A stretch of DNA of 64,000 nt from Deltaproteobacteria bacterium (lineage in GTDB: Bacteria; JAMCPX01), in assembly GCA_023382265.1 (NCBI GenBank), contig JAMCPX010000004.1, positions 1 through 64,000 of the forward strand, given 5' to 3'. The notes under the pieces are model-generated. The model was not told the origin of the DNA and searched no databases. It saw only the letters and a program-made list of their open reading frames with translations. Both the position numbers and the translations under genes were made by a program. Below are positions 1 through 64,000 of the stretch, in pieces. Each line of letters opens with the position of its first letter. The first letter of the stretch is position 1.

Positions 1-167
1 CTGCCGGATACACCTCCCTCCCCAAGACCTGATGGAACCGCCTCTGTTGTTGGACTTGTTGCACCCATGCCTATCGGTGCAAGACCTTCAGGGGCTATTG
101 TGCCTGCAGGAGCCGTGCTGCCGGATACACCTCCCTCCCCAAGCCCTGATGGAACCGCCTCTGTTGT
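1..167. repeat. 117-bp in-frame tandem repeat
   Basis: Bases 1-50 recur at 118-167 with one mismatch, giving a 117-bp period (39 codons). The unit lies inside the repeat lipoprotein gene, so copy-number change would keep the frame. Only about one and a half units fall in the window. Confidence 0.85.
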
Positions 168-326
168 GGTAGTTAAAACAGTACTTGTTTGGGGCATACC
201 TTCTAATAAACTCTGCGCAGGCCGTTCGGCCCCAGTCTTTTGTGTTACAATAATTCCTCTTGCACAAGATGTGAGTAGTATGATTATTAAAAATAAAAAT
301 ATTTTTTTTAATTTATAACTTTTCAT
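1..326 (-). CDS. Repeat-containing lipoprotein, truncated by window edge
   Basis: The frame starts at an ATG at 326 and runs off the left edge without a stop. A strong Shine-Dalgarno sequence (AAGGAGT, 334-340) sits 7 nt upstream. The protein opens with a basic start, a hydrophobic stretch and a lipobox LTSC, so Cys21 should be lipidated and the protein envelope-anchored. After about residue 47 it is rich in Thr, Ser, Pro, Gly and Ala and begins a 39-residue tandem repeat (core TTEAVPSGLGEGGVSG, residues 53-69 and again from 92). The repeat is encoded by a 117-bp DNA unit. No enzymatic domain is visible. Such low-complexity lipoproteins are usually surface or spacer proteins, but no function is assigned. 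The total repeat number is unknown. Confidence 0.8.
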   Translation of the reverse strand, partial: MKSYKLKKIFLFLIIILLTSCARGIIVTQKTGAERPAQSLLEGMPQTSTVLTTTTEAVPSGLGEGGVSGSTAPAGTIAPEGLAPIGMGATSPTTEAVPSGLGEGGVSG

Positions 327-432
327 TGTTATCACTCCTTTTTTTATATATCACAAAAACATATCATTTTAAAGTAAACCGAAACTTTATCATATTAGGA
401 TATAACAATATTTTATGTATATCAAAAAAATA

Positions 433-505
<73 letters not shown>

Positions 506-521
506 CCATTTACAAATAGTT

Positions 522-830
522 TTATGCCTGATCAGTATTTCCTGATTTTCTTTTATCTTGCATGTTATTTATCTCTTCTTTCGCGATGATTATGTTCTGT
601 TCAAGGTTATTCAACCTTTCGATAGATGAGGAAAAGATTTTTACATCGTTAATTCCTGATTTTGCAATTGTATAGAATTGTTCTCCCAGTTCAAAGAGAG
701 CTTTATTATATTGTCTGGTGACTTCATACAATTTAAGTTTCTTTTTAAAGAAGTTCGTATACAGCAAAATTGTTTCTTTAAATTTTTCCATTATAACAAT
801 TATTTTATTCTTCAGATTTTCTTCATGCAT
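522..830 (-). CDS. Small hypothetical helical protein
   Basis: A 102-residue protein that I do not recognise. It is rich in Lys, Glu, Ile and Asn and has heptad-like patterning in residues 20-45 and 65-95, suggesting alpha-helical or coiled-coil structure. There is no signal peptide or membrane segment. No clear ribosome binding site precedes the first ATG; a second ATG at residue 14 is an equally possible start. It lies just upstream of tRNA-Ala on the same strand and downstream of the atpE terminator, so it is probably transcribed on its own. The base composition resembles its neighbours. Confidence 0.5.
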   Translation of the reverse strand: MHEENLKNKIIVIMEKFKETILLYTNFFKKKLKLYEVTRQYNKALFELGEQFYTIAKSGINDVKIFSSSIERLNNLEQNIIIAKEEINNMQDKRKSGNTDQA

Positions 831-987
831 ATTGTTCTGTAATAACAGATATGCATATAGAAGTCAATATTTTCGAAGTCTTAAACATCAGGGTTTCAAA
901 TCCAACAGCTACGCATGATGCAGCAAATAAACTTAATCCAGGATACCTTACACAAACTCATCTAAGATAAAACCAGATTAGAAAAAT

Positions 988-1015
988 AAAATGGGAGGCA
1001 TGAACCTCCCATTTT
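988..1015 (-). terminator. Rho-independent terminator after atpE
   Basis: The stem ATGGGAGG/CCTCCCAT (991-998 with 1005-1012) has a 6-nt loop and is extended by A-T pairs. On the minus strand it is followed by a T-rich tract. It begins directly after the atpE stop codon, so the F0 gene run ends here and the F1 genes must lie elsewhere. Confidence 0.85.
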
Positions 1016-1345
1016 TTATATCTTACCTTGTAATAAAAATGCTATAACAAAGGCGTATATAACAAGTGACTCTACCAGAGCAAGACCAATGATCATGGGC
1101 GTTACGATTTTGCCGGACGCACCAGGGTTTCTCGCAATACCATCAAGCGCAGAAGCGATTGATCTGCCCTGTCCAAGTGCACCGCCAAATGCAGCTATAC
1201 CAATTCCAAGACCGCTTGCAAGAGCAAGTGCTGCATCCTTAAGACCTGTACCTTGCGGCTGCACAGTAGCACCAGCCTCTGCTGCAAGTGCGGGGATCGC
1301 TGTGATCATTAGCAGTACGATAGATGTAAATATTCGTTTAAACAT
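1016..1345 (-). CDS. atpE: F0F1 ATP synthase subunit c, with signal peptide
   Basis: Subunit c forms the ion-carrying rotor ring of F0. The ATG at 1345 is preceded by AAAGGAGG at proper spacing, giving 109 residues. Residues 1-22 form a signal peptide (ALA-A junction) before the usual two-helix hairpin. The glycine-rich helix 1 ends in GQG (Gln59), the polar loop is ARNPGASG, and the ion-binding carboxylate is Glu92 in VESLVIY. Gln59, Glu92, Ser93 and Tyr97 match positions that bind Na+ in Ilyobacter tartaricus, but the Thr after Ser is Leu here, so ion preference is unsettled. The gene follows atpB and is closed by a terminator. Confidence 0.95.
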
Positions 1346-1364
1346 GTTTTTTCCTCCTTTTATA

Positions 1365-2063
1365 TTAATGTTCTTCTTCGTGTGCGACGGCAAGTGCTAT
1401 GTATATGGCACTTAAAATAGAGAATACAAGTGCTTGAATAAAAGATACAAATATTCCAAGCATCATAAATATGATAGGAACCCCTACAGGCACGAGGTGC
1501 GAAAATATGTGTAGTGCCGTATGATCTCCGAGCATGTTTGCAAAGAGCCTGAGGGAAAGCGACAGCGGTCTAACAAGATTACTTATCAGTTCAACTACTA
1601 TCATTATAGGTGCAAGTACCCAGACGGGTCCCATAAAATGTTTGAGATATTTTATGCCATGTGCTCTAAACCCAAAATAGTTGTAAGCAATAAACACAAT
1701 AACAGCCATTGCAAAATTTGTGTGTAAGTTGTCGGTTGGAGGCACCATACCCGGAATCACCCCAAAAAGATTTGATATAAAGATAAATACAAATAACGTT
1801 CCAATCAAAGGCAGATACCTTTCCGGTTCTTCCGGTATTACAGATGCCGTAAAATTATAAAGAGCCTCATAGATCATATCAAATATAGAAAGTAGGGTAA
1901 ATCCACCGTCAGGGACCTCAGGATAATTTCTTTTTTTTAATAATCTATAGGTAAACAAAGAGAATAATATAAGTATTATGCCTGAAATAAAGTATGTAAT
2001 TACGTAATCATGTACTTTGTTTAATTCCGGTATAATGCTAAACCATGTTAATTGTTCATGCAT
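1365..2063 (-). CDS. atpB: F0F1 ATP synthase subunit a
   Basis: Membrane stator subunit forming the proton half-channels against the c-ring. The 232-residue protein has about six membrane helices. The essential arginine is Arg172 in the motif [13 protein letters not shown], and the conserved region [10 protein letters not shown]-type (here [10 protein letters not shown], residues 157-166) precedes it. The length is normal for the family. It overlaps the upstream atpI-like gene by 8 nt and is followed 19 nt later by atpE, so the genes are co-transcribed and probably translationally coupled. No atpF (b subunit) lies beside it, which implies a split ATP synthase gene set. Confidence 0.95.
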
Positions 2064-2415
2064 TTTGCTCTCCCCCTATCATGGATATTATACCTGTGAT
2101 AACAATACTAACGGGTGCTACTGTTATTCCTAATATGAATGGAATGACAGGTAATTTTATTGTTACGATGGATATATAAAGCGATGCAAGTAATAATGGA
2201 TATTTTAAAAATATCAAAAGCCCGAAGAATAGCTTATTTTTATGCTTTAATAGTTTCGCTATGCCAAAACCAATCACGCCAATGTCTATTATGATGATCA
2301 CAGCACCTATTAAGAATGATAGAAAATTGTGTTTATCATGAGAAAACACTACCCCGCCAGCTATAATAACAGCAGCACATACTGCGATCCATATTTTATA
2401 AATAAACGGTTTCAT
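2056..2415 (-). CDS. atpI: ATP synthase subunit I-like membrane protein
   Basis: A 119-residue, almost entirely hydrophobic protein with four predicted membrane helices (about residues 8-25, 32-52, 62-80 and 88-112). Size, topology and position just upstream of atpB fit the AtpI family, which assists c-ring assembly and is weakly conserved. It overlaps the upstream small gene by 4 nt (ATGA at 2412-2415) and the downstream atpB by 8 nt, an arrangement typical of coupled translation. The assignment rests on context and topology rather than motifs. Confidence 0.7.
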   Translation of the reverse strand: MKPFIYKIWIAVCAAVIIAGGVVFSHDKHNFLSFLIGAVIIIIDIGVIGFGIAKLLKHKNKLFFGLLIFLKYPLLLASLYISIVTIKLPVIPFILGITVAPVSIVITGIISMIGGEQNA

Positions 2416-2627
2416 TTTTTATTAGCCCCTAAAAACTTAACCAGCTCTATCAACCTCATTACACTTGCCAGAAAGCCAAGTATAGTAAAAGCTATAGTAA
2501 ACCACGGCGTTGTCTTAAGGTATTTATCAATATAATCTCCTATCAGTATACCTACTACTACAGAGAGTCCTGCCTCAATACTCAGAGAAAATACGGTGCC
2601 AACCTTTTTTAAATTAAATCCGAGCAC
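2412..2627 (-). CDS. AtpZ/AtpQ-like F0 accessory protein
   Basis: A 71-residue protein with two membrane helices (about residues 13-30 and 42-60) separated by a short loop with DYIDKYLKTTPW. This matches the small AtpZ/AtpQ-type family (putative F0F1 accessory subunit, two-helix hairpin) that precedes atpI and atpB in many bacteria. The second-gene overlap (ATGA) couples it to the atpI-like gene. Proteins of this family have been linked to c-ring assembly or Mg2+/Ca2+ uptake; which applies here is unknown. Confidence 0.7.
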   Translation of the reverse strand: MLGFNLKKVGTVFSLSIEAGLSVVVGILIGDYIDKYLKTTPWFTIAFTILGFLASVMRLIELVKFLGANKK

Positions 2628-2687
2628 GATAATATTGTTGCTAACACAATGATAAAAAACAAGTCAAATGAATTAAACGATATCAGT

Positions 2688-2981
2688 TTAATTGGAATGC
2701 TCTCTTATGAACTCATCGAGTTTTTTTGTGTCTTCTTGATGTTTTATAACTGCTTTTTTAGGTTTTTCCTGCTGTACCTGTTTCTCTGGTTCGGAATTTT
2801 TAGGTTGTTTTTCGGAAAGGAACTGTTTTTTAAGTTCCTCTGTCCTTTGCTTAATATCTTCTATTTTATGCCGGTTTTTGAGTGTTATCTCCAGAGCGTT
2901 ATGCTGCAATCTGATTCTGATAAAATAGATCAGGGCTGCTATAATAATAATTAAAATAATAAATTTCAAAATTTTCAGCAT
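2688..2981 (-). CDS. Small membrane-anchored coiled-coil protein
   Basis: A 97-residue protein with one N-terminal membrane helix (about residues 5-24) followed by a highly charged Lys/Glu/Gln-rich tail that should be cytoplasmic or periplasmic coiled coil. I start it at the ATG at 2981 because GGAAAG lies 6 nt upstream and that ATG is one base past the helicase stop; an upstream start would overlap the helicase. It sits between the helicase and the F0 genes. It is too short to be the missing ATP synthase b subunit (usually about 150 or more residues), although its one-helix-plus-coiled-coil build is reminiscent. Function unknown. Confidence 0.6.
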   Translation of the reverse strand: MLKILKFIILIIIIAALIYFIRIRLQHNALEITLKNRHKIEDIKQRTEELKKQFLSEKQPKNSEPEKQVQQEKPKKAVIKHQEDTKKLDEFIREHSN

Positions 2982-2982
2982 T

Positions 2983-4962
2983 TTAATCTTTCCATTTCTC
3001 ATACGCATAAGATGGAAGTTCTTTTATGAACCTTGATGGTTTTGTTATCATATTATCGTAGTTACCTCTTTCCGGCAAGGCTTCAGGATAGCAAAGATAT
3101 AAAATATCTTTTGCACGGGTTATCGCAACATAAAATAATCGCCTTTCTTCCTCGATAGCATCGTTATCAACTTCTGCATGACTTTTTTGCGTGCCTCTTA
3201 TAATCGGGAACTTGCCGTCCACGAGCCATGGAATAAATACTGCTTTCCATTCAAGCCCCTTTGCCTGGTGTATGCTTGAAAGAACAACCTGCTCTTTTTC
3301 TCCTGCATCGTTAGCAGACGCTGAAACAGTTGCTACGAGTGCCATTTCACTTAAAAAATCGGTAACATTTTTGAATTTCGTAGAATAATTAATTAGCTGC
3401 TTTATATCTTCAAGCCTTGTTTCATAGTTTGTATAAGCAAGTTTGAGATATTCATTGTAGCCGTTATCAAGGATAAGCATAAGCATGTCGGAAGGCAGTT
3501 TTTCTTCTATATTTGATAGCATTTGCAAGAGCTCATAAAATTTATTTAAATGGTGCATAGCTTTTTTTGATATTATCCCGGATAGTTCGTTAGAGTTTAA
3601 TAGGGAGATATCGGATTCATGTTTGCTAAAAAAGTCCCAGACAACTCCTGATGTTTTAACACCAATACCCGGATACAGCTTTAAAGCCCTTTTAAATCCA
3701 AGTTCATCGGAAGGGTTATTCATAAACCTCAAATAACTAAGAACATCCTTTATATGCGACTGTTCAAAAAATCGGATCCCTGATCTTACTTCATAAGGTA
3801 TACCAAGCCTTGTAAGTTCCATCTGTATCTCCATGGAATGGTAATGCGATCTGTAAAGAACCGCAATTTCATTAAGATTGAGATCTGATGAAATCGAGAG
3901 TATATGTTTTGCTATAAAACCGGCTTGTTCGTCTGTACTTTCCAATTCCACTACCACAGGTAAAACTCCTGCCCCTCTTGTTGCTATAAGATGTTTTTGA
4001 TACTGTTTTTTATTCCGAATTATTGTAGCATTCGCGAGGTCGAGTATTGCCTGAGTGCTTCTATAATTTGTCTGAAGCTTATAAACAACAGCATCAGGAT
4101 ATCGCTCTGTAAACCCTAGGATGTTATCATAATGTGCACCCCTGAATGCGTATATGGACTGAGAATCATCTCCCACGACCATAAGGTTTCTATGCTTCTG
4201 TGATATTATATCAATAATATCGGCCTGGAGCTTGCTTGTATCCTGATACTCATCAACAAGTATATGCTGGAAGTGCTCTTCATAATGTGTTCTTACGTCA
4301 TCATGTTCAAGTAGAAGCTGTTTCAAAAGCAACAACAGATCATCAAAATCCAGTGCATTAAGCTTTGCCTTTTTAGTGACCAAACGTTCATGAATCAAGA
4401 AAAGGTCATCTATATATTCCGTCAATTGCGGGAATCTCTTTGTTACGGTATGCTCCACATTTATAGAGAGATTGGAGCTGAGGCTGAGTATTGTGTTTAC
4501 CGTATCCTCCGACGGAAATCGCCTGTTATCGTTAAGACCAAACTCCGTTATCGTATCGGATATGAGGTCTTTTCTATCTTCTTCATCAAGGATTGTAAAA
4601 TTGTGTTTAAAACCAAGTAGCCCAATGTGTCTTCTAAGGATGAGGTTTGCAATGTGATGAAATGTCCCACCCCAAATACCGGAATTATCCATTGATAAAA
4701 GCTTCTGAACCCGGGACAGCATCTCTCTTGCAGCTTTGTTTGTAAATGTTACAAGCAGGAGGCGAGAAGGCGGGACACCATCTTTAATTAGTTTTGCCAC
4801 TCTATATATGAGTGTCCGTGTTTTCCCACTTCCCGCTCCTGCTATAACCAGAGAAGGCCCTGATGCCGAGAGAACAACTTTTAATTGTTCTTCATTTAAA
4901 GCATTCTCAAAATCCAATACAGTATTTATATGCGTTTGTTTTAATAATGGTTGATTAGTCAC
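2983..4962 (-). CDS. pcrA: UvrD/PcrA-type superfamily 1 DNA helicase
   Basis: ATP-dependent 3'-5' DNA helicase of the UvrD/Rep/PcrA group, 659 residues, acting in repair and replication restart. Visible motifs: Walker A AGAGSGKT (41-48), motif Ia TFTNKAAREM (72-81), Walker B DEYQ (237-240), motif III GDDSQSIYAFRG (264-275), motif IV NYRS, motif V HQAKGLEW, and motif VI VAITRAK. It is somewhat shorter than typical PcrA (about 720), lacking most of the extended C-terminal tail. It starts 3 nt after the PPIase stop and is followed after 1 nt by the small membrane protein, so it belongs to the same transcription unit. Assignment to the superfamily is firm; UvrD versus PcrA cannot be decided here. 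Confidence 0.93.
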   Translation of the reverse strand: MTNQPLLKQTHINTVLDFENALNEEQLKVVLSASGPSLVIAGAGSGKTRTLIYRVAKLIKDGVPPSRLLLVTFTNKAAREMLSRVQKLLSMDNSGIWGGTFHHIANLILRRHIGLLGFKHNFTILDEEDRKDLISDTITEFGLNDNRRFPSEDTVNTILSLSSNLSINVEHTVTKRFPQLTEYIDDLFLIHERLVTKKAKLNALDFDDLLLLLKQLLLEHDDVRTHYEEHFQHILVDEYQDTSKLQADIIDIISQKHRNLMVVGDDSQSIYAFRGAHYDNILGFTERYPDAVVYKLQTNYRSTQAILDLANATIIRNKKQYQKHLIATRGAGVLPVVVELESTDEQAGFIAKHILSISSDLNLNEIAVLYRSHYHSMEIQMELTRLGIPYEVRSGIRFFEQSHIKDVLSYLRFMNNPSDELGFKRALKLYPGIGVKTSGVVWDFFSKHESDISLLNSNELSGIISKKAMHHLNKFYELLQMLSNIEEKLPSDMLMLILDNGYNEYLKLAYTNYETRLEDIKQLINYSTKFKNVTDFLSEMALVATVSASANDAGEKEQVVLSSIHQAKGLEWKAVFIPWLVDGKFPIIRGTQKSHAEVDNDAIEEERRLFYVAITRAKDILYLCYPEALPERGNYDNMITKPSRFIKELPSYAYEKWKD

Positions 4963-4965
4963 CAG

Positions 4966-6030
4966 TTATACTTTTGTTTCAATCTTTGTTTTCGCTTTTA
5001 AAGCATTAATCAATGTCTCAAATGCATTTTTTGCTTTCTGTTGTACAAGCATCTGTTTAATCATATCTTTTACGCTTTTAAAATCTTTTTTCTCTGCGGC
5101 TTTCTTCGCTACAAGCTGAATAATGTGATAACCAAACTGGGTATGCACTATAGGGCTTATCTGTCCCGGTTTCTTAAGTGCAAAAGCCGCCTCTGAAAAT
5201 GCAGGAACCATTGCACCTTTTTCAGGAAAAAATCCTACATCACCGCCATTGACCGCAGAAGCCTTATCAATAGATTTTTCCATTGCAAGGGTTGTAAAGG
5301 GTACACCTTTTTTTAATTCTTTTTCAATCTGTTCTGCCTCTGCCTGTGTTTTTACAAGTATGTGTCTTACATCAACTTCTTGCGGAACAGTAAACTCTGC
5401 CTTATGCTTTTTATAAAAAGCCTGCGCATCTGCGTCTGATACAGTTATACCCTTTTCAAGAGATAAGAAGACCTGCCTTGCAACAAGTTGATCTTTTACC
5501 TGTTTTCTGATCTCATCTTCGCTCATACCCGATTCATTCAAAATTTTTTCAAACTTGACTTTGCCAAACTTTGATTCAAGTCCTGAGAGCGTATTGTTAA
5601 CATCGGTATCGGTAACTGTTATACCGTTTTGCTTTGCATAGCCTAACAGTAGATTTAGCGATATAAGCCCCTGAATCACATTTTGTTTTAGCTCATTTAT
5701 TATATTAGCATTTTGTTTACTATAAGGATCAAACGGCTTACCCTGTGCAGCAGAAAATTCTTTTAACAAAGCAACCTGTAAGTTGAGTTCCTTGTTTAAC
5801 TCTTTTTTTGAGATAGTTTTATCCCCGATGATTATGGCAGGTCCTGAACCACTGATCAGCTCAAAAGGTTTTTTACCGCCTTTTAAAACATTGGTTTTCC
5901 ATAATATGGCAATAGCCGCTATCACTATTACAATTAAAGCAGAAGAAATGACCAATATAGCTTTTCTGCCGGCAGGTTTTGTTCCCTGATCCTTGTTTAT
6001 ACTTTCATTGTTTGTTTCATTGTCAGACAT
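4966..6030 (-). CDS. Membrane-anchored parvulin-type peptidyl-prolyl isomerase
   Basis: A 354-residue folding factor. It has a charged N-terminus, one membrane helix (about 23-44) and no lipobox, so it is probably anchored in the inner membrane facing the periplasm. Residues 65-205 form a SurA/PrsA-like helical chaperone domain and residues 216-310 a PpiC rotamase domain with VRHILVKT, GGDVGFF and FGYHIIQL. Ribosome binding site AAGGAGG precedes the ATG. It lies between htpX and the helicase on the same strand. The likely role is isomerising prolines and chaperoning exported or outer-membrane proteins, matching the many lipoproteins in this window. SurA proper has two PPIase domains; this one has one. 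Confidence 0.9.
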   Translation of the reverse strand: MSDNETNNESINKDQGTKPAGRKAILVISSALIVIVIAAIAILWKTNVLKGGKKPFELISGSGPAIIIGDKTISKKELNKELNLQVALLKEFSAAQGKPFDPYSKQNANIINELKQNVIQGLISLNLLLGYAKQNGITVTDTDVNNTLSGLESKFGKVKFEKILNESGMSEDEIRKQVKDQLVARQVFLSLEKGITVSDADAQAFYKKHKAEFTVPQEVDVRHILVKTQAEAEQIEKELKKGVPFTTLAMEKSIDKASAVNGGDVGFFPEKGAMVPAFSEAAFALKKPGQISPIVHTQFGYHIIQLVAKKAAEKKDFKSVKDMIKQMLVQQKAKNAFETLINALKAKTKIETKV

Positions 6031-6101
6031 GTAGCCTCCTTAAAATAAGTTGTTTTGACAATCTCATAATTTTTAAAGCATGTCAACTATGTGTATTCTT
6101 T

Positions 6102-7079
6102 TTATCTTTTATTAAAACCCTGTACGATTGTTTGATGGGACATTACCCTTAATTTTGCAATGCGTTTATCAATGGGCGGGTGTGTCGATAGCAGGTCAGC
6201 AAGAAAGCCTTCTTTGTTGTCAATACCTCTTGCAAGGGGATCCGATATGAACATGTGTGCCGTTCCTCTGTTTGCATTTCGCATGGGCGTAAAATCCATT
6301 CTTATTTTTTCAAGGGCAGATGCAAGAGCCATTGAATTCCTTGTAAATTCTACAGAGGATGCATCTGCTGCATACTCGCGTTCTCTTGATACCGCCATTG
6401 CCATGATCTGGCCGATGATGGGTGCAATCACGGCAAGCGATATGGCAATAATTATAAGAAATGCCGGACTGCTTATACCTTCATCCTTTCTTCTTCTTGG
6501 TCCATAAAAAGATATACGCCATAGCCAATCACTAATGAGAACAATGGTCCCGAGTAAAACAGCTACAACCATCATGGTTTTAATATCACGGCTTTTTATA
6601 TGTCCCATTTCATGGCCTATAACAGCCTGAAGCTCTTCTCTGTTCATCTTATCAAGCAATCCCTCAGTAACCGCGATACTTGAATGCATCTGGTCCCTAC
6701 CTGTTGCAAATGCATTAGGCTGATCGGATGGGATAAGATATACACTTGGCATAGGGTTACCGGATGCAACAGACATTTCTTTTACAACATCCAAAAGTAA
6801 TCTTCCCTTTGGGAATGCGATCGTATCGGCTGGATCTACGGGCACCGCATTTACAGATGTTAGTACAAAATAATCCCCGTTATAGTACGAAACCCATGCC
6901 CAGAAGCCTGCAGTCATGAATGCTACAACCGTTGCAAAGGGGAATCCGCCGTTTAACACATCAATACCAAGATAGAAATGATCTATGAAGTAACCGATAG
7001 AAAGGACGACCGCAAAAAAAACAATTATAAGTACAATTGTTGTCCTATTATTGTTTCTTTGTTCCTGAAAAAAATCCAT
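6102..7079 (-). CDS. htpX: HtpX-like membrane zinc metalloprotease (M48)
   Basis: A 325-residue integral membrane protease that degrades misfolded membrane proteins. N-terminal helices (about 13-32 and 47-64) precede the catalytic zinc motif HEMGH (156-160), two more helices (168-190 and 204-230), and the third ligand region REREYAADA (232-240). The C-terminal THPPIDKRI motif is also typical. Length and order match HtpX. The gap to the downstream PPIase is 71 nt. Its neighbour (a folding catalyst) makes a shared role in envelope quality control plausible. Start ATG at 7079 gives the expected N-terminal membrane helix. Confidence 0.93.
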   Translation of the reverse strand: MDFFQEQRNNNRTTIVLIIVFFAVVLSIGYFIDHFYLGIDVLNGGFPFATVVAFMTAGFWAWVSYYNGDYFVLTSVNAVPVDPADTIAFPKGRLLLDVVKEMSVASGNPMPSVYLIPSDQPNAFATGRDQMHSSIAVTEGLLDKMNREELQAVIGHEMGHIKSRDIKTMMVVAVLLGTIVLISDWLWRISFYGPRRRKDEGISSPAFLIIIAISLAVIAPIIGQIMAMAVSREREYAADASSVEFTRNSMALASALEKIRMDFTPMRNANRGTAHMFISDPLARGIDNKEGFLADLLSTHPPIDKRIAKLRVMSHQTIVQGFNKR

Positions 7080-7465
7080 AAATAATCCCGCAAATATCCC
7101 TTATTCATCTCGTATATTTACTCTTCTAGACCCAATAAAGCGGTGTTAGTACTCCGCATCAAACAACAATGAATTCTTTTATAAGAATACCGCTCTTCAA
7201 ATAAATCATACAATTTGTTTAAAGTAAAGTAAAAGTATGCTTTAATTGGACAATGGAAGACACTATGAAGAGAGGAACCACAAAGTTATTCAGAAGCATT
7301 GCTGAAGAAATGACCCACACAAAAGGTATCTCTGATAATATAAAGCAACAGACAACCCGCATTATTAAACACAATTTTATATAGGATAGCATGGAAAGGC
7401 TTTACATGCATATTTCTTGCCCTATAGTCTTGTACTCTGGTATATAAAAAGGCTATCAGGGATAT
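7080..7465. other. Intergenic region between divergent htpX and biotin carrier gene
   Basis: This 386-bp AT-rich stretch separates divergent genes and should hold both promoters. A 43-codon open frame on the plus strand (7253-7384, beginning MEDTMKRG) has no recognisable ribosome binding site or homologue that I know and is probably not a gene. TATAAA at 7442-7447 lies 18 nt upstream of the biotin carrier ATG and could be a -10 box. I see no repeat or RNA gene. Confidence 0.4.
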
Positions 7466-7984
7466 ATGAAAATAAATGTAGAAATAGATAACACCGAGCA
7501 TGCCGTGGATATTATAAAGGCAGAGCATGAAATATACAAATGCCTTGTAGATGGCAGGGATCTGCACGTTAATCTTTCCATTATTAAGCAGGACAACAAT
7601 ATCAGTGTATACTCAATTATTAGTAATGGGACGTCATACGATGTGGTTGTCCACAAAAATAGGGTTAGTGAGATCGTATGCGTTAATGGCATCACTTATA
7701 GTGTTAAAGTGAAGAACATGCTTGATCTTATCAAGTCTAAAGAGAAAAAACTCCATGCTGATGGTAAAGGTTTTAAAATACTCGCACCGATTCCAGGCAA
7801 GGTTATTGCGGTTAAAGTTGATAGCGGCAGCAATGTAAAAAAAGGGCAGTCTGTTATTGTTATAGAAGCCATGAAAATGGAAAATGAAATAAGAACACCG
7901 GTAGACGGTGTTATAACAGGCATACATGTTAAAGAGGGCGATAAGGTTGAGAAAGATACGAGGCTCATTACTATCGCATTTTAA
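7466..7984 (+). CDS. Biotin carboxyl carrier protein of an acyl-CoA carboxylase or decarboxylase
   Basis: A 172-residue biotin carrier. The C-terminal lipoyl/biotinyl domain (about 103-172) carries the biotinylation motif EAMKMEN with target Lys137, and the preceding APIPGKV motif. Residues 1-85 form a beta-rich N-terminal region like that of short-chain acyl-CoA carboxylase or transcarboxylase carriers rather than fatty-acid AccB. It lies 3 nt upstream of methylmalonyl-CoA mutase, so the partner reaction is probably propionyl-CoA carboxylation or methylmalonyl-CoA decarboxylation. Ribosome binding site AGGG precedes the ATG. No carboxylase or carboxyltransferase gene is in the window, so those subunits must be encoded elsewhere. 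Confidence 0.88.
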   Translation: MKINVEIDNTEHAVDIIKAEHEIYKCLVDGRDLHVNLSIIKQDNNISVYSIISNGTSYDVVVHKNRVSEIVCVNGITYSVKVKNMLDLIKSKEKKLHADGKGFKILAPIPGKVIAVKVDSGSNVKKGQSVIVIEAMKMENEIRTPVDGVITGIHVKEGDKVEKDTRLITIAF

Positions 7985-7987
7985 ACT

Positions 7988-9628
7988 ATGAATAAGAATG
8001 ATAAATTAAAAAATGGGATCAGAGAATATGAGCAGGGCCTTTCAGGTGTAAAAAAGAGAAAGGACAGGTTTGAAACCTTTTCACATATAAACTTAGAGGA
8101 TCTTTACACTCCCGAAAGTTTAGAACCTTATGATTATGTATCACAACTCGGATTTCCCGGTGAATATCCGTTTACACGGGGTATTCAGCCTCTTATGTAT
8201 AGAACAAGGTTGTGGACAATGCGGCAGTATGCAGGCTTTGGAGATGCTTTAAAAACAAATCAAAGGTTTAGATATTTACTTGATGCAGGTCAAACAGGAC
8301 TATCTGTTGCCTTCGATCTGCCCACACAGATGGGGTATGACCCTGATTCTCCTTTTTCGGCAGGCGAGGTCGGCAGGGTTGGTGTTTCAATAAGCACACT
8401 TAAGGATATGGAAATATTGTTTGATAAAATACCTCTTGATAAGGTAAGCACATCAATGACTATAAACGCCACTGCTATAATATTACTGACAATGTACATG
8501 GCGGTTGCGGACAAGCAGCATGTACCGCACACGAAATTGCAGGGCACTATACAGAATGATATATTAAAGGAATATATTGCAAGAGGTACATATATATTCC
8601 CAGTAGAACCTTCAATCCGTATCACTACTGATATATTCGCTTATTGCAAATCACACCTCCCCAACTTTAATACCATCAGTATATCGGGCTATCATATAAG
8701 AGAAGCAGGAGCTAACGCTGTTCAGGAGCTTGCGTTTACATTTGCTGATGCAATCGAATATGTAAAAAGCGGGATTAAAGCAGGTCTGGTTATAGATGAT
8801 TTTGCACCAAGGCTTTCATTCTTTTTTGGAGTTCATAATAACCTTATTGAAGAAATAGCAAAGTTCAGAGCCGCAAGAAGGATATGGGCAAAAATAATGA
8901 AAGATATATTCCATGCGGAAAACCCAAAATCAATGATGCTGAGATTCCATACACAAACCTGCGGTTCGACTTTAACGGCACAACAGCCGGATAACAATAT
9001 AATAAGGGTAACCATACAGGCACTTGCATCAGCCCTTGGAGGAACACAATCGCTCCATACTAATTCAAAAGATGAAGCCCTTGCATTACCTACAGAAGCC
9101 TCTGTTAAACTTGCACTGAGGACCCAACAGATTATTGCACACGAATCAGGCATCGCTGATTTTGTGGATCCGCTTGCGGGTTCTTACGCAGTAGAATCAT
9201 TGACCAACGAGATTGAGAAAAAGGTTATGAACTATCTTGATAAAATAGAAAAAACAGGCGGCGCCGTAAAATGGATACAGTACGGCATGTTTAAGAACGA
9301 TATAGAAGACTCAGCATACGTGTATCAGCAGGCCATAGAAAAGAAAGAAAGCATTATAGTTGGTGTTAATGAATTTACAGATCACGAGGACGGGCATTTT
9401 GATATATTAAAGGTTGATCCTGAGATAGAGAAGGCACAGATCAAAAAACTTAACTTCATCAGGAAGAACAGAGATAATGAATCTGCAGAGCAGACACTTA
9501 AAAAGCTAAAACAAGCAGCGCGTTCTCAAGAGAATCTCATGCCTCATATATACGAGGCTGTAAAGGCGTACACATCGATAGGCGAGATCTCTAGTACTTT
9601 GAAAGAGGTATTTGGGGAGTTCAGATAA
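7988..9628 (+). CDS. mcmA: Methylmalonyl-CoA mutase, catalytic (large) subunit without B12 domain
   Basis: A 546-residue protein matching the TIM-barrel catalytic half of methylmalonyl-CoA mutase, which interconverts methylmalonyl-CoA and succinyl-CoA. Recognisable family stretches include [12 protein letters not shown] (about 55-66), [48 protein letters not shown] and [10 protein letters not shown]. The cobalamin-binding domain (about 140 residues with DxHxxG) is absent, as in two-gene archaeal-type mutases, so a separate small B12 subunit is required; none lies in the window. The gene follows the biotin carrier by 3 nt. No mutase chaperone (MeaB) is adjacent. A related acyl-CoA mutase such as an isobutyryl-CoA type cannot be excluded from sequence reading. 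Confidence 0.9.
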
Positions 9629-9749
9629 AGATCGGCAATCCCTTGCCATTGTGGACTGTATTTAAATAGCATGCATCAAAAAGACTTGATCCTATTACGG
9701 ATAGTATCCATGCCAAAAGCTCAGTTTTGTAAAAATCATACAAGTTAAT

Positions 9750-10560
9750 CTAATCATTGATATTATCAAGATAGAAAACAATCCGCTGCCCGTATGGTAT
9801 GTCGTTTGCATGGGCGTCGATATAAAATTCAGGTGCTACCCCTGTAACGTTCACACCCGATAAAGAGATGGCTATGGTTGACCATGTGTATACAGGCAGT
9901 GATTGAGGAAGAGGTGCATCATATAGAATTTTATTCCCCGGTATCAACATGAGGTATACAAAGTCGGTTGCACTTCTGTATAGACCTGACTGTGTATATA
10001 AACTGTCAGGATACACATCAAATGATAACACCGCAGAACTGGTAATTGGAACAAGCTCATTCATGCCGAGTGTGACTATGGCGATTACTGGTAACCCTGC
10101 CTGCAATACAAGACCGTTTAGCGTAAAGCTGATCATTGCCGATTGGACTGCAGTATCTTTTATAACCCCCTCAGACACGACAACCCCATTTCCGACGGCG
10201 TTGTCAGGGTTCGGGAATGTGTCGGTTATGTTATTCGTAAAACATCCGGGATCCGTCATGTCCATGCAGAGCCTGGAGTTGTTCATAGATGCATTTACTG
10301 AGAAGCCTGTAAGGGTACTGAAATCGCTCTGGGTATTATTCTGTCCGAGTACCTTTACACCAAACCACCATATACCCTGCGGCAGTGAATATGGAAGAGT
10401 GTTATGTATGATCAAGTATGTACATAAGCGTCCTTTTGCCGGCATAAGCAGGGGGTAATTCAATATAATCATCGGCAAGCGTATAATCGGGGTTGTACCA
10501 AAGCTGAGCACCGCCAAACCATGATATTTCATTATCTGGAAAATATCCTATAAGCCAATG
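9750..10560 (-). pseudogene. Broken gene for a beta-rich protein, 3' part
   Basis: An open frame from 10532 to 9750 (260 codons) continues a protein-like sequence that starts in another frame. Reading 10560-10405 in the neighbouring frame gives GYFPDNEISWFGGAQLWYNP and DDYIELPPAYAGK, which look like secreted beta-sandwich sequence, then a stop at 10404-10402. The 260-codon frame takes over with HNTLPYSLPQGIWWFGVKVLG. The two join if one base is gained or lost near 10405-10440. A stop (10561-10563) also bounds the fragment upstream. The C-terminal half is rich in Val, Ser, Thr and Asn and ends in FYLDNIND. I do not recognise the family. This is either a decayed remnant or a sequencing frameshift. 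Confidence 0.55.
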
Positions 10561-10938
10561 TTATTCATGGCCAGCATGTATACATCTGACAATCTCGACT
10601 TATTACAAGTGCTCTTTACCTTTATTTAGTAAGCCACAGGACTTATAAGCTTCCGGCTTTAAAGGAAGTTTGTGAAGCAAGAGATTAGTCTGTCATTACC
10701 GCACCCGCGAAAATCCAAGTCTTAAATATACAGTCTCTGAATTCCCGTTTTAACTGGATAACACTCTTAGCTTCGCCTAAAAGTGCTGGGTTTCAATCAT
10801 CCGCATCAGCAAAAAAAGACACCGGGAATCTTTATCCTACACGAAGCTCATTGATAGAAGTTACAGGATCTTCAAAAAAAATCATAGAATCAAATGCAGC
10901 ATCATCAAGAAAACCCTTTCTGCGGAAAGATGGGTTTA
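10561..10938. other. Intergenic region, possible gene and repeat remnants
   Basis: This 378-bp stretch holds no intact gene. A degenerate copy of the dispersed TCATTCCC-type palindrome may lie at 10691-10719. Together with the broken frame downstream it looks like a decaying locus. CCCTTTCTGCGGAAAGATGGG (10914-10934) contains an imperfect hairpin just beyond the stop of the desulforedoxin-like gene. Confidence 0.35.
10691..10719 (+). repeat. Degenerate copy of dispersed palindromic repeat
   Basis: The stretch starts TGTCATT, contains CCCGCGAAA and ends ATCCAAG. It resembles the TCATTCCC(A/G)(C/T)GAAAGC(A/G)GG(A/G)ATCC unit seen at 31971 and, inverted, at 52806, but carries an internal insertion and lacks the GCGGG arm. 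Assignment is tentative. Confidence 0.3.
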
Positions 10939-11103
10939 TTATTTTTTCCCCATCACTGTGCCGCAGCATATTAACTCGGTAAACTCCGGGCCGCATTCAG
11001 TCATAACAACCTCTGTTCCGCATGATGTGCAAACGTATTTTTCCTTCTTTGCAGAGTTACCTCTTTTTACTGCCTTTTTTGCTTTTGACTTTTTTATCGC
11101 CAT
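10939..11103 (-). CDS. Desulforedoxin-like small iron or zinc protein
   Basis: A 54-residue protein. The start at 11103 is chosen because AGGAGG lies 7 nt upstream. A Lys/Ala-rich basic tail (residues 1-22) is followed by a compact domain with Cys25-x2-Cys28 and a vicinal pair Cys46-Cys47 followed by Gly. That CxxC...CCG spacing (18 residues apart) matches desulforedoxin and the N-terminal domain of desulfoferrodoxin, which bind Fe(Cys)4. An extra Cys37 is present. A zinc ribbon is the alternative. The basic N-terminal extension is unusual for desulforedoxin and could bind nucleic acid or membrane. It is monocistronic, divergent from the crotonase gene. The likely role is electron transfer or oxidative-stress defence in an anaerobe. 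Confidence 0.65.
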   Translation of the reverse strand: MAIKKSKAKKAVKRGNSAKKEKYVCTSCGTEVVMTECGPEFTELICCGTVMGKK

Positions 11104-11309
11104 AACCGGTCCTCCTCTCATTCTTACTATTTATATAGTATGCCTTACATCCGTATAAGTCAATGAGATACATTCACTCCCTGCTCCCCTTTTTAAGCAA
11201 GCCCATGATATGCGGACAGTCAATTCATCAATCATTCATACTCGGTCACAACATCTTATTTACTATTTATAAATTCATTGCTATATTTAGCCTTAGAAAA
11301 AGGAATTTC

Positions 11310-12077
11310 ATGAGTTCTATTTTGATTGAGAAAAGAGAAAAAGGCATTGTTGTTTTAACAATAGACAGTCCTGGCAAGCAAAATGCATTTAATGCAAGTA
11401 TGCTTGAAGAGCTTCAGACAACACTTGAAAGGCTTAAAAAGAATAAAGATATAAAGATTTTATACATAACCGGCTCTGGGGATAAATCCTTTTCAGCCGG
11501 CGTGTTTTTAAAAGACCTTGTAGAGTTTGCCAATCCGGCAGAGGCAAGGGTATATGCAGAGCTGCTTGAAAGTACAATGGACAGGCTGTTTAATTTTCCT
11601 AAGCCAGTAATTGCACTTATAAACGGATACGCTCTTGGCGGTGGATTCGGTATTGCAATGTCATCGGATATAAGAATTATGACAGAAAATGCCGTCATTG
11701 GGTTTCCGGCGGTCAGGATTGGTGCCATACTCCCTGCCGGGTGCACATACAGGTTACTTGAACTTGCCGGTGCAGGCAAAGCAAAAGAATTACTTTTAAC
11801 GGGAAGACATGTAAAATCTGATGAGGCTTTAAATATGGGACTTGTAAACTATGTTGTTAAAGATAGGGAATCACTCTTTGCAAAGGCTGATGAACTTTCA
11901 GAACAGATTCTTCAGGCTTCCGGCCATGCAATTGCTATGACAAAGGCAACCGTTAACCAACATACAAATGAACTCATTTACAGGTATAGCCTATATTCAT
12001 CCGATAATTTTGCATACCTGTTTACAACAAAGGACTGGAAAGAACGTATCGATAGTTTCTTAAAAAGAAAAAACTGA
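11310..12077 (+). CDS. Enoyl-CoA hydratase/isomerase family protein (crotonase fold)
   Basis: A 255-residue crotonase-superfamily protein; the ATG at 11310 (after AGGAATTTC) gives the normal N-terminus, whereas a frame opening at 11163 adds an unlikely 49-residue extension. The oxyanion-hole regions SAGVFLKDL (about 62-70) and YALGGGFGIA (107-116) are present. However, both catalytic glutamates of true hydratases are replaced: Gly114 where rat mitochondrial hydratase has Glu144, and Ala134 where it has Glu164. It may therefore be an isomerase, a thioesterase-like or a decarboxylase-like crotonase rather than a hydratase. It stands alone between the divergent desulforedoxin-like gene and a membrane protein gene. 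Confidence 0.85.
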   Translation: MSSILIEKREKGIVVLTIDSPGKQNAFNASMLEELQTTLERLKKNKDIKILYITGSGDKSFSAGVFLKDLVEFANPAEARVYAELLESTMDRLFNFPKPVIALINGYALGGGFGIAMSSDIRIMTENAVIGFPAVRIGAILPAGCTYRLLELAGAGKAKELLLTGRHVKSDEALNMGLVNYVVKDRESLFAKADELSEQILQASGHAIAMTKATVNQHTNELIYRYSLYSSDNFAYLFTTKDWKERIDSFLKRKN

Positions 12078-12111
12078 TTGATAAAAAAACTTTTAAAGGT
12101 ATTATAGTAAA

Positions 12112-12609
12112 ATGGATGCCATGAGTGTGACGGTTACAAAAAAAAGATACAATGTACTTGCATCTCTTTGTATAATAGTAGGTTTCTTACTTATTCTTGA
12201 GAACTATGGTTATGTAAGCGGCATGTATAAGCTATGGCCCGTGTTCCCGCTTGTCATTGGTATAGGTTTATATCTTGTCTATAGGGATAGGGGTAGAATA
12301 GACCCGGTTATTCTCGCAATCGGTGTTTATATTATTCAGTTCAGTATACTTGCTTTTTATGCAACATATACATCATGGTCCAGTATGGAATACCTGTGGC
12401 CGTTGTATATAGGTTTTCTTGGTGTATCAATTCTCTCAATATATATAAGTAATAATAAAAGCATCATATTTTTTCATCTTTCTTTCTTCTTGATCGGCCT
12501 GTGTGTGGTATTTTTTCTTGTATTTTCTATCAGTGCAAGACTATGGCCTATTTCACTTATTTTACTTGGAATAAGCATATTACTCATAAAGGAGTTTAAC
12601 AAATTATGA
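12112..12609 (+). CDS. LiaF/DUF5668-like multi-pass membrane protein
   Basis: A 165-residue protein of about five to six membrane helices (near 14-30, 38-54, 62-82, 92-108, 115-136 and 142-160). The repeated pattern of tryptophan-proline with a following Ile/Gly-rich helix (LWPVFPLVIGIGL, LWPLYIGFLGV, LWPISLILLGISIL) is typical of LiaI/LiaF transmembrane (DUF5668-like) domains and appears three times. A start at the ATG at 12121 is also possible; neither has a good ribosome binding site. Its last codons overlap the start of the radical SAM gene by 4 nt (ATGA), so the two are translated together. The function may be envelope-stress sensing, but this is inference. Confidence 0.7.
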   Translation: MDAMSVTVTKKRYNVLASLCIIVGFLLILENYGYVSGMYKLWPVFPLVIGIGLYLVYRDRGRIDPVILAIGVYIIQFSILAFYATYTSWSSMEYLWPLYIGFLGVSILSIYISNNKSIIFFHLSFFLIGLCVVFFLVFSISARLWPISLILLGISILLIKEFNKL

Positions 12610-14024
12610 AAAAAGTATTGTTCATAGAACCAAAAGCTGTTGAAGCAAACGTGTTTGCAAAATTCATTAACCTGCCGTTGTTAGGACCGCTCTATCTCGG
12701 TACAATGATAAAGCAGGCAGGTTTTGATGTTAAGATCATTAATGAAAATCTACTTGGAAGGAAGCTCACCCTAAATGAACTTGAGGGCGATGTCCTTTTA
12801 CTAACATCCCTTACCTGTACATCGGAAAGAGCTTATGAGATTGCAAGGCAGTTCAAGTCAAAGAATCCTAATTCCACGGTCATCATGGGTGGTATTCATG
12901 CGACATTTTTACAGGAAGAGGCAGGCAAATATGTAGACTACGTTGTGGCAGGCGAGGGCGAAAATGTCATTATTGATCTATTAAAGCATGGCTCTGATAA
13001 ACGCATAATTCAGGGGGAATTCCTGCATAAGCTTGATAATATACCGGTACCGGATTTTGATCTGCTCGTCAATAGTAAAAAGTTGAACATTACTCCTGTT
13101 ATGACATCAAGGGGCTGTCCTTATGATTGCAACTTCTGCTCTGTAACAAAGATGTTCGGTCAGGGTTACAGGACATTCTCGGTAGACAGGGTTATAGAAG
13201 AGCTCAAAAATGTAAAAACAGAAAAGGTTTTTTTCTATGATGATAATTTTACCGCAAATATCAACAGAACCTACGAACTGATGGAACGCATAGCAAAAGA
13301 AAATTTTAAATTTAGATGGTCAGCCCAGGTAAGGACAGACATTACCCGCTACCCAGATCTTGTAAATGATATGAAACGGGCAGGCTGTGATACTGTTTAT
13401 GTCGGTTTTGAATCAATCAGCGATAAAACACTAAAGGACCTGAGCAAACATCAAACAATCGAAGATATTAAAAGGGCAATAGATACATTCCATACGAATG
13501 ACATATATGTTCACGGTATGTTCATTTTTGGCAGCGACGAAGATGAAAAGAATATATTCAAGGAAACAGCAGATTTCTCAATAAAAAATAAGGTTGACAC
13601 CGTTCAATACGCTATTCTTACACCTCTTCCCGGAACAGAAACATTTGAAAAACTTGAATCACAGGGCAGGTTATTACATAAGATGTGGCAGTATTACGAT
13701 GGATTGCATGCTGTATTTCAGCCCGAACAGATGTCTGCAATTGAGCTCCAGCAGGGCATGCTTGATGCATTCGAAGAATTTTATTCATACACGAGGATAT
13801 TTAACGAGGCATTGAATGCATCCTACGATCACAGCATTGGCAAAATAATTGGAGTGATCAAGAAGAAAGTCCATACGCTGGATTTTAAAGACGTAACAAT
13901 AAAGGTTATTGCAAACCACATTATAAAAAACTGGTACAGGTTAAATAAAGATTATCTTTTGTATCTCTCGCGTGTAAAGGCGTCGGTAAAAGAAGCTACT
14001 CATAATTTATTGCCGTCAAGGTAG
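12606..14024 (+). CDS. B12-binding domain / radical SAM protein
   Basis: A 472-residue enzyme. Residues 1-130 form a cobalamin-binding-type Rossmann domain (GPLYLGTMIKQAGFDV, MGGIHATFLQEE, VAGEGE), although no DxHxxG motif is seen. The radical SAM core follows, with Cys171-x3-Cys175-x2-Cys178 for the 4Fe-4S cluster, then a C-terminal helical region (about 360-472) like that of BchE/DUF4070-type members. Relatives methylate or rearrange unreactive carbons in lipids, hopanoids, bacteriochlorophyll or antibiotics; the substrate cannot be read. It overlaps the upstream membrane protein by 4 nt, and its 3' end overlaps the convergent hydrolase gene by 25 nt. The pairing with a membrane protein suggests a membrane lipid substrate (inference). 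Confidence 0.85.
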   Translation: MKKVLFIEPKAVEANVFAKFINLPLLGPLYLGTMIKQAGFDVKIINENLLGRKLTLNELEGDVLLLTSLTCTSERAYEIARQFKSKNPNSTVIMGGIHATFLQEEAGKYVDYVVAGEGENVIIDLLKHGSDKRIIQGEFLHKLDNIPVPDFDLLVNSKKLNITPVMTSRGCPYDCNFCSVTKMFGQGYRTFSVDRVIEELKNVKTEKVFFYDDNFTANINRTYELMERIAKENFKFRWSAQVRTDITRYPDLVNDMKRAGCDTVYVGFESISDKTLKDLSKHQTIEDIKRAIDTFHTNDIYVHGMFIFGSDEDEKNIFKETADFSIKNKVDTVQYAILTPLPGTETFEKLESQGRLLHKMWQYYDGLHAVFQPEQMSAIELQQGMLDAFEEFYSYTRIFNEALNASYDHSIGKIIGVIKKKVHTLDFKDVTIKVIANHIIKNWYRLNKDYLLYLSRVKASVKEATHNLLPSR

Positions 14025-14752
14025 CCGGATATAGCTTTGTTTACAGCTTCAGGCTTTTCCATCATAACCATGTGGCCTGCACCTGGTATGATCGTAAGAG
14101 AGGAGTTTCTAATCTTCTGATTAAGATAACGTGCATACTTCACAGGAGTCATAATATCTTCTGCACCGAAAACAAGCAGGGTATTTATACCGATTTTTTC
14201 TACTTCATCCATGATGTCAAACCTGTCGCAAGCCGTGAAATCTGATAACGCAATATGCGCATTAGATTCTGAGATGCTGTCTTTAAATAAAGACTTTTTA
14301 TGTTCATCCGCAGCCTCTGCAACTGAAAAATCGACAGACATATTAATAAAATTATTGAAGTCGGATTCGATTGTATCGAACACCTGCGGCGAGACCCTTA
14401 ACCTCGCGCCTGTTCCTATAAGTATCAAACCTGAAATCATGTCAGGGTTATCTAGTGTAATCTTCTGGGATATTGCTCCACCCATAGAATGACCGACAAG
14501 AATTATCTTTTTAAGGTTCAATTCCTTTACAGTATGCAGTACCGCATCAGAGTATTCATCTATAGTTTCTTTTGGACTATCCTTTGAATCACCATGCCCA
14601 GGCAGATCAAGTACAATGACAGATCTTTTACCCTTAAAAAACTCCCACTGGTATGTCCATACCTTATGGGATCCTGCTGCACCATGAATAAAGATCACCG
14701 GTAAACCATCTCTGTTATCAGATATTAAATAGTTAAGTTTGGGTTCAACCAT
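14000..14752 (-). CDS. Alpha/beta hydrolase
   Basis: A 250-residue cytoplasmic alpha/beta-fold hydrolase with no signal peptide. The oxyanion-hole motif HGAAGS is at residues 23-28, the nucleophile elbow GHSMGG has Ser89, and the other triad members are probably Asp199 (GAEDIMTP) and His227 (GAGHMVM). Resemblance is to 2-hydroxy-6-oxo-dienoate hydrolases and esterases of the MhpC/BioH group; the substrate is unknown. It is convergent with the radical SAM gene, overlapping it by 25 nt. On its own strand TATGAT lies 4 nt upstream of the ATG and no Shine-Dalgarno is visible, so a leaderless or very short-leader message is possible. Confidence 0.88.
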   Translation of the reverse strand: MVEPKLNYLISDNRDGLPVIFIHGAAGSHKVWTYQWEFFKGKRSVIVLDLPGHGDSKDSPKETIDEYSDAVLHTVKELNLKKIILVGHSMGGAISQKITLDNPDMISGLILIGTGARLRVSPQVFDTIESDFNNFINMSVDFSVAEAADEHKKSLFKDSISESNAHIALSDFTACDRFDIMDEVEKIGINTLLVFGAEDIMTPVKYARYLNQKIRNSSLTIIPGAGHMVMMEKPEAVNKAISGYLDGNKL

Positions 14753-14917
14753 ATATTGATCATACTACAACAATTTTTTTCTTTTTTCAAAAAACCCTGG
14801 GTTACACGTCTAAAAGGATAATTTTACCCTGCAAGAAAACATTACAGCGCATTTCTATTTGATAAAAGAACATAGCCATGTTACAATGATCGGATAAAAT
14901 AAAAATAAGAGGAGCTT

Positions 14918-15823
14918 ATGCCTAAAAGGGATTTGATCAGTATATTTGACTTAAAAAAACCTGAGATTGATAGTCTGATAAAGGAAGCGGTAAAGCTTAA
15001 GAAGGAAAAACGGTGTTCACTACCATTGAAAGGGAAAACGCTTGCCATGCTCTTTGAGAAATCCTCAACAAGAACGAGGGTTTCATTCGAGGTAGGCATG
15101 TACCAGCTCGGAGGAGCTGCTCTATATCTGAATTCCGGCGACATACAGCTCGGCAGAGGAGAAACGATTCAAGACACTGCCAGAACTATTTCAAGATACG
15201 TTGACGGCATAATGATAAGAACATTTGCCCATGACAATGTTGTACGGCTTGCAAGTGCAGCATCAGTGCCCGTTATTAACGGGCTTTCCGATCTTTCTCA
15301 TCCATGCCAGATACTCAGCGACCTTTTAACCGTATATGAAAAAAAGGGGGATTACAAAAAACTCACCTACGCTTACGTTGGCGACGGCAATAATGTTTTG
15401 AACTCATGGATTGAGGCAGCAGGATTGCTTGGGCTCAAACTCAGGATTGTAACGCCGGCATCACATTCGCCGTCAAAAGCTATATTGAAAAAAGCAATGA
15501 CTATGAATCAAAAGTTCATAACTCTGTACAATAATCCGGTTGATGCGGTTAAAGATGCCGATATCGTTTATACCGATGTATGGGTCAGCATGGGACAGGA
15601 GGATTTAAGGGAAGCAAAACTCAAGGATTTTTCCGGATTACAGATTAATGAAGCATTGATTAAACATGCAAGGCACGATGCAATTGTAATGCACTGCCTT
15701 CCTGCACATAGAGGCGAAGAGATAACATCAGAGGTCATGGACGGCAGGCAGTCGGTTGTGTTTGATCAGGCAGAGAACAGACTTCATATGCAAAAGGCAA
15801 TATTAAAATTCTTGATTAAATAA
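14918..15823 (+). CDS. argF: Ornithine carbamoyltransferase
   Basis: Makes citrulline from ornithine and carbamoyl phosphate in arginine synthesis. The 301-residue length is normal. The carbamoyl-phosphate site SSTRTR is at residues 49-54, HPCQ at 128-131, and the ornithine/catalytic motif HCLPAHRGEE near 263-272. GAG-type ribosome binding site AGGAGC precedes the ATG. It is followed by glmU after 16 nt, a mixed operon of arginine and amino-sugar synthesis. The SMG loop (VSMGQE) near residue 226 separates ornithine from aspartate carbamoyltransferase. Confidence 0.96.
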   Translation: MPKRDLISIFDLKKPEIDSLIKEAVKLKKEKRCSLPLKGKTLAMLFEKSSTRTRVSFEVGMYQLGGAALYLNSGDIQLGRGETIQDTARTISRYVDGIMIRTFAHDNVVRLASAASVPVINGLSDLSHPCQILSDLLTVYEKKGDYKKLTYAYVGDGNNVLNSWIEAAGLLGLKLRIVTPASHSPSKAILKKAMTMNQKFITLYNNPVDAVKDADIVYTDVWVSMGQEDLREAKLKDFSGLQINEALIKHARHDAIVMHCLPAHRGEEITSEVMDGRQSVVFDQAENRLHMQKAILKFLIK

Positions 15824-15839
15824 CAGTGGAGGGAAATTG

Positions 15840-17231
15840 ATGGAAACAAAGCTTTATACCATTATCCTCGCAGCCGGTGAAGGCAAAAGGATGCAGTCGG
15901 ACATTCCAAAGGTTTTTCATCCTATCGGCGGACTTCCAATGATAGAGTACGTCCTTAGGCGAGCAATTGATTTGCATTCAGATAAGGTTATGATTGTTGT
16001 TGGAACTGGTAAGGAAATAATAATGGGCTATGTCTCAAAGAGATACGAAGACGCAATATTTATCCATCAGAACAAGCAGCTCGGCACCGCGGATGCCGTT
16101 AAATCAGCTGCACAAGAGCTTTCCGAGCTCGAAGGAGATGCACTTATACTGAACGGAGACGTGCCTTTAATAAGGCATGCACTTATCAAGGAATTCTATG
16201 CGCGGTATAAAAAGTCAGGTGCCTCGCTTGGATTTATAACCTCTAAACTGGATGAGCCTGAAGGATACGGAAGGGTCGTTAAAAGGGCAGGTAAATATGA
16301 GATTGTTGAAGAAAATGACGCGGACGATAAAGTCAAAAAGATAAAAGAGATCAATGCCGGTATTTATCTGGTATCCTCCAAACTGCTCTTTAAGGCACTT
16401 GAACGTGTAAAGCCTTCGGATACTACGGGAGAGTATTATCTTACAGATATAATAACCATCGTTCAGTCTATGAAAAAAAAGGTGATCAACTTCCATACGG
16501 ACGACGCAGATCAGGTGCTTGGCGTAAACGACAGAAAGGCGCTCGCTCATTCTGAGAGCATACTCAATCAACGAAAGTTAAACAGTCTTATGGCAAGCGG
16601 CGTAACGATTTTTGATCCGAACACCACGTACATTGAGCAGGATGTTATGATAGGCAAAGACAGTATAGTGTATCCGAACAACTTTATAATGAACGGGACC
16701 AAAATCGGGAAAAGATGCACTATATGGAACGGAGCCGTCATTTCGAACTCTATTATAAATGATGAGTCAGAAGTCAAACCCTACTCTATCATTGATCAAA
16801 GTATAGTCGGGAGAAATTCAATAATAGGCCCTTTCGCAAGACTAAGGCCCGATACTGTTCTCGACGAGCAGGTTCATGTGGGCAACTTTGTAGAGATAAA
16901 GAAATCGGTCCTTGGTAAAAAAACAAAAGCAAATCATCTATCATATATAGGTGATGCTACAATAGGTAACAATGTAAATATAGGTGCAGGAACAATTACA
17001 TGTAACTATGATGGTGTAAAGAAGAACCTTACCGTGATTGAGGATGAAGCTTTTATAGGCAGCGATACTGCACTCGTTGCTCCTGTCCGCATAGGGAAAG
17101 GTGCGTTGATAGGTGCAGGCTCCGTTATAACGAAAAGTGTGCCCGCCGATGCTCTTGGTATAGAGCGGACTGAACAAAAAAATATAGAAGGCTACGCGAG
17201 AAAAAGAAAAACGAAATTGGGACAGAAATAA
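15840..17231 (+). CDS. glmU: Bifunctional UDP-N-acetylglucosamine pyrophosphorylase / glucosamine-1-phosphate acetyltransferase
   Basis: Cytoplasmic enzyme making UDP-GlcNAc, the precursor of peptidoglycan and lipid A. Start ATG at 15840 follows GGAGGG; 463 residues. The N-terminal uridyltransferase domain (1-228) has LAAGEGKRM (10-18) and LNGDVPL; the C-terminal left-handed beta-helix acetyltransferase (about 250-455) has hexapeptide repeats and GAGTITCNYDG. Its stop overlaps the start of glmS (TAATG), so UDP-GlcNAc synthesis genes are translationally coupled. lpxA at the right end of the window uses its product. Confidence 0.97.
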   Translation: METKLYTIILAAGEGKRMQSDIPKVFHPIGGLPMIEYVLRRAIDLHSDKVMIVVGTGKEIIMGYVSKRYEDAIFIHQNKQLGTADAVKSAAQELSELEGDALILNGDVPLIRHALIKEFYARYKKSGASLGFITSKLDEPEGYGRVVKRAGKYEIVEENDADDKVKKIKEINAGIYLVSSKLLFKALERVKPSDTTGEYYLTDIITIVQSMKKKVINFHTDDADQVLGVNDRKALAHSESILNQRKLNSLMASGVTIFDPNTTYIEQDVMIGKDSIVYPNNFIMNGTKIGKRCTIWNGAVISNSIINDESEVKPYSIIDQSIVGRNSIIGPFARLRPDTVLDEQVHVGNFVEIKKSVLGKKTKANHLSYIGDATIGNNVNIGAGTITCNYDGVKKNLTVIEDEAFIGSDTALVAPVRIGKGALIGAGSVITKSVPADALGIERTEQKNIEGYARKRKTKLGQK

Positions 17232-19060
17232 TGTGCGGTATTGTTGGGTACATAGGTAAAAAAAATGCACTGCCCATTATACTTGATGGGCTTAAAAGGC
17301 TGGAGTACAGAGGCTATGACTCCGCAGGCGTTGCAATACTTTCAGAACACGGGCTTGTAGTAAGAAGGAAAAAAGGCAAGATCAGAGAGCTTACGGATCA
17401 TATACAGAATGAGTCTATAAGCGGTAAAATAGGCATAGGACATACAAGATGGGCTACGCACGGTAAACCATCCGATGAAAATGCACATCCTCACAAAGCA
17501 GGCGATATCGTCGTCGTTCACAATGGAATAATAGAAAACTACTCAGAACTTAAATTAATGCTCAAAAGCAGGGGACATCATTTTAAATCGGACACGGATA
17601 CAGAGATTATAGCTCATCTTATAGAAGATTACATAAAATCAGGGCTGTCTTTTGAACAGTCTGTTTTATCGGCAGTTGGAATATTAAAAGGGTCTTTTGC
17701 CCTTGGTGTTTTATACTCAAAACGGCCGGATACATTAATAGCGGTAAGAGAGGCAAGTCCGCTTGTGATTGGGCTTGGAGACAGGGAGAATATGTTTGCA
17801 TCAGACATACCCGCCATCCTTCCTTATACCGACAGGATGCTGATCATGGATGACGGCAATATTGCAGTGCTGACCGATACGGATATAAGGCTTATGGATT
17901 TTGCAGGACATGAGCTATCCGCAGCCCCCCGTAATATCAATATGAACCCGGCAATGGCTGAAAAGGGCGGATACAAGCATTTCATGCTTAAAGAGATATT
18001 TGAGCAGCCCTCGGCAATAACTGATACATTAAGGAATAGAATAAACTTTGACAAAAAAGATGTAAATCTTGACGAGGTTTCCCTGCCTGAAAAGATTATT
18101 CATTCTATCAAAAGAATAAATTTTGTGGCCTGCGGTACATCATATCATGCAGGGCTTGTAGGCAAATATATTATAGAAGAAATGATCGGCATACCAGTCG
18201 ACGTCGATGTTGCATCAGAATTCAGGTATAGAACACCGCTGATAAGCAGTGAGACGCTTACAATAGCCATATCCCAGTCCGGAGAAACAGCGGATACCCT
18301 TGCAGGCATAAGGCTTGCAAAAAAGCATGGCAGCAAGGTTTTAAGTATATGTAATGTTATAGATAGTACCATAGCAAGGGAATCGGATCACGTTATCTAC
18401 ACCCATGCCGGTCCCGAGATCAGCGTTGCATCCACAAAGGCATTTACATCACAGATCATGGCGATCTATCTTTTTGCAATATACATTGGCAAGGTTCTCA
18501 GACACATTTCTCATGAGCAGCTTACCCGATACGTGGATGCTTTAATTTCAATACCGGGATTTATTGACAGCATTCTTAAAAGTGACGACAGGATTGCAAG
18601 CGTTGCGAAGAAATATTCAAAATATTCAAACTTTTTATATCTCGGCAGAGGGATAAGCTTTCCTGTTGCACTTGAAGGTGCATTGAAATTAAAAGAGATC
18701 TCTTACATACATGCGGAAGGCTATACGGCAGGAGAGATCAAACATGGTCCGATAGCTTTGATAAGCGCTGACATGCCGGCAGTTTTTGTTGCTGTAAGAG
18801 GCAGGGTTTATGACAAGACTAAAAACAACATAGAGGAGGTAAAGGCACGGAACGGGAAGATCCTATGCATCACAACGACAAAAGACAATGAGCTTCAAGG
18901 ACTTTCTGATGATATTATTTTTGTTCCCGATATAGACGAATTGTTTACACCAATCCTGTCCATAGTACCTTTACAACTATTCGCATATCACATTGCAGTG
19001 ATTAACGGCACAGATGTGGATCAGCCAAAAAATCTGGCAAAAAGTGTAACCGTGGAATAG
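17231..19060 (+). CDS. glmS: Glutamine-fructose-6-phosphate aminotransferase (isomerizing)
   Basis: Produces glucosamine-6-phosphate, the first step of the amino-sugar pathway. The 609-residue protein starts MCGIVGYIG, where Cys2 is the N-terminal nucleophile of the glutaminase domain (1-240), followed by two SIS sugar-isomerase domains (about 285-425 and 455-600) with CGTSYHAG, SQSGETADT and the C-terminal tail ending KSVTVE. The ATG shares one base with the glmU stop. No glmS ribozyme-like leader is possible because the gene is embedded in the operon. Length is as expected. Confidence 0.97.
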   Translation: MCGIVGYIGKKNALPIILDGLKRLEYRGYDSAGVAILSEHGLVVRRKKGKIRELTDHIQNESISGKIGIGHTRWATHGKPSDENAHPHKAGDIVVVHNGIIENYSELKLMLKSRGHHFKSDTDTEIIAHLIEDYIKSGLSFEQSVLSAVGILKGSFALGVLYSKRPDTLIAVREASPLVIGLGDRENMFASDIPAILPYTDRMLIMDDGNIAVLTDTDIRLMDFAGHELSAAPRNINMNPAMAEKGGYKHFMLKEIFEQPSAITDTLRNRINFDKKDVNLDEVSLPEKIIHSIKRINFVACGTSYHAGLVGKYIIEEMIGIPVDVDVASEFRYRTPLISSETLTIAISQSGETADTLAGIRLAKKHGSKVLSICNVIDSTIARESDHVIYTHAGPEISVASTKAFTSQIMAIYLFAIYIGKVLRHISHEQLTRYVDALISIPGFIDSILKSDDRIASVAKKYSKYSNFLYLGRGISFPVALEGALKLKEISYIHAEGYTAGEIKHGPIALISADMPAVFVAVRGRVYDKTKNNIEEVKARNGKILCITTTKDNELQGLSDDIIFVPDIDELFTPILSIVPLQLFAYHIAVINGTDVDQPKNLAKSVTVE

Positions 19061-19300
19061 CTCATAACATCCTTAAAAAAAACATAATGTCATAGCTTTC
19101 CCTGCTGTGCATAGCTGCGTTTCTTTGAAGAATAACAGACCGGGTTAACCCAAAAATGCAAATGAAAAAGCATCCGTGTTTTATTGCAGGGGCGGTTAGA
19201 TGAATCGCACGGAACAGGCGGAGCGCAGTGTTAAACTAATAAGCAGGCTTCCCTATTGCATTGTTCGGATTAAGCGGTATTATCTTTAAAATTAAAAAAG

Positions 19301-20350
19301 ATGATTACATATATTCTTTTGTTGATATTATTTTTTATATTGTTCCTTCCTTTGTTCCTGAAGAGGATTGAGAGGAATATCGAGGTATTTTTCTTTGTCA
19401 TGGCAATCATGACTTTAACTCTTTCTCACATCTTTGGCACTGAGCCAGCATTCAGCCTTAAGCTTGTATGGACCTCCATTATTGCCCCTGTAAAACTCGT
19501 AATTGCAACACTGGTATTTGGATTACTTTTTAAGATGTACAGGAAACCTTTAGAAAAAGAGATCCTTTACATAGAAAGATCGATCGGGACAAGATTTTTT
19601 TCGGCATTGCTCATATTGTTTCTCGGCTTGGTCTCGAGTGTAATAACGGCAATAATCGCAGCACTGATACTCTCGGAAGTTATAACAATACTCGGACTTG
19701 ATAAAAAATACGAGAGCGGACTCGTGATACTTGCATGCTTTTCTATCGGTATGGGTGCTGCCCTTACACCGATAGGAGAGCCTTTATCAACAATCGCCAT
19801 AGTAAAGATCAAAGGAACGGTTAACAATACCGATCTTTTTTTTCTGATAAAACTCCTGGGGCCATACGTCTTTTCCGGTTTGATCCTGGTTTCAACGGCT
19901 GGATTCCTTTTAAAAGGAAAAAAGGTAAAAAAGAGCAACAGCTTAACAGAAGATTTCCCCGAGACCTTTAAAGATACAGCAATAAGGGCACTGAAGGTTT
20001 ATGTCTTTGTTATGTCTCTTGTACTGCTCGGCGACGGATTTAAACCGCTTGTGAAAAATCACATCTCAAAACTGTCGGGTCCATTACTTTACTGGATCAA
20101 CATGCTGTCCGCTGTTGTCGATAATGCCACCCTTGCAGCAGCAGAACTTGGTCCTCACCTGTCACTGCCGCAAATAAGGGGCATACTCATGGGCCTCATA
20201 ATATCAGGCGGTATGCTCATACCGGGTAACATTCCCAATATCATTGCTGCCGGGAAGCTCAAGATATCAATCAGGACATGGGCAAAAATAGGGATACCGA
20301 TGGGACTTATTTTGATGAGTTTGTATTATGTTATGTTGTTTATAAAATAG
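19301..20350 (+). CDS. DUF1646-family putative cation transporter
   Basis: A 349-residue membrane protein with about ten helices. Its sequence pattern (ACFSIGMGAALTPIGEPLSTI near 145-165, and VVDNATLAAAELGPHL near 275-290) fits the DUF1646 family of predicted cation transporters, distantly related to NhaD-type antiporters. The two half-repeats with T-x-x-G-E-P and D-N-A-T are the likely ion-binding elements, by analogy. It is separated from glmS by 240 bp and closed by a palindromic terminator. Only a weak ribosome binding site precedes the ATG (AAAAAAG). The transported ion is unknown. Confidence 0.75.
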   Translation: MITYILLLILFFILFLPLFLKRIERNIEVFFFVMAIMTLTLSHIFGTEPAFSLKLVWTSIIAPVKLVIATLVFGLLFKMYRKPLEKEILYIERSIGTRFFSALLILFLGLVSSVITAIIAALILSEVITILGLDKKYESGLVILACFSIGMGAALTPIGEPLSTIAIVKIKGTVNNTDLFFLIKLLGPYVFSGLILVSTAGFLLKGKKVKKSNSLTEDFPETFKDTAIRALKVYVFVMSLVLLGDGFKPLVKNHISKLSGPLLYWINMLSAVVDNATLAAAELGPHLSLPQIRGILMGLIISGGMLIPGNIPNIIAAGKLKISIRTWAKIGIPMGLILMSLYYVMLFIK

Positions 20351-20373
20351 GGGCGTATTTTAATACGCCCCTA
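20348..20373. terminator. Bidirectional terminator between convergent genes
   Basis: A perfect 12-bp inverted repeat TAGGGGCGTATT/AATACGCCCCTA lies between the convergent DUF1646 and DsbA-like genes. On the minus strand it is followed by a TATTTTATA tract, and on the plus strand by only a few T residues. It probably terminates the lipoprotein gene run from the right most efficiently. Confidence 0.75.
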
Positions 20374-20394
20374 TTGATCTCGAATAGTTGAACC

Positions 20395-21357
20395 TTATTT
20401 TTCTGCTAAAATCTCGTTTATTGTATTAGCAAATTGCGTCTCAGGCTGGGCACCCTGTATAATCCTGCCATTTATTACGAATGTCGGTGTTGAACTAACT
20501 CCAACATTAGCGGCCTCTTTCATGTCTCTATCTACCAGGGGTTTTGTTTCCTGCTTATTAAGGCATGTTTGAAATTTACCCACATTAAGCTTTGCGGCCT
20601 TTGCATATCCTGTTAGCTTTGCCTTAACATTATCCGGCGTTATAGAGCCCTGTTCCTTAAATAGGTGGTTATAAAAATACCAGAATGCATTATTGTTTTG
20701 AACATAAGCACATTCTGAACCAATAGCTGCCGTCATTGCCCACGGGTGCATGGGTAATGGGAACTGTTTATACAAAATCCTTATTTTCCCATGAAATTTC
20801 TTAAGAAGATCCTCTACAGTTGAATAAGCCCTTCCACAGAATGGACATTCGAAATCAGAATATTCAACTATCGTAACCTTTGCATTTGCCGGGCCCTGTG
20901 CGGGTGAATCATGCAGATTGATCTTGCTCCATGCAGCTTTAAATGGATTTTCATTAATGTTGAAAACCCTTCCGACAAACAGGTATTTGTTGTCCTTCGA
21001 TAGATACATTTCCTGTGACTGAGTTCTTCCTCCGGCTGAAATCTCTACATCAATCTTATCAAAGCCCTTTATATTTGACGGTTTTATATCCTTAACCAGA
21101 ATATTTACGTTGGACGGTATGTTAAAAGCCTTTCTAAGATATGAGCCTATCTTACCCTGTATACCCGTTTGATGCTCTTCTTTGACCGGTTGAATAGCAG
21201 GAGACTGGTTAGCCGATCCCTGTGCCTGTTTGGTATTTTGAGTAACTTGCTGTGCAGCCTGTGGCGATGCAGCTTTTGAAGCAGCAGGCTCCTTTTTTGT
21301 GCATCCTGCACTCACTGCTAAGAACACGGCAGCTAATATGATCAATCTGTTTTTCAT
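20395..21357 (-). CDS. DsbA/DsbG-like thioredoxin-fold lipoprotein
   Basis: A 320-residue exported thiol-disulfide protein. The signal peptide ends in lipobox VSAGC with Cys19, followed by an Ala/Gln/Ser-rich linker (20-65), an N-terminal domain (about 66-135) and a DsbA-type thioredoxin domain with active site CPFC (Cys171, Cys174) and cis-Pro motif SSTPTFVING near residue 290. A role in oxidising or isomerising disulfides of exported proteins is likely. It is 13 nt downstream of the acylase gene, so the two are co-transcribed. The acylase itself contains only one mature cysteine (its lipidation Cys), so it is not an obvious substrate. Confidence 0.9.
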   Translation of the reverse strand: MKNRLIILAAVFLAVSAGCTKKEPAASKAASPQAAQQVTQNTKQAQGSANQSPAIQPVKEEHQTGIQGKIGSYLRKAFNIPSNVNILVKDIKPSNIKGFDKIDVEISAGGRTQSQEMYLSKDNKYLFVGRVFNINENPFKAAWSKINLHDSPAQGPANAKVTIVEYSDFECPFCGRAYSTVEDLLKKFHGKIRILYKQFPLPMHPWAMTAAIGSECAYVQNNNAFWYFYNHLFKEQGSITPDNVKAKLTGYAKAAKLNVGKFQTCLNKQETKPLVDRDMKEAANVGVSSTPTFVINGRIIQGAQPETQFANTINEILAEK

Positions 21358-21370
21358 TTATTTTCTCCTT

Positions 21371-24343
21371 TTATTTAATATTCATAGGCTTATATGTGAA
21401 AGATTTGAAAAGATCAACCTGATCCCCAAAATTAGGTCCTACAGTGCCCATGCCTGTGGCAGGATCAAATGTGATAAATCCATTCTCACCTGGTGCAACT
21501 ACATTTTCTCCAAATATCGGATTTGTAAGGTTAATAATCTGCATGTAGGTACTTCTGTTCTGCGATGGGACAGTCCCGAAGTTTGTCGGGTTAACTGCAT
21601 TACTTGTTAAGAATATAGCCGCTGTCTGAGCAAGGCTGTCAATAGCATCAAAGTCGAGATCGTTGACAGGTATATAACCCCATGTAGTTGGATCAGAGGC
21701 ACTGAAATTTGCAGGGAAATTTGCACCGTTTGCGTGTCCTTGTGATAGTTGATCCATGGCAAGCTGAAGTGCATAGATGATTATGTGATCCCTGTCCTTC
21801 GGTATGCCTGCCGGTAGACTGGCAAATGCATAGTAGCCTCCTTGTGTAAAATGTCCTCCAGTGGTTGGGCCTGTAAGATAATTTGCTTTGGTTGTCCCAG
21901 TAAAGTTCAAAGGCACGCCTGTATTGGGCTCATCAAATATATGGAGAAGCATGCTATGGGTAGTTTCACCGAGGATTCCACCCATCATGTTGCTAAACAT
22001 CACCTGCTGTATCTCTTGAAACCACTTTGCAAAGATCATTGCGCCCGGCTGTCCTATAACAGGGCTGTATCCTGGAACACCCGGTGTTATCGAGTAGCCT
22101 GCGGGCGTAAATATCTGAGTAGGATCCGTAAAATAGGTGTTCCATTTACTCAAAATATCTACACCCTGAGTAATGAATGTGGAGCTCGTAATTGTTATAA
22201 GTGGATCACCGGCAGTCTTCAAAGTATTATAAGCATTCACGATAAATGGGATAAAATATGTCCCTGCTACTGTTACATTGTCATTGATTGTACCCACATC
22301 CTTCTCAATATTTTCCATATCAGCTACACTCAGCTTTTTAGGATTGCTCTTTATAAGGAATGCAATCCTGTCTGACCTGAATATCTGGCCCCAGTGTTCG
22401 TCCCCGCTATTACCTTCCATTATTACGCCGGGAACATTAAGAGGCTTTGTATTCCAGTTAACCAGATACCCCTGGGCCGGATTTACAGAGTATAGCCAGC
22501 TACTGTACGGCACAAACATCTGTCCATTGGGCCATGGTGTCCATTCTGCACTTCCGTCACCAGGAGAAGGCAGCCTGTCATCATAACCCTTAGGGAAATT
22601 AGGTTCAAAGCCTGCAGACCAGAATGTAATATTGCCAAGCTGATCCGCATACATAAAGTTGTGTAATGATGCAATCTTTGCAGCAGCATTGCTAAAGTCC
22701 TGCCAGTTTTTTGCATCATTCATATCTGCAAATCCTTCAACCGTTGAGAATTCTTTTTTCCAGAAAGCAACCTTGTATGTGTATGCAAGTTGATCAGGTA
22801 GATCAAATGAGATTACAGGACCATGATAATGTACCGGGTCAGAATCATTAACCCTGAAAACATTGTAGAGTAAAGGCCCCGGACCTGTCGGATTACCGTT
22901 TTGATCAGGGTACATTGCCGGTGCAGACGGGTTTTCCCCTGCATAATGAATTGTATCTACAATCCTGTCCATTGGAACATAAGAACCGTTGTAAAGCACG
23001 TTATAATTGCTGTTTGCAGTTTGCGGGTTTGTAAATTGTAAAGCAGAATTATCAAGATGCTCTACATAAATTACAGAGTCCTCAATCTCGCCTGATGTTG
23101 TTGTCCATCCATATTTATTTGTCATTCCTATCAGTATAACAGGCTCGCCTGGAATCTTCATGCCGCCTACTGTTATATCCGGACTGTGCAGATACATCTC
23201 ATCGTCTATATTGGGGTCTGAGAATCCTTCTTGCGGGCCGCCCCACAGCATGGCAGAATCGGTTGTTGACAGGGTTGGAACAACTGCCCATGCGTTACTG
23301 CCCTCTGTGAAAAACACCCCGAGATGTTTCTTCATGTCCGTTAATCTCTGGAGATTTCCATAGAAATCATTTATCGCCTTTTGTACAGAGGCCTGCGGAA
23401 TCTTGGATAAAAATGCATACTGCTTTTGTGCATTTGGATTATCAGAGAACGCACTTAAGTTAAAACTTGTTGGATTTACAGTAATACCCGGTGGTATTTG
23501 AGGTGTTGTTTTCATCGGTCCATTCGGCATAATAGCTGTACCGCCAGGTGTATTATCAGGTATCGATATAGGTGCCAACGGATCATTAAGCCATCTTATG
23601 TCATCAAATACCCGTGTTGCATAAGTAGTTGACTCGGTAAGGTTCATGCCCTGATTAGTTTGAAACCAGTGTATCAGATAATCCAGATCGCCGAGCTGCT
23701 GGAGCTGCCTGCCTCCGCCGGTACCAAAGAAATCAACAAGCAGATCGGCCACTGCAATAACGTCAGCGGGCGTCCACGGCCCTGGTTTAAATATTGTATA
23801 CTTTCCATCAGGGATAAGCTGATATGTAACGCCGCCAGGTAAACCGTATTGAGAAGTAAGCGATTTTAAATATCCGCCTAACTGGAAGAATTCAAAAGGC
23901 ACCTTTGAATAAGTAGGGTCGGAATAAATACTCTGTATGTATGCATTGACCCCGTCAACATAGGCAAGTACGGCATTTTTAATCGTTGTATCGGTAATAG
24001 CATTGAAAGCAGCCTCTCTTTCAGCTTCTGTATAATAAAGATACTGCCTTAAAGATATATCGTTACCAAGTGCCAATGCACCGAAGATCTCGGCTAATGT
24101 CCCATTCCCATCACGACGCATGAACTCCATTTGAACAAGCCTGTCCTGTGCTTCTGCCCATCCGACACCATAAAACAAGGAATAGTCATTCCCTGCATAT
24201 ATGTGTGCTACACCATAACTATCCCTGACGATAGTGGGAAGTGTAGAACTCGAAGATGTCGATTTTGAACAGCCTGTAAAGTACACAGACCCGGTAAAAA
24301 TTAGTACCAAAGATATTATTATTTTCAGCCATTTTTTTTTCAT
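21371..24343 (-). CDS. Penicillin-acylase-family Ntn-hydrolase lipoprotein
   Basis: A 990-residue lipoprotein (lipobox FTGC, Cys25) of the penicillin G / cephalosporin / acyl-homoserine-lactone acylase family. The alpha-chain region has IVRDSYGVAHIYA (38-50) and GWAEAQDRLVQME (61-73). The autocatalytic cleavage and nucleophile site is EGSNAWAV with Ser349 as the new N-terminus of the beta chain. LWGGPQEGFSDP and LSVADMENI-type motifs continue the beta chain. It is longer than typical acylases (about 780-850), with an extended alpha chain. Members cleave amide bonds of acylated substrates; penicillin, quorum-signal lactones or N-acyl amino acids are all possible. It heads a cluster of exported lipoproteins. 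Confidence 0.88.
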   Translation of the reverse strand: MKKKWLKIIISLVLIFTGSVYFTGCSKSTSSSSTLPTIVRDSYGVAHIYAGNDYSLFYGVGWAEAQDRLVQMEFMRRDGNGTLAEIFGALALGNDISLRQYLYYTEAEREAAFNAITDTTIKNAVLAYVDGVNAYIQSIYSDPTYSKVPFEFFQLGGYLKSLTSQYGLPGGVTYQLIPDGKYTIFKPGPWTPADVIAVADLLVDFFGTGGGRQLQQLGDLDYLIHWFQTNQGMNLTESTTYATRVFDDIRWLNDPLAPISIPDNTPGGTAIMPNGPMKTTPQIPPGITVNPTSFNLSAFSDNPNAQKQYAFLSKIPQASVQKAINDFYGNLQRLTDMKKHLGVFFTEGSNAWAVVPTLSTTDSAMLWGGPQEGFSDPNIDDEMYLHSPDITVGGMKIPGEPVILIGMTNKYGWTTTSGEIEDSVIYVEHLDNSALQFTNPQTANSNYNVLYNGSYVPMDRIVDTIHYAGENPSAPAMYPDQNGNPTGPGPLLYNVFRVNDSDPVHYHGPVISFDLPDQLAYTYKVAFWKKEFSTVEGFADMNDAKNWQDFSNAAAKIASLHNFMYADQLGNITFWSAGFEPNFPKGYDDRLPSPGDGSAEWTPWPNGQMFVPYSSWLYSVNPAQGYLVNWNTKPLNVPGVIMEGNSGDEHWGQIFRSDRIAFLIKSNPKKLSVADMENIEKDVGTINDNVTVAGTYFIPFIVNAYNTLKTAGDPLITITSSTFITQGVDILSKWNTYFTDPTQIFTPAGYSITPGVPGYSPVIGQPGAMIFAKWFQEIQQVMFSNMMGGILGETTHSMLLHIFDEPNTGVPLNFTGTTKANYLTGPTTGGHFTQGGYYAFASLPAGIPKDRDHIIIYALQLAMDQLSQGHANGANFPANFSASDPTTWGYIPVNDLDFDAIDSLAQTAAIFLTSNAVNPTNFGTVPSQNRSTYMQIINLTNPIFGENVVAPGENGFITFDPATGMGTVGPNFGDQVDLFKSFTYKPMNIK

Positions 24344-24422
24344 AATCCCTCCTAATAATTTTTATAGCAAAAGAATATTATCAGGAGCATAAATCAAAGT
24401 CAATAAAGTCTGTTTTAAACAT

Positions 24423-24453
24423 AAAAAAAAGGGGCGGTTTAGCCGTCCCTTTT
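24423..24453 (-). terminator. Rho-independent terminator
   Basis: A stem AAAGGGGCGG/CCGTCCCTTT with a short TTTAG loop, followed on the minus strand by eight T residues, lies 22 nt past the stop of the beta-rich lipoprotein gene. It ends that transcript before the acylase gene. Confidence 0.88.
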
Positions 24454-24474
24454 AGTTCATGCCGGTAATTTTAT

Positions 24475-25719
24475 TTATAAGTTACAATCCAATTTAGCTG
24501 CTCCGCTACCTTCGCTAACATTAGCACAACCACAATTTGATCCATTTGAGTTCACTGAAAAATCAACTGTAAAAGTGCGGTCCGCTGTAATGGTAAGTGT
24601 ACCGTTAGCGGGCCATTGACCGCTGCATATTGCATCATTAAAGGTTATATTTCTTAAACCTACACTCACCTTTCCAGAATACGAAGCAGAATTTGTAACA
24701 GGTGTTCCACATGTTGATGTAGCAGTGCCTGTTACTATTTGACCAAATGTCCCTGAGCCGTTGATTGTCCTTGTTGTCTGTGATGTTGAACTAATAGTTA
24801 TTGATGCCTTAGCATAGCTGCCCTGTTTAAACGTTTCGGAGCTGCCATTTGATAATGTGCCTGATATATCTGTTTCATTTCCATCCTCTTTGGAAGACGC
24901 AAGCGAATTAGGGCTGCCGGTAAATGAGTCATCTATAGTCATCCAGCCGTTAAATGAACCTGATGCTGTCGTTGTACCTGTTGTGCCGCAGCCAGCATCT
25001 ATAGGCATATTCGTGACACTCCCGCTGATGTTGAGTGAACCCTTTTCTGTATATGTGATGTTCGTAGTAGCTATGCCGCTGCCATTTACAGATTCCCCAC
25101 CTTTAAAATTAATCTGTGCAGAACCGCCGTTGGTAAAGTTTTCACCTGCTGACACATCTAATGAGGTGGTGATGCTGACTGTCCCGGATGAGCCGTCATA
25201 GCTGCCGTTTACAGAAGCACTGCCGTTAATTGTCATTTGTGTGCCCGTAGACGGATCCGTGCATGGTACACTGTTCCATGTTATTGTGACATATACGGTC
25301 CCCGATTGGTTATTGCCTGTTGAATTGTTTACGATACTTGTAGGTGAACACGATGACCCCGATGTTTGTAAAGTCTTTAGATTTGTTAAGACATTTAAAA
25401 CAGCACCTCTCATTGACTGCGGCTTTACAACGACATTATTAAGATGACTGAACATGTAAGATAGCACCGGTAACTGAGGACCGGAACTTACGACAGATGA
25501 TACACTTGAAGGCGGCTGGGCATTAACACCATCAAATACCTGTGCTGCTACGCTGCCCACGTTAGAAACTGTAAGGTTCGCATTGGGTAATGAGCTTAAC
25601 GATGAGCTTACTCCAGTGGTGCTGCTTCCCGAACTTGATGATGAGCCGCAACTCATTCCCATACCGGCTAACCCGATCGCCAATATACCGATTGTTACTA
25701 AATTAAATAACTTTTTCAT
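24475..25719 (-). CDS. Beta-rich hypothetical lipoprotein
   Basis: A 414-residue exported lipoprotein with lipobox GMSC (Cys24) followed by a Ser/Gly linker. The remainder is dominated by Ser, Gly, Thr and Asn with alternating hydrophobics, suggesting antiparallel beta-sheets or a beta-barrel or solenoid. Cysteines at about 123, 153, 244, 338, 361 and 398-400 could form disulfides, which fits the nearby DsbA-like protein. I recognise no enzyme motif. The ATG follows AAAGGAGG, and a CRP-like operator lies about 50 nt upstream. It is monocistronic, with its own terminator. Confidence 0.75.
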   Translation of the reverse strand: MKKLFNLVTIGILAIGLAGMGMSCGSSSSSGSSTTGVSSSLSSLPNANLTVSNVGSVAAQVFDGVNAQPPSSVSSVVSSGPQLPVLSYMFSHLNNVVVKPQSMRGAVLNVLTNLKTLQTSGSSCSPTSIVNNSTGNNQSGTVYVTITWNSVPCTDPSTGTQMTINGSASVNGSYDGSSGTVSITTSLDVSAGENFTNGGSAQINFKGGESVNGSGIATTNITYTEKGSLNISGSVTNMPIDAGCGTTGTTTASGSFNGWMTIDDSFTGSPNSLASSKEDGNETDISGTLSNGSSETFKQGSYAKASITISSTSQTTRTINGSGTFGQIVTGTATSTCGTPVTNSASYSGKVSVGLRNITFNDAICSGQWPANGTLTITADRTFTVDFSVNSNGSNCGCANVSEGSGAAKLDCNL

Positions 25720-25765
25720 AAATTACCTCCTTTTCTTTATCTTATTTTGTATCATATCAGTTATC

Positions 25766-25781
25766 TATGATCAAGATCACA
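25766..25781 (-). promoter_or_regulatory. Putative CRP/FNR-family operator
   Basis: On the minus strand the sequence is TGTGA-N6-TCATA, close to the CRP consensus TGTGA-N6-TCACA. It is centred 41.5 bp upstream of the start predicted from a -10-like TAAGAT at 25739-25744, the spacing of class II activator sites. An alternative -10 (TATGAT, 25751-25756) would place it at about -29. The downstream gene is the beta-rich lipoprotein. Confidence 0.5.
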
Positions 25782-25833
25782 CAAATGGTTAGTCCGGAGA
25801 ACGCAATATGGAAATCTGTGAAGTGTGTAATGT

Positions 25834-27804
25834 CTATGGAATAATCGCAGTGCCTGTGTAAACAAGCGACTGTAAAAAGCCTGAATATTTATACTGTGCT
25901 GTTGTATCTGTAAATATGGCAAAATGATCATCATAAGGAAATTGTAAGAGACCTGCTGTAACCTTTTCGAGGTTAGACGCGGTTATATTATCATATACGG
26001 GCGGCGTGAATACGGATAATCCTATTATTGAAAGTCCTGTAACAGGCTCTGCAACCGGAGCTATAAGAGGTATACCGGAAGCGACTGCAAGCGCCTCTGC
26101 AGTTATAGGCGGTGCATAAACATCAAGCAACCCTTCCGTTAAAACAACATCTTTAGGAGTGCCGTTGGCATATGGATTAAATAAGTAGTGTCCATAATTT
26201 ATAGGGTCGGTAACCTCAACAAGCATCTGTGCGAGACCTACGATGGGATGGAATGTTGTGATGGCCTGGGTAATCAGAATGCCGAAAAGCATTTCTACAG
26301 CCTGCTGAATATCAATGGGGTCTTTTCTATAGATAATGGTTAAAGACAGGTCTCCTCCATCCCCTGATAACACGGCACCTTTTACATCCGGCTCAAGCGC
26401 TGCATAGAGTGTGCCTGTAATGCCGCCCTGTGAATGGCCGATAAAGATGATGTTGTTAGTATCAAATGTGATCGGACTTTTAGTTGGTGAAATACCGGAT
26501 GTAATATAAAGTCCGCCTGTTTTTATAAGCCTTGTTAAAACGAAAGAATCAACAGCAGACTGCCTGAAGTTTGTTCTGCCCTCGTCCGGATTAAAAAAAT
26601 TAAATGAATAAAGGTCAAGATCGGACAGAGATAATGGCGGATTTACCCTGTTGCCGTGCAACGGTTGATCTATACCAATACATGCAATGCCCCGGCTTGC
26701 AAGCATTAAGCCTACACCTCCAGTCTCTTCTATGACACTCATATGGCTCCCTCCGGTTCCATGCGCATAAAGCGCGATGGGCCAGCCGTTCTTAGGCTGG
26801 GGTCCTGGAGGAACGGTAAGGCTAAAATCAAGGGACTCCCATCTTTGAATTATAGGTGTCCCGTTTGTATCAAAAGAAAAATCACCGCCTGTTACAGCAT
26901 AAGGCGGCGTGCCGTACTGAAAATTGGGCGATGTATATGTACCGCCGAATACATTGATGTTTGTGCCTGTCCATGCTTGCCATTCAGGATAATAGCCCAT
27001 AGTTGATATGCCGAGCCCTGTCAAATTCGACACAAACTGTCTAATCGTCCTCAGGTCTTTTGTGGGATCCTGCGTCGTGAATACGGTTGCAGCACCAATC
27101 GAATCAGGGTTGATCTTGTCCCGGATTAAATAATTATAAAGCGGCTTATATACGTTTATAAGCCTTGATAATGCAGGGTCATTGCCTGTCTTCGAAAGCA
27201 GTGCCTCTGACATAAGCTGCGGCATTACGATAGAATGATTATTTATGTCCTTTACCTGTGTTGTGAGGATAAGTGCATATTTTGTTGCCCCAAATAATGG
27301 AAAGCCATACATGGGAGAAACCTCAAGCGTGTTTGAGGATACATAATCCGTATCCGTAATTTCATAAGACCATATTAAAGGAACACGACTGCCGTATTGT
27401 GAGGATGACGGATCGATATTCACGAGGAACATGGATGCATTCTTGCTTAAACTGTCCTTGGGTGTTTGTGGAAGTGTCGATAGGGATATGGAAGAACCTG
27501 TGAATCGCATATACATTGGTGCATTTGTCCCGAATCCGACCACCTCTGTCCTTGCAGTTTCAAGGTATTGATTTAAAAGCGGTATTTTAAGAGGATTGGG
27601 AAATCCTGTAAGCAAAGGATGACCCTCGGCATCTGTTTCATAATCGTTAGGGAAAGGCATGCTGTAAAAATCCGCTCCACTCGGGTTAAAGTAAACAGTA
27701 GTAGGCGTATAGCTTAAGCCATGTTTATTATTAGAACATGCTGTTAACAGTACACACGCAAAAGATAAAATAAGAATTCTTTTTATATAATCAGCGATTG
27801 TCAT
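25834..27804 (-). CDS. Lipase/esterase-like alpha/beta hydrolase lipoprotein
   Basis: A 656-residue exported hydrolase. The lipobox LTAC places the lipidated Cys at residue 23. Residues 30-240 form an N-terminal domain with a PSGADFYSMPFPND motif, like that of bacterial virulence-factor-type lipases. The catalytic domain has an oxyanion motif YAHGTGGSH (346-354), nucleophile elbow GHSQGG with Ser458, and a likely catalytic His in PYDDHFAIF near residue 632. It lies 11 nt after fabI on the same strand, so both may be co-transcribed although they have no obvious joint role. The substrate is unknown; lipids or polyesters are plausible. The start at 27804 lacks a strong ribosome binding site. Confidence 0.82.
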   Translation of the reverse strand: MTIADYIKRILILSFACVLLTACSNNKHGLSYTPTTVYFNPSGADFYSMPFPNDYETDAEGHPLLTGFPNPLKIPLLNQYLETARTEVVGFGTNAPMYMRFTGSSISLSTLPQTPKDSLSKNASMFLVNIDPSSSQYGSRVPLIWSYEITDTDYVSSNTLEVSPMYGFPLFGATKYALILTTQVKDINNHSIVMPQLMSEALLSKTGNDPALSRLINVYKPLYNYLIRDKINPDSIGAATVFTTQDPTKDLRTIRQFVSNLTGLGISTMGYYPEWQAWTGTNINVFGGTYTSPNFQYGTPPYAVTGGDFSFDTNGTPIIQRWESLDFSLTVPPGPQPKNGWPIALYAHGTGGSHMSVIEETGGVGLMLASRGIACIGIDQPLHGNRVNPPLSLSDLDLYSFNFFNPDEGRTNFRQSAVDSFVLTRLIKTGGLYITSGISPTKSPITFDTNNIIFIGHSQGGITGTLYAALEPDVKGAVLSGDGGDLSLTIIYRKDPIDIQQAVEMLFGILITQAITTFHPIVGLAQMLVEVTDPINYGHYLFNPYANGTPKDVVLTEGLLDVYAPPITAEALAVASGIPLIAPVAEPVTGLSIIGLSVFTPPVYDNITASNLEKVTAGLLQFPYDDHFAIFTDTTAQYKYSGFLQSLVYTGTAIIP

Positions 27805-27815
27805 ATTGCATCATG

Positions 27816-28589
27816 TTAAAGTCCTACAATATTATAACCTGCATCAACAAACAGTATTTCGCCTGTTATACCGCTGCTCATAGGAGATAAAAGGAACAGC
27901 GCTGCATTCCCGATCTCATCGGGTGTAATATTTCTAGCAAGAGGTGCTTTTTGCGGATAGTACTCAAGGATCTTCGTAAACCCTTTTATGCCTCTTGCGG
28001 ATAAGGTATTCACAGGTCCTGAAGATATCCCGTTTACCCTTACACCTTTTTTACCGAGATCATAAGCAAGATATCTAATATTACTTTCGAGAGCAGATTT
28101 TGCTACAGCCATTACATTATAACCCGGTATAACCTTTTGAGACGCAATATACGTCATTGCAATTATACTGCCTCCTTCTTTCATAAGAGGCAGTAGGGTA
28201 TTTGTTAAAGAGATAAGGGAATATGCGCTTATATCGAGGGCCGTTATAAAACCGTTCCTTGATGTGTTTAAAAACTCTCCACCAAGCTCTTCTCTCTGTG
28301 CGAACGCTATACTGTGAACAAACGCATGGATTTTATCGTGTGTTTTGGTAATCTCATTGTACAGGTTCTTAACCATCTCCTCATTCTGAACATCGCATTC
28401 TATAAGCCCCAATGGGCTTAAGCCCTGAACGGCCTCTTCAATCCTGTCCTTAAGAGATTGATGCGCATAAGTAAAAAACAGGTCCATACCTGCCTGACGA
28501 AGCTTTTTTGCGATATGCAGGGATATGCTGTATTTGTTTACAACCCCTGTAACAACCCCGACCTTTCCTGTTAGATCTATTGTATACAT
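27816..28589 (-). CDS. fabI: Enoyl-[acyl-carrier-protein] reductase (NADH)
   Basis: Catalyses the last reduction of fatty-acid elongation. The 257-residue short-chain dehydrogenase fold has a FabI-type N-terminus (GVVTGVVNKYSIS, 11-23, with a GxxxxxSI coenzyme motif) and the FabI catalytic spacing Tyr147...Tyr157-x6-Lys164, matching E. coli Tyr146, Tyr156 and Lys163. The region LEC-D-V gives the NAD(H) pocket. The C-terminus is short, like other FabI. It is divergent from the three-gene module beginning at 28708, with the 118-bp gap holding both control regions. Immediately downstream lies the lipase-like lipoprotein gene. Confidence 0.93.
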   Translation of the reverse strand: MYTIDLTGKVGVVTGVVNKYSISLHIAKKLRQAGMDLFFTYAHQSLKDRIEEAVQGLSPLGLIECDVQNEEMVKNLYNEITKTHDKIHAFVHSIAFAQREELGGEFLNTSRNGFITALDISAYSLISLTNTLLPLMKEGGSIIAMTYIASQKVIPGYNVMAVAKSALESNIRYLAYDLGKKGVRVNGISSGPVNTLSARGIKGFTKILEYYPQKAPLARNITPDEIGNAALFLLSPMSSGITGEILFVDAGYNIVGL

Positions 28590-28657
28590 ATTGACTCATG
28601 CATCCCATAAATACTAAGTATTGTAAATGATTTTAATACTAATTTATCTGTAACCAA

Positions 28658-28697
28658 TATGATCTTTCTCATACACATTTATTATTGCAGTGTATAG
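28658..28697 (+). promoter_or_regulatory. Putative CRP/FNR-family class II promoter
   Basis: A perfect palindrome TATGA-N6-TCATA (28658-28673) is followed by a -10-like TATAGA (28692-28697) with no -35 hexamer. The palindrome centre is about 40 bp upstream of the predicted start near 28705, as expected when an activator replaces the -35 box. The half-sites resemble those of CRP, HcpR and other CRP/FNR-family regulators. It resembles the site at 25766-25781 (TGTGA-N6-TCATA). Confidence 0.5.
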
Positions 28698-28707
28698 ATT
28701 TATTTAT

Positions 28708-29988
28708 ATGGAGTTAGCAACTGCAAAATCGCCAAAACTGAATATCCCCTTCAGGTACCTGTTTACAGGTACAGGAATACTTATTTTTATATGTTTAATA
28801 ATTGTATTAAAGCCGGAGGCACTTACACAGAATTATTTCAGGTCCCCGGTGCTTCTGCCGCTCACACATCTGTTGACGCTCGGCTGTATTACAATAACGA
28901 TCATCGGGGCAATGTTCCAGCTCGTGCCTGTCATAACAGAGAGGCAATTGTACAGCGAGGGCATTGCAAGGGCAGCGTATTATATTTATATCATTAGCAT
29001 CGCATGGCTTATTTATGCATTCTCTACATTTAATACACCCGCGGTCCCGGCGGGACTGTTAAGTTTGGCAATCTTATTATTCATTGTTGATATGATACTC
29101 ACATTTACAAATAAGGGAACCGCTGCAGCCCAAAATGGTGTTAAATTAAGACGTGATATCTCGGTTTGGTTTATTGTTACGGCGATCGGATTCCTATTCA
29201 TCACATTAATTATCGGCTCCATCGCTGCAGCAGGTCTGGACAAACAATTCATTGTCCATCCCATGGCATTGCTGCACATACACATAGCTATTGCAGGAAT
29301 CGGCTTTGTTACACTTGTGATCATAGGGTTCTCATTCAAACTTGTGCCCATGTTTATACTTTCACACGGCTACGAAGAGACAAAGGCATTGGTAGCCTTT
29401 GTTTTGTTTTTATCCGGAATAATCTTGCTTACATTGCATTTTTTCTTACTTCATTCATATACCTTTGTTTACTGGCTCGGCATATTAGCAGGCATAATAA
29501 TATTTACAGGCATAATATTTTATGTGCTTCAGATGCTGGACATTTACAGGCATCGTGCAAGAAAGCATATTGATCCCGGTATATGGCTTTCGATAACAGC
29601 AACAGGCTATCTTATAATAACAGGGGTACTCGGGTTATATATCATTGCATTTAAGCATTCTTTCCGCCTTGATATCGTTTATGCCGTTCTTGGACTCTTT
29701 GGATGGGCAGTACTTTACATTATGGGCATGATGCATAAAATAGTCCCTTTCCTGCATTGGTATAATAAGTACAGCTCAAAGATAGGACTTCAAAAGGTGC
29801 CCATGACAAAGGATATGATCAATGAAAGGCTCACATGGATACAATTATATCTATCCAATATCGGGCTTATTTTATTGGTCAGCGGGATTCTGACAGGTCT
29901 TATCGGTCTTATATTTGCCGGAGGCATTATTTTATTTGTCGATACAATCATATACGGATGGAATATCTTTAATGTAATCAGGAGGTGA
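28708..29988 (+). CDS. Polytopic membrane protein, heme-copper/NnrS-like
   Basis: A 426-residue protein with about 12 membrane helices. A motif of the form G-x-x-(F/H)-(Q/K)-(L/I)-V-P recurs three times (GAMFQLVP 67-74, GFSFKLVP 207-214, GMMHKIVP 340-347), each at the end of a helix, suggesting internal duplication. Conserved-looking membrane histidines occur at 54, 184, 190, 192, 343 and 350. The pattern H-x-x-T-L-G with a later G-x-x-x-Q-L-x-P resembles heme-copper oxidase subunit I-like and NnrS-type proteins that bind haem, but I cannot confirm haem or copper ligands. The ATG at 28708 is used; a GTG at 28690 is possible. The stop lies 2 nt before the next gene's start. Confidence 0.6.
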   Translation: MELATAKSPKLNIPFRYLFTGTGILIFICLIIVLKPEALTQNYFRSPVLLPLTHLLTLGCITITIIGAMFQLVPVITERQLYSEGIARAAYYIYIISIAWLIYAFSTFNTPAVPAGLLSLAILLFIVDMILTFTNKGTAAAQNGVKLRRDISVWFIVTAIGFLFITLIIGSIAAAGLDKQFIVHPMALLHIHIAIAGIGFVTLVIIGFSFKLVPMFILSHGYEETKALVAFVLFLSGIILLTLHFFLLHSYTFVYWLGILAGIIIFTGIIFYVLQMLDIYRHRARKHIDPGIWLSITATGYLIITGVLGLYIIAFKHSFRLDIVYAVLGLFGWAVLYIMGMMHKIVPFLHWYNKYSSKIGLQKVPMTKDMINERLTWIQLYLSNIGLILLVSGILTGLIGLIFAGGIILFVDTIIYGWNIFNVIRR

Positions 29989-29990
29989 GT

Positions 29991-30290
29991 ATGGTAACAA
30001 AAGAACAGGTTTACAATGCACTCGAGAATGTTATTGACCCTGAAATAGGGCTTAACCTGGTAGAGCTTGGGTTGATCTATGAGCTGAATATAAACAATGA
30101 CGAAGTTGATGTCAAAATGACTCTAACCGCAAGGGGATGCCCTCTGCACCTAAGCATACAGGCTGCCGCGGAAAATGTGATAAAGATGATCGACGGTATA
30201 AAAGGTGTTCGTGTTGATGTTGTATGGGAACCTCAATGGACGCCCGATAGAATCTCGCCTGAAGCTAAACTCAAACTCGGCATGGAATAA
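29991..30290 (+). CDS. SufT/PaaD-like iron-sulfur cluster assembly factor (MIP18 family)
   Basis: A 99-residue DUF59/MIP18-family protein. Typical motifs are VIDPEIGLNLVELGLIY (residues 14-30) and TLTARGCPLH (about 44-53) with the conserved Cys in RGCPL. Members (SufT, PaaD, CIA2) help mature iron-sulfur proteins. A strong ribosome binding site GGAGG overlaps the end of the upstream membrane protein gene, and 2 nt separate it from the downstream gene. The operon position suggests that it serves a metal-containing partner made by neighbouring genes (inference). Confidence 0.88.
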   Translation: MVTKEQVYNALENVIDPEIGLNLVELGLIYELNINNDEVDVKMTLTARGCPLHLSIQAAAENVIKMIDGIKGVRVDVVWEPQWTPDRISPEAKLKLGME

Positions 30291-30292
30291 TT

Positions 30293-31093
30293 ATGAAGAT
30301 CACACCTCAAACCAATGTCTTAGAGATGATAAAGGCACATCCGGAACTTGTTGACGTACTCATAAAGTATAATGAACATTTTAAGCTATTGAAAAACCCC
30401 ATAATGAAAAAGACGTTCGCAAGGCTCGCAACGGTTAAGCATGCTGCAAAGGCTGCAGGTGTTAACCTCCCGGATATGATCAAGGTTTTAAATAATGCCA
30501 CAGGCGAAACCGTATCGGATAACGACATTGATTCTGTAACAGCGGATACAGAGCCGCTTATCCGCGTAAAAGCACTTGTGGAAGAAAAGCACGCAAAGGT
30601 TTATAAGCTTGACGTGCGTGAACTTATGAGAACAGGCGGTGAACCTTTTAATCAGATCATGCAAACCGCTGCAAAGGTAAAGAACAGCGAGGCATTATTG
30701 CTTGAGACAATCTTTGAACCTGCCCCGTTGTACGATATGCTTAAAAAAAAGGGTTTTATTCATGAAACAGAGATGCCGGGTAGCGGCCATTATAAAATAT
30801 GGTTTTATAAGATTGAAAAGGCGGAGCGGCACGAGGAAACACAGGATACAAAAAAGCGGGTATGGACAGAGGATGGCACGGTATACATTGACGTAAAAGG
30901 ACTTGAACCTCCGCAGCCAATGGCTTTAGTGCTTGAAACACTTGCAAAAACAGAGGCTCATAAAACAGTAATTGTTTTCCATGAAAGGAAGCCTGTGTTC
31001 CTTTTACCAAAGCTTGAAGAAAAAGGTTACAAATACGAGATTCAGGAACTCAGTGAGCACGATGTAAGAATCATAATTCATAATCCTGAATAA
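30293..31093 (+). CDS. DUF1858 plus double DUF2249 domain protein
   Basis: A 266-residue cytoplasmic protein. Residues 1-60 form a DUF1858-like helical domain (TPQTNVLEMIKAHPELVDVL), as found fused to ScdA/RIC-type iron-sulfur repair proteins. Two TusA-like DUF2249 domains follow: about 106-175 (KLDVRELMRTGGEPFNQIM) and about 196-262 (YIDVKGLEPPQPMALVLETL). DUF1858, DUF2249 and DUF59 genes commonly occur together near nitric-oxide and denitrification genes in other bacteria. There is no hemerythrin domain here. The function is unknown; a role in NO or Fe-S stress response is inferred from these associations. Confidence 0.82.
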   Translation: MKITPQTNVLEMIKAHPELVDVLIKYNEHFKLLKNPIMKKTFARLATVKHAAKAAGVNLPDMIKVLNNATGETVSDNDIDSVTADTEPLIRVKALVEEKHAKVYKLDVRELMRTGGEPFNQIMQTAAKVKNSEALLLETIFEPAPLYDMLKKKGFIHETEMPGSGHYKIWFYKIEKAERHEETQDTKKRVWTEDGTVYIDVKGLEPPQPMALVLETLAKTEAHKTVIVFHERKPVFLLPKLEEKGYKYEIQELSEHDVRIIIHNPE

Positions 31094-31184
31094 TAGAAAA
31101 ACCATGGCAACCATTTAACCGCAATGATCAAAATACCCCGCATCTTTCAGAAATGCATAAGTAAAAATTAACGTCTGCAGACAA

Positions 31185-31213
31185 TTGACTGAACCAAAGA
31201 ATCGTTTTAATAT
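31185..31213 (+). promoter_or_regulatory. Sigma-70 promoter ending at the MBL gene start codon
   Basis: TTGACT (31185-31190), a 17-bp spacer and TAATAT (31208-31213). The ATG begins 7 nt after the -10, where transcription should start, and there is no Shine-Dalgarno, so the message is probably leaderless. Confidence 0.65.
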
Positions 31214-31220
31214 ATAATAT

Positions 31221-31925
31221 ATGAAGCAACTGAAGGATGATACATATCTGTTAGAGTCAGGTAAGTTTGTGAATATTTATGCAATAGTACAGGGCAAGAA
31301 CGTTTTGATTATTGACACAGGAACGCCTGGCAAGGCAGACAATATGCTCAAAGAGCTTGCGGGAATAGGTATCAAACCTTCCGACGTTAAAGCCGTAATA
31401 ATAACCCATGCCCATCCAGATCATACAGGTTCATGCGCCGCACTCATAGATAAGACACGCGCAAAACTCTATGTACATAAGGACGACCTTGATGTTCTCG
31501 TGGGTAAATCCGGGCCTCCCAGACCGCGATATCTCTTAGAAAAGCTTTCTGCATTTATGATCAAGCATGTATGGAAATATAAACCGCCGCTTGATGCAAT
31601 ACCTGTGGATGAGGATTCCAGCATAAGTGGTTTTGATGGACTTAAAATTATACATACACCCGGGCATACACCCGGCTCCATATCTGTTCTTTATGAAAGG
31701 ACCGGTACACTCTTCTGCGGTGATGCAATAAACAAAAGGTCAGACAAACTTACCGGCCCGATTAAATACTTTACCGTCGATGCAGATCAGGCATGGCATT
31801 CTGTAGGGAAAATCGCTGCTTTGAACTTTAATAGCCTATGTCCCGGACATGGCAATTGGCTCTATCAAGATGCACAGCAAAAGGTCCATGACCTGCTTAC
31901 AAATAATAAACCCGATCAACCCTAA
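31221..31925 (+). CDS. Metallo-beta-lactamase-fold hydrolase
   Basis: A 234-residue cytoplasmic MBL-fold hydrolase. The metal motif HAHPDH (His63, His65, Asp67, His68) is complete. Further ligands are His149 in TPGHTPG, Asp168 in FCGDAI, and a C-terminal His in PGHGNW. Size and motifs fit the glyoxalase-II-like or quinolone-signal-like group rather than beta-lactamases. Together with mgsA later in the window a methylglyoxal link is conceivable but unproven. It is monocistronic. Confidence 0.9.
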   Translation: MKQLKDDTYLLESGKFVNIYAIVQGKNVLIIDTGTPGKADNMLKELAGIGIKPSDVKAVIITHAHPDHTGSCAALIDKTRAKLYVHKDDLDVLVGKSGPPRPRYLLEKLSAFMIKHVWKYKPPLDAIPVDEDSSISGFDGLKIIHTPGHTPGSISVLYERTGTLFCGDAINKRSDKLTGPIKYFTVDADQAWHSVGKIAALNFNSLCPGHGNWLYQDAQQKVHDLLTNNKPDQP

Positions 31926-31970
31926 GATGCATCAAAAAATAATGGGGTTTATGTGACGAATGATTGGTTT

Positions 31971-31997
31971 GTCATTCCCACGAAAGCAGGAATCCAG
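31971..31997 (+). repeat. Dispersed palindromic repeat, copy A
   Basis: GTCATTCCCACGAAAGCAGG followed by AATCCAG. The core 31974-31993 is an imperfect inverted repeat with loop GAAA. A related copy lies inverted at 52806-52830 (TCATTCCCGTGAAAGCGGGG with ATCC). The unit resembles dRS3-like repeats of other Gram-negatives. It occupies the 120-bp gap between the MBL and dehydrogenase genes. Confidence 0.65.
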
Positions 31998-32045
31998 TGG
32001 GAGCATGTTTGCGAGGATATATAATTTTGAATTAAATCTATTACT

Positions 32046-33014
32046 ATGAATAATGTGATTGTAACATTTTCAACGGATGATGAGACGAGGAAACTTATCA
32101 GGGAGTTTATTCCTGAAGTCGTTTTTATAAACGGGCTTTCTGGCTATGAGCGTCTTGATGCCATTAAAAATGCATCCATTCTGTTCGCATGGAATATCAA
32201 TCGTGAACTCTCTCATGATGAGATAAAGCTTCTCTCAGGTATCAAGTTCATCCAGCTTTTATCGGCTGGTGCTGATCACCTGCCTTTTGAGTCTCTCCCT
32301 GTGGATGCAGTAATCGCGAGTAACGCTGGTGCGTACGCAGCGGCAATGGCAGAACACGTGCTGGGTATGATACTCGCACTCTCAAAGAACCTTCTACAGG
32401 GTCATAAGAAACTTAAAAATCTCGAATTTGATCACTCGGTAATGAGCGGCTATATCAGGGGTAGTGTATGCGGAATTCTTGGATTCGGCGGTATAGGGAA
32501 GGCAGTGGCAGAGCTTATGATCCCGTTTGAAGCGAAGATATACGCAATAAATACATCAGGGAAAACAGATGAAAGGGTAGACTTTATAGCTACATTAAAT
32601 GACATTGACACCGTACTTAGAGAATCCGACATCCTTGTTATTGCGCTGCCACTCACAAAATACACAAGAGGTGTAATAGGCGAAAGAGAACTCGGGCTAA
32701 TGAAACATAACGCAATTCTCGTCAACGTTGCCAGAGGCGACATCATAAATGAGAAGGCCCTGTATGATCACCTTAAAGATAACCCGGATTTTAAAGCAGG
32801 CATTGATGCATGGTGGATCGAACCTTTCAGGTCTGGAGAGTTTAGGATGACCTACCCGTTCCTTGACCTTCCGAATGTAATAGGGTCACCCCACAATTCC
32901 GCACTTGTAAAAGCGACCCTCGTAGAGGCTGTACGATATGCTGCAAAAAATGTTTCCGCTTTTATCAATGGAAAATCCATAAAAGGACTCATAAGAAGGT
33001 CTGACTACGTATAG
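32046..33014 (+). CDS. D-2-hydroxyacid dehydrogenase (NAD)
   Basis: A 322-residue dehydrogenase of the D-isomer-specific 2-hydroxyacid family. The NAD motif GFGGIG is at 146-151, preceded by the substrate-binding N-terminal domain. The catalytic triad positions are Arg230 (VARGDII), Glu259 (WIEP) and His283 (SPHNS). This argues for activity. The substrate (glyoxylate/hydroxypyruvate, phosphoglycerate or another) is not evident. TATAAT (32020-32025) lies 20 bp upstream of the ATG but its -35 is poor, and no Shine-Dalgarno is visible. It is monocistronic and convergent to rubredoxin. Confidence 0.88.
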   Translation: MNNVIVTFSTDDETRKLIREFIPEVVFINGLSGYERLDAIKNASILFAWNINRELSHDEIKLLSGIKFIQLLSAGADHLPFESLPVDAVIASNAGAYAAAMAEHVLGMILALSKNLLQGHKKLKNLEFDHSVMSGYIRGSVCGILGFGGIGKAVAELMIPFEAKIYAINTSGKTDERVDFIATLNDIDTVLRESDILVIALPLTKYTRGVIGERELGLMKHNAILVNVARGDIINEKALYDHLKDNPDFKAGIDAWWIEPFRSGEFRMTYPFLDLPNVIGSPHNSALVKATLVEAVRYAAKNVSAFINGKSIKGLIRRSDYV

Positions 33015-33059
33015 CTAAAACTCTCAGAGCTAACTTATATACGCATTGCGGTACTGGGT

Positions 33060-33221
33060 TTATTCCTCTATCCCGAACTCATCTTTCATTGCACCGCACA
33101 GCGGACATACCCATGTATCGGGCAAGTCATTAAAGTCTGTTCCTGGCGGTATACCACCTTCGTGATCACCTAAAGCAGGGTCATATACATATCCGCATAC
33201 TGTGCATCTATATTTTTTCAT
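33060..33221 (-). CDS. rub: Rubredoxin
   Basis: A 53-residue rubredoxin, [18 protein letters not shown] at the start. Cys6, Cys9, Cys39 and Cys42 (CTVCG and CPLCG) bind one iron; the sequence [15 protein letters not shown] is standard. It starts 8 nt after the flavodiiron protein stop on the same strand, so it is its likely electron donor. The short length makes it easy to miss. The only start-site hint is GTGAG upstream. Confidence 0.96.
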
Positions 33222-33229
33222 ATGACTAC

Positions 33230-34408
33230 TCACAGTATATTAATCTCATGGTGTTTTGCAGCTATCTCGTTTGCCAGTCTCTCAACGGCACTGTATGCCT
33301 GGGCATCCGGCTTGCCCTTTATAAGTACATTCTCCAACATCTGAATCTTCAGGTTAGGTATTGTTTTTTGTATATCCTCTATCATCCTGCCACCCCACCC
33401 GTAAGAGCCGATTATGGATGCGAACTTTAATTTTGGTCTAAGCGCATTTGCAAGGAATGCTGCGGACATAACAATAGGATGCGCACCTGAAAGCACTGTT
33501 GGCGATCCCATCACCATGGTTGCAGCGTCAACCAGAGATATGGCAAGTTTCCCGAGGTCGGTTACGGTCAGATCAAACCTTTCTACTTTAATACCCTTGC
33601 CTGTCAACGCATCCGTTAAATAATCTACAAGCAGCTGGGTACTACCGTGCATTGATACGTAGGGTATAATAACCTCATTGCTCACAGTATCGGCAACCCA
33701 CTTCGTGTGTGATTTTACAATGCAGTCAATATTGTTATACAGAGGACCATGGCTTGGGGCGATGATCTCTGTACTATATTTTGCAAGCCGCTCAAGATGT
33801 TTATTTATGTTTGCCCTGAACGGCATCATCACCTCTGCATAGTACCTTTTTGCTGCTTCACACACCTTCCATTCTTCTTTACAGTACAGCTCCGACAAAG
33901 CAAGATGTGAGCCGAAGAGGTCACATGTAAAAAGTATTTTATCTTCATGAAGATAGCTGACCATTGTCTCGGGCCAGTGCACCCACGGCGTGTATATGAA
34001 TTCCAGCGTCTTGCCTCCGAGATCAAGTTTGGCACCGTCTTCTACCGTGGCAATACGATCTTCGGGAATATGAAGGTGATCTATCAGCATGGGCTTGCCC
34101 TTTGATGATGTAATAACCTGCGCATTACCGTATCTGTTGAGTACAGCCGGTATTGAACCCGAATGATCCTGTTCCGCATGATGTGATATGATAAAATCTA
34201 TGTTTTTTACATCCTTAAGATTTTGCATAAGCATATCCGTCATCGACGGATCCACAGTATCCAGCAGAGCTGTTTTGTTTTTTCCGTATATCAGGTAAGC
34301 ATTATAGCTTGTACCGTCCGGGATCGGGATAAGCGAGTCAAACAACCTTCTGTCCCAGTCCACTGCCCCAGCCAAGAACACATTATCTTTAATTTTCTTT
34401 AACCCCAT
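33230..34408 (-). CDS. fprA: Flavodiiron protein (A-type)
   Basis: A 392-residue flavodiiron protein that reduces O2 and/or NO with electrons from rubredoxin. The N-terminal MBL-like diiron domain has HHAEQDH (His77, Glu79, Asp81, His82) and [10 protein letters not shown]. The C-terminal flavodoxin domain begins near residue 250 with PYVSMHGST for FMN and continues to GSYGWGG. Length fits class A, with no fused rubredoxin domain, which explains the adjacent separate rubredoxin gene. GGGAGA precedes the ATG. It implies exposure to oxygen or NO in an anaerobe. Confidence 0.95.
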
Positions 34409-34487
34409 AACAATCTCCCTTTATTAAAATTCCACCCCTGCTCCTCAATGCAAAAATGCGCGTAAGTCACTTGAAGCAGGACCGCCC

Positions 34488-34516
34488 AAAAAAAGGGGCA
34501 ATCCATGAATTGCCCC
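34488..34516 (-). terminator. Strong rho-independent terminator
   Basis: GGGGCAAT (34495-34502), 6-nt loop and ATTGCCCC (34509-34516) form a perfect 8-bp stem, followed on the minus strand by seven T residues. It lies 38 nt past the stop of the propeller-phosphoesterase lipoprotein and separates it from fprA. Confidence 0.93.
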
Positions 34517-34554
34517 TACGATTAATTTTAAGCAATATATCTCGTTTATTACCC

Positions 34555-36909
34555 TCACGTTGTCGGGCTTGAAATAGTCGACCATGTTTCCGGCAATGCT
34601 GTGAATGGGGTAAGATCAGGCGTTGATTGAAACATATCGTACATGGGCAATGCCGTATCATCATACTGAGTCATTGGAGGTAAATTAAAGATCAACTCAA
34701 TGGTTTTAAGTATGCTTGTAAACGTGTAGTGCTCATTTGAGATATAACCATGCTTTACGTACGGACTTATTACAATGGCAAAAGACCTCTTCTGATCAAT
34801 GTGATCAATCCCTACCTGCGGATCGTCCTCGTCTATGAAAATAACCGTATTTTTCCAGTACGGGCTGTGTGATATGGCATCCACGATCATTGCTGTTGCA
34901 TAATCATTTTCAGAATAATCACCAGGCGGATAATGATCATCTCCTAACGTAAGATATACAAATTGCGGGAATGAGTTTGTCTGGACCATGTTATTAAAGG
35001 TTGAAACAAAGTACGCGGCCCTTTGAGTATCACTAAATAGGTTTGCCCATGTAGCATTATAGCCCGGCATAACCATCTCAGGCAGGAGGTTATTGTTCTG
35101 AATGCTTATCGGTCTTAATGTAATAAGGCTCTCACCAAAATCAGAGAACGTGATACCAGCATTATAAAGTTCCTGGAACAGCGAATTTGATGGAAGTGTC
35201 GCAATAGGATCAGTAGAGTCGTCTGCCCGGTTAGACCCGCCGTAATCTGTGTTTATTGACCATATCCTTTGCAGATAATCACTGAGAAACCCGTCAATCG
35301 CAAGAGGATGTCCCTGAATGGATGTTTCCACATCAAGATAAAAGTTCGTATCAAGTGCAAACTGTCTTGCCATTGCGTGTGTATTCGGCGTTGTGAAACC
35401 TATGCCGCTGCCTGAGCAGCCAAGCTCTGGTGTTCTTGCACTTAAACTTCCGGGCGCATAATACGGACATGGTATAGGCTCGCCATTTGCAGATGGTCCG
35501 AGATCGCCAAACTCCATATCGTATGTTTTATTCTCTCTTAAGATATAAACAACATGGGTTATGTTCGACCATGCTGCTTTTATATTAGCAGGTACCGGTG
35601 CGTGTTCAGGATTGACAAAATCATTCTTAAGTACCTGTGCAGTATAAATGCTTAATTGCGATACTGCAGGCTTTGTAATATCCGATACAGAACTGTGCAC
35701 ATACCAATCATAATGGGCAAAATCAAGGATATTCCACGTGTTTGGTGCTATAAGCGCTGGCATCCATGGACCGTGCCCGATGCCCTCCGTGTTTACGGCA
35801 AATATGTGATCATTCATCGGATCAACTGCTATATCGGCAGGATACCATGCGGTTGGTATTCTGCCGATAACCTGATCACTTGCTGTATCTATTACCGCAA
35901 TAGAGTTATCCGCTGCAAGTGCTACGTACAACCATTTCCCGTCATTTGAAAATGCAAGCCCATCAGGCGAGCCTCCTACTACTGGCGCTCCTGTATACGC
36001 TGCGAGTGTTATCGTATCCGCTACTATATTTGTTTTTGTGTTTATTACACTCACCGAATCGCTAAGCGTGTTTGCAACATAAACCTTTGTTCCGTCAGCT
36101 GATGAGGCAATTGCCGCAGGGCCTGTTTGAACAGGAATAGTTGCTGTTACTGTAGGTGCACCTGCGAGTGATATTACAGATACCGTCCCGGAGCCCCTGT
36201 TTGTCACATAAGCGTTCTTTCCATCAGGTGTTACTGCTATTGCCCATGGATACTGTCCTACGGTTACTGTATAGGTCTGAGACATGGTTGACAGGTCTAT
36301 AATGGATACCGTTTCACCGGGATACTGGTAGCCTGAATTATAACCAACATTATTTGCTGTAAGCAGTGTATTCCCGCTTATTGTGATACCTGCGGGTGTC
36401 GGCATAAGTGTCTTTGCTAATGTAGCTGAATAATAAGATGCTAGGGGGATAGAATTTTGCAAACTCATTTTTCTGCTCGCATCTATACTGATGTCAAGCA
36501 CATACCCTTTTTGATTTTGTATGCCGGGCACAAAAATATTAAAGCCGCTAAATGTACTTGTTACTGCCATACCGTAAAAAGATTCATAAGGTCTAAGGGA
36601 AAGATATGAAGTAATCGTATCCGCCATTGCATCAATTGCCGTTATTCCATGGCTCCCACCGGTTTTCACCCAGCCTGTACTTAGAACAAGCACTGTTTTA
36701 CCATCGGGTGTTATAGCCATTGTTCCAGCCTGAGCTATGCTTTTCCTATCAGCGCCTATCTGAACGCCGGCAGGTGTAAGTTTATAACCATTGGCAGCCC
36801 ATAGTATATTCGGGGATACCGCTACCGTGCTTGTTGTGCCTCTACCACATCCGGAGATAGCTGCTGCCATTAGAAATGATGCAATGTTAAATAATAGTAA
36901 CCTTTTCAT
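34555..36909 (-). CDS. Beta-propeller / phosphoesterase fusion lipoprotein
   Basis: A 784-residue lipoprotein (lipobox ISGC, Cys21). The start at 36909 is preceded by AAAGGAG at suitable spacing. Residues about 30-380 hold YVTN/YncE-type beta-propeller repeats with recurrent motifs such as TPDGKNAYVTN, SADGTKVYVAN and SNDGKWLYVAL. Residues about 440-770 resemble the acid phosphatase/phospholipase C-like phosphoesterase family (VVYILRENKTYDMEFGD, PNTHAMARQFALD, DEDDPQVGIDHIDQKR). An exported phosphatase or phospholipase with a propeller sensor or scaffold is likely; substrate unknown. It is monocistronic with its own terminator, and has an empty gap of 245 bp upstream. Confidence 0.85.
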   Translation of the reverse strand: MKRLLLFNIASFLMAAAISGCGRGTTSTVAVSPNILWAANGYKLTPAGVQIGADRKSIAQAGTMAITPDGKTVLVLSTGWVKTGGSHGITAIDAMADTITSYLSLRPYESFYGMAVTSTFSGFNIFVPGIQNQKGYVLDISIDASRKMSLQNSIPLASYYSATLAKTLMPTPAGITISGNTLLTANNVGYNSGYQYPGETVSIIDLSTMSQTYTVTVGQYPWAIAVTPDGKNAYVTNRGSGTVSVISLAGAPTVTATIPVQTGPAAIASSADGTKVYVANTLSDSVSVINTKTNIVADTITLAAYTGAPVVGGSPDGLAFSNDGKWLYVALAADNSIAVIDTASDQVIGRIPTAWYPADIAVDPMNDHIFAVNTEGIGHGPWMPALIAPNTWNILDFAHYDWYVHSSVSDITKPAVSQLSIYTAQVLKNDFVNPEHAPVPANIKAAWSNITHVVYILRENKTYDMEFGDLGPSANGEPIPCPYYAPGSLSARTPELGCSGSGIGFTTPNTHAMARQFALDTNFYLDVETSIQGHPLAIDGFLSDYLQRIWSINTDYGGSNRADDSTDPIATLPSNSLFQELYNAGITFSDFGESLITLRPISIQNNNLLPEMVMPGYNATWANLFSDTQRAAYFVSTFNNMVQTNSFPQFVYLTLGDDHYPPGDYSENDYATAMIVDAISHSPYWKNTVIFIDEDDPQVGIDHIDQKRSFAIVISPYVKHGYISNEHYTFTSILKTIELIFNLPPMTQYDDTALPMYDMFQSTPDLTPFTALPETWSTISSPTT

Positions 36910-37099
36910 AATCACGTCTCCTTTTTGAATGGCATATTCTATAGCATAATATTTAAAACCTGCAAGAAACTTTTGCATTGCACCGTCTTATCTTGCTTCA
37001 ATCTGATAATTCCCTGCGGTTTGCTGCGTGGTAGTTTATTGGTTTCGGCTTTTCTGAAAATTTTAACTTATATTGTTTGTGCGGGTATTTAAAAGGTTA

Positions 37100-37128
37100 T
37101 TGACACATTAATCAAAAAAACATTATAC
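37100..37128 (+). promoter_or_regulatory. Sigma-70 promoter of the acyl-CoA dehydrogenase operon
   Basis: TTGACA (37100-37105), 17-bp spacer and TTATAC (37123-37128), followed after about 25 nt by the first ATG with an AAGGAGG ribosome site. Both hexamers are near consensus. Confidence 0.65.
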
Positions 37129-37154
37129 ATCAATATAAAAATTAAGGAGGCAAT

Positions 37155-38252
37155 ATGGTTTCTTTCCAATTAAGCGAAGAACAAACCTTACTGAGAGATA
37201 CATGCAGAGATTTTGCATTAACGGTAATGAGAAAAAGCGACAGAAACGCTGACGAATCCGGTGAGATACCACTGGAAATAATACAGCAGGGGCATCAGCT
37301 TGGTTTAACATTCAGTTATATCCCAGTGGCGTACGGAGGTGCCGGTGAAAAGGTTTCTGCAATTAATAGCATAATTGCCTTAGAAGAACTCGCTTATGGT
37401 AACCTCTCTATGACCCTCAACATTACAGCACCATCATTGTTCACACTGCCTGTACTTTTTTTCGGAACAGAAGAGCAAAAAAAGAAATACTTCGCTATGA
37501 TCAATGCAGAAAAGTTTCAGCCCTTTACAGCAGCAATAGTAGAGCCGTTGGTTAAATTCGATATGGAATATTTAAAAACTACGGCAAAAGATGACGGCGA
37601 AGATATTGTTATAAATGGTGAAAAAGCGAGTGTTGCACTTGGTGAAGCTGCAATCGCAACACTCGTTTTTGCAAGAAAGGGAAGCGGTCAGGGGTTTGCA
37701 GGTGTTGACGGCTATATCGTTTCCAAAGACGGCTTTGTTGTAAAAGAAAGGGAAAAGAACCAGGGACTAAGGGCTTTACAACAAGCTTCAATAACACTTG
37801 AGGGGACAAGAATTTCAAAAGATAATGTGTTATCCTTAACAGGCGGCTTTGCAACACTCGTTGCAAGATCTCGTGTGGCAATGACCGCATTAACAACTGG
37901 CGTTTGCAGAGCTGCTTATGATTACGCGCTTAACTACTCAAAAGAAAGGATTGCTTTTGGAGAGCCGATTGCGTCAAGGCAATCCATTGCGTTTACACTA
38001 GCGGAGATGGCAATAGAGATTGATGCAATGAGACTTATGGCATGGAAAGCGGCATGGATGCTCGATAAAGGTATGGATGCTTATAAAGAAGCAGCTATAG
38101 CAAAAAGGTATTCTGCAGATGCGGCAATGTTTATAACGAGAAATGCTGTCCAGATACTCGGCGGGCACGGCTTTATTAGAGAACATCCTGTAGAGATGTG
38201 GTACAGGGATGCAAGGGTATTTGCTGCAACAGAATTTTTAGCTATAATATAA
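37155..38252 (+). CDS. Acyl-CoA dehydrogenase-family protein, shortened C-terminus
   Basis: A 365-residue flavoenzyme of the acyl-CoA dehydrogenase fold: N-terminal helical domain (1-115), beta domain (about 116-230), C-terminal helical domain. AAGGAGG precedes the ATG. It ends ARVFAATEFLAII; the Glu there aligns with the general base of family members that read YEGT-x-x-I, but the usual following 15-20 residues are missing. The mid-domain lacks the typical FAD-binding TEP...D-x-x-x-x-x-T-x-A motif; AAIVEPLVKFD occurs instead. This may be a divergent subunit that pairs with the next gene, as in the two-subunit dehydrogenases known in mycobacteria. The spacing to the next gene is 10 nt. Confidence 0.8.
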   Translation: MVSFQLSEEQTLLRDTCRDFALTVMRKSDRNADESGEIPLEIIQQGHQLGLTFSYIPVAYGGAGEKVSAINSIIALEELAYGNLSMTLNITAPSLFTLPVLFFGTEEQKKKYFAMINAEKFQPFTAAIVEPLVKFDMEYLKTTAKDDGEDIVINGEKASVALGEAAIATLVFARKGSGQGFAGVDGYIVSKDGFVVKEREKNQGLRALQQASITLEGTRISKDNVLSLTGGFATLVARSRVAMTALTTGVCRAAYDYALNYSKERIAFGEPIASRQSIAFTLAEMAIEIDAMRLMAWKAAWMLDKGMDAYKEAAIAKRYSADAAMFITRNAVQILGGHGFIREHPVEMWYRDARVFAATEFLAII

Positions 38253-38262
38253 GGAGGAAACA

Positions 38263-39504
38263 ATGATAGATTTTGAGCTTACACCTTTAATGAAAATGGC
38301 AAAGGAATTTTTACACAATTATGCCAAGGATGTTATGAGACCCATATCAAGGCAATACGATGAAAACGAGCATACCGAGCCTACCGAATTTATCCAGAAA
38401 ACGTATGAGATGTTTAAATCGCTCGGGTTTGGTTTTTCAACTACAAAAGTAAGCGGAGAAGATGAAGCAAAAAGCGAAATTAAGAAAGAGAAGACCGATA
38501 AGCCTAAAATAGAAATGAATCTTCTCGGTGTTATGGCACTTGAAGAACTTGCATGGGGATGCCCTGCTCTAACGCTTAGAATACCCGGTCCCGGGCTTGG
38601 AGGTGCTGCAATCATGGCGGCAGGTACACCCGAACAAAAAAAGCGGTTTATGAAGATATTGAATGGCCCAAAACCAAGCTACGGAGCAATGGCATTAACA
38701 GAACCGGGGTTTGGTTCCGATGCATCCGCGGTCGGCACAACCGCTGTAAAGGATGGGGATTATTACATACTCAACGGAACAAAAATATTCGTAACAGGCG
38801 GTGAGATGGCCGAGCTCTATGTTGTATGGGCAACACTCGGTAAGGAGCTTGGCCGGTCAGGCATAAAGGCTTTTGTTGTAGAGAAAGGAACACCTGGGCT
38901 AAAAATGGCAAGGCTTGAAAATAAACTCGGCTTAAGGGCATCAGATACAGCGGAGATCGTGCTTGATGATTGCAGGGTCCACAAGGATAACCTTCTTGGC
39001 GGAGAGAAAAAAGAAGAGAAGGGATTTAAAGGGGCAATGCAAACATTTGATGCAACAAGACCCATTGTTGCAGCTATGGCAGTAGGAATAGCAAGGGCGG
39101 CTTACGATTATATTTATGAAGACCTTGTAACAAAAGATGGACTAGAGATAAATTATGGAAGATCAATCCATAAAAGGGGCTATGTCGAAACACTGCTTGA
39201 AGATATGGAGGCAAAACTGGAAGCCGCGAGATTGCTCACATGGAAGGCGGCATGGATGCTCGACAAAGGTGAACCCAATCTTAAAGAAGCATCAATGGCA
39301 AAGGCAAAGGCAGGGGCTGTAGTTGATGAGATTACTCAAAAGGCGATAGAGCTATACGGTCCGGAAGGGTATTCTCGCAGGCATATGCTTGAGAAATGGA
39401 TGCGGGATGCAAAGGTATACGATGTCTTCGAAGGCACAGGGCAGGTGCAAAGACTTGTTATAGCAAGGGCAATACTTAATTATACAAGAAAAGAACTTAG
39501 ATAG
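38263..39504 (+). CDS. Acyl-CoA dehydrogenase
   Basis: A 413-residue acyl-CoA dehydrogenase. FAD and substrate motifs are present: MALTEPGFGSDASAVGTTA (about 145-163), ILNGTKIFVTGG, and the C-terminal VFEGTGQVQRLVIARA with catalytic Glu in FEGT (about 390). A Lys/Glu-rich insertion (EDEAKSEIKKEKTDKPK, about 66-82) sits in the N-terminal domain. It oxidises an acyl-CoA and needs electron-transfer flavoprotein, whose genes are not in the window. It follows its partial paralogue by 10 nt with GGAGG and precedes the ferritin-like gene by 8 nt. Substrate not readable; short-chain or branched acyl-CoA fits neighbours elsewhere. Confidence 0.93.
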   Translation: MIDFELTPLMKMAKEFLHNYAKDVMRPISRQYDENEHTEPTEFIQKTYEMFKSLGFGFSTTKVSGEDEAKSEIKKEKTDKPKIEMNLLGVMALEELAWGCPALTLRIPGPGLGGAAIMAAGTPEQKKRFMKILNGPKPSYGAMALTEPGFGSDASAVGTTAVKDGDYYILNGTKIFVTGGEMAELYVVWATLGKELGRSGIKAFVVEKGTPGLKMARLENKLGLRASDTAEIVLDDCRVHKDNLLGGEKKEEKGFKGAMQTFDATRPIVAAMAVGIARAAYDYIYEDLVTKDGLEINYGRSIHKRGYVETLLEDMEAKLEAARLLTWKAAWMLDKGEPNLKEASMAKAKAGAVVDEITQKAIELYGPEGYSRRHMLEKWMRDAKVYDVFEGTGQVQRLVIARAILNYTRKELR

Positions 39505-39512
39505 GAGGCGTT

Positions 39513-39767
39513 ATGTCCGCAACTTATAATGACTGGGAAAAACTTGATGAGTTATCAAAAGACCTTGAAAGGGTAAGAACTTCGATTAACGAAGAATCGG
39601 ATGCTATAAACTGGTATCAACAACGTATCTCAGCAACAAAAGATCCGGAGTTGAGACATATACTCGAACATAACCGTGATGAGGAGAAAGAGCATCTTGC
39701 AATGCTTATTGAATGGATCAGAAAACATGACACAGCACAGGATAAAGCGTTTAAAGAGCATGATTGA
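39513..39767 (+). CDS. EncFtn-like (encapsulated ferritin) protein without targeting tail
   Basis: An 84-residue two-helix ferritin-like protein. It closely follows the EncFtn pattern of Rhodospirillum rubrum: INWYQQRISATKDPELRHIL and HNRDEEKEHLAMLIEWIRKHD. Expected ferroxidase ligands are Glu28, Glu58 and His61 (equivalents of Glu32, Glu62 and His65). Known EncFtn proteins form a decameric ferroxidase inside an encapsulin shell and carry a C-terminal targeting peptide. Here the protein ends at KAFKEHD with no recognisable targeting peptide, and no encapsulin gene is in the window. It may oxidise iron without a shell or be packaged by other means. It is the third gene of the acyl-CoA dehydrogenase operon; AGGAGG precedes the ATG. 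Confidence 0.8.
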   Translation: MSATYNDWEKLDELSKDLERVRTSINEESDAINWYQQRISATKDPELRHILEHNRDEEKEHLAMLIEWIRKHDTAQDKAFKEHD

Positions 39768-39943
39768 TCTGCCGTTGCAAAATATCGTACCTCTATATTT
39801 AATTAGAAAACCCAGCCGTATATAAGATGATAAACTCCGTTAAACCCATTTTGTCTGAAGACCAAAGTTTTCCGGTGTAACGGGGTAATTTTTAAGTCAT
39901 TAGAGAAAGAGGTAGACTAAAAGCATACCCTTCCTAACCCGGT

Positions 39944-40546
39944 TTACTGCTGATTCTTGTAATTGCTTAATGGAAACCGTGAAAAAGCTATATTTACCAC
40001 CCGTCTGGCCATCGGGGTGTAAGGAGATACTGCTGCACCTATTGCAAGTGCGGCCATTTGTCTGGGATTTACAGCAACGCCTCTCTCCGTATCTGTGTAA
40101 TGGTTTTTCCATAATAGCTGGCCATCCTTAGCGCTTTTAAGTACAAACTGTAATCCAACTGTCTGTGAGGCATAAACAATTAACCATGTTGTAGCCCAAT
40201 CCGTTATTGTTGTATAGAGTACTGCATCTACATCGAACATTTTACCTAATTCCTCAGGAGTATACATGTTTATCTCGCCGGCGTAATGTATATGATGCTG
40301 CAGCAATACCTGTTTGACAAAAGCTATGGAAGGAGATTTATAGCCCCTTACGATTATTTGATTATGGACAATCGGCCATACAACGTCGGGAGCGCTTAAA
40401 TCTACCGTATCATTCATTGGAGGAATTACCAAAATACTGCTGGGCATTATCCTTTCGGGTCCAAAGTTTTTTGGTATAGTTGCGCAACTTATTGTAAATA
40501 AGATTGCTATTATGGCAAGATACACTTTATTTTTATTGTTCCGCAT
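39944..40546 (-). CDS. DUF799 / GNA1162-family lipoprotein
   Basis: A 200-residue lipoprotein. The signal peptide ends in FTISC (Cys21). PSSILVIPPMNDTVDL (about 35-50) and the central DAVLYTTITDWATTWLIVYASQT (residues 107-129) fit the DUF799 (GNA1162) family, usually found in triads with CsgG- and DUF4810-type lipoproteins. No such partners are beside it here. An outer-membrane or periplasmic location is likely. It is monocistronic and convergent with the ferritin-like operon. The start has no strong ribosome binding site (ACAATAAAAA upstream). Confidence 0.8.
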   Translation of the reverse strand: MRNNKNKVYLAIIAILFTISCATIPKNFGPERIMPSSILVIPPMNDTVDLSAPDVVWPIVHNQIIVRGYKSPSIAFVKQVLLQHHIHYAGEINMYTPEELGKMFDVDAVLYTTITDWATTWLIVYASQTVGLQFVLKSAKDGQLLWKNHYTDTERGVAVNPRQMAALAIGAAVSPYTPMARRVVNIAFSRFPLSNYKNQQ

Positions 40547-40972
40547 ACGTTGTTTTCAATATATTACCTTTGTAGATTGTCAAGGAATCAAGAAGTATTT
40601 CAGGATCATGCCTTTGAGGTAAATGGTATCATTAATGAACCCTACAATAGAATACCGCTATTTACGTAATCTGTAAGTTTAGCCCATTAGAGACTCTACC
40701 CTCATACATGGTATAATAGGTTAAGAATTAATTATAAAATTATGCGGCAACATGCCGCCGTCAATATGAAGTCAGGCAATTGCCATTCTCAGGCAACAGC
40801 CGAAGAATCTCATCTTGTAACATATTAAAAAGATTAGATTTATTTAAATTTACACTGAACGAAGCGTATGTGTTGGAATGAAAAAAGCGGGGTATTACAC
40901 AGCCTATTGTCATTTGGCGGGTCATTGCGTTTTTTGGGTTAACCACTTTTATTGGCAGAAAAATATGTTTTA
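40547..40972. other. Intergenic region with hairpins, candidate small RNA
   Basis: This 426-bp stretch has no convincing gene. TATAAT at 40711-40716 is followed by two compact hairpins: GCGGCA-ACA-TGCCGC (40744-40758) and TTGCC-ATTCTCA-GGCAA (40780-40796). The arrangement could be a short transcript, but there is no clear -35 box or terminator. A 61-codon minus-strand frame (40761-40946) looks like chance. Confidence 0.3.
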
Positions 40973-41001
40973 TTGACTTTTTAGTATATTTTTGTTAAAC
41001 T
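40973..41001 (+). promoter_or_regulatory. Sigma-70 promoter of carD
   Basis: TTGACT (40973-40978), 17-bp spacer, TAAACT (40996-41001), with transcription expected near 41008. AAGGAGG follows before the carD ATG at 41027. Confidence 0.75.
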
Positions 41002-41026
41002 CTTAAAGTTTTAAGGAGGTTATAAA

Positions 41027-41509
41027 ATGTTTAAAGTAGGCGATATCGCTGTTTACCCTGCCCATGGGGTAGGAAAAATAGTTGAAATAGAGATGAAAGA
41101 AATAGGTGGCGGTAAAGATACATTTTATGTAATGAAGATTTTTGAGAACAACATGAAAGTAATGGTCCCGACACATAATGCAAATGCAGTTGGATTAAGA
41201 AGAGTTATATCGAATGATATGGTTTCTAAAGTTTTTGAGATATTTAAAGAAAAAAGGATTACCGTTGATAATCAAACATGGAACAGAAGATTTAGAGAAT
41301 ACACAGAGAAGATAAAAACAGGATCTGTTTTTGAAATCGCAGAAGTTTTGAAAGATCTCTACCTGTTGAAAACTCAAAAAGATCTTTCCTTCGGCGAAAG
41401 AAAGTTATTTGACACAGCTAAGAATTTGTTATTAAAAGAATTAGTTGTTGTTACAGGTAAAGATGAAGAAGTACTTGAAAAAGAGATAAATAGTATTTTT
41501 GGAAGATAA
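41027..41509 (+). CDS. carD: CarD/CdnL-family RNA polymerase-binding regulator
   Basis: A 160-residue CarD-family transcription factor. The N-terminal RNAP-interacting Tudor-like domain (1-65) has VGDIAVYPAHGVGKI and the C-terminal helical domain (about 70-158) has RKLFDTAKNLLLKEL. Such proteins bind the RNA polymerase beta subunit and stabilise open complexes at rRNA and other promoters. The gene heads the transcription unit with its own good promoter, so it may be transcribed with the isoprenoid genes that follow. The size is typical for CdnL of Myxococcus, bacilli and mycobacteria (about 160). Confidence 0.93.
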   Translation: MFKVGDIAVYPAHGVGKIVEIEMKEIGGGKDTFYVMKIFENNMKVMVPTHNANAVGLRRVISNDMVSKVFEIFKEKRITVDNQTWNRRFREYTEKIKTGSVFEIAEVLKDLYLLKTQKDLSFGERKLFDTAKNLLLKELVVVTGKDEEVLEKEINSIFGR

Positions 41510-41562
41510 ATTCTTTATTATATAAAAGGATCTATATTAATTAATGGAAAGGATGGATTATA

Positions 41563-42579
41563 ATGGGTATTATTATCGTAAGGGCGCTCGTCCTGATACT
41601 CTCAGGATTAGCAGGATATATAGTATTTTTGAGAATACCGTATACGTACCCTATAATAGGAGCTCTGGTAGGTTTAGGCATCGGACTGCTCGCGATTCTG
41701 TTTGAACTTCTTATAAGAAGACAAACGGTAAAAGCTATTATAGGGGGAACAGCAGGGTTTATTGCAGGACTTGTAGCAGGCAACCTTTTAACTTTTGGGG
41801 TATTAAAAGAACTTTTGAAAGAACCGTACATAAGTCTTACAACCTATCTGACTATTAACATGCTCCTCGGATATCTTGGTATTGTTATTGGTTCTCGTAA
41901 AGGGATAGAGTTTTCTTTTGGTAACTCAAAGGGTGATGGAGCTAAAGCCCCGGGGTCATCCATAAGCTATAAAATACTTGATACATCCGTAATAATAGAT
42001 GGAAGAATAGCAGATGTGTGCGAAACATCATTTATAGAAGGTATTTTTGTTGTACCCCAATTTGTCCTTCTTGAACTTCAGTACATAGCCGACTCTGCGG
42101 ATCCGCTTAAAAGAACAAGGGGCCGAAGGGGACTTGATATACTCAAACGTATGCAGAAGATGACGGATCTGGAGATACAGGTTACAGAACAGGATTTCCC
42201 AAAGGTAAAGGGTGTTGATTCAAAGCTTATTGTACTTGCAAAACAAATGAATGCAAAGATTATAACAAACGATTTTAACCTTAATAAAGTAGCCGAATTA
42301 CAGGGTGTAACAGTGCTTAATCTAAATCAATTATCAAATGCGTTAAAACCCATTGTTATACCCGGTGAGTTTATGAAGTTAAAGGTTATCAAAGAAGGCT
42401 CCGAGGCAAACCAGGGTATTGCTTATCTTGATGACGGCACAATGGTGGTAGTTGATAATGGGAGAAAGCTCATTGGCAAAACCATTGATACGGTTGTAAC
42501 GAGTGTGCTGCAAACTACGGCGGGAAGAATGATCTTCGTGAGACCTAAAGAAGAAAACGGAGGTTTTCAGCATCAATAA
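41563..42579 (+). CDS. PIN/TRAM domain membrane protein (YacL-like)
   Basis: A 338-residue protein. Four N-terminal membrane helices (about 6-24, 30-48, 58-78 and 96-112) precede a PIN-type nuclease domain (about 137-265: LDTSVIIDGR with Asp140 and Asp146, and later acidic residues such as DFNL) and a C-terminal TRAM domain (about 270-330) that likely binds RNA. This is the YacL architecture of Gram-positive bacteria. Position between carD and ispD-ispF is also the YacL position. It may be a membrane-anchored RNase or RNA sensor. GGAAAGGATGG precedes the ATG; the last codons overlap the ispD start region by 8 nt. Confidence 0.9.
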   Translation: MGIIIVRALVLILSGLAGYIVFLRIPYTYPIIGALVGLGIGLLAILFELLIRRQTVKAIIGGTAGFIAGLVAGNLLTFGVLKELLKEPYISLTTYLTINMLLGYLGIVIGSRKGIEFSFGNSKGDGAKAPGSSISYKILDTSVIIDGRIADVCETSFIEGIFVVPQFVLLELQYIADSADPLKRTRGRRGLDILKRMQKMTDLEIQVTEQDFPKVKGVDSKLIVLAKQMNAKIITNDFNLNKVAELQGVTVLNLNQLSNALKPIVIPGEFMKLKVIKEGSEANQGIAYLDDGTMVVVDNGRKLIGKTIDTVVTSVLQTTAGRMIFVRPKEENGGFQHQ

Positions 42580-43270
42580 CGTTCGTATCACAGCTATAAT
42601 ACCTGCAGCAGGGAATGGTTCAAGATTAGGTTCCGATATACCAAAACAATTCATAGATATTGCCGGTAAGCCATTGTTGGTATATGCGCTTGAGATAATA
42701 GATAATATTCCCCTGATCAATGATATCATTATATCTTCACCGGCAAATAATATAAATTTTATTAAGAAGCTCATAAACGATTTTAATATAAAAAAGGTTA
42801 GCGATGTAGTTGTAGGCGGTAATACACGTACCCAATCGGTAAGGAATGCATTTAACAAAATCAAAGCAACGGATTATGTTTTTATTCATGACGCTGTCCG
42901 GCCTTTTATAACAACACGCATTATAACGGATGTAATAAATCGATGTCTGTCAACAGGTGCAGCAATATGCGCCCTACCTGTTATGGATACAGTAAAACTT
43001 ATAGACGGTGATGATATCGTCGTAAAAAATGTGGATCGTACAAATTTGTGGGTTGCCCAGACACCGCAGATGTTCAAATACAGCATGCTGACAAAGGCTT
43101 ATGAATACTATGATCAGCAGCCTTATGATGCAACGGATGAATCAAGCATAATAGAGCAGACAGGCACCAAGGTGAGCATTGTAAGAGGCGATATCGTAAA
43201 TATAAAGATCACCACAGAGGCTGATCTCAATTTTGCAAAAACAATAGTGAGCATGTTGTGCATAGAATAG
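42572..43270 (+). CDS. ispD: 2-C-methyl-D-erythritol 4-phosphate cytidylyltransferase, apparent AUC start
   Basis: IspD makes CDP-methylerythritol in the MEP isoprenoid pathway. The nucleotide-binding motif IIPAAGNGSRLG (9-20) is complete only if translation starts near 42572. In this frame a stop lies at 42539-42541 and no ATG, GTG or TTG occurs before a TTG at 42674, which would delete the active site. The best candidate is ATC at 42572-42574: GGAGG (42559-42563) lies 8 nt upstream. That gives 232 residues, the normal size (E. coli 236). A base error replacing G is the alternative. Further family motifs are DAVRPFI and VMDTVK. It overlaps ispF by 13 nt. Confidence 0.85.
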   Translation: MNNVRITAIIPAAGNGSRLGSDIPKQFIDIAGKPLLVYALEIIDNIPLINDIIISSPANNINFIKKLINDFNIKKVSDVVVGGNTRTQSVRNAFNKIKATDYVFIHDAVRPFITTRIITDVINRCLSTGAAICALPVMDTVKLIDGDDIVVKNVDRTNLWVAQTPQMFKYSMLTKAYEYYDQQPYDATDESSIIEQTGTKVSIVRGDIVNIKITTEADLNFAKTIVSMLCIE

Positions 43271-43731
43271 GCATTGGCTACGACATACATGAGCTTAAAG
43301 AACCAGGGCCTTTAAAGATTGGCGGTATTATAATTCCCTATGAAAAAAGCCTTAAAGGACACTCGGACGGCGATGTCGTATTGCACGCAATAAGCGATGC
43401 AATGCTTGGGGCGGCTGCAAAAGGAGATATAGGTATTTTTTTCCCCCCGGATAATGCTGAATACAGAGGCATTGACAGCTCAATTATATTAAAAAAGGCA
43501 CTATCGGTTGTAATGGAAGCAGGGTTTCATGTGGTTAACATAGATTGCGTTATCGTTGCACAAAAACCGAAGCTTTCCGTATATTACGGAACATTATCCG
43601 GTTCTATCTCAAAATTATTGGATATCGATGCATCTTTTGTATCGGTTAAAGCAAAAACAAACGAAGGATTGGATGCTACAGGCAGAGAGGAGGCTATATC
43701 TGCTTATGCAATTGTGTTGCTTGAGAATTGA
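43258..43731 (+). CDS. ispF: 2-C-methyl-D-erythritol 2,4-cyclodiphosphate synthase
   Basis: Zinc enzyme forming the cyclic diphosphate of the MEP pathway. Starts at GTG (43258) within the end of ispD; 157 residues. Metal and catalytic motifs are GYDIHEL (Asp8, His10), LKGHSDGDVVLHAISDAMLGAA (36-57; His42 and surrounding Asp), and DIGIFFPP. The gene overlaps ispD by 13 nt, as commonly seen for the fused or paired IspDF enzymes. The stop is directly adjacent to the cysS ATG. Confidence 0.96.
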   Translation: MHRIGIGYDIHELKEPGPLKIGGIIIPYEKSLKGHSDGDVVLHAISDAMLGAAAKGDIGIFFPPDNAEYRGIDSSIILKKALSVVMEAGFHVVNIDCVIVAQKPKLSVYYGTLSGSISKLLDIDASFVSVKAKTNEGLDATGREEAISAYAIVLLEN

Positions 43732-45189
43732 ATGGCACTGAAAGTCTATAATACGCTTACACGCAGCAAAGAAGAGTTCAAACCAGTACTTGATAACCAT
43801 GTCGGTATGTATGTGTGCGGTGTTACAGTCTATGACCTCTGTCATATAGGACATGCCCGTTCTGCAATAGTGTTTGATGTGATCTACAGGTATCTTAAAA
43901 AAAAAGGTTATGATGTTAAATTCGTAAAGAACTTCACCGACATAGATGATAAGATTATCAAAAGGGCAAATGAACAGTCCGTCAGTGCAGCAGATATCGC
44001 AGAGAAATACATAAATGAATATTATAAAGATATGGACACTCTTGGGCTTGAAAAACCAGATTATGAACCAAAGGTTACCGACCATATATCAGATATTATC
44101 GGGTTTATACAGGGTCTTGTGCAAAATGGATCTGCCTATGAATTAAATGGCGATGTTTATTTCTCTGTAAGAAAGTTTGGCAGCTATGGAAAGCTTTCGG
44201 GTAAAGATATAGAAGACCTTGAGGCAGGGGCAAGGGTTGGGATCGATGAAACAAAGCAGGATCCCCTCGATTTTGCCTTATGGAAAAAAAGCAAAGAAAA
44301 AGAGCCGTGGTGGAGCAGCCCATGGGGTAAAGGCAGGCCGGGCTGGCATATCGAATGCTCCGTTATGAGTACAAAATATCTTGGCGAAACCTTTGATATT
44401 CATGGCGGCGGCATGGATCTCATTTTCCCTCACCATGAAAATGAAATAGCTCAAACGGAGGCGCTCACGGGTAAAAGGTTTGTGAATTACTGGCTTCATA
44501 ACGGGTTTGTTCAAATCAATAAAGAAAAGATGTCCAAATCACTCGGTAATTTTTTCACGATCCGTGATATTGTTAAAACATATGAGCCTCAAGCGCTCAG
44601 GCTGTTTATTCTTACAAAACATTATAGAAGCCCGCTTGATTTTACAGAACAGACACTGAAAGAAGAAGAGAAAGCCTTGTACAGAGGTTATGCGAGTCTG
44701 AGAATTCTAAGCAAGCTGCCCGAAAAGGGTAAAAAAGAGCTGTCCGATGAGCAAATGACGGCATTTTCCAATAAGCTGAATCGGTACATAGCAGATTTCT
44801 ATAATGCAATGGATGACGACTTTAACACCGCATCTGCCTTATCAAGCCTGTTTGATATAATGCATTTAATAAATACGTATCTTAAAAACAACACCGCAAA
44901 GCCGAAAATGGAGCCGATCAAAAAATCAAAGGATTTTATAAAAGATGCTATAGAGATACTTGGTATTTTTAATAATGATCCTTATGAATTCCTGAGATCA
45001 AGGCGAAGTAAACGGCTTAAAGATACAGGGCTTACAGAAATAGAAATTGAAGGATTGCTTAAAAGTAGAGATACCTTAAGACAGGAAAAGAAGTTCAAAG
45101 AATCCGATGAAGTAAGGGCAAAACTTCTAAATCACGGCATTGCAGTTATGGACACACCGGACGGAACAACATGGGACATAATTGATTAA
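43732..45189 (+). CDS. cysS: Cysteinyl-tRNA synthetase
   Basis: Charges tRNA-Cys. The 485-residue class I synthetase has HIGH (38-41, CHIGHA) and KMSKS (266-270); zinc ligands Cys29, Cys209, His234 and Glu238 are all present. The C-terminal anticodon-binding helical domain completes the normal length. It directly abuts ispF, continuing the carD-yacL-like-ispD-ispF-cysS order that recalls the yacL-ispD-ispF-cysS order of Bacillus. No cysE or gltX is inserted here. Confidence 0.97.
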   Translation: MALKVYNTLTRSKEEFKPVLDNHVGMYVCGVTVYDLCHIGHARSAIVFDVIYRYLKKKGYDVKFVKNFTDIDDKIIKRANEQSVSAADIAEKYINEYYKDMDTLGLEKPDYEPKVTDHISDIIGFIQGLVQNGSAYELNGDVYFSVRKFGSYGKLSGKDIEDLEAGARVGIDETKQDPLDFALWKKSKEKEPWWSSPWGKGRPGWHIECSVMSTKYLGETFDIHGGGMDLIFPHHENEIAQTEALTGKRFVNYWLHNGFVQINKEKMSKSLGNFFTIRDIVKTYEPQALRLFILTKHYRSPLDFTEQTLKEEEKALYRGYASLRILSKLPEKGKKELSDEQMTAFSNKLNRYIADFYNAMDDDFNTASALSSLFDIMHLINTYLKNNTAKPKMEPIKKSKDFIKDAIEILGIFNNDPYEFLRSRRSKRLKDTGLTEIEIEGLLKSRDTLRQEKKFKESDEVRAKLLNHGIAVMDTPDGTTWDIID

Positions 45190-45256
45190 CCCGGATAATA
45201 TCTTTTAAAAAAGATACATTATTCCATAACAGGAGCTTATAAAAAGCTGTATAAAT

Positions 45257-47251
45257 ATGGCACGATTCAAAATCGTTTCTGATTACAAGCCTTCCGGAGA
45301 TCAACCGCAGGCAATAGAAGAACTGGTCAAAGGTATCAAAAACAACCAGAAGAATCAGGTTTTACTGGGTGTTACCGGTTCCGGTAAAACATTTACAATG
45401 GCTCATGTTATTGAGCAAATCCAGATTCCAACGCTTATCATTGCCCCAAACAAAACCCTTGCTGCCCAGCTTTACACGGAGATGCAGGCACTGTTTCCTG
45501 ATAATGCTGTGGAATATTTTGTAAGTTATTATGATTATTATCAGCCCGAAGCTTATGTACCGGAAACGGACACATATATAGAAAAAGATGCATCAATAAA
45601 TGATGAGATCGACAAATTAAGGCATTCTGCAACACATTCTTTGCTTGAGAGAAAAGATGTAATCATTGTTGCAAGTGTGTCGTGCATCTATGGACTTGGT
45701 TCTCCTGAGGCTTATAAAGGTATGCTTGCTTATGCAGAAACGGGCAGGCAGCTAAACAGGGACGAGTTCATTCACAGGCTTGTGAATATCCAATATACGA
45801 GGAACAATTATGACTTTTATAGAGGTGTATTTAGAGTAATAGGCGATACTGTAGAGGTGTTTCCTGCTTATGAAAGCGATATAGCAATACACGTAGAGTT
45901 TTTTGGGAATACCGTTGATACAATCTACACTTTTGATCCTGTCAGAGGGAAAAAGAAGGATATACTTAAAAGGGTGGTTATTTACCCTGCAAGCCATTAT
46001 GTCGCCGATGAAGTAAGCCTGAAGCATGCAGTGGAAGCAATAAGACAGGAACTTGCCGAAAGACTAAAAGAGTTCAGAAACTCGGGTAAGCTGCTTGAAG
46101 AAGAAAGGCTCAAAAGACGAACTCTTTATGATATAGAAATGCTCGGAGAAATGGGTTATTGCACAGGAATAGAGAACTATTCCAGACATTTAAGTAAAAG
46201 AGCACCTGGAGATCCTCCGTATACATTGCTTGATTATTTTCCAAAGCAATTCCTGTCCATTATTGATGAAAGCCATCTAACAGTCCCTCAGATAGGCGGG
46301 ATGTATGAGGGCGATAGAAGCAGGAAACGAACGCTCGTCGAATACGGTTTCAGATTACCGTCCGCACTCGACAATAGACCGCTTAAGTTCTCGGAATTCG
46401 AGCAAAGGATCGATAAAGTTGTTTATGTATCAGCAACGCCTTCAGAATACGAGATAAAAATATCAAGCCGCAGAATCATAGAACAGATAATAAGGCCGAC
46501 AGGTCTTGTTGATCCCAAGGTTATTATTAAAGATGCAACCAACCAGGTTGATACATTGCTTGAGGAGATCAGAAAACGCGTTGGAGTGAATGAAAGGGTT
46601 CTCGTAACAACACTAACAAAACGCATGGCAGAAGAGCTTACAGAATACTATGCAAGTCTTGGTATCAAGGTCAAATATATGCACTCCGATATAGTAACAC
46701 TTGAGAGGGTCGATATTATCCGTGATTTAAGGATGGGCAAATTTGATGTGTTGATAGGTATAAATCTATTAAGAGAAGGACTTGATCTGCCGGAAGTATC
46801 TCTTGTTGCAATCCTTGATGGAGATAAGGAGGGTTTTTTAAGATCAGCCCGTTCTCTCATACAAACCATTGGAAGGGCGGCAAGAAATGTCAATGGTACG
46901 GTGATCATATTTGCCGACAGGATCACTGGTGCGATAAAACAAGCACTCGACGAAACAAATAGAAGACGGATCAAGCAGCTCGCGTACAACAAAGAGTATG
47001 GTATTGTGCCGGAAACAATAAAAAAACAGATCAGAGAGCTACGGACATCTATATACGAAAAGGATTATTATACGGTACCTGTCGAGATGGCGGATGGCAC
47101 AGAAGAGTACATTGATCCGGAAAACATACCATCAAGAATAAAAGAGCTCAAAAGTGAAATGAGACGCGCTGCCAAGGAGCTTGAGTTTGAAAAGGCGACA
47201 GAGCTAAGAGACAGGATTAAAAAGTTAAGCGATCTTTATCTGAAGATATGA
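45257..47251 (+). CDS. uvrB: UvrABC excinuclease subunit B
   Basis: DNA-damage recognition helicase-like subunit of nucleotide excision repair. The 664-residue length is normal. Walker A GVTGSGKT is at 38-45. The beta-hairpin region with [12 protein letters not shown] (about 93-104), DESH box, and the C-terminal UvrC-interacting UVR domain ([20 protein letters not shown]) are recognisable. It follows cysS after 67 nt, and its ATG lacks a close Shine-Dalgarno; AGGAGC is about 23 nt upstream. uvrA and uvrC are not in the window. Confidence 0.97.
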
Positions 47252-47320
47252 TCCCGAAATCGCATTAGAGATATAGGGGGACCGTGGAGTGTGTGTAATA
47301 GGATCGCAGAGCTGGACAGT

Positions 47321-47352
47321 GTGCAGGGACTTAATATATTAAGCCCCTGCAC
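47321..47352 (+). terminator. Long hairpin downstream of uvrB
   Basis: GTGCAGGG-A-CTTAA and TTAAG-C-CCCTGCAC form an imperfect inverted repeat of 14 paired positions with one mismatch around a TATA loop. It lies 70 nt after the uvrB stop. The trailing tract TAATTATTATAT is T/A-rich rather than a pure T run, so terminator activity is probable but not certain. Confidence 0.55.
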
Positions 47353-47420
47353 TAATTATTATATCATCCTGATCAATAGTCTTACAAAAATAAACTACCC
47401 GGGCATGAGCCCGTTGTGCA

Positions 47421-47449
47421 TTGACCTTTTGTATCTTTAAGTATATCTT
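47421..47449 (+). promoter_or_regulatory. Sigma-70 promoter ending at the aspA start codon
   Basis: TTGACC (47421-47426), 17-bp spacer and TATCTT (47444-47449). The aspA ATG starts 6 nt after the -10, and no Shine-Dalgarno is present, so the transcript may be leaderless. A small hairpin CGGGC-ATGA-GCCCG (47400-47413) lies just upstream. Confidence 0.55.
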
Positions 47450-47455
47450 TTCTCT

Positions 47456-48901
47456 ATGACGTATAGATTAGAACATGATTCATTGGGAGAGGTAAAGGTT
47501 CCACAGGATGTGTATTACGGTGCTCAGACAAAAAGGGCATTGGATAACTTTCCGGTGAGCGGTGAGAAAAACCATCCTCTACTCATCAAGGCTTATTTAA
47601 TACTTAAGAAGGCGTGCGCCCTTACAAATGCAGAACTGGGTGTACTTGATAAAAAACGTTCAAAAGCGATCATACACGGGTGTGATGAATTGATTTCAGA
47701 CAGATACACGGAACAAATTGTTATTGACAAATATCAGGCAGGGGCCGGCACGTCACTTAACATGAACATTAACGAGGTTATTGCAAATATTGCCCTTGAG
47801 AGACTCGGGTATAAAAAGGGGAATTACGATTATTTGAGCCCAAACGACCACGTAAACATGTCTCAATCAACGAATGATACATTTCCAACCGCATCCCATA
47901 TTGCTTTAATATGGAACACCCAAGAACTTATTGGGTCGCTGGTTTTACTCGTAAAATCATTGCATAAAAAAGCCGCAGCTTTTAAGCATCTATTGAAATC
48001 GGGAAGAACACACCTGCAGGCTGCAGTGCCTGTTACGCTCGGTCAGGAATTCTTTGCCTACGAAGAAACAATTAAAAAATCAATATCAATGCTTCGCCAT
48101 ATATCGGAACCGGTAAATCCGTCTAAATATCCGTTTCCGTCTTTGCTTGAAGTAGCAATCGGAGGAACTGCCGTAGGAACGGGTTTAAACACTCCAAAAT
48201 ATTATAGAGATACCGTTATTAAAAATTTAAACAAAGCAACAGGGCTTAATCTTATCAAATCTGCGGATCCAAGAGAGGCACTGCAGAGCAGGATTGCGAT
48301 AAGCCGCATGTCCTCAACCATACACGACATAGCCCTGGAGCTAATCCGCATAGCAAACGATCTGAGGCTTTTATCGTCAGGAACTATAACTGGTATCGGT
48401 GAGATAAACCTTCCCGCGGTTCAGCCTGGCTCTTCAATTATGCCGGGTAAAGCCAATCCAGTTATGGCAGAAGCACTCAACATGATCTGCTTTAGGGTAA
48501 TCGGTAACGCTTTGACCGTTTCTATGGCAGAACAAGCCGGCCAGCTTGAACTGAACGTTATGATGCCTGTCATGATAAATACCCTGCTTGAATCGATTGA
48601 TATCCTTAAAAATTTTATACCTGTCTTTGCAAGAAAGGCGGTTGATGGTATCACGGTAAACAAAGACAGGCTTGATTATTATTTTAAAAATACACCATCA
48701 ATAGCAACTATACTGAATCCAATAATAGGCTATCTCAAAGCCGCTGAGGTAGTAAAACAGTCCATATCAGAAAAAAGACCCGTTACAGATATAATAATAG
48801 AAAAAGGATTGATGGGAAAAAAAGAGCTCGATGGACTTCTTAAAAGTGACCGCATTACCGGTATCCTGGATAACGAAAGGAACAAACATGCCAGTAATTG
48901 A
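47456..48901 (+). CDS. aspA: Aspartate ammonia-lyase
   Basis: Interconverts aspartate with fumarate and ammonia. The 481-residue protein belongs to the aspartase/fumarase superfamily; QAGAGTSLNMNINEVIAN (94-111) has the aspartase AGAGTS rather than the fumarase TGSGTQ. The flexible SS loop signature GSSIMPGKANPV is at 325-336. The C-terminus is normal length. It is close to, and overlaps by 14 nt, the thioredoxin-like gene. The start codon ATG at 47456 gives the standard N-terminus TYRLEHDSLGEV; it has no ribosome binding site. In an anaerobe it could feed fumarate respiration. Confidence 0.92.
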   Translation: MTYRLEHDSLGEVKVPQDVYYGAQTKRALDNFPVSGEKNHPLLIKAYLILKKACALTNAELGVLDKKRSKAIIHGCDELISDRYTEQIVIDKYQAGAGTSLNMNINEVIANIALERLGYKKGNYDYLSPNDHVNMSQSTNDTFPTASHIALIWNTQELIGSLVLLVKSLHKKAAAFKHLLKSGRTHLQAAVPVTLGQEFFAYEETIKKSISMLRHISEPVNPSKYPFPSLLEVAIGGTAVGTGLNTPKYYRDTVIKNLNKATGLNLIKSADPREALQSRIAISRMSSTIHDIALELIRIANDLRLLSSGTITGIGEINLPAVQPGSSIMPGKANPVMAEALNMICFRVIGNALTVSMAEQAGQLELNVMMPVMINTLLESIDILKNFIPVFARKAVDGITVNKDRLDYYFKNTPSIATILNPIIGYLKAAEVVKQSISEKRPVTDIIIEKGLMGKKELDGLLKSDRITGILDNERNKHASN

Positions 48902-49931
48902 AATGAAGGACCAGCTATATAACATACTTCAACCAAGATGGATCAACTCAATACCGTTAATAGTCGCAACATCCGAAAAAGATGAGGATGAACTGAACCT
49001 TTATATAATAAATGAAATGTTAAACGGTAAGGTAATATTATTAGATTTCTGGGAGTACACGTGCATAAATTGTCTCAGAACGCTCCCCTATGTAAAGGAA
49101 TGGCATAAGCGTTATGCCGATAAAGGACTTGTGGTTATCGGTGTACATACGCCCGAGTTCAGTGTATCTGTTGAAAAAAAGAACGTTGAGAATGCAGTAA
49201 AAGAACTCGGTATAACATACCCTGTTGTTCTAGACGGTGATTATGCGATATGGACAAGCCTTCATAATCAATACTGGCCGAGAAAACTGCTGTTTAATTC
49301 AAAGCTTGAGATCGTGTACGATAGTGCGGGAGAAGGCGGATATAGAGAGGTTGAGATTAAGATACAGCAGGCACTTCTCGAGCTTGACGGTACATTAAAA
49401 ATGCCGCCAATTATGGAGCCTGTAAGGGATGCCGATATGGAGGGAACCCATTGCTATCCGGCTACGCCGGAGTTGTATTGCGGTTTTGTAAGGGGCAGGC
49501 TTGGGAACACAGAGGGTTATAATAAGGATAGTAATCCCGTAGTATACTCCATGCCTGAAACATTAACATCGGGCATGCTTTATCTTAACGGAACATGGGC
49601 ATCTACAGAAGAAAGCATTATTGCAACGGAACTACCTGCAAATATTGAAATCATTTACAAAGCGGCTCAAATCAATGCAGTAATATCTTCAGCTTCAAGT
49701 GAACCGATAAAGGTTTATATCGAGATAAACGGGGCTCCCATCAGTGAACACGATAAAGGGGATGATATACTGTACGATCAACGTGGAAGCTATGTGCTTG
49801 TGGATAAGCCTAAGATGTATAACATAACAGGTAATCAACCCTACAGGGAATACGATATCAAGATATTCCCCGACAATATAGCTCTTGAGTTTTTTGCCTT
49901 TACTTTCGTCTCATGTGTTGAACCGCATTAA
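48888..49931 (+). CDS. DipZ-like thioredoxin/redoxin with C-terminal beta domain
   Basis: A 347-residue protein. The start at 48888, after AAGGAAC, overlaps aspA by 14 nt. Residues about 40-185 form a redoxin/TlpA-type thioredoxin domain with the active site WEYTCINC (Cys59, Cys62), and residues about 195-345 form a beta-sandwich like the Thioredoxin_10/carbohydrate-binding-like tail of DipZ. In DipZ these domains follow a CcdA-like membrane domain that is missing here, and no signal peptide is visible, so the protein seems cytoplasmic. Either a membrane partner is encoded elsewhere or the redox role is intracellular. mutL follows after 6 nt. Confidence 0.85.
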   Translation: MPVIEMKDQLYNILQPRWINSIPLIVATSEKDEDELNLYIINEMLNGKVILLDFWEYTCINCLRTLPYVKEWHKRYADKGLVVIGVHTPEFSVSVEKKNVENAVKELGITYPVVLDGDYAIWTSLHNQYWPRKLLFNSKLEIVYDSAGEGGYREVEIKIQQALLELDGTLKMPPIMEPVRDADMEGTHCYPATPELYCGFVRGRLGNTEGYNKDSNPVVYSMPETLTSGMLYLNGTWASTEESIIATELPANIEIIYKAAQINAVISSASSEPIKVYIEINGAPISEHDKGDDILYDQRGSYVLVDKPKMYNITGNQPYREYDIKIFPDNIALEFFAFTFVSCVEPH

Positions 49932-49937
49932 AACTCT

Positions 49938-51710
49938 ATGGGCATCATAAAATTATTATCCGATACACTTTCAAGCAAAATTGCAGCAGGAGAGGTTATA
50001 GAAAAACCGGCTTCTATTGTAAAAGAGCTTGTAGAAAATGCGATAGACGCACACGCGAGTTATATAACGGTTGAACTAACGGACGGCGGGAAGGCATTTA
50101 TACAGATAAAGGATAATGGAGACGGTATATTATCAGAAGATGTTGAACTTGCGGTTCAAAGGCATGCAACCAGTAAATTAACGGACGAAAAGGGATTATA
50201 TGAAATAAACACGCTTGGTTTTAGAGGAGAGGCACTCTACAGTATAGGGGTTGTCTCTGAATTGGAACTCATAACAAAACATTCGCACGAAGATACGGGA
50301 ACAGGGATTGTTATAAAAGGCGGTAAATTGATAAGCAAGGAGATCGTCGCGCATGATCATGGTACTACCGTAAAGGTATCCAACCTGTTTTTTAACACGC
50401 CTGTGAGAAAAAAATTCCTTGGCTCTACCCAATCAGAATACAGGGCATGTATTGATGTAATGGATAGGTTTGTCTTTGGCTGGAGCAATGTAGGCTTAAA
50501 ACTCATAAGCAACTCAAAAGAGCGGTTTAATGTTCCGCCGGCCTCTACTGAAGAGCGTATGATCTTAAGGATAGATCCTGAGCTTAAAGGCAAACTCTAC
50601 CCTATAAGCGCGGATAATGGGCTTATGAGGGTTGATGGATTTGTTTCTGACCCTGATTACAGCTTGAATACCTCCAGATATATCTACATATATGTTAACA
50701 ACAGGTATATAATCGACAGATCTTTAAATTATACAATCATAAACTCATATTCAACAACCCTTGAGAAAGGAAGGTATCCCGTTGCCGTGATTAATCTCTC
50801 TCTGCCTCCACATTTTATCGATGTTAATGTAAACCCTACAAAAACGGCGGTAAAATTCCCGGATAGAGCAATGGTAAACGATATGCTGATAAATGCCGTA
50901 AAAGAGGCTATCGGTAACAGGCATATTACGTACACATCATCGGATAAATATTCTCTAAAAAAACAATACCTTAATGATATAAAAGAATCTGCCGAGAAAT
51001 ACTTTGTCAATCATAGGAACATCGTAAAGACGAATCCCATACCTGAATCGATAAGGCACGAATCCCCAGATATTGCTAAAGAAAAACGGATTCAGGGCGA
51101 TATCATTCCAAAAGGCGGGTTCTCTTCTCTAAACATATACGGGCAATTTCGTGCTACATACATACTGGCAACAGCAGATGATAGTATTGTTATTATCGAT
51201 CAACATGCAATGCATGAGCGGATTATTTTCGAAAGGCTTGTCCGTGATGCGAAAGAAAAAAAATCTAACTCTCAAATGCTTCTTACACCGTACGGGATAT
51301 TTTTGAATGAACATAGATTAGCCGTGCTGAACAGTATTGCCGCTAAATTTGAATCCATAGGTTATGGTATATCGGTGGATGGCCAACAGGTTATAGTAAA
51401 TGCCATCCCTGCTGCCACACAGTTCGATCCATTATTGCTTATTGAGCTTATAGACGAATATGAGAATGATGTTGATACAACTCATACCGTGCTTGAAGAG
51501 ATTCACCGGAAAGATCCCGGATACAGAATTATGGCTACTGTAGCATGTAAGAGTGCTGTAAAAGCAGGTGATTTTCTCACACCCGAAAAGATAAAGGCAA
51601 TGTTTTTTCAACTGGATTCCCTTGACATCCCGCTTAATTGTCCACACGGAAGACCTTTTGTATTTGTCTTAGCAAACATGGAAATAGAGAAGTTTTTTCA
51701 TAGAAGATGA
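49938..51710 (+). CDS. mutL: DNA mismatch repair protein MutL
   Basis: A 590-residue MutL. N-terminal GHKL ATPase motifs are ENAIDAHA (33-40), DNGDGI (59-64), and GFRGEAL (94-100). The C-terminal dimerisation domain (about 395-585) carries the metal-binding endonuclease motif DQHA-MH-E-RIIF-E (421-432), so this MutL can nick DNA itself, as in bacteria without MutH. The late CPHGRP motif is also present. It follows the redoxin gene by 6 nt. mutS is not in the window. Confidence 0.96.
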   Translation: MGIIKLLSDTLSSKIAAGEVIEKPASIVKELVENAIDAHASYITVELTDGGKAFIQIKDNGDGILSEDVELAVQRHATSKLTDEKGLYEINTLGFRGEALYSIGVVSELELITKHSHEDTGTGIVIKGGKLISKEIVAHDHGTTVKVSNLFFNTPVRKKFLGSTQSEYRACIDVMDRFVFGWSNVGLKLISNSKERFNVPPASTEERMILRIDPELKGKLYPISADNGLMRVDGFVSDPDYSLNTSRYIYIYVNNRYIIDRSLNYTIINSYSTTLEKGRYPVAVINLSLPPHFIDVNVNPTKTAVKFPDRAMVNDMLINAVKEAIGNRHITYTSSDKYSLKKQYLNDIKESAEKYFVNHRNIVKTNPIPESIRHESPDIAKEKRIQGDIIPKGGFSSLNIYGQFRATYILATADDSIVIIDQHAMHERIIFERLVRDAKEKKSNSQMLLTPYGIFLNEHRLAVLNSIAAKFESIGYGISVDGQQVIVNAIPAATQFDPLLLIELIDEYENDVDTTHTVLEEIHRKDPGYRIMATVACKSAVKAGDFLTPEKIKAMFFQLDSLDIPLNCPHGRPFVFVLANMEIEKFFHRR

Positions 51711-51773
51711 TGCCAATATGACTCCTGTTAAGCCGAAAAACAACTTTTAGTACCGGCAAAAATATCGTACGGC

Positions 51774-51795
51774 GGCGGGGTTTAAAACCGCCCCG
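51774..51795 (+). terminator. GC-rich hairpin after mutL
   Basis: GGCGGGGTTTAAAACCGCCC-like inverted repeat 64 nt past the mutL stop, between mutL and the convergent mgsA gene. No T run follows on either strand within a few bases, so termination is only plausible. Confidence 0.4.
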
Positions 51796-51819
51796 TCCTA
51801 TTGGGCTTTTCGGGTTTAG

Positions 51820-52200
51820 CTATTGTTTAAATAAAGGGGATGAGATCAGAAAATCAGCGGTCAGTTTATTGCATGCCATCGGTATATTGTAAAGGACAGC
51901 AAGCCTTAACAGTGTTTTTACATCAACATCATGCGGTTGAGGTGTTAAAGGATCCCACAAGAATATCAGGATATCAATCTTACCCTCTGCTATCATAGCA
52001 CCGATTTCCGCATCACCTCCGTGCGGGCCGCTCAGAAGCAGATTTATATCAAGATTTGTGCTGTTCTTTATTTCCAATCCGGTGGATCGTGTTGCGAAGA
52101 GAAAATAATTTTTTAAAGTGCCTTCATTATACTTAGCCCATTCTACAATCGCTGTTTTTTTTGCATCATGGGCTACGAGTGCTATGGTCTTTTTCGTCAT
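51820..52200 (-). CDS. mgsA: Methylglyoxal synthase
   Basis: Converts dihydroxyacetone phosphate to methylglyoxal and phosphate, a bypass of lower glycolysis under phosphate limitation. The 126-residue protein has the family pattern IALVAHDAKK (6-15), LLLSGPHGGDAEIGAMI (55-71) with catalytic Asp in GGDAEIG, and FLWDPLTPQPHDVDV (81-95). Length is normal (about 130-150). It overlaps tadA by 4 nt (ATGA), so the two are coupled. An MBL-fold hydrolase at 31.2 kb might detoxify its product. Confidence 0.94.
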   Translation of the reverse strand: MTKKTIALVAHDAKKTAIVEWAKYNEGTLKNYFLFATRSTGLEIKNSTNLDINLLLSGPHGGDAEIGAMIAEGKIDILIFLWDPLTPQPHDVDVKTLLRLAVLYNIPMACNKLTADFLISSPLFKQ

Positions 52201-52664
52201 ACCAACTTTCCTCTTTTCATTAAAAAGAATTTTTTAATAATTACGGCAGCCTCAGCCTTCTTTACCTCAGGTGTTACGATGACCCGGTGATTTACGGAAT
52301 TATGTTCAAAAACGTTGAATAATGTGATTGCACCGGCCTTCTTATCACGGGCTCCGAATATGAGCCTTTTTATCCTTGCATTAATCGCCGCACCGGCACA
52401 CATCATGCATGGTTCAATTGTAACATAAAGCTCTACATTGTTTAATCTATAATTTCTAATCTTCTTGCCTGCTCTCTTCAATGCAAGCACCTCAGCGTGT
52501 GCGGATGGATCATGTAATCCGATCACACTATTATGGGCAACTGACAGGATTATATTATCCATTACAGCTACCGCACCCACAGGTACTTCACCCTGCTCAA
52601 GTCCCCTCATTGCCTCTTTTAAAGCAATTTCCATATAGTAAACATCTCTATTATCCACAGTCAT
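52197..52664 (-). CDS. tadA: tRNA-specific adenosine deaminase
   Basis: Deaminates adenosine 34 of tRNA-Arg to inosine. Using the ATG at 52664 gives 155 residues, the usual size; a longer frame opening at 52796 would add a 44-residue extension crossing a dispersed repeat. The zinc/catalytic motifs are HAE (56-58, Glu58 as proton shuttle) and PCMMC (85-89). The C-terminal region RIKRLIFGARDKKAGA is typical. The ribosome binding site is weak (GAAGAAG). It overlaps mgsA by 4 nt and is separated from hisF by about 200 bp. Confidence 0.9.
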   Translation of the reverse strand: MTVDNRDVYYMEIALKEAMRGLEQGEVPVGAVAVMDNIILSVAHNSVIGLHDPSAHAEVLALKRAGKKIRNYRLNNVELYVTIEPCMMCAGAAINARIKRLIFGARDKKAGAITLFNVFEHNSVNHRVIVTPEVKKAEAAVIIKKFFLMKRGKLV

Positions 52665-52805
52665 TTTATCAGCTTCTTCTAAACGTTTTAATGGTACATG
52701 TTTTATACCTTTACCGTCAATTAAAATCCAGAATATAAAAAATGAAGCTCTCCGACACAGGCATCGGGTATCTGTTATACCATGGTACGCTGGCATACAT
52801 TCTGA

Positions 52806-52830
52806 GGATCCCCGCTTTCACGGGAATGAG
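52806..52830 (-). repeat. Dispersed palindromic repeat, copy B
   Basis: On the minus strand this reads CTCATTCCCGTGAAAGCGGG then GATCC, matching copy A at 31971 with a few substitutions (TCATTCCC(A/G)(C/T)GAAAGC(A/G)GG(A/G)ATCC). The inverted-repeat arms are separated by GAAA. It lies between hisF and tadA. Confidence 0.65.
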
Positions 52831-52861
52831 AAATAGGCGGCACAGCCAACTTTACAAATCC

Positions 52862-53668
52862 CTACACCATTCTTACATTGATACCTTTTTTGTATAGATA
52901 GCTTTTCAGGCTTTTTATTGAAAGTTCCCTGAAATGGAATAGGCTTGCTGCAAGGCATGCATCTGCACCGCCGGCTACAAAGCCTTCGTAAAAATGTTCC
53001 ATACTGCCTGCACCGCCTGATACGATTACTGGAATCCCTACCCTTTTAGTAACCTCTTTCAACAGCTCTATATCATAGCCCGACTTTGTTCCGTCCCTGT
53101 CCATACTTGTAAGCAATATTTCACCGGCACCTGCTTTTTCCATCTGAACAGCCCAGTTTAAAACATCAATACCTGTTTGCTTTCTGCCCCCATAAATATA
53201 TACTTCCCATCTTGATATTGAGTTACTCCCCATTTGTCCCCTCTCTCTAAGTGGGGGAGTATCCTGAACCTTTTTAGCATCAATGGCTACAACAATGCAC
53301 TGGGCTCCAAATCTATAAGACGCTTTTTTTACGAAATCGGGTTCAAGAACAGCTTGAGTGTTTATTGATACCTTATCGGCTCCTGCGCGCAGCAGTGTTT
53401 TAATATCATCCGTGGTCTTTATTCCACCACCCACTGTTAAAGGCATAAACACAACATCAGCAGTTCGTTCAACCGCGGATATGAGTGTTGAGCGCTGCTC
53501 GCTTGATGCCGTTATATCAAGGAATACAATCTCATCGGAGCCTTCCCTGTCATAAACAAGTGCATTATCAGCAGGATCACCTGCATCTCTCAAGGATACA
53601 AAGTTTATTCCTTTTACAACCCTGCCGTCTTTTATATCAAGGCATGGAATGATCCTCTTGGTTAGCAT
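52862..53668 (-). CDS. hisF: Imidazole glycerol phosphate synthase cyclase subunit
   Basis: The (beta-alpha)8 cyclase of histidine and purine metabolism. 268 residues, about 15 longer than usual (about 253). Catalytic Asp11 and Asp130 are present, as are [17 protein letters not shown] and [10 protein letters not shown]. The extra length lies at residues about 135-152, just after Asp130, where it breaks the normal AKKV...WEVYIYGG junction. Those residues, [12 protein letters not shown] (137-148), correspond exactly to a 36-bp palindrome at 53225-53260, apparently inserted in frame into a surface loop. It directly follows hisA. Confidence 0.95.
53225..53260. repeat. Palindromic element inserted within hisF
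   Basis: ACTCCCC at 53225-53231 and GGGGAGT at 53254-53260 are inverted repeats, and pairing continues inward with one bulge and a wobble pair. The element is 36 bp, exactly twelve codons of hisF (residues 137-148). It lies at a point where other HisF proteins, such as that of Thermotoga maritima, have a shorter loop. Such in-frame palindromes in protein-coding genes resemble Rickettsia palindromic elements. Confidence 0.6.
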
Positions 53669-54391
53669 CTAAACCGCCGCCTCTATGGCTTCGTTTAATT
53701 TTACTGCACCCGTATAAATCGCCCTCCCTATAATAATGCCTTTGATATTTTTAATATCCATCCGCTTTAACTTAACGATATCGTCAACAGAAGAAATCCC
53801 GCCGGAGATAACAACCGGCTCTGAAATACCTTCAAGCATATTCCTAATCCTGTTTACATCCATACCGCTGAGTGTCCCATCTTTATATATGTCTGTAAAA
53901 ATAAACCTGTGTATGGGAATAGAAGAGAATCTTTTTACAAACTCTTTTGCAGTAATACTACCTGTCTGGGTCCACCCCTTTATAGCAACTGCACCCGATA
54001 TTATATCTACACCAATGGAGATCGTATCTTTATACTGGTTTGCAATCTCTATTACCTCATCAGCCTGTTCATACGCATAAGTTGTTATAACAACCGAGCG
54101 AACACCTTTATCAATATAATACTCTATGATTTTTCTATCCCTCATACCGCCGCCTACCTGAACGGGTATTTTAACATGCTTAACAATATCAAGGATATAA
54201 TCCCTGTTCACAGGCTTACCCGTAACAGCAGCATCCAGATCAACCACATGAAGCATCCCAGCGCCCTGAGCCTCCCATTGCTCTGCCATTCTGACAGGGT
54301 CATCACTGTATATGTCCACACGATTGAATGAACCGCGAAACAACCTGACACATTTACCTGATTTTATATCAATTGCTGGAATTATTTGCAT
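53669..54391 (-). CDS. hisA: Phosphoribosylformimino-5-aminoimidazole carboxamide ribotide isomerase
   Basis: The (beta-alpha)8 isomerase of histidine synthesis, 240 residues. AIDIKSGKCVRL (6-17) carries the first catalytic Asp8, and GWTQTGSITAKEF plus TDIYKDGTLSG give the second half. GGGMRD is the phosphate-binding loop. It starts one base after hisH and its stop abuts the hisF start with no gap. The gene order hisB-hisH-hisA-hisF is classical. Confidence 0.95.
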   Translation of the reverse strand: MQIIPAIDIKSGKCVRLFRGSFNRVDIYSDDPVRMAEQWEAQGAGMLHVVDLDAAVTGKPVNRDYILDIVKHVKIPVQVGGGMRDRKIIEYYIDKGVRSVVITTYAYEQADEVIEIANQYKDTISIGVDIISGAVAIKGWTQTGSITAKEFVKRFSSIPIHRFIFTDIYKDGTLSGMDVNRIRNMLEGISEPVVISGGISSVDDIVKLKRMDIKNIKGIIIGRAIYTGAVKLNEAIEAAV

Positions 54392-54392
54392 C

Positions 54393-55013
54393 TTAACCTC
54401 TAAATTTTATAAAATTAGATAGCATACTTAAACCATTTTGCTGGCTTTTTTCAGGATGGAACTGGGTTGCTATTACATTATCTCTTTGAACCACACTTGT
54501 AAATGCTATCCCATAACCGGTATTACCAATTGTTACATCTTCGAGCGGCGCAGGATAATATGAATGCACAAAATAAAAATATGATTTATCTTTAATCCCT
54601 TCAAAGATAAAGCTGTACTTAACCTGCTCCACACTATTCCAGCCTATATGAGGGACCTTCAAACCCTGTGATTTGATCCCTGCTTGTTTAAAACCTTTTA
54701 CACCGCCTTTTATCAAACCAAGCCCTTGAACCCCAGGGTTCTCATCACATTCTTCAAAAAGCATCTGCATACCAAGGCATATACCAAGCATTAATTTACC
54801 TGTTTTTACAAAATCTTTTATAGCCTGTTCTATGCCATAGCTTCTTATATTGATCATGCCGTCTCCAAACGCACCAACACCCGGAAGTATCAGCTTATCG
54901 GCATTTGATATTTGATCAGGGTCTTTTGAGATTATGACCTTCGTGCCAAAGGAAGCAATAGCCTTTTCTACGCTCCTTAAGTTTCCCATGCCGTAATCAA
55001 CGATCGTTATCAT
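54393..55013 (-). CDS. hisH: Imidazole glycerol phosphate synthase glutamine amidotransferase subunit
   Basis: Class I glutamine amidotransferase that supplies ammonia to HisF. 206 residues. The nucleophile is Cys79 in LGICLGMQMLFE, with His and Glu in QFHPEKSQQNG near the C-terminus. The N-terminal IVDYGMGNLRSVEKA is family-typical. It follows hisB by 2 nt and precedes hisA by 1 nt. Confidence 0.96.
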   Translation of the reverse strand: MITIVDYGMGNLRSVEKAIASFGTKVIISKDPDQISNADKLILPGVGAFGDGMINIRSYGIEQAIKDFVKTGKLMLGICLGMQMLFEECDENPGVQGLGLIKGGVKGFKQAGIKSQGLKVPHIGWNSVEQVKYSFIFEGIKDKSYFYFVHSYYPAPLEDVTIGNTGYGIAFTSVVQRDNVIATQFHPEKSQQNGLSMLSNFIKFRG

Positions 55014-55015
55014 CT

Positions 55016-55594
55016 TTATATAACACCCTTTGTGCTTGGTATGCTTGACTGTGTCATCCTAACAGCCTCTTTCATTGCCCTGCCAAAGCCTTTAAAACAT
55101 GACTCTATTATGTGATGTCCATTATCTCCATAGTTCATATTTATATGAAGCGTAATGTTTGCATGATATGACAGGGCATGAAAAAACTCTTCAATAAGCT
55201 GAGAATCCATCTCCCCTATTTTCTCGGGTAGAGGTACGGCTTTATAGACGAGAAATGGCCTGCCGCTTATATCCACAATGACCTGCGTCAATGATTCATC
55301 CATCGGTGTAATAGCCTGTCCGAAACGGCTTATACCTGCCTTATCTTTTAATGATACGGAGATTGCCTCTCCGATACATATACCTATGTCCTCTACGATG
55401 TGATGAAAATCTACATGTATGTCGCCGTTTGCCGTTAATTCAAGATCGATATCCGAGAAAAAGGAAAACAGCTCAAGCATGTGATTTAGAAAACCGATAG
55501 GTGTATTGATTTTCGCATTGCCGTGTCCATCAAGATTTAATACAACCCGCACATCCGTTTCTTTTGTTTTTCTATTATAAGTACCCTTTCTCAT
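55016..55594 (-). CDS. hisB: Imidazoleglycerol-phosphate dehydratase
   Basis: Dehydrates imidazole glycerol phosphate. The ATG at 55594, after AAAGGAG, gives 192 residues; it is a stand-alone dehydratase with no fused phosphatase. Metal-binding motifs are FLNHMLELFS (about 35-44), DFHHIVEDIGICIGEA (62-77) and HHIIESCFKGFGRAMKEA (about 160-177). It is the first gene of hisB-H-A-F. The 5' region to the divergent RRM gene is about 300 bp and should hold its promoter, though I see only weak -35/-10 candidates. Confidence 0.95.
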   Translation of the reverse strand: MRKGTYNRKTKETDVRVVLNLDGHGNAKINTPIGFLNHMLELFSFFSDIDLELTANGDIHVDFHHIVEDIGICIGEAISVSLKDKAGISRFGQAITPMDESLTQVIVDISGRPFLVYKAVPLPEKIGEMDSQLIEEFFHALSYHANITLHINMNYGDNGHHIIESCFKGFGRAMKEAVRMTQSSIPSTKGVI

Positions 55595-55702
55595 AACAAC
55601 TCCTTTAAAACAATTAAACCACAATTATTAATAATGGCAAATCTTTGTTTTGACAGGCTGGTAAGACGTTGGGCAATGACGATACAACTATTGCAATAAA
55701 TA

Positions 55703-55730
55703 TTGACTCCAATGCAAATATATTTATAAT
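55703..55730 (+). promoter_or_regulatory. Strong sigma-70-like promoter upstream of RRM gene
   Basis: TTGACT (55703-55708), 16-bp spacer, perfect TATAAT (55725-55730). It would start a transcript near 55737, leaving a leader of about 160 nt before the RRM gene's ATG. Confidence 0.6.
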
Positions 55731-55838
55731 ATTATTAATTATTGCATAGCAGAAGCTGTATAGAATTTATACATAATTATAAATGGGTATCACGATTACA
55801 TTAAAAATTAGATATAAACATTGCCGTAAAGATTTTTC

Positions 55839-55866
55839 TTGGCAATTGATATGATTGTGCTATATT
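55839..55866 (+). promoter_or_regulatory. Second putative promoter of RRM gene
   Basis: TTGGCA (55839-55844), 16-bp spacer and TATATT (55861-55866), about 30 bp before the ATG. Weaker than the upstream box. Confidence 0.4.
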
Positions 55867-55896
55867 AATTTTGTTTTTATTCAGGAGGTCAATGAT

Positions 55897-56205
55897 ATGA
55901 CAAAAAAACTGTACGTTGGTAACATCTCGTTTAAAGCAACAGAGGATGCTGTGAAGACTTTATTCACAACAGTGGGCCCTGTGGAATCTGTTAAAATAAT
56001 AACAGATCCTCAAACAGGTAAATCAAGAGGTTTTGGGTTTGTAGAAATGAGCACTGATGAAGATGCAAATAAAGCCATATCTTCTCTAAACGGTTCAACC
56101 TTATTGGAAAGAACTATTTCTGTCGCTCTTGCAAAACCAAAGTCTGATTCAAGAGATAACTTTGGTGGACATCAAAGAAAAGAAAGAAGGGAAAGAAACT
56201 ACTAA
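55897..56205 (+). CDS. Single-RRM RNA-binding protein
   Basis: A 102-residue protein with one RNA recognition motif: RNP2 LYVGNI (5-10) and RNP1 KSRGFGFV (42-49). A short basic tail (about 80-102) contains RKERRER. AGGAGG lies directly before the ATG. Relatives in cyanobacteria and proteobacteria are often cold- or stress-induced RNA chaperones. The gene is preceded by an unusually long leader with two promoter-like elements, and no operon partner follows. Confidence 0.93.
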   Translation: MTKKLYVGNISFKATEDAVKTLFTTVGPVESVKIITDPQTGKSRGFGFVEMSTDEDANKAISSLNGSTLLERTISVALAKPKSDSRDNFGGHQRKERRERNY

Positions 56206-56234
56206 ATAGTCCTGCCTTTTCTCAAAGCTTCATA

Positions 56235-56380
56235 CTAAAGTTTTTCCATTGGCTCTACGTGTATGTTTACAATAGAGTGGGAGATAGTTTTTTTTAATAT
56301 CTCCCTCAATGGAGTTATATGCTTTATGCGATTCAAGTGCAGACATAACATTTGTAAGCTCAAGGATTTTGATTTTTTAA
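56235..56380 (-). pseudogene. Remnant of a cation-efflux (CDF) transporter C-terminus
   Basis: In the minus strand, KILELTNVMSALESHKAYNS followed by IEGDIKK (ending near 56295) joins SHSIVNIHVEPMEKL and a stop at 56235-56237 if the frame shifts at a run of eight A residues (T8 at 56288-56295). The pattern with IHVEP resembles the C-terminal cytoplasmic domain of cation diffusion facilitators. Only about 45 codons remain and an in-frame stop lies just upstream, so it is a degraded gene end rather than a functional gene. The family call is tentative. Confidence 0.4.
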
Positions 56381-56491
56381 AAATTTATGCCGATTCGTAC
56401 AAGCATTTTTCTGAATATGTTAAAATCATGTTATATTAAGTGAAATTTTATGTTATATAAATTTAGTTCTTAGACAAACTTTATTGTTGCT

Positions 56492-57172
56492 ATGGATAAA
56501 AAACATCCTTTAATAGGTATAACCGTTGACCTTGGTAAGATAAATGATAAAAATGCATACTTCGTTTACAGATCGTATGCAGATGCCGTAGAACAATGCG
56601 GTGGTATACCCATTCTGCTTGTTTATACAAAAGCCGTTACGGCAATGGTTAAACGTATAGATGGCCTGGTTATAACAGGCGGAGGGTTTGATATCCCTCC
56701 TTCAATGTACGGAGAGAATAACATTTACAATTTGAAGACTAATCCGGAAAGGACGGGATTTGAATCCCAACTCCTCATGGAAGCATTAAAAAGGCACATC
56801 CCTGTGCTTGGTGTATGCGGAGGTATGCAATTAATAAATGTAATATCAGGCGGAAGTCTCTATCAGGATATCAAGACGCAAATACCACACGCCCTGAATC
56901 ATAGCTCTGGAGAGCATGAAATTAATATTGAACAGAATACATTACTTTATTCTATTATTAACAACCAAAATATTCTCATAAATACAAGCCATCATCAATC
57001 AGTTAAAGAACCCGGTAATGGTGTTATTATAAGTGCTAAAAGTAGTGATGGCGTTGCAGAGGCAATAGAACTCTCATACTATCCCGATGTCGTTGGGGTC
57101 CAATGGCATCCCGAGAGAATACAGGATAATTCCGTATATGAATGGCTTGTTAAGCGGGCAGCGGAAAATTAA
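56492..57172 (+). CDS. Class I glutamine amidotransferase / gamma-glutamyl hydrolase-like (C26)
   Basis: A 226-residue protein of the PuuD-like group. The nucleophile is Cys109 in LGVCGGMQLINV; the His and Glu of the triad are in GVQWHPERIQD near residue 205. RGGGFDIPP and HHQSVK are typical of gamma-glutamyl-gamma-aminobutyrate hydrolases. It may cleave gamma-glutamyl amides, for example in polyamine or folate metabolism. No operon partner is evident, and the ATG lacks a clear Shine-Dalgarno. Confidence 0.88.
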   Translation: MDKKHPLIGITVDLGKINDKNAYFVYRSYADAVEQCGGIPILLVYTKAVTAMVKRIDGLVITGGGFDIPPSMYGENNIYNLKTNPERTGFESQLLMEALKRHIPVLGVCGGMQLINVISGGSLYQDIKTQIPHALNHSSGEHEINIEQNTLLYSIINNQNILINTSHHQSVKEPGNGVIISAKSSDGVAEAIELSYYPDVVGVQWHPERIQDNSVYEWLVKRAAEN

Positions 57173-57290
57173 CATATCACTTAGAATAATATCTTATATG
57201 CCTACAGAAAGATATCATTTTTACTTACACGGTAAACCGGCTAATCTTCTTATAAATATAAATCCGGGATACATGAGACTTCTGCCTGTA

Positions 57291-57320
57291 TTGACATTCT
57301 GATACTTTGTTATAGATAAT
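57291..57320 (+). promoter_or_regulatory. Sigma-70 promoter ending at the ubiX start codon
   Basis: TTGACA (57291-57296), 18-bp spacer and GATAAT (57315-57320). The ubiX ATG begins 7 nt after the -10, and there is no Shine-Dalgarno, so the message is probably leaderless. Confidence 0.55.
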
Positions 57321-57327
57321 TAAACCT

Positions 57328-57900
57328 ATGAAGAATAAAATTGTAGTCGGAATAACCGGGGCAAGCGGCTCTATCTATTCATTAGAGCTTATAAAGTGGC
57401 TAACAAAAAACGGACATACCGTTGAGCTAATAGCATCCGATACGGGTAAAAAAGTTTTTGAGTATGAAACTGGATTCAACTTTTTATTGGATGCCATTGA
57501 TACAGACAACACAGGACTTCTTAAAATACATAGTAATGATGACCTTTTTTCCCCTCTGTCAAGCGGTTCTTATGGATTCGACGCTGTAATCATAGCCCCA
57601 TGTTCAATGGGTACGCTCGGGAGACTCGCGGCATCAAGCGGCTCAAAGCTGATAGAGCGGGTGTGTGATGTCTCATTGAAAGAGAGGAGAAGGCTCGTAA
57701 TCATGCCGAGGGAAACCCCATTAAACAAAATACATCTGAAAAACATGTTATCAATTGCTGAGGCAGGAGCTATTGTTGTGCCTGCTATGCCTGCATTCTA
57801 TCATAAGCCCGAAAGTCTTAAAAACATGATCGATTTTATGGTATCCAAATTACTTGATGCCATTGATATGGATAATGATCTTTACAAAAGATGGAAATAG
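57328..57900 (+). CDS. ubiX: Flavin prenyltransferase
   Basis: A 190-residue UbiX/Pad1-family enzyme that prenylates FMN to make the cofactor of UbiD-type decarboxylases. The N-terminal VVGITGASGSIYSLEL (5-20) is the flavin-binding motif, and APCSMGTLGRLAASSGSKLIERVCDV (about 91-116) and PRETPLNKIHLKNML are characteristic. Length is normal. No ubiD lies in the window. The upstream promoter abuts the start codon. Confidence 0.95.
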   Translation: MKNKIVVGITGASGSIYSLELIKWLTKNGHTVELIASDTGKKVFEYETGFNFLLDAIDTDNTGLLKIHSNDDLFSPLSSGSYGFDAVIIAPCSMGTLGRLAASSGSKLIERVCDVSLKERRRLVIMPRETPLNKIHLKNMLSIAEAGAIVVPAMPAFYHKPESLKNMIDFMVSKLLDAIDMDNDLYKRWK

Positions 57901-57920
57901 ATAAACAAAGATTACTTCTC

Positions 57921-59270
57921 TTAACTGCCCGAGACAACAACCTTTTCAGATGTATAGTTTTCAAAGCGGGTAAAGTCGCGTATAAAACTTAGCTTTATAT
58001 TTCTTGTAGGCCCATTACGGTGCTTTGCTATTAAGATCTCTGCAATACCCTGCTCTTTAGGGTTTTCCTCTTTGCTGTAAAGCTCCGGTCTGTGAATAAA
58101 CATGATCAGATCAGCATCCTGCTCTATAGCACCAGAGCCTCTCAGATCGGATAACTGTGGTTTTCTGGAATCTCTTTCTCCCTCCCTGTTAAGCTGAGAT
58201 ATCAGAAGAACAGGGATGCTAAGTTCCTTTGCCAGTGCTTTTAACGAGCCAGACAAAGATGCGATAGCAGCCTGAGTATTCTCGGCATCCTTTGGATATT
58301 CCATTATCTGAAGATAATCTATAATCAATAACCCGAGTTTGTGCTCCGCCTGTAACCTTCTTGCCTTCGCCCTTATCTCGAGCATTGATATGGCTGGTTT
58401 ATCATCAACTGTGATCAATGATTCTTTAAGCAATGATGCTGCTTTGTTTAATCTCTGGAAATCAGAAAATTCAAGGTATCCCTTAAGTATGCTCATATAG
58501 CTAACTTTTGCTTCCATTGAGAGTAAACGTAAGGCAAGCTGAAATTTACTCATCTCAAGAGAAAAAACAGCAACAGGAATCTTTGTAATTTTTATTGCAG
58601 CATTCAAAGCAATGTTCAATGCAAATGATGTTTTACCAACACCCGGCCTCGCAGCTACAACGATCAAATCTGACGGCTGAAGACCCGACGTGATCTGATC
58701 AAGTGCATCAAATCCGGTGGGTACACCCGTTATTGCCTTTTTATTTTTCCTTCTTTCCTCAATCTTTTCATAAGTTTCATCAATGAGGTCTCTTACGGAT
58801 GTCATTGTCGAAGTAAATCGTTTCTGTGCAATATCAAAAATCCCTTTAACTGCACTTTCTATATAGGAATTTACATCCATGGACAGATCGTATCCCATCT
58901 TTGCGATCTCCATGGAATTGGTAATCAACTCGCGTCTTATGGAACTTTCTTTTATAATATTAGCATAGGTAGCTATATTTGTTGTTATCGGTGCAAGATC
59001 TATGAGAGATGTAAAATATGCCTCACCTCCTGCGGACTCTGTTCTGCCGGTATTTTTAAGCTGCTCCGCTACGGTTATTACATCTATAGGGCTTGATTTT
59101 TTATTAAGCTCAAGTATTACACTATAAATAATTCTATGCGCCGGCGAATAGAAATCATCGGGCTTTATTATATCCATAACCTTATATATGGATTCCTGAT
59201 CAAACAGGATATTTCCTATTACAGCCCTTTCTGCTTCTATGTTCTGCGGTAGAACATTTTCCAAAAGCAA
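57921..59270 (-). CDS. dnaB: Replicative DNA helicase
   Basis: Hexameric replication-fork helicase, 449 residues. The N-terminal domain (1-150) is followed by a RecA-like C-terminal domain with Walker A ARPGVGKTS (207-215), Walker B-like LLIIDYLQIM (about 314-323) and the arginine-finger-region DLRGSGAIEQDADLI. Length is normal and no intein is present. It follows rplI by 15 nt in the rpsF-ssb-rpsR-rplI-dnaB cluster, a common bacterial arrangement. Confidence 0.97.
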   Translation of the reverse strand: MLLENVLPQNIEAERAVIGNILFDQESIYKVMDIIKPDDFYSPAHRIIYSVILELNKKSSPIDVITVAEQLKNTGRTESAGGEAYFTSLIDLAPITTNIATYANIIKESSIRRELITNSMEIAKMGYDLSMDVNSYIESAVKGIFDIAQKRFTSTMTSVRDLIDETYEKIEERRKNKKAITGVPTGFDALDQITSGLQPSDLIVVAARPGVGKTSFALNIALNAAIKITKIPVAVFSLEMSKFQLALRLLSMEAKVSYMSILKGYLEFSDFQRLNKAASLLKESLITVDDKPAISMLEIRAKARRLQAEHKLGLLIIDYLQIMEYPKDAENTQAAIASLSGSLKALAKELSIPVLLISQLNREGERDSRKPQLSDLRGSGAIEQDADLIMFIHRPELYSKEENPKEQGIAEILIAKHRNGPTRNIKLSFIRDFTRFENYTSEKVVVSGS

Positions 59271-59285
59271 GGCTAAACCTCCATT

Positions 59286-59735
59286 CTATGACAACTTACC
59301 AATAACTTTTACCTTAAGATTAGCAATCACCTCTGGATGCAGTTTTACCACTATATTGTAAAGACCTGTACTATGTATGGGCGTATCAAGTTCTATCTTT
59401 CTCTTGTCTATACTTATACCATTTTTATCAAGCGCCTCTGCTATCTCCTGCGTTGTAACAGCTCCAAAAAGCTTATCCTGTTCACCTATCGCCTTTTCAA
59501 TAATTATCTCTTGCTGCTCTATCGAGGCTTTCAGATCATTTGTAGTATTTATGAGTTTCTTTTTTATCTGTTCAACCACTGTTTTTTGATGCTTCAGTAA
59601 CCTGATGTTTGATGTATCCGCCTTCATAGCTATACCTCTCGGTATAAGATAATTAATAGCATATCCATCTTTTACCTTTATAATATCTCCCACCTTACCG
59701 AGTGACGAAACATCCGTTTTAAGAATAACTTCCAT
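59286..59735 (-). CDS. rplI: 50S ribosomal protein L9
   Basis: 149 residues; ATG at 59735 after AAAGGAGG, avoiding an unlikely 37-residue extension. VILKTDVSSLGKVGDIIKVKDGYAINYLIP (3-32) is the N-terminal RNA-binding domain, followed by the long helix and C-terminal domain (ending KVIGKLS). Length matches E. coli L9 (149). Confidence 0.97.
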   Translation of the reverse strand: MEVILKTDVSSLGKVGDIIKVKDGYAINYLIPRGIAMKADTSNIRLLKHQKTVVEQIKKKLINTTNDLKASIEQQEIIIEKAIGEQDKLFGAVTTQEIAEALDKNGISIDKRKIELDTPIHSTGLYNIVVKLHPEVIANLKVKVIGKLS

Positions 59736-59746
59736 ACATGCCTCCT

Positions 59747-60010
59747 TTAAATTCCAACCCTTTCTTTGACTGTAGAAAATGGCAAAAGTGCAAGAAGTCT
59801 TGCCCTTTTTATAGCCTTTGTAAGCTCTCTCTGATGTCTTGCACACGTGCCTGTAATCCTTCTTGGAAGTATCTTACCTCTCTCAGATACAAAACGTGAC
59901 AGCATATCCGCATTCATGTAATCAATAACAATCGTCTTATCAGTGCAAAACTTGCAGACCCTCTTCTTTAATATTAAAGGCTTTCTTGTCATTACCCTTT
60001 TTCTTTCCAT
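59747..60010 (-). CDS. rpsR: 30S ribosomal protein S18
   Basis: 87 residues. ARRRKYCKFC-type motif is here VCKFCTDK with Cys19 and Cys22; Cys56 and His59 (GTCARH) complete a zinc-binding (C+) S18 form. [20 protein letters not shown] is the standard C-terminus. AGGAGG precedes the ATG. It lies between ssb and rplI. Confidence 0.97.
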
Positions 60011-60026
60011 TTTGCCTCCTTATTTT

Positions 60027-60398
60027 TTAATATTCAAAAATACCTTCTTCTTCAATCGTCTTATTTATATGTGAGTTCATAGGGAAAATACTGTTTGCTA
60101 CGATTTCTATCTTTGATCTCGTTTTTTCCTCTGTACCCGATTTTACATTATATCTGATTTGATGAAGTTTACCATCCACAAGGATTTGATTACCCTTTTT
60201 TATATATTCTCTTATAAACTCTGCAACCCTGCCGTACGCGATAACATCAAAATAACTTACGGCACTCTCCTGTTTATCTTTGGTATAATGGTTTACAGCT
60301 ATCTTTACCGATGCGACAGCTAATCGATCTGACGTATATTTAATATTCGGGTCCTCTGTTAATCTGCCGGCGATCAAAACCTTGTTGAGTTCTGGCAT
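60027..60398 (-). CDS. ssb: Single-stranded DNA-binding protein
   Basis: A 123-residue OB-fold protein with typical N-terminus LNKVLIAGRLTEDPNIKYT and central YFDVIAYGRVAEF...GNQILVDGKL. It occupies the rpsF-ssb-rpsR position. The C-terminus is short and ends EEEGIFEY, rather than the classic acidic tip DDDIPF; the protein therefore lacks most of the disordered linker and may have altered partner binding. It may still be the main SSB or a secondary copy. Confidence 0.92.
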   Translation of the reverse strand: MPELNKVLIAGRLTEDPNIKYTSDRLAVASVKIAVNHYTKDKQESAVSYFDVIAYGRVAEFIREYIKKGNQILVDGKLHQIRYNVKSGTEEKTRSKIEIVANSIFPMNSHINKTIEEEGIFEY

Positions 60399-60401
60399 AG
60401 T

Positions 60402-60695
60402 TTAAGATGTTTGTTCTACTCTTACTGTAAGGTATCTCAATATCCCTTCCGTTATTTTAAGAGTTCTTTCTATTTCTTTAACAGTGCTCTGCATACCTTT
60501 GAACACATCCTTTATGTATATGCCCTTCTGTTTTTTTTTGATCGGATATGCCAGCCCTTTTTCTCCAAGATTCTGCCGATCAATAAGCTCTGCATCTCGC
60601 TTTATGATGTTACCGATCTTTTCTAAAATCGCATTCCTGTTTTCATCTGATAGCGAACTATCCATGATGTAAACCAACTCATATTTCCTAATCAT
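60402..60695 (-). CDS. rpsF: 30S ribosomal protein S6
   Basis: 97 residues. The second ATG (60695) is preferred because GGAGG lies 6 nt upstream, while the first ATG overlaps it. IRKYELVYIMDSSLSDEN is the N-terminus, and LAYPIKKKQKGIYIKDVF is characteristic. It is first in the ribosomal-replication cluster, with a promoter and a palindromic leader upstream. Confidence 0.95.
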   Translation of the reverse strand: MIRKYELVYIMDSSLSDENRNAILEKIGNIIKRDAELIDRQNLGEKGLAYPIKKKQKGIYIKDVFKGMQSTVKEIERTLKITEGILRYLTVRVEQTS

Positions 60696-60723
60696 TTTCA
60701 TCCTCCCTACGGATTTTTTATTA

Positions 60724-60737
60724 GCCCTTTAAAGGGC
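60724..60737 (-). promoter_or_regulatory. Palindromic leader element of rpsF
   Basis: A perfect 14-bp palindrome GCCCTTTAAAGGGC lies about 30 nt upstream of rpsF within the predicted leader. S6-S18 operons in several phyla carry a leader RNA bound by the S6:S18 complex; whether this palindrome is part of such a structure is not established. It could equally be a protein operator. Confidence 0.3.
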
Positions 60738-60751
60738 AGAGAGTAAAGCAC

Positions 60752-60780
60752 TTAATAAGACAATAACTTTTAAAGGTCAA
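60752..60780 (-). promoter_or_regulatory. Sigma-70 promoter of rpsF operon
   Basis: On the minus strand TTGACC (60775-60780), 17-bp spacer and TATTAA (60752-60757), giving a start near 60745 and a leader of about 50 nt. Confidence 0.6.
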
Positions 60781-60870
60781 ATGTTTTTATAAGTCAAGGA
60801 TATTGTACATTTTGTCTTTCTCAATCGGATTGCGTAAGCCAATAAAATTCATCTGGAAATCGTGACTTCT

Positions 60871-62016
60871 TTATTGTACTTCCTTGATCAGAGCAATTAT
60901 ATTTATGATCTCCTCTGCTGCTGCGTGTGATGCTTCGCTATCTCCGAGTATTGATTTAAGTTTGAGATAATCATGTTTCATCTTATTATATGCCTCTTCG
61001 TTTTTAAGGTACTTACCGACAAGGTTTGCAAGTTTTTTTGGTTTAAGATCACTCTGTACAAGCTCAGGAACAATATCCTCATCCGTTATAATATTGACAA
61101 TGCCTATCCGGGTTATAGATAAAAGTAATTTTGCAACCATATGTGAAAAAAACGATACTTTATAAATAATAACCATCGGGACATCGAGGAGGGCTGTCTC
61201 AAGTGTTGCTGTTCCGGACGCAACTATGGCAAAGTAAGAAATTCCAACCGCATTATAAGTATCGTCTACAATAACCTTGGCATCAAACCGGTATTCCTTA
61301 AGTATGTTCTGTACAAATTCTGCATGAGTAGATAAAACTGGTATTATAGGATAGATATCGGAGTTTGACGGCTTTAATAGCTCAACAGCCATGATCATTA
61401 TTCCAAGATGCCTTTTTATCTCTGAAGAACGACTACCTGGTAACATTGCTATAACTTTTGCGTTGCCGGGTATGTTATACTTCTTTCTTATCTCTTCCGG
61501 TGCAGCCGTGCGATTCACATGATTTGTAAGAGGGTGTCCAACAAATTTTACATCGATTCCGGCTGCTCTATAAAGACTTTCTTCAAACTTGAAGATCACC
61601 AGCACCTTTTTGAAATACCTTTTTATCTTGTTAATCCTTCCTTTACGCCATGCCCATATCTGGGGCGATATATAGTAAACAAGAGGGATTCCAAGATTGT
61701 CTAACTTTTTTGCAAGTCTTAAGTTAAAATCCGGGAAATCTATGAGAACGGCAAGCAAAACCTTTTCATCCGTGGATGTTCTTATCACTCTGTTAAATGC
61801 ATCTTTGATCATGCCAAGATGCCTTACCACTTCCGATATGCCTACAACCGCTATTTTATTTGCATCAAAGATAATCCTTACACCTTCCTGTTTCATCATA
61901 GGTCCGCCAATACCTATGAATTCAACATCGGGTACTTTTGAATGCACCGCCTTTACAAGTGCCGCAGCATGCCTGTCAGCGGAGGGTTCACCTGCTACTA
62001 TTAGGATTTTTTTCAT
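60871..62016 (-). CDS. lpxB: Lipid-A-disaccharide synthase
   Basis: Glycosyltransferase (GT19) that joins UDP-2,3-diacylglucosamine and lipid X into the lipid A disaccharide. 381 residues from the ATG at 62016 (TTG at 62022 is an alternative). GEPSADRHAAAL (9-20), GIGGPMM, YYISPQIWAWRKGR (about 113-126) and LPGSRSSEI are family motifs. It overlaps the upstream oxidoreductase gene by 29 nt. Its presence marks a diderm organism. Confidence 0.96.
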   Translation of the reverse strand: MKKILIVAGEPSADRHAAALVKAVHSKVPDVEFIGIGGPMMKQEGVRIIFDANKIAVVGISEVVRHLGMIKDAFNRVIRTSTDEKVLLAVLIDFPDFNLRLAKKLDNLGIPLVYYISPQIWAWRKGRINKIKRYFKKVLVIFKFEESLYRAAGIDVKFVGHPLTNHVNRTAAPEEIRKKYNIPGNAKVIAMLPGSRSSEIKRHLGIMIMAVELLKPSNSDIYPIIPVLSTHAEFVQNILKEYRFDAKVIVDDTYNAVGISYFAIVASGTATLETALLDVPMVIIYKVSFFSHMVAKLLLSITRIGIVNIITDEDIVPELVQSDLKPKKLANLVGKYLKNEEAYNKMKHDYLKLKSILGDSEASHAAAEEIINIIALIKEVQ

Positions 62017-62950
62017 GGACAAGCTTTAAATTTCTTTCTATTCCGTGAAGTACCCTGAATGCGGTCTCAAGTGCAATAAGTCCATCACGCCCTGTTACGA
62101 TCGGCCGGACTTTTGTTTTAACGGCATTAACAAAACTTTTTATCTCTTCAAACAAACTATCCTCTCTGGATATCTCAAGCTGCCTTCCTTCAAGTTCCGG
62201 CTGAGGAGCATAAACGGTTTTTATTATATCAACCCTTGATGCTCCATAATCTATAGAAAAATAAGCGTCCTTCTGAAATAGTCTTATCTTTCTCATCTTT
62301 TCCTTTGATACCCTGCTTGCCGTTACATTTGCCACACATCCATTCTTAAATTTGAGTCTTGCATTTGCGATATCAATCTTATCGGTAAGCACAGGCACAC
62401 CGACAGCATCAATTGATTTTACGTCTGATGCAACAAGTGAAAGTATAATATCGAGATCATGTATCATGAGGTCTCTTACAACATCAACATCGGTACCCCT
62501 TACGGTAAAAGGGCTAAGCCTGTGTGCTTCGATAAAAACGGGTTTGTTGATCATTCCTTTTACGCTCCTTATCGCACTGTTGAATCTCTCGAGATGACCT
62601 ATTTGAAAGGGAATACCATTGCGTTCTGCCGTTTCTACGAGCTTTTTTGCATGAGTTACGGTATCCGTAATAGGTTTTTCAAGGAGTACCGGTATACCTT
62701 TATTAAGGAAAAAACTTGCTACCTTATAATGCATCGTTGTTGGGACAGCTACACTTACAATATCAACAAGCCCGTAGAGTTTCTTATAATCGTCAAAGGC
62801 TCTAACTTTATATTTCTCTGAGATATGCTGTCTCCGTTGTGAATCTGGATCTGCCACTGCAACAAGTTCAACATCTCCAAGCTGGGTATACTTTTCACAG
62901 TGAAAAGTCCCTAGATACCCTGTACCTGCAACCCCAGCCCTTAGCTTCAT
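61988..62950 (-). CDS. Gfo/Idh/MocA-family oxidoreductase, GnnA-like
   Basis: A 320-residue NAD-dependent oxidoreductase: Rossmann motif AGVAGTGYLG (5-14), GKPIT-like VLLEKPI (about 88-94), and a C-terminal alpha/beta domain with IHDLDIIL. ATG at 62950 forms an ATGA overlap with lpxA. Its position between lpxA and lpxB recalls GnnA, which oxidises the 3-hydroxyl of UDP-GlcNAc so that GnnB can aminate it to GlcNAc3N for amide-linked lipid A. No gnnB-like aminotransferase is beside it here, so the assignment is tentative; another sugar oxidation is possible. Confidence 0.8.
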   Translation of the reverse strand: MKLRAGVAGTGYLGTFHCEKYTQLGDVELVAVADPDSQRRQHISEKYKVRAFDDYKKLYGLVDIVSVAVPTTMHYKVASFFLNKGIPVLLEKPITDTVTHAKKLVETAERNGIPFQIGHLERFNSAIRSVKGMINKPVFIEAHRLSPFTVRGTDVDVVRDLMIHDLDIILSLVASDVKSIDAVGVPVLTDKIDIANARLKFKNGCVANVTASRVSKEKMRKIRLFQKDAYFSIDYGASRVDIIKTVYAPQPELEGRQLEISREDSLFEEIKSFVNAVKTKVRPIVTGRDGLIALETAFRVLHGIERNLKLVHEKNPNSSR

Positions 62951-63726
62951 ATCCTGTACCTGCAAACCCCTCGTATCGATGTTTCTATAAATTCTATGAT
63001 ATGTTTTATATCGGGGTCATCCGTTATCTCTGCTTTAACTTTTTTGATCCCCTCTCCGAGCGTATAATTGCTCCTGAACAGAATCCTGTATATTTTATCA
63101 ATGAGTCTTATCTTTTCTTTTGAGAATCCGCGCCTTCTTAAGCCGATCGTATTTATTCCATAAAGCCTTGCCCTATCACCGCTCGCTATAGCAAAAGGCA
63201 CAACATCCATGGTAACCATCGCACCTCCTCCAATCATGGCGAGCGCTCCAATCCTTGTAAACTGATGAATAGCAACAAGCCCGCCGATTATTGCCCTGCT
63301 CTCAACAGTTACGTGCCCTGCAAGTGTGGCATTATTTGCGAAAACAGTTTCATCACCAATTATGCAGTCATGGGCAATATGAGTGTTGATCATAAAGAGA
63401 TTACCGTTTCCAATAGTGGTAATTGCATGACCCGTTACCGTGCCTGTATTGATCGTTACATGTTCTCTTATAAGATTGCCGTTCCCGATAACAAGCCTTG
63501 TCGGCTCATTTTTATATTTTAAATCCTGTGGAGGAGAACCTATCGAACTATACTGAAGAATTTTATTGTTTTTACCAATCTCGGTATGACCGTCAATAAA
63601 AACATAAGGACCGATAATAGTTCCGTCTCCCATCTTTACATGCTGCCCGATAAAAGAGTAAGGCCCTATCTCAACATCTCCAAGCTCTGCACCTTTTGAA
63701 ATTATAGCAGTTGGATGGATATTCAT
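62947..63726 (-). CDS. lpxA: Acyl-[ACP]-UDP-N-acetylglucosamine O-acyltransferase
   Basis: First acylation of lipid A synthesis, 259 residues. Left-handed beta-helix hexapeptide repeats run through residues 1-190, with the catalytic His in HIAHDCIIGD (about 116-125) and HVTVES nearby, and a helical C-terminal domain. Motifs HPTAII and DLKYKNEPT are typical. It overlaps fabZ and the downstream oxidoreductase by 4 nt each. The presence of the latter raises the question of whether it acylates GlcNAc or GlcNAc3N. Confidence 0.95.
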   Translation of the reverse strand: MNIHPTAIISKGAELGDVEIGPYSFIGQHVKMGDGTIIGPYVFIDGHTEIGKNNKILQYSSIGSPPQDLKYKNEPTRLVIGNGNLIREHVTINTGTVTGHAITTIGNGNLFMINTHIAHDCIIGDETVFANNATLAGHVTVESRAIIGGLVAIHQFTRIGALAMIGGGAMVTMDVVPFAIASGDRARLYGINTIGLRRRGFSKEKIRLIDKIYRILFRSNYTLGEGIKKVKAEITDDPDIKHIIEFIETSIRGVCRYRI

Positions 63727-64000
63727 TCTTCCACCTTAACAAGAGCAGTAAGCAATTCACCCTCTGCAACAACTTTGTCTTTTACGATCGCCCTGCAATA
63801 AAAGTTTATGAAGTTTTTAATCCGTTTTTTTAAAGTTGACTCGAGAATGATATTATCTCCGGGATAGATGGGATGCCTGAACTTAAAGCTGTTTACTCCC
63901 GCGAGATAGGGTTTCCCTTTTGTCAATTCAGGTATAGAAAACATTGCTAGTATGCCGCTTGTCTGCGCAAGCGCTTCAATAATGATCACGCCAGGCAACG
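63723..64000 (-). CDS. fabZ: 3-hydroxyacyl-[ACP] dehydratase, 5' truncated by window
   Basis: The C-terminal 92 codons of FabZ, reading into the right edge; the first in-window codons read LPGVIIIEALAQTSG, which aligns with the family's PGVLIIEA-LAQ hot-dog helix, and the catalytic His motif lies beyond the edge. The FabZ tail motif KFRHPIYPGDNI is present. It overlaps lpxA by 4 nt. FabZ-lpxA adjacency is common. The true start is outside the window. Confidence 0.95.
   Translation of the reverse strand, partial: LPGVIIIEALAQTSGILAMFSIPELTKGKPYLAGVNSFKFRHPIYPGDNIILESTLKKRIKNFINFYCRAIVKDKVVAEGELLTALVKVEE

Follow-up and report, generated by a model that had tools for sequence, protein, structure and literature searches.

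The window, a stretch of 64,000 nucleotides from a deltaproteobacterial genome, contains a three-gene module whose first member encodes a membrane protein with the predicted fold of a haem-copper oxidase from which the catalytic ligands appear to have been lost. The two other members encode a DUF59 protein and a relative of DrpB from Thermus. The module stands behind an operator that is shared with norCB, and its three families are found together in very different bacteria. Our tentative reading, to which we give somewhat less than an even chance, is that of an NO-induced accessory module of nitrate or NO respiration in which a membrane haem protein and the DrpB/DUF59 pair would protect or mature metallocentres. 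The features are the following:

28658..28673, + strand: operator TATGATCTTTCTCATA, a perfect 5+5 palindrome with half-sites of the CRP/FNR type (xTGA-N6-TCAx) in a class II-like position, kept in 8/8 module-bearing family genomes
28693..28698, + strand: possible -10 element TATAGA
28708..29988, + strand: gene 1, membrane protein of 426 aa and 12 helices, predicted haem-copper-oxidase fold with three pseudo-repeats; H54 and H192 are the only conserved His
29991..30290, + strand: gene 2, DUF59/MIP18 (SufT/PaaD-like) Fe-S assembly family, with an invariant Cys in a CPL motif
30293..31093, + strand: gene 3, DUF1858-DUF2249-DUF2249, full-length relative of Thermus DrpB; its DUF2249 domains are TusA-like
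33230-34408, - strand: flavodiiron protein with an adjoining rubredoxin; the pair spans 33046-34408

All elements named in the first-pass annotation are present in the sequence, and the case for them has become stronger. The three genes follow the palindrome on the same strand, and the gaps of 2 nt between them described in the first-pass annotation are found at 29989-29990 and 30291-30292. The Shine-Dalgarno sequence of gene 2 is AGGAGG at 29980-29985. That annotation had also pointed to the flavodiiron protein and rubredoxin nearby. They are real and plausibly represent an NO/O2 reductase pair, but a direct role in the module was rejected because they lie on the opposite strand, have no TATGA operator and are absent from the conserved neighbours. 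A metallo-beta-lactamase-fold protein is encoded at 31221-31925 (+), 127 bp downstream of the module, and is likewise absent from the conserved neighbours found.

The perfect TATGA-N6-TCATA palindrome, which had been placed about 40 bp upstream of gene 1, ends 34 bp before the ATG at 28708, and its centre is 42.5 bp away. A single palindrome is weak evidence by itself, since the second of the two perfect copies in the window (43831) sits inside cysS and was dismissed as a chance occurrence. The operator is more than chance because it is perfect and has a near-constant distance to the ATG of gene 1 (centre 41.5-43.5 bp upstream) in every one of the eight module-bearing family genomes, namely the window's own and those of seven relatives. 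A reading of the palindrome as coding sequence (MISLIHI) was rejected as well, because the distance to the ATG varies, so that the frame is not kept, and the codon variation is not synonymous. Upstream of gene 1 no sigma-70 -35/-10 pair was found on the + strand, in agreement with the earlier remark that a -35 box is missing. In most family relatives a TATACT/TATTAT-like -10 hexamer lies 9-15 bp upstream of the ATG and no Shine-Dalgarno sequence is present; the mRNA of gene 1 is therefore probably leaderless, with an activator bound at a class II position. The -10 element of the window is less clear than those of the relatives, and TATTAT at 28680-28685 is a better hexamer match than TATAGA.

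A search for further sites of the operator, suggested by the first-pass annotation as a check, revealed 14 perfect sites in the own genome compared to 2 for the reversed-pattern control. Four of the 14 are intergenic: one upstream of the module, one divergent to norCB, one upstream of a small DUF2249 gene and one that is unclear. An intergenic perfect TATGA palindrome (L112, G000:C57:3384-3399) is located 115 bp upstream of a dnaX-like gene with no evident NO link. With the stricter pattern TATGATC-N4-TCATA 26 sites were found in nine family genomes (control 0), and 23 of them precede five types of genes, i.e. the module (9), norCB (2), the small DUF2249 gene (4), a YwiC-like gene (7) and a DUF542/ScdA_N gene (1), the remaining three being unclear or inside genes. 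Here the names NorC and NorB were given from sequence motifs, and YwiC-like and DUF542 from Pfam. The NorC-type protein of the divergent pair has two CxxCH motifs and its NorB-type partner matches PF00115 with E 3.8e-63. Among the relatives, one norB orthologue (L175, G004:C259:5259-6572) has one in-frame TGA in a draft genome, either an assembly error or decay. The YwiC-like membrane gene (PF14256) stands behind the same operator in seven family genomes (L126, L129, L142 and others), and contigs C52 and C130 of G005 carry two different copies of gene 1, each with its operator, owing to duplication or assembly contamination.

What norCB and DUF542/ScdA_N proteins have in common is a connection with NO. 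We infer from the shared operator that these genes form an NO regulon of the CRP/FNR type (DNR/NnrR/HcpR-like) with NO as the probable inducer. The link of the module to NO is direct, because the same operator precedes norCB, and on this point the earlier proposal of CRP/FNR-type control with a connection to NO and denitrification holds; oxygen, which it had named as an alternative signal, is unsupported. The best candidate for the regulator of the operator is a CRP/FNR gene (G000 C22:61967-62635) located about 0.7 kb from an operator-bearing DUF2249 promoter. Its orthologues (76-81% identity) are found in five other family genomes, thus in 6/9 altogether. This group has the recognition helix GTTVET[TA]IR, another paralogue group having the CRP-like TRETVSR, and in the sequence of the C22 regulator no FNR N-terminal cysteine cluster was found.

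Gene 1 gave no Pfam or NCBIfam match at E <= 1, and a sequence search found no solved structure for it. The AlphaFold2 (AF2) model, based on an alignment of 49 relatives, has a mean pLDDT of 94.7 and a pTM of 0.94. Its 38 best PDB matches in Foldseek are all haem-copper oxidases or NO reductases, with CcoN of cbb3 (3mk7) on top (TM 0.78/0.72, E 1.8e-8), and a comparison with a viral structure library gave nothing below 0.001. Profile comparison detected a COX1-type oxidase (95.6% probability, E 1e-8) and NnrS-like domains (96%, E 1.8e-9, nearly full length). The protein is built from three homologous units of four helices each and has two conserved His, as expected for three-unit haem-copper-oxidase (HCO) homologues. 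The previously noticed G-x-x-(F/H)-(Q/K)-(L/I)-V-P repeats are present as GAMFQLVP (residues 67-74), GFSFKLVP (207-214) and GMMHKIVP (340-347); in the general form G-x-x-x-(Q/K)-(L/I)-V-P they are the three 4-helix units of the oxidase fold.

The earlier description as a His-rich protein was misleading, as H54 and H192 are the only invariant His (49/49 sequences). This means that two of the six ligand His of oxidases (TM II, VI, VII x2, X x2) are kept and four are lost. The regions matching TM VII and TM X contain no conserved His in the 49 sequences, and by homology gene 1 thus lacks CuB and the ligand of the high-spin haem. The kind of the membrane protein can now be named: according to the predicted fold it is a haem-copper-oxidase homologue without catalytic ligands. 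A function as oxidase or NO reductase is ruled out by the loss of the ligand His. The profile alignment to NorB is weak (54.8%) and that to the COX1-type oxidase is shifted by one repeat, so the mapping of ligands rests on conservation and motif spacing. The spacing from His to the Pro of the motif, 20 in repeat 1 and 22 in repeat 2, points to an orientation of both His towards the pore that separates these two repeats, a position that would match the low-spin haem site after rotation. The product of gene 1 is likely a haem membrane protein, still putative.

The assignments made earlier for the two soluble proteins were corroborated. Gene 2 matches PF01883 with E 4.6e-21, and its C51 is invariant in four sequences. 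It remains below the NCBIfam equivalog cut-offs, with 102.7 vs 143.4 bits for TIGR02945 and 44.7 vs 108.15 for TIGR02159. Gene 3 consists in Pfam of DUF1858 and two DUF2249 stretches, the domain composition of DrpB; in a sequence search its DUF1858 part matches the solved structure 2fi0, and the YeeE-YeeD thiosulfate uptake complex is among the top structural matches (E about 0.01, weak). NnrS-like membrane domains are found in one polypeptide with DUF542/DUF1858-like ends (L144, L145; end domains assigned by eye), and DUF59-DUF1858 fusions exist (PMC4982691). Such fusions suggest that the three proteins work together.

At least 491 relatives of gene 1 were found in a scan of genome contigs. 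The 80 loci kept for analysis belong to Bacillaceae, Verrucomicrobia, Chloroflexi, Ktedonobacterales, Methylomirabilota, Nitrospirae and Deltaproteobacteria. The co-occurrence of the three families, which the first-pass annotation had set as the neighbourhood test, is clearly visible: they lie within 3.5 kb of each other in 77/83 loci (the 80 and three more distant ones) and in 62/64 loci away from contig ends. Bacillaceae loci are arranged as DUF2249-DUF2249-membrane-DUF59, and most of them have a CRP/FNR gene directly upstream. Other neighbours are a quinol NO reductase (qNOR) type (23 loci; PF22085 and PF00115), another oxidase (26), a further DUF2249 gene (36) and a TIGR04053 radical SAM protein (20) that scores next to haem b synthase and NirJ. 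Among 300 genomes from the taxonomic order of a Bacillaceae locus the module is present in 54, qNOR in 26 and both in 23 (Fisher p 1.3e-16, with kinship ignored); the other 31 genomes with the module gave no match to qNOR, so that the module is not tied to qNOR alone.

The motif TGTGA-N6-TCACA (<=1 mismatch) occurs upstream of the module in 23/62 loci compared to 0.55 in shuffles, and this enrichment at distant modules means that CRP/FNR control reaches beyond the family of the window. Upstream of the distant modules the FNR, DNR and HcpR2 consensus sequences show no clear enrichment, the signal of TGTGA being strong and that of TATGA weak. Since the site is common with NO reductase and the trio recurs in very different bacteria, it is probably a standard accessory system for coping with NO during nitrate respiration.

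A close known system is found in Thermus. Gene 3 shares 33-35% identity over 98% with DrpB, as represented by DUF2249 proteins on Thermus plasmids. Along pTHTHE1601 (NC_017273) genes for a CRP/FNR regulator, a GAF protein and a c-type cytochrome are followed by narG, narH, TorD family, narI and MFS; then come drpA and drpB, to which we gave these names by position and domains, and after them a protein of 144 aa, protoglobin, a membrane protein of 383 aa and DUF59. Of the two proteins given by length, the 383-aa one is a member of the gene 1 family (E 3.1e-73), and the 144-aa one matches a single 4-helix unit (E 2.7e-11). In this nar cluster (L179:12795-15273) the single-unit oxidase homologue and the protoglobin separate drpB from the 12-helix homologue. 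According to the passages on drpAB in PMC6282519, DrpB is composed of DUF1858 and then two DUF2249 domains. In these and in the corresponding passages of PMC7694296 drpAB is treated as a two-gene operon with DrpB as a cytoplasmic, membrane-associated protein, and no mention is made there of the membrane or DUF59 genes.

We propose the following sequence of events for the NO-induced accessory module. The promoter of the module would be activated by a regulator that senses NO and lacks the iron-sulfur cluster of FNR; the C22 gene is a candidate for it. The gene 1 protein would hold a single b-type haem, placed between H54 and H192, and might either exchange electrons with the quinone pool or bind NO. 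The gene 3 protein may dock on it from the cytoplasmic side and, together with the DUF59 protein, could supply or re-load iron-sulfur or iron centres of respiratory metalloenzymes under NO stress. Iron handling by the module is hypothetical and fits the DUF59 partner. Maintenance of metallocentres is favoured because the loss of drpA and drpB in Thermus, as described in the passages of PMC6282519, reduces nitrate reductase activity to about a tenth while NarG protein is still made. The authors themselves read DrpAB in these passages as nitrate sensors and not as maturation factors.

A rival reading is a signalling relay, which we regard as rather unlikely though serious: the membrane haem protein would sense NO, nitrite/nitrate or the redox state, and the DrpB-type protein would restrain or release an activator of the CRP/FNR family. 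In Thermus the gene 1 homologue would then be the missing membrane link from periplasmic DrpA to cytoplasmic DrpB. Consistent with a relay, dnr and nar are transcribed constitutively once DrpB is lost, and the signal path from DrpA to DrpB across the membrane is stated as unknown (passages in PMC6282519 and PMC7694296). The membrane and DUF59 genes of Thermus follow in the same cluster just downstream of drpAB, and CRP/FNR genes adjoin the module in 52/80 loci. However, it is hard to see what the DUF59 partner would do in a sensor, a pure sensor does not account for the largely inactive nitrate reductase without DrpAB (same passages of PMC6282519), and in the window no CRP/FNR gene adjoins the module. 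It is distinctly improbable that the gene 1 protein scavenges or converts NO in the manner of NnrS and is matured by the two small proteins; the nearly full-length remote homology to NnrS-like domains, the position of the module in an NO regulon and the lack of PF05940 (NnrS) in the own genome would suit such a role, but homology indicates neither a CuB or non-haem iron site nor a high-spin haem ligand, and the conserved His are in repeats 1 and 2 instead of repeats 1 and 3 as in the three NnrS-type sequences inspected. Finally, it is highly improbable that gene 1 encodes a transporter or permease with haem, iron or a sulfur compound as its cargo, to be handled by the gene 3 and DUF59 proteins. 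Such a function is suggested by the TusA-like nature of the DUF2249 domains and by the weak match to YeeE-YeeD, a complex whose membrane transporter works with a TusA-like part, and is opposed by two invariant His on the helices that carry ligands in oxidases. To our knowledge the haem-copper-oxidase fold is not a transporter fold.

Beyond the preferred accessory role we put forward a speculative and on balance unlikely idea, namely that in many phyla the gene 1 protein fills a gap in the DrpB system as its transmembrane haem component. It would be an oxidase fold stripped of its catalytic site, with a single haem moved to the repeat 1/2 pore, which as NO/redox receptor or electron donor would control or service the DUF1858-DUF2249 and DUF59 partners. 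The three-gene set is present in Bacillaceae, Verrucomicrobia, Chloroflexi, Thermus, Nitrospirae and others and has so far been without an assigned function. The NO regulon, the oxidase fold without catalytic site and the Thermus nar cluster now provide a concrete candidate for the membrane contact of DrpB, and the part that DUF2249 and DUF59 proteins play in denitrification becomes testable.

NnrS is a 12-helix haem-copper-oxidase homologue in NO regulons. Gene 1 resembles it in the remote profile match to NnrS-like domains, but it has no match to PF05940, its conserved His occupy other repeats and DUF2249/DUF59 genes are its regular neighbours. It was rejected as a member of the NnrS family. 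With CcoN, NorB and COX1 (PF00115) it shares the fold (TM up to 0.78) and the COX1-type profile match. In contrast with haem-copper oxidases and NO reductases, it has lost four of six ligand His and has neither a binuclear centre nor a Pfam match. The HCOH proteins of Pei et al. 2014 are reportedly 12-helix three-unit homologues with two conserved His able to bind one haem and are said to be linked to denitrification. The gene 1 family is probably one of these HCO-homology families, so that what is new is the module with its regulation and not the fold. A statement in PMC11218638 ascribes to the work of Pei et al. an association of DUF2249 with the haem-copper oxidase superfamily. Gene 2 shares PF01883 with SufT, PaaD and MIP18, but it falls below the SufT and PaaD equivalog cut-offs and lies outside suf/paa operons. 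The Thermus DrpA/DrpB cluster is like the module of the window in combining a DrpB-type gene 3, a member of the gene 1 family and DUF59, and it also contains a CRP/FNR regulator. It differs in its gene order and in having the extra DrpA, as well as protoglobin and the 4-helix protein between drpB and the membrane gene.
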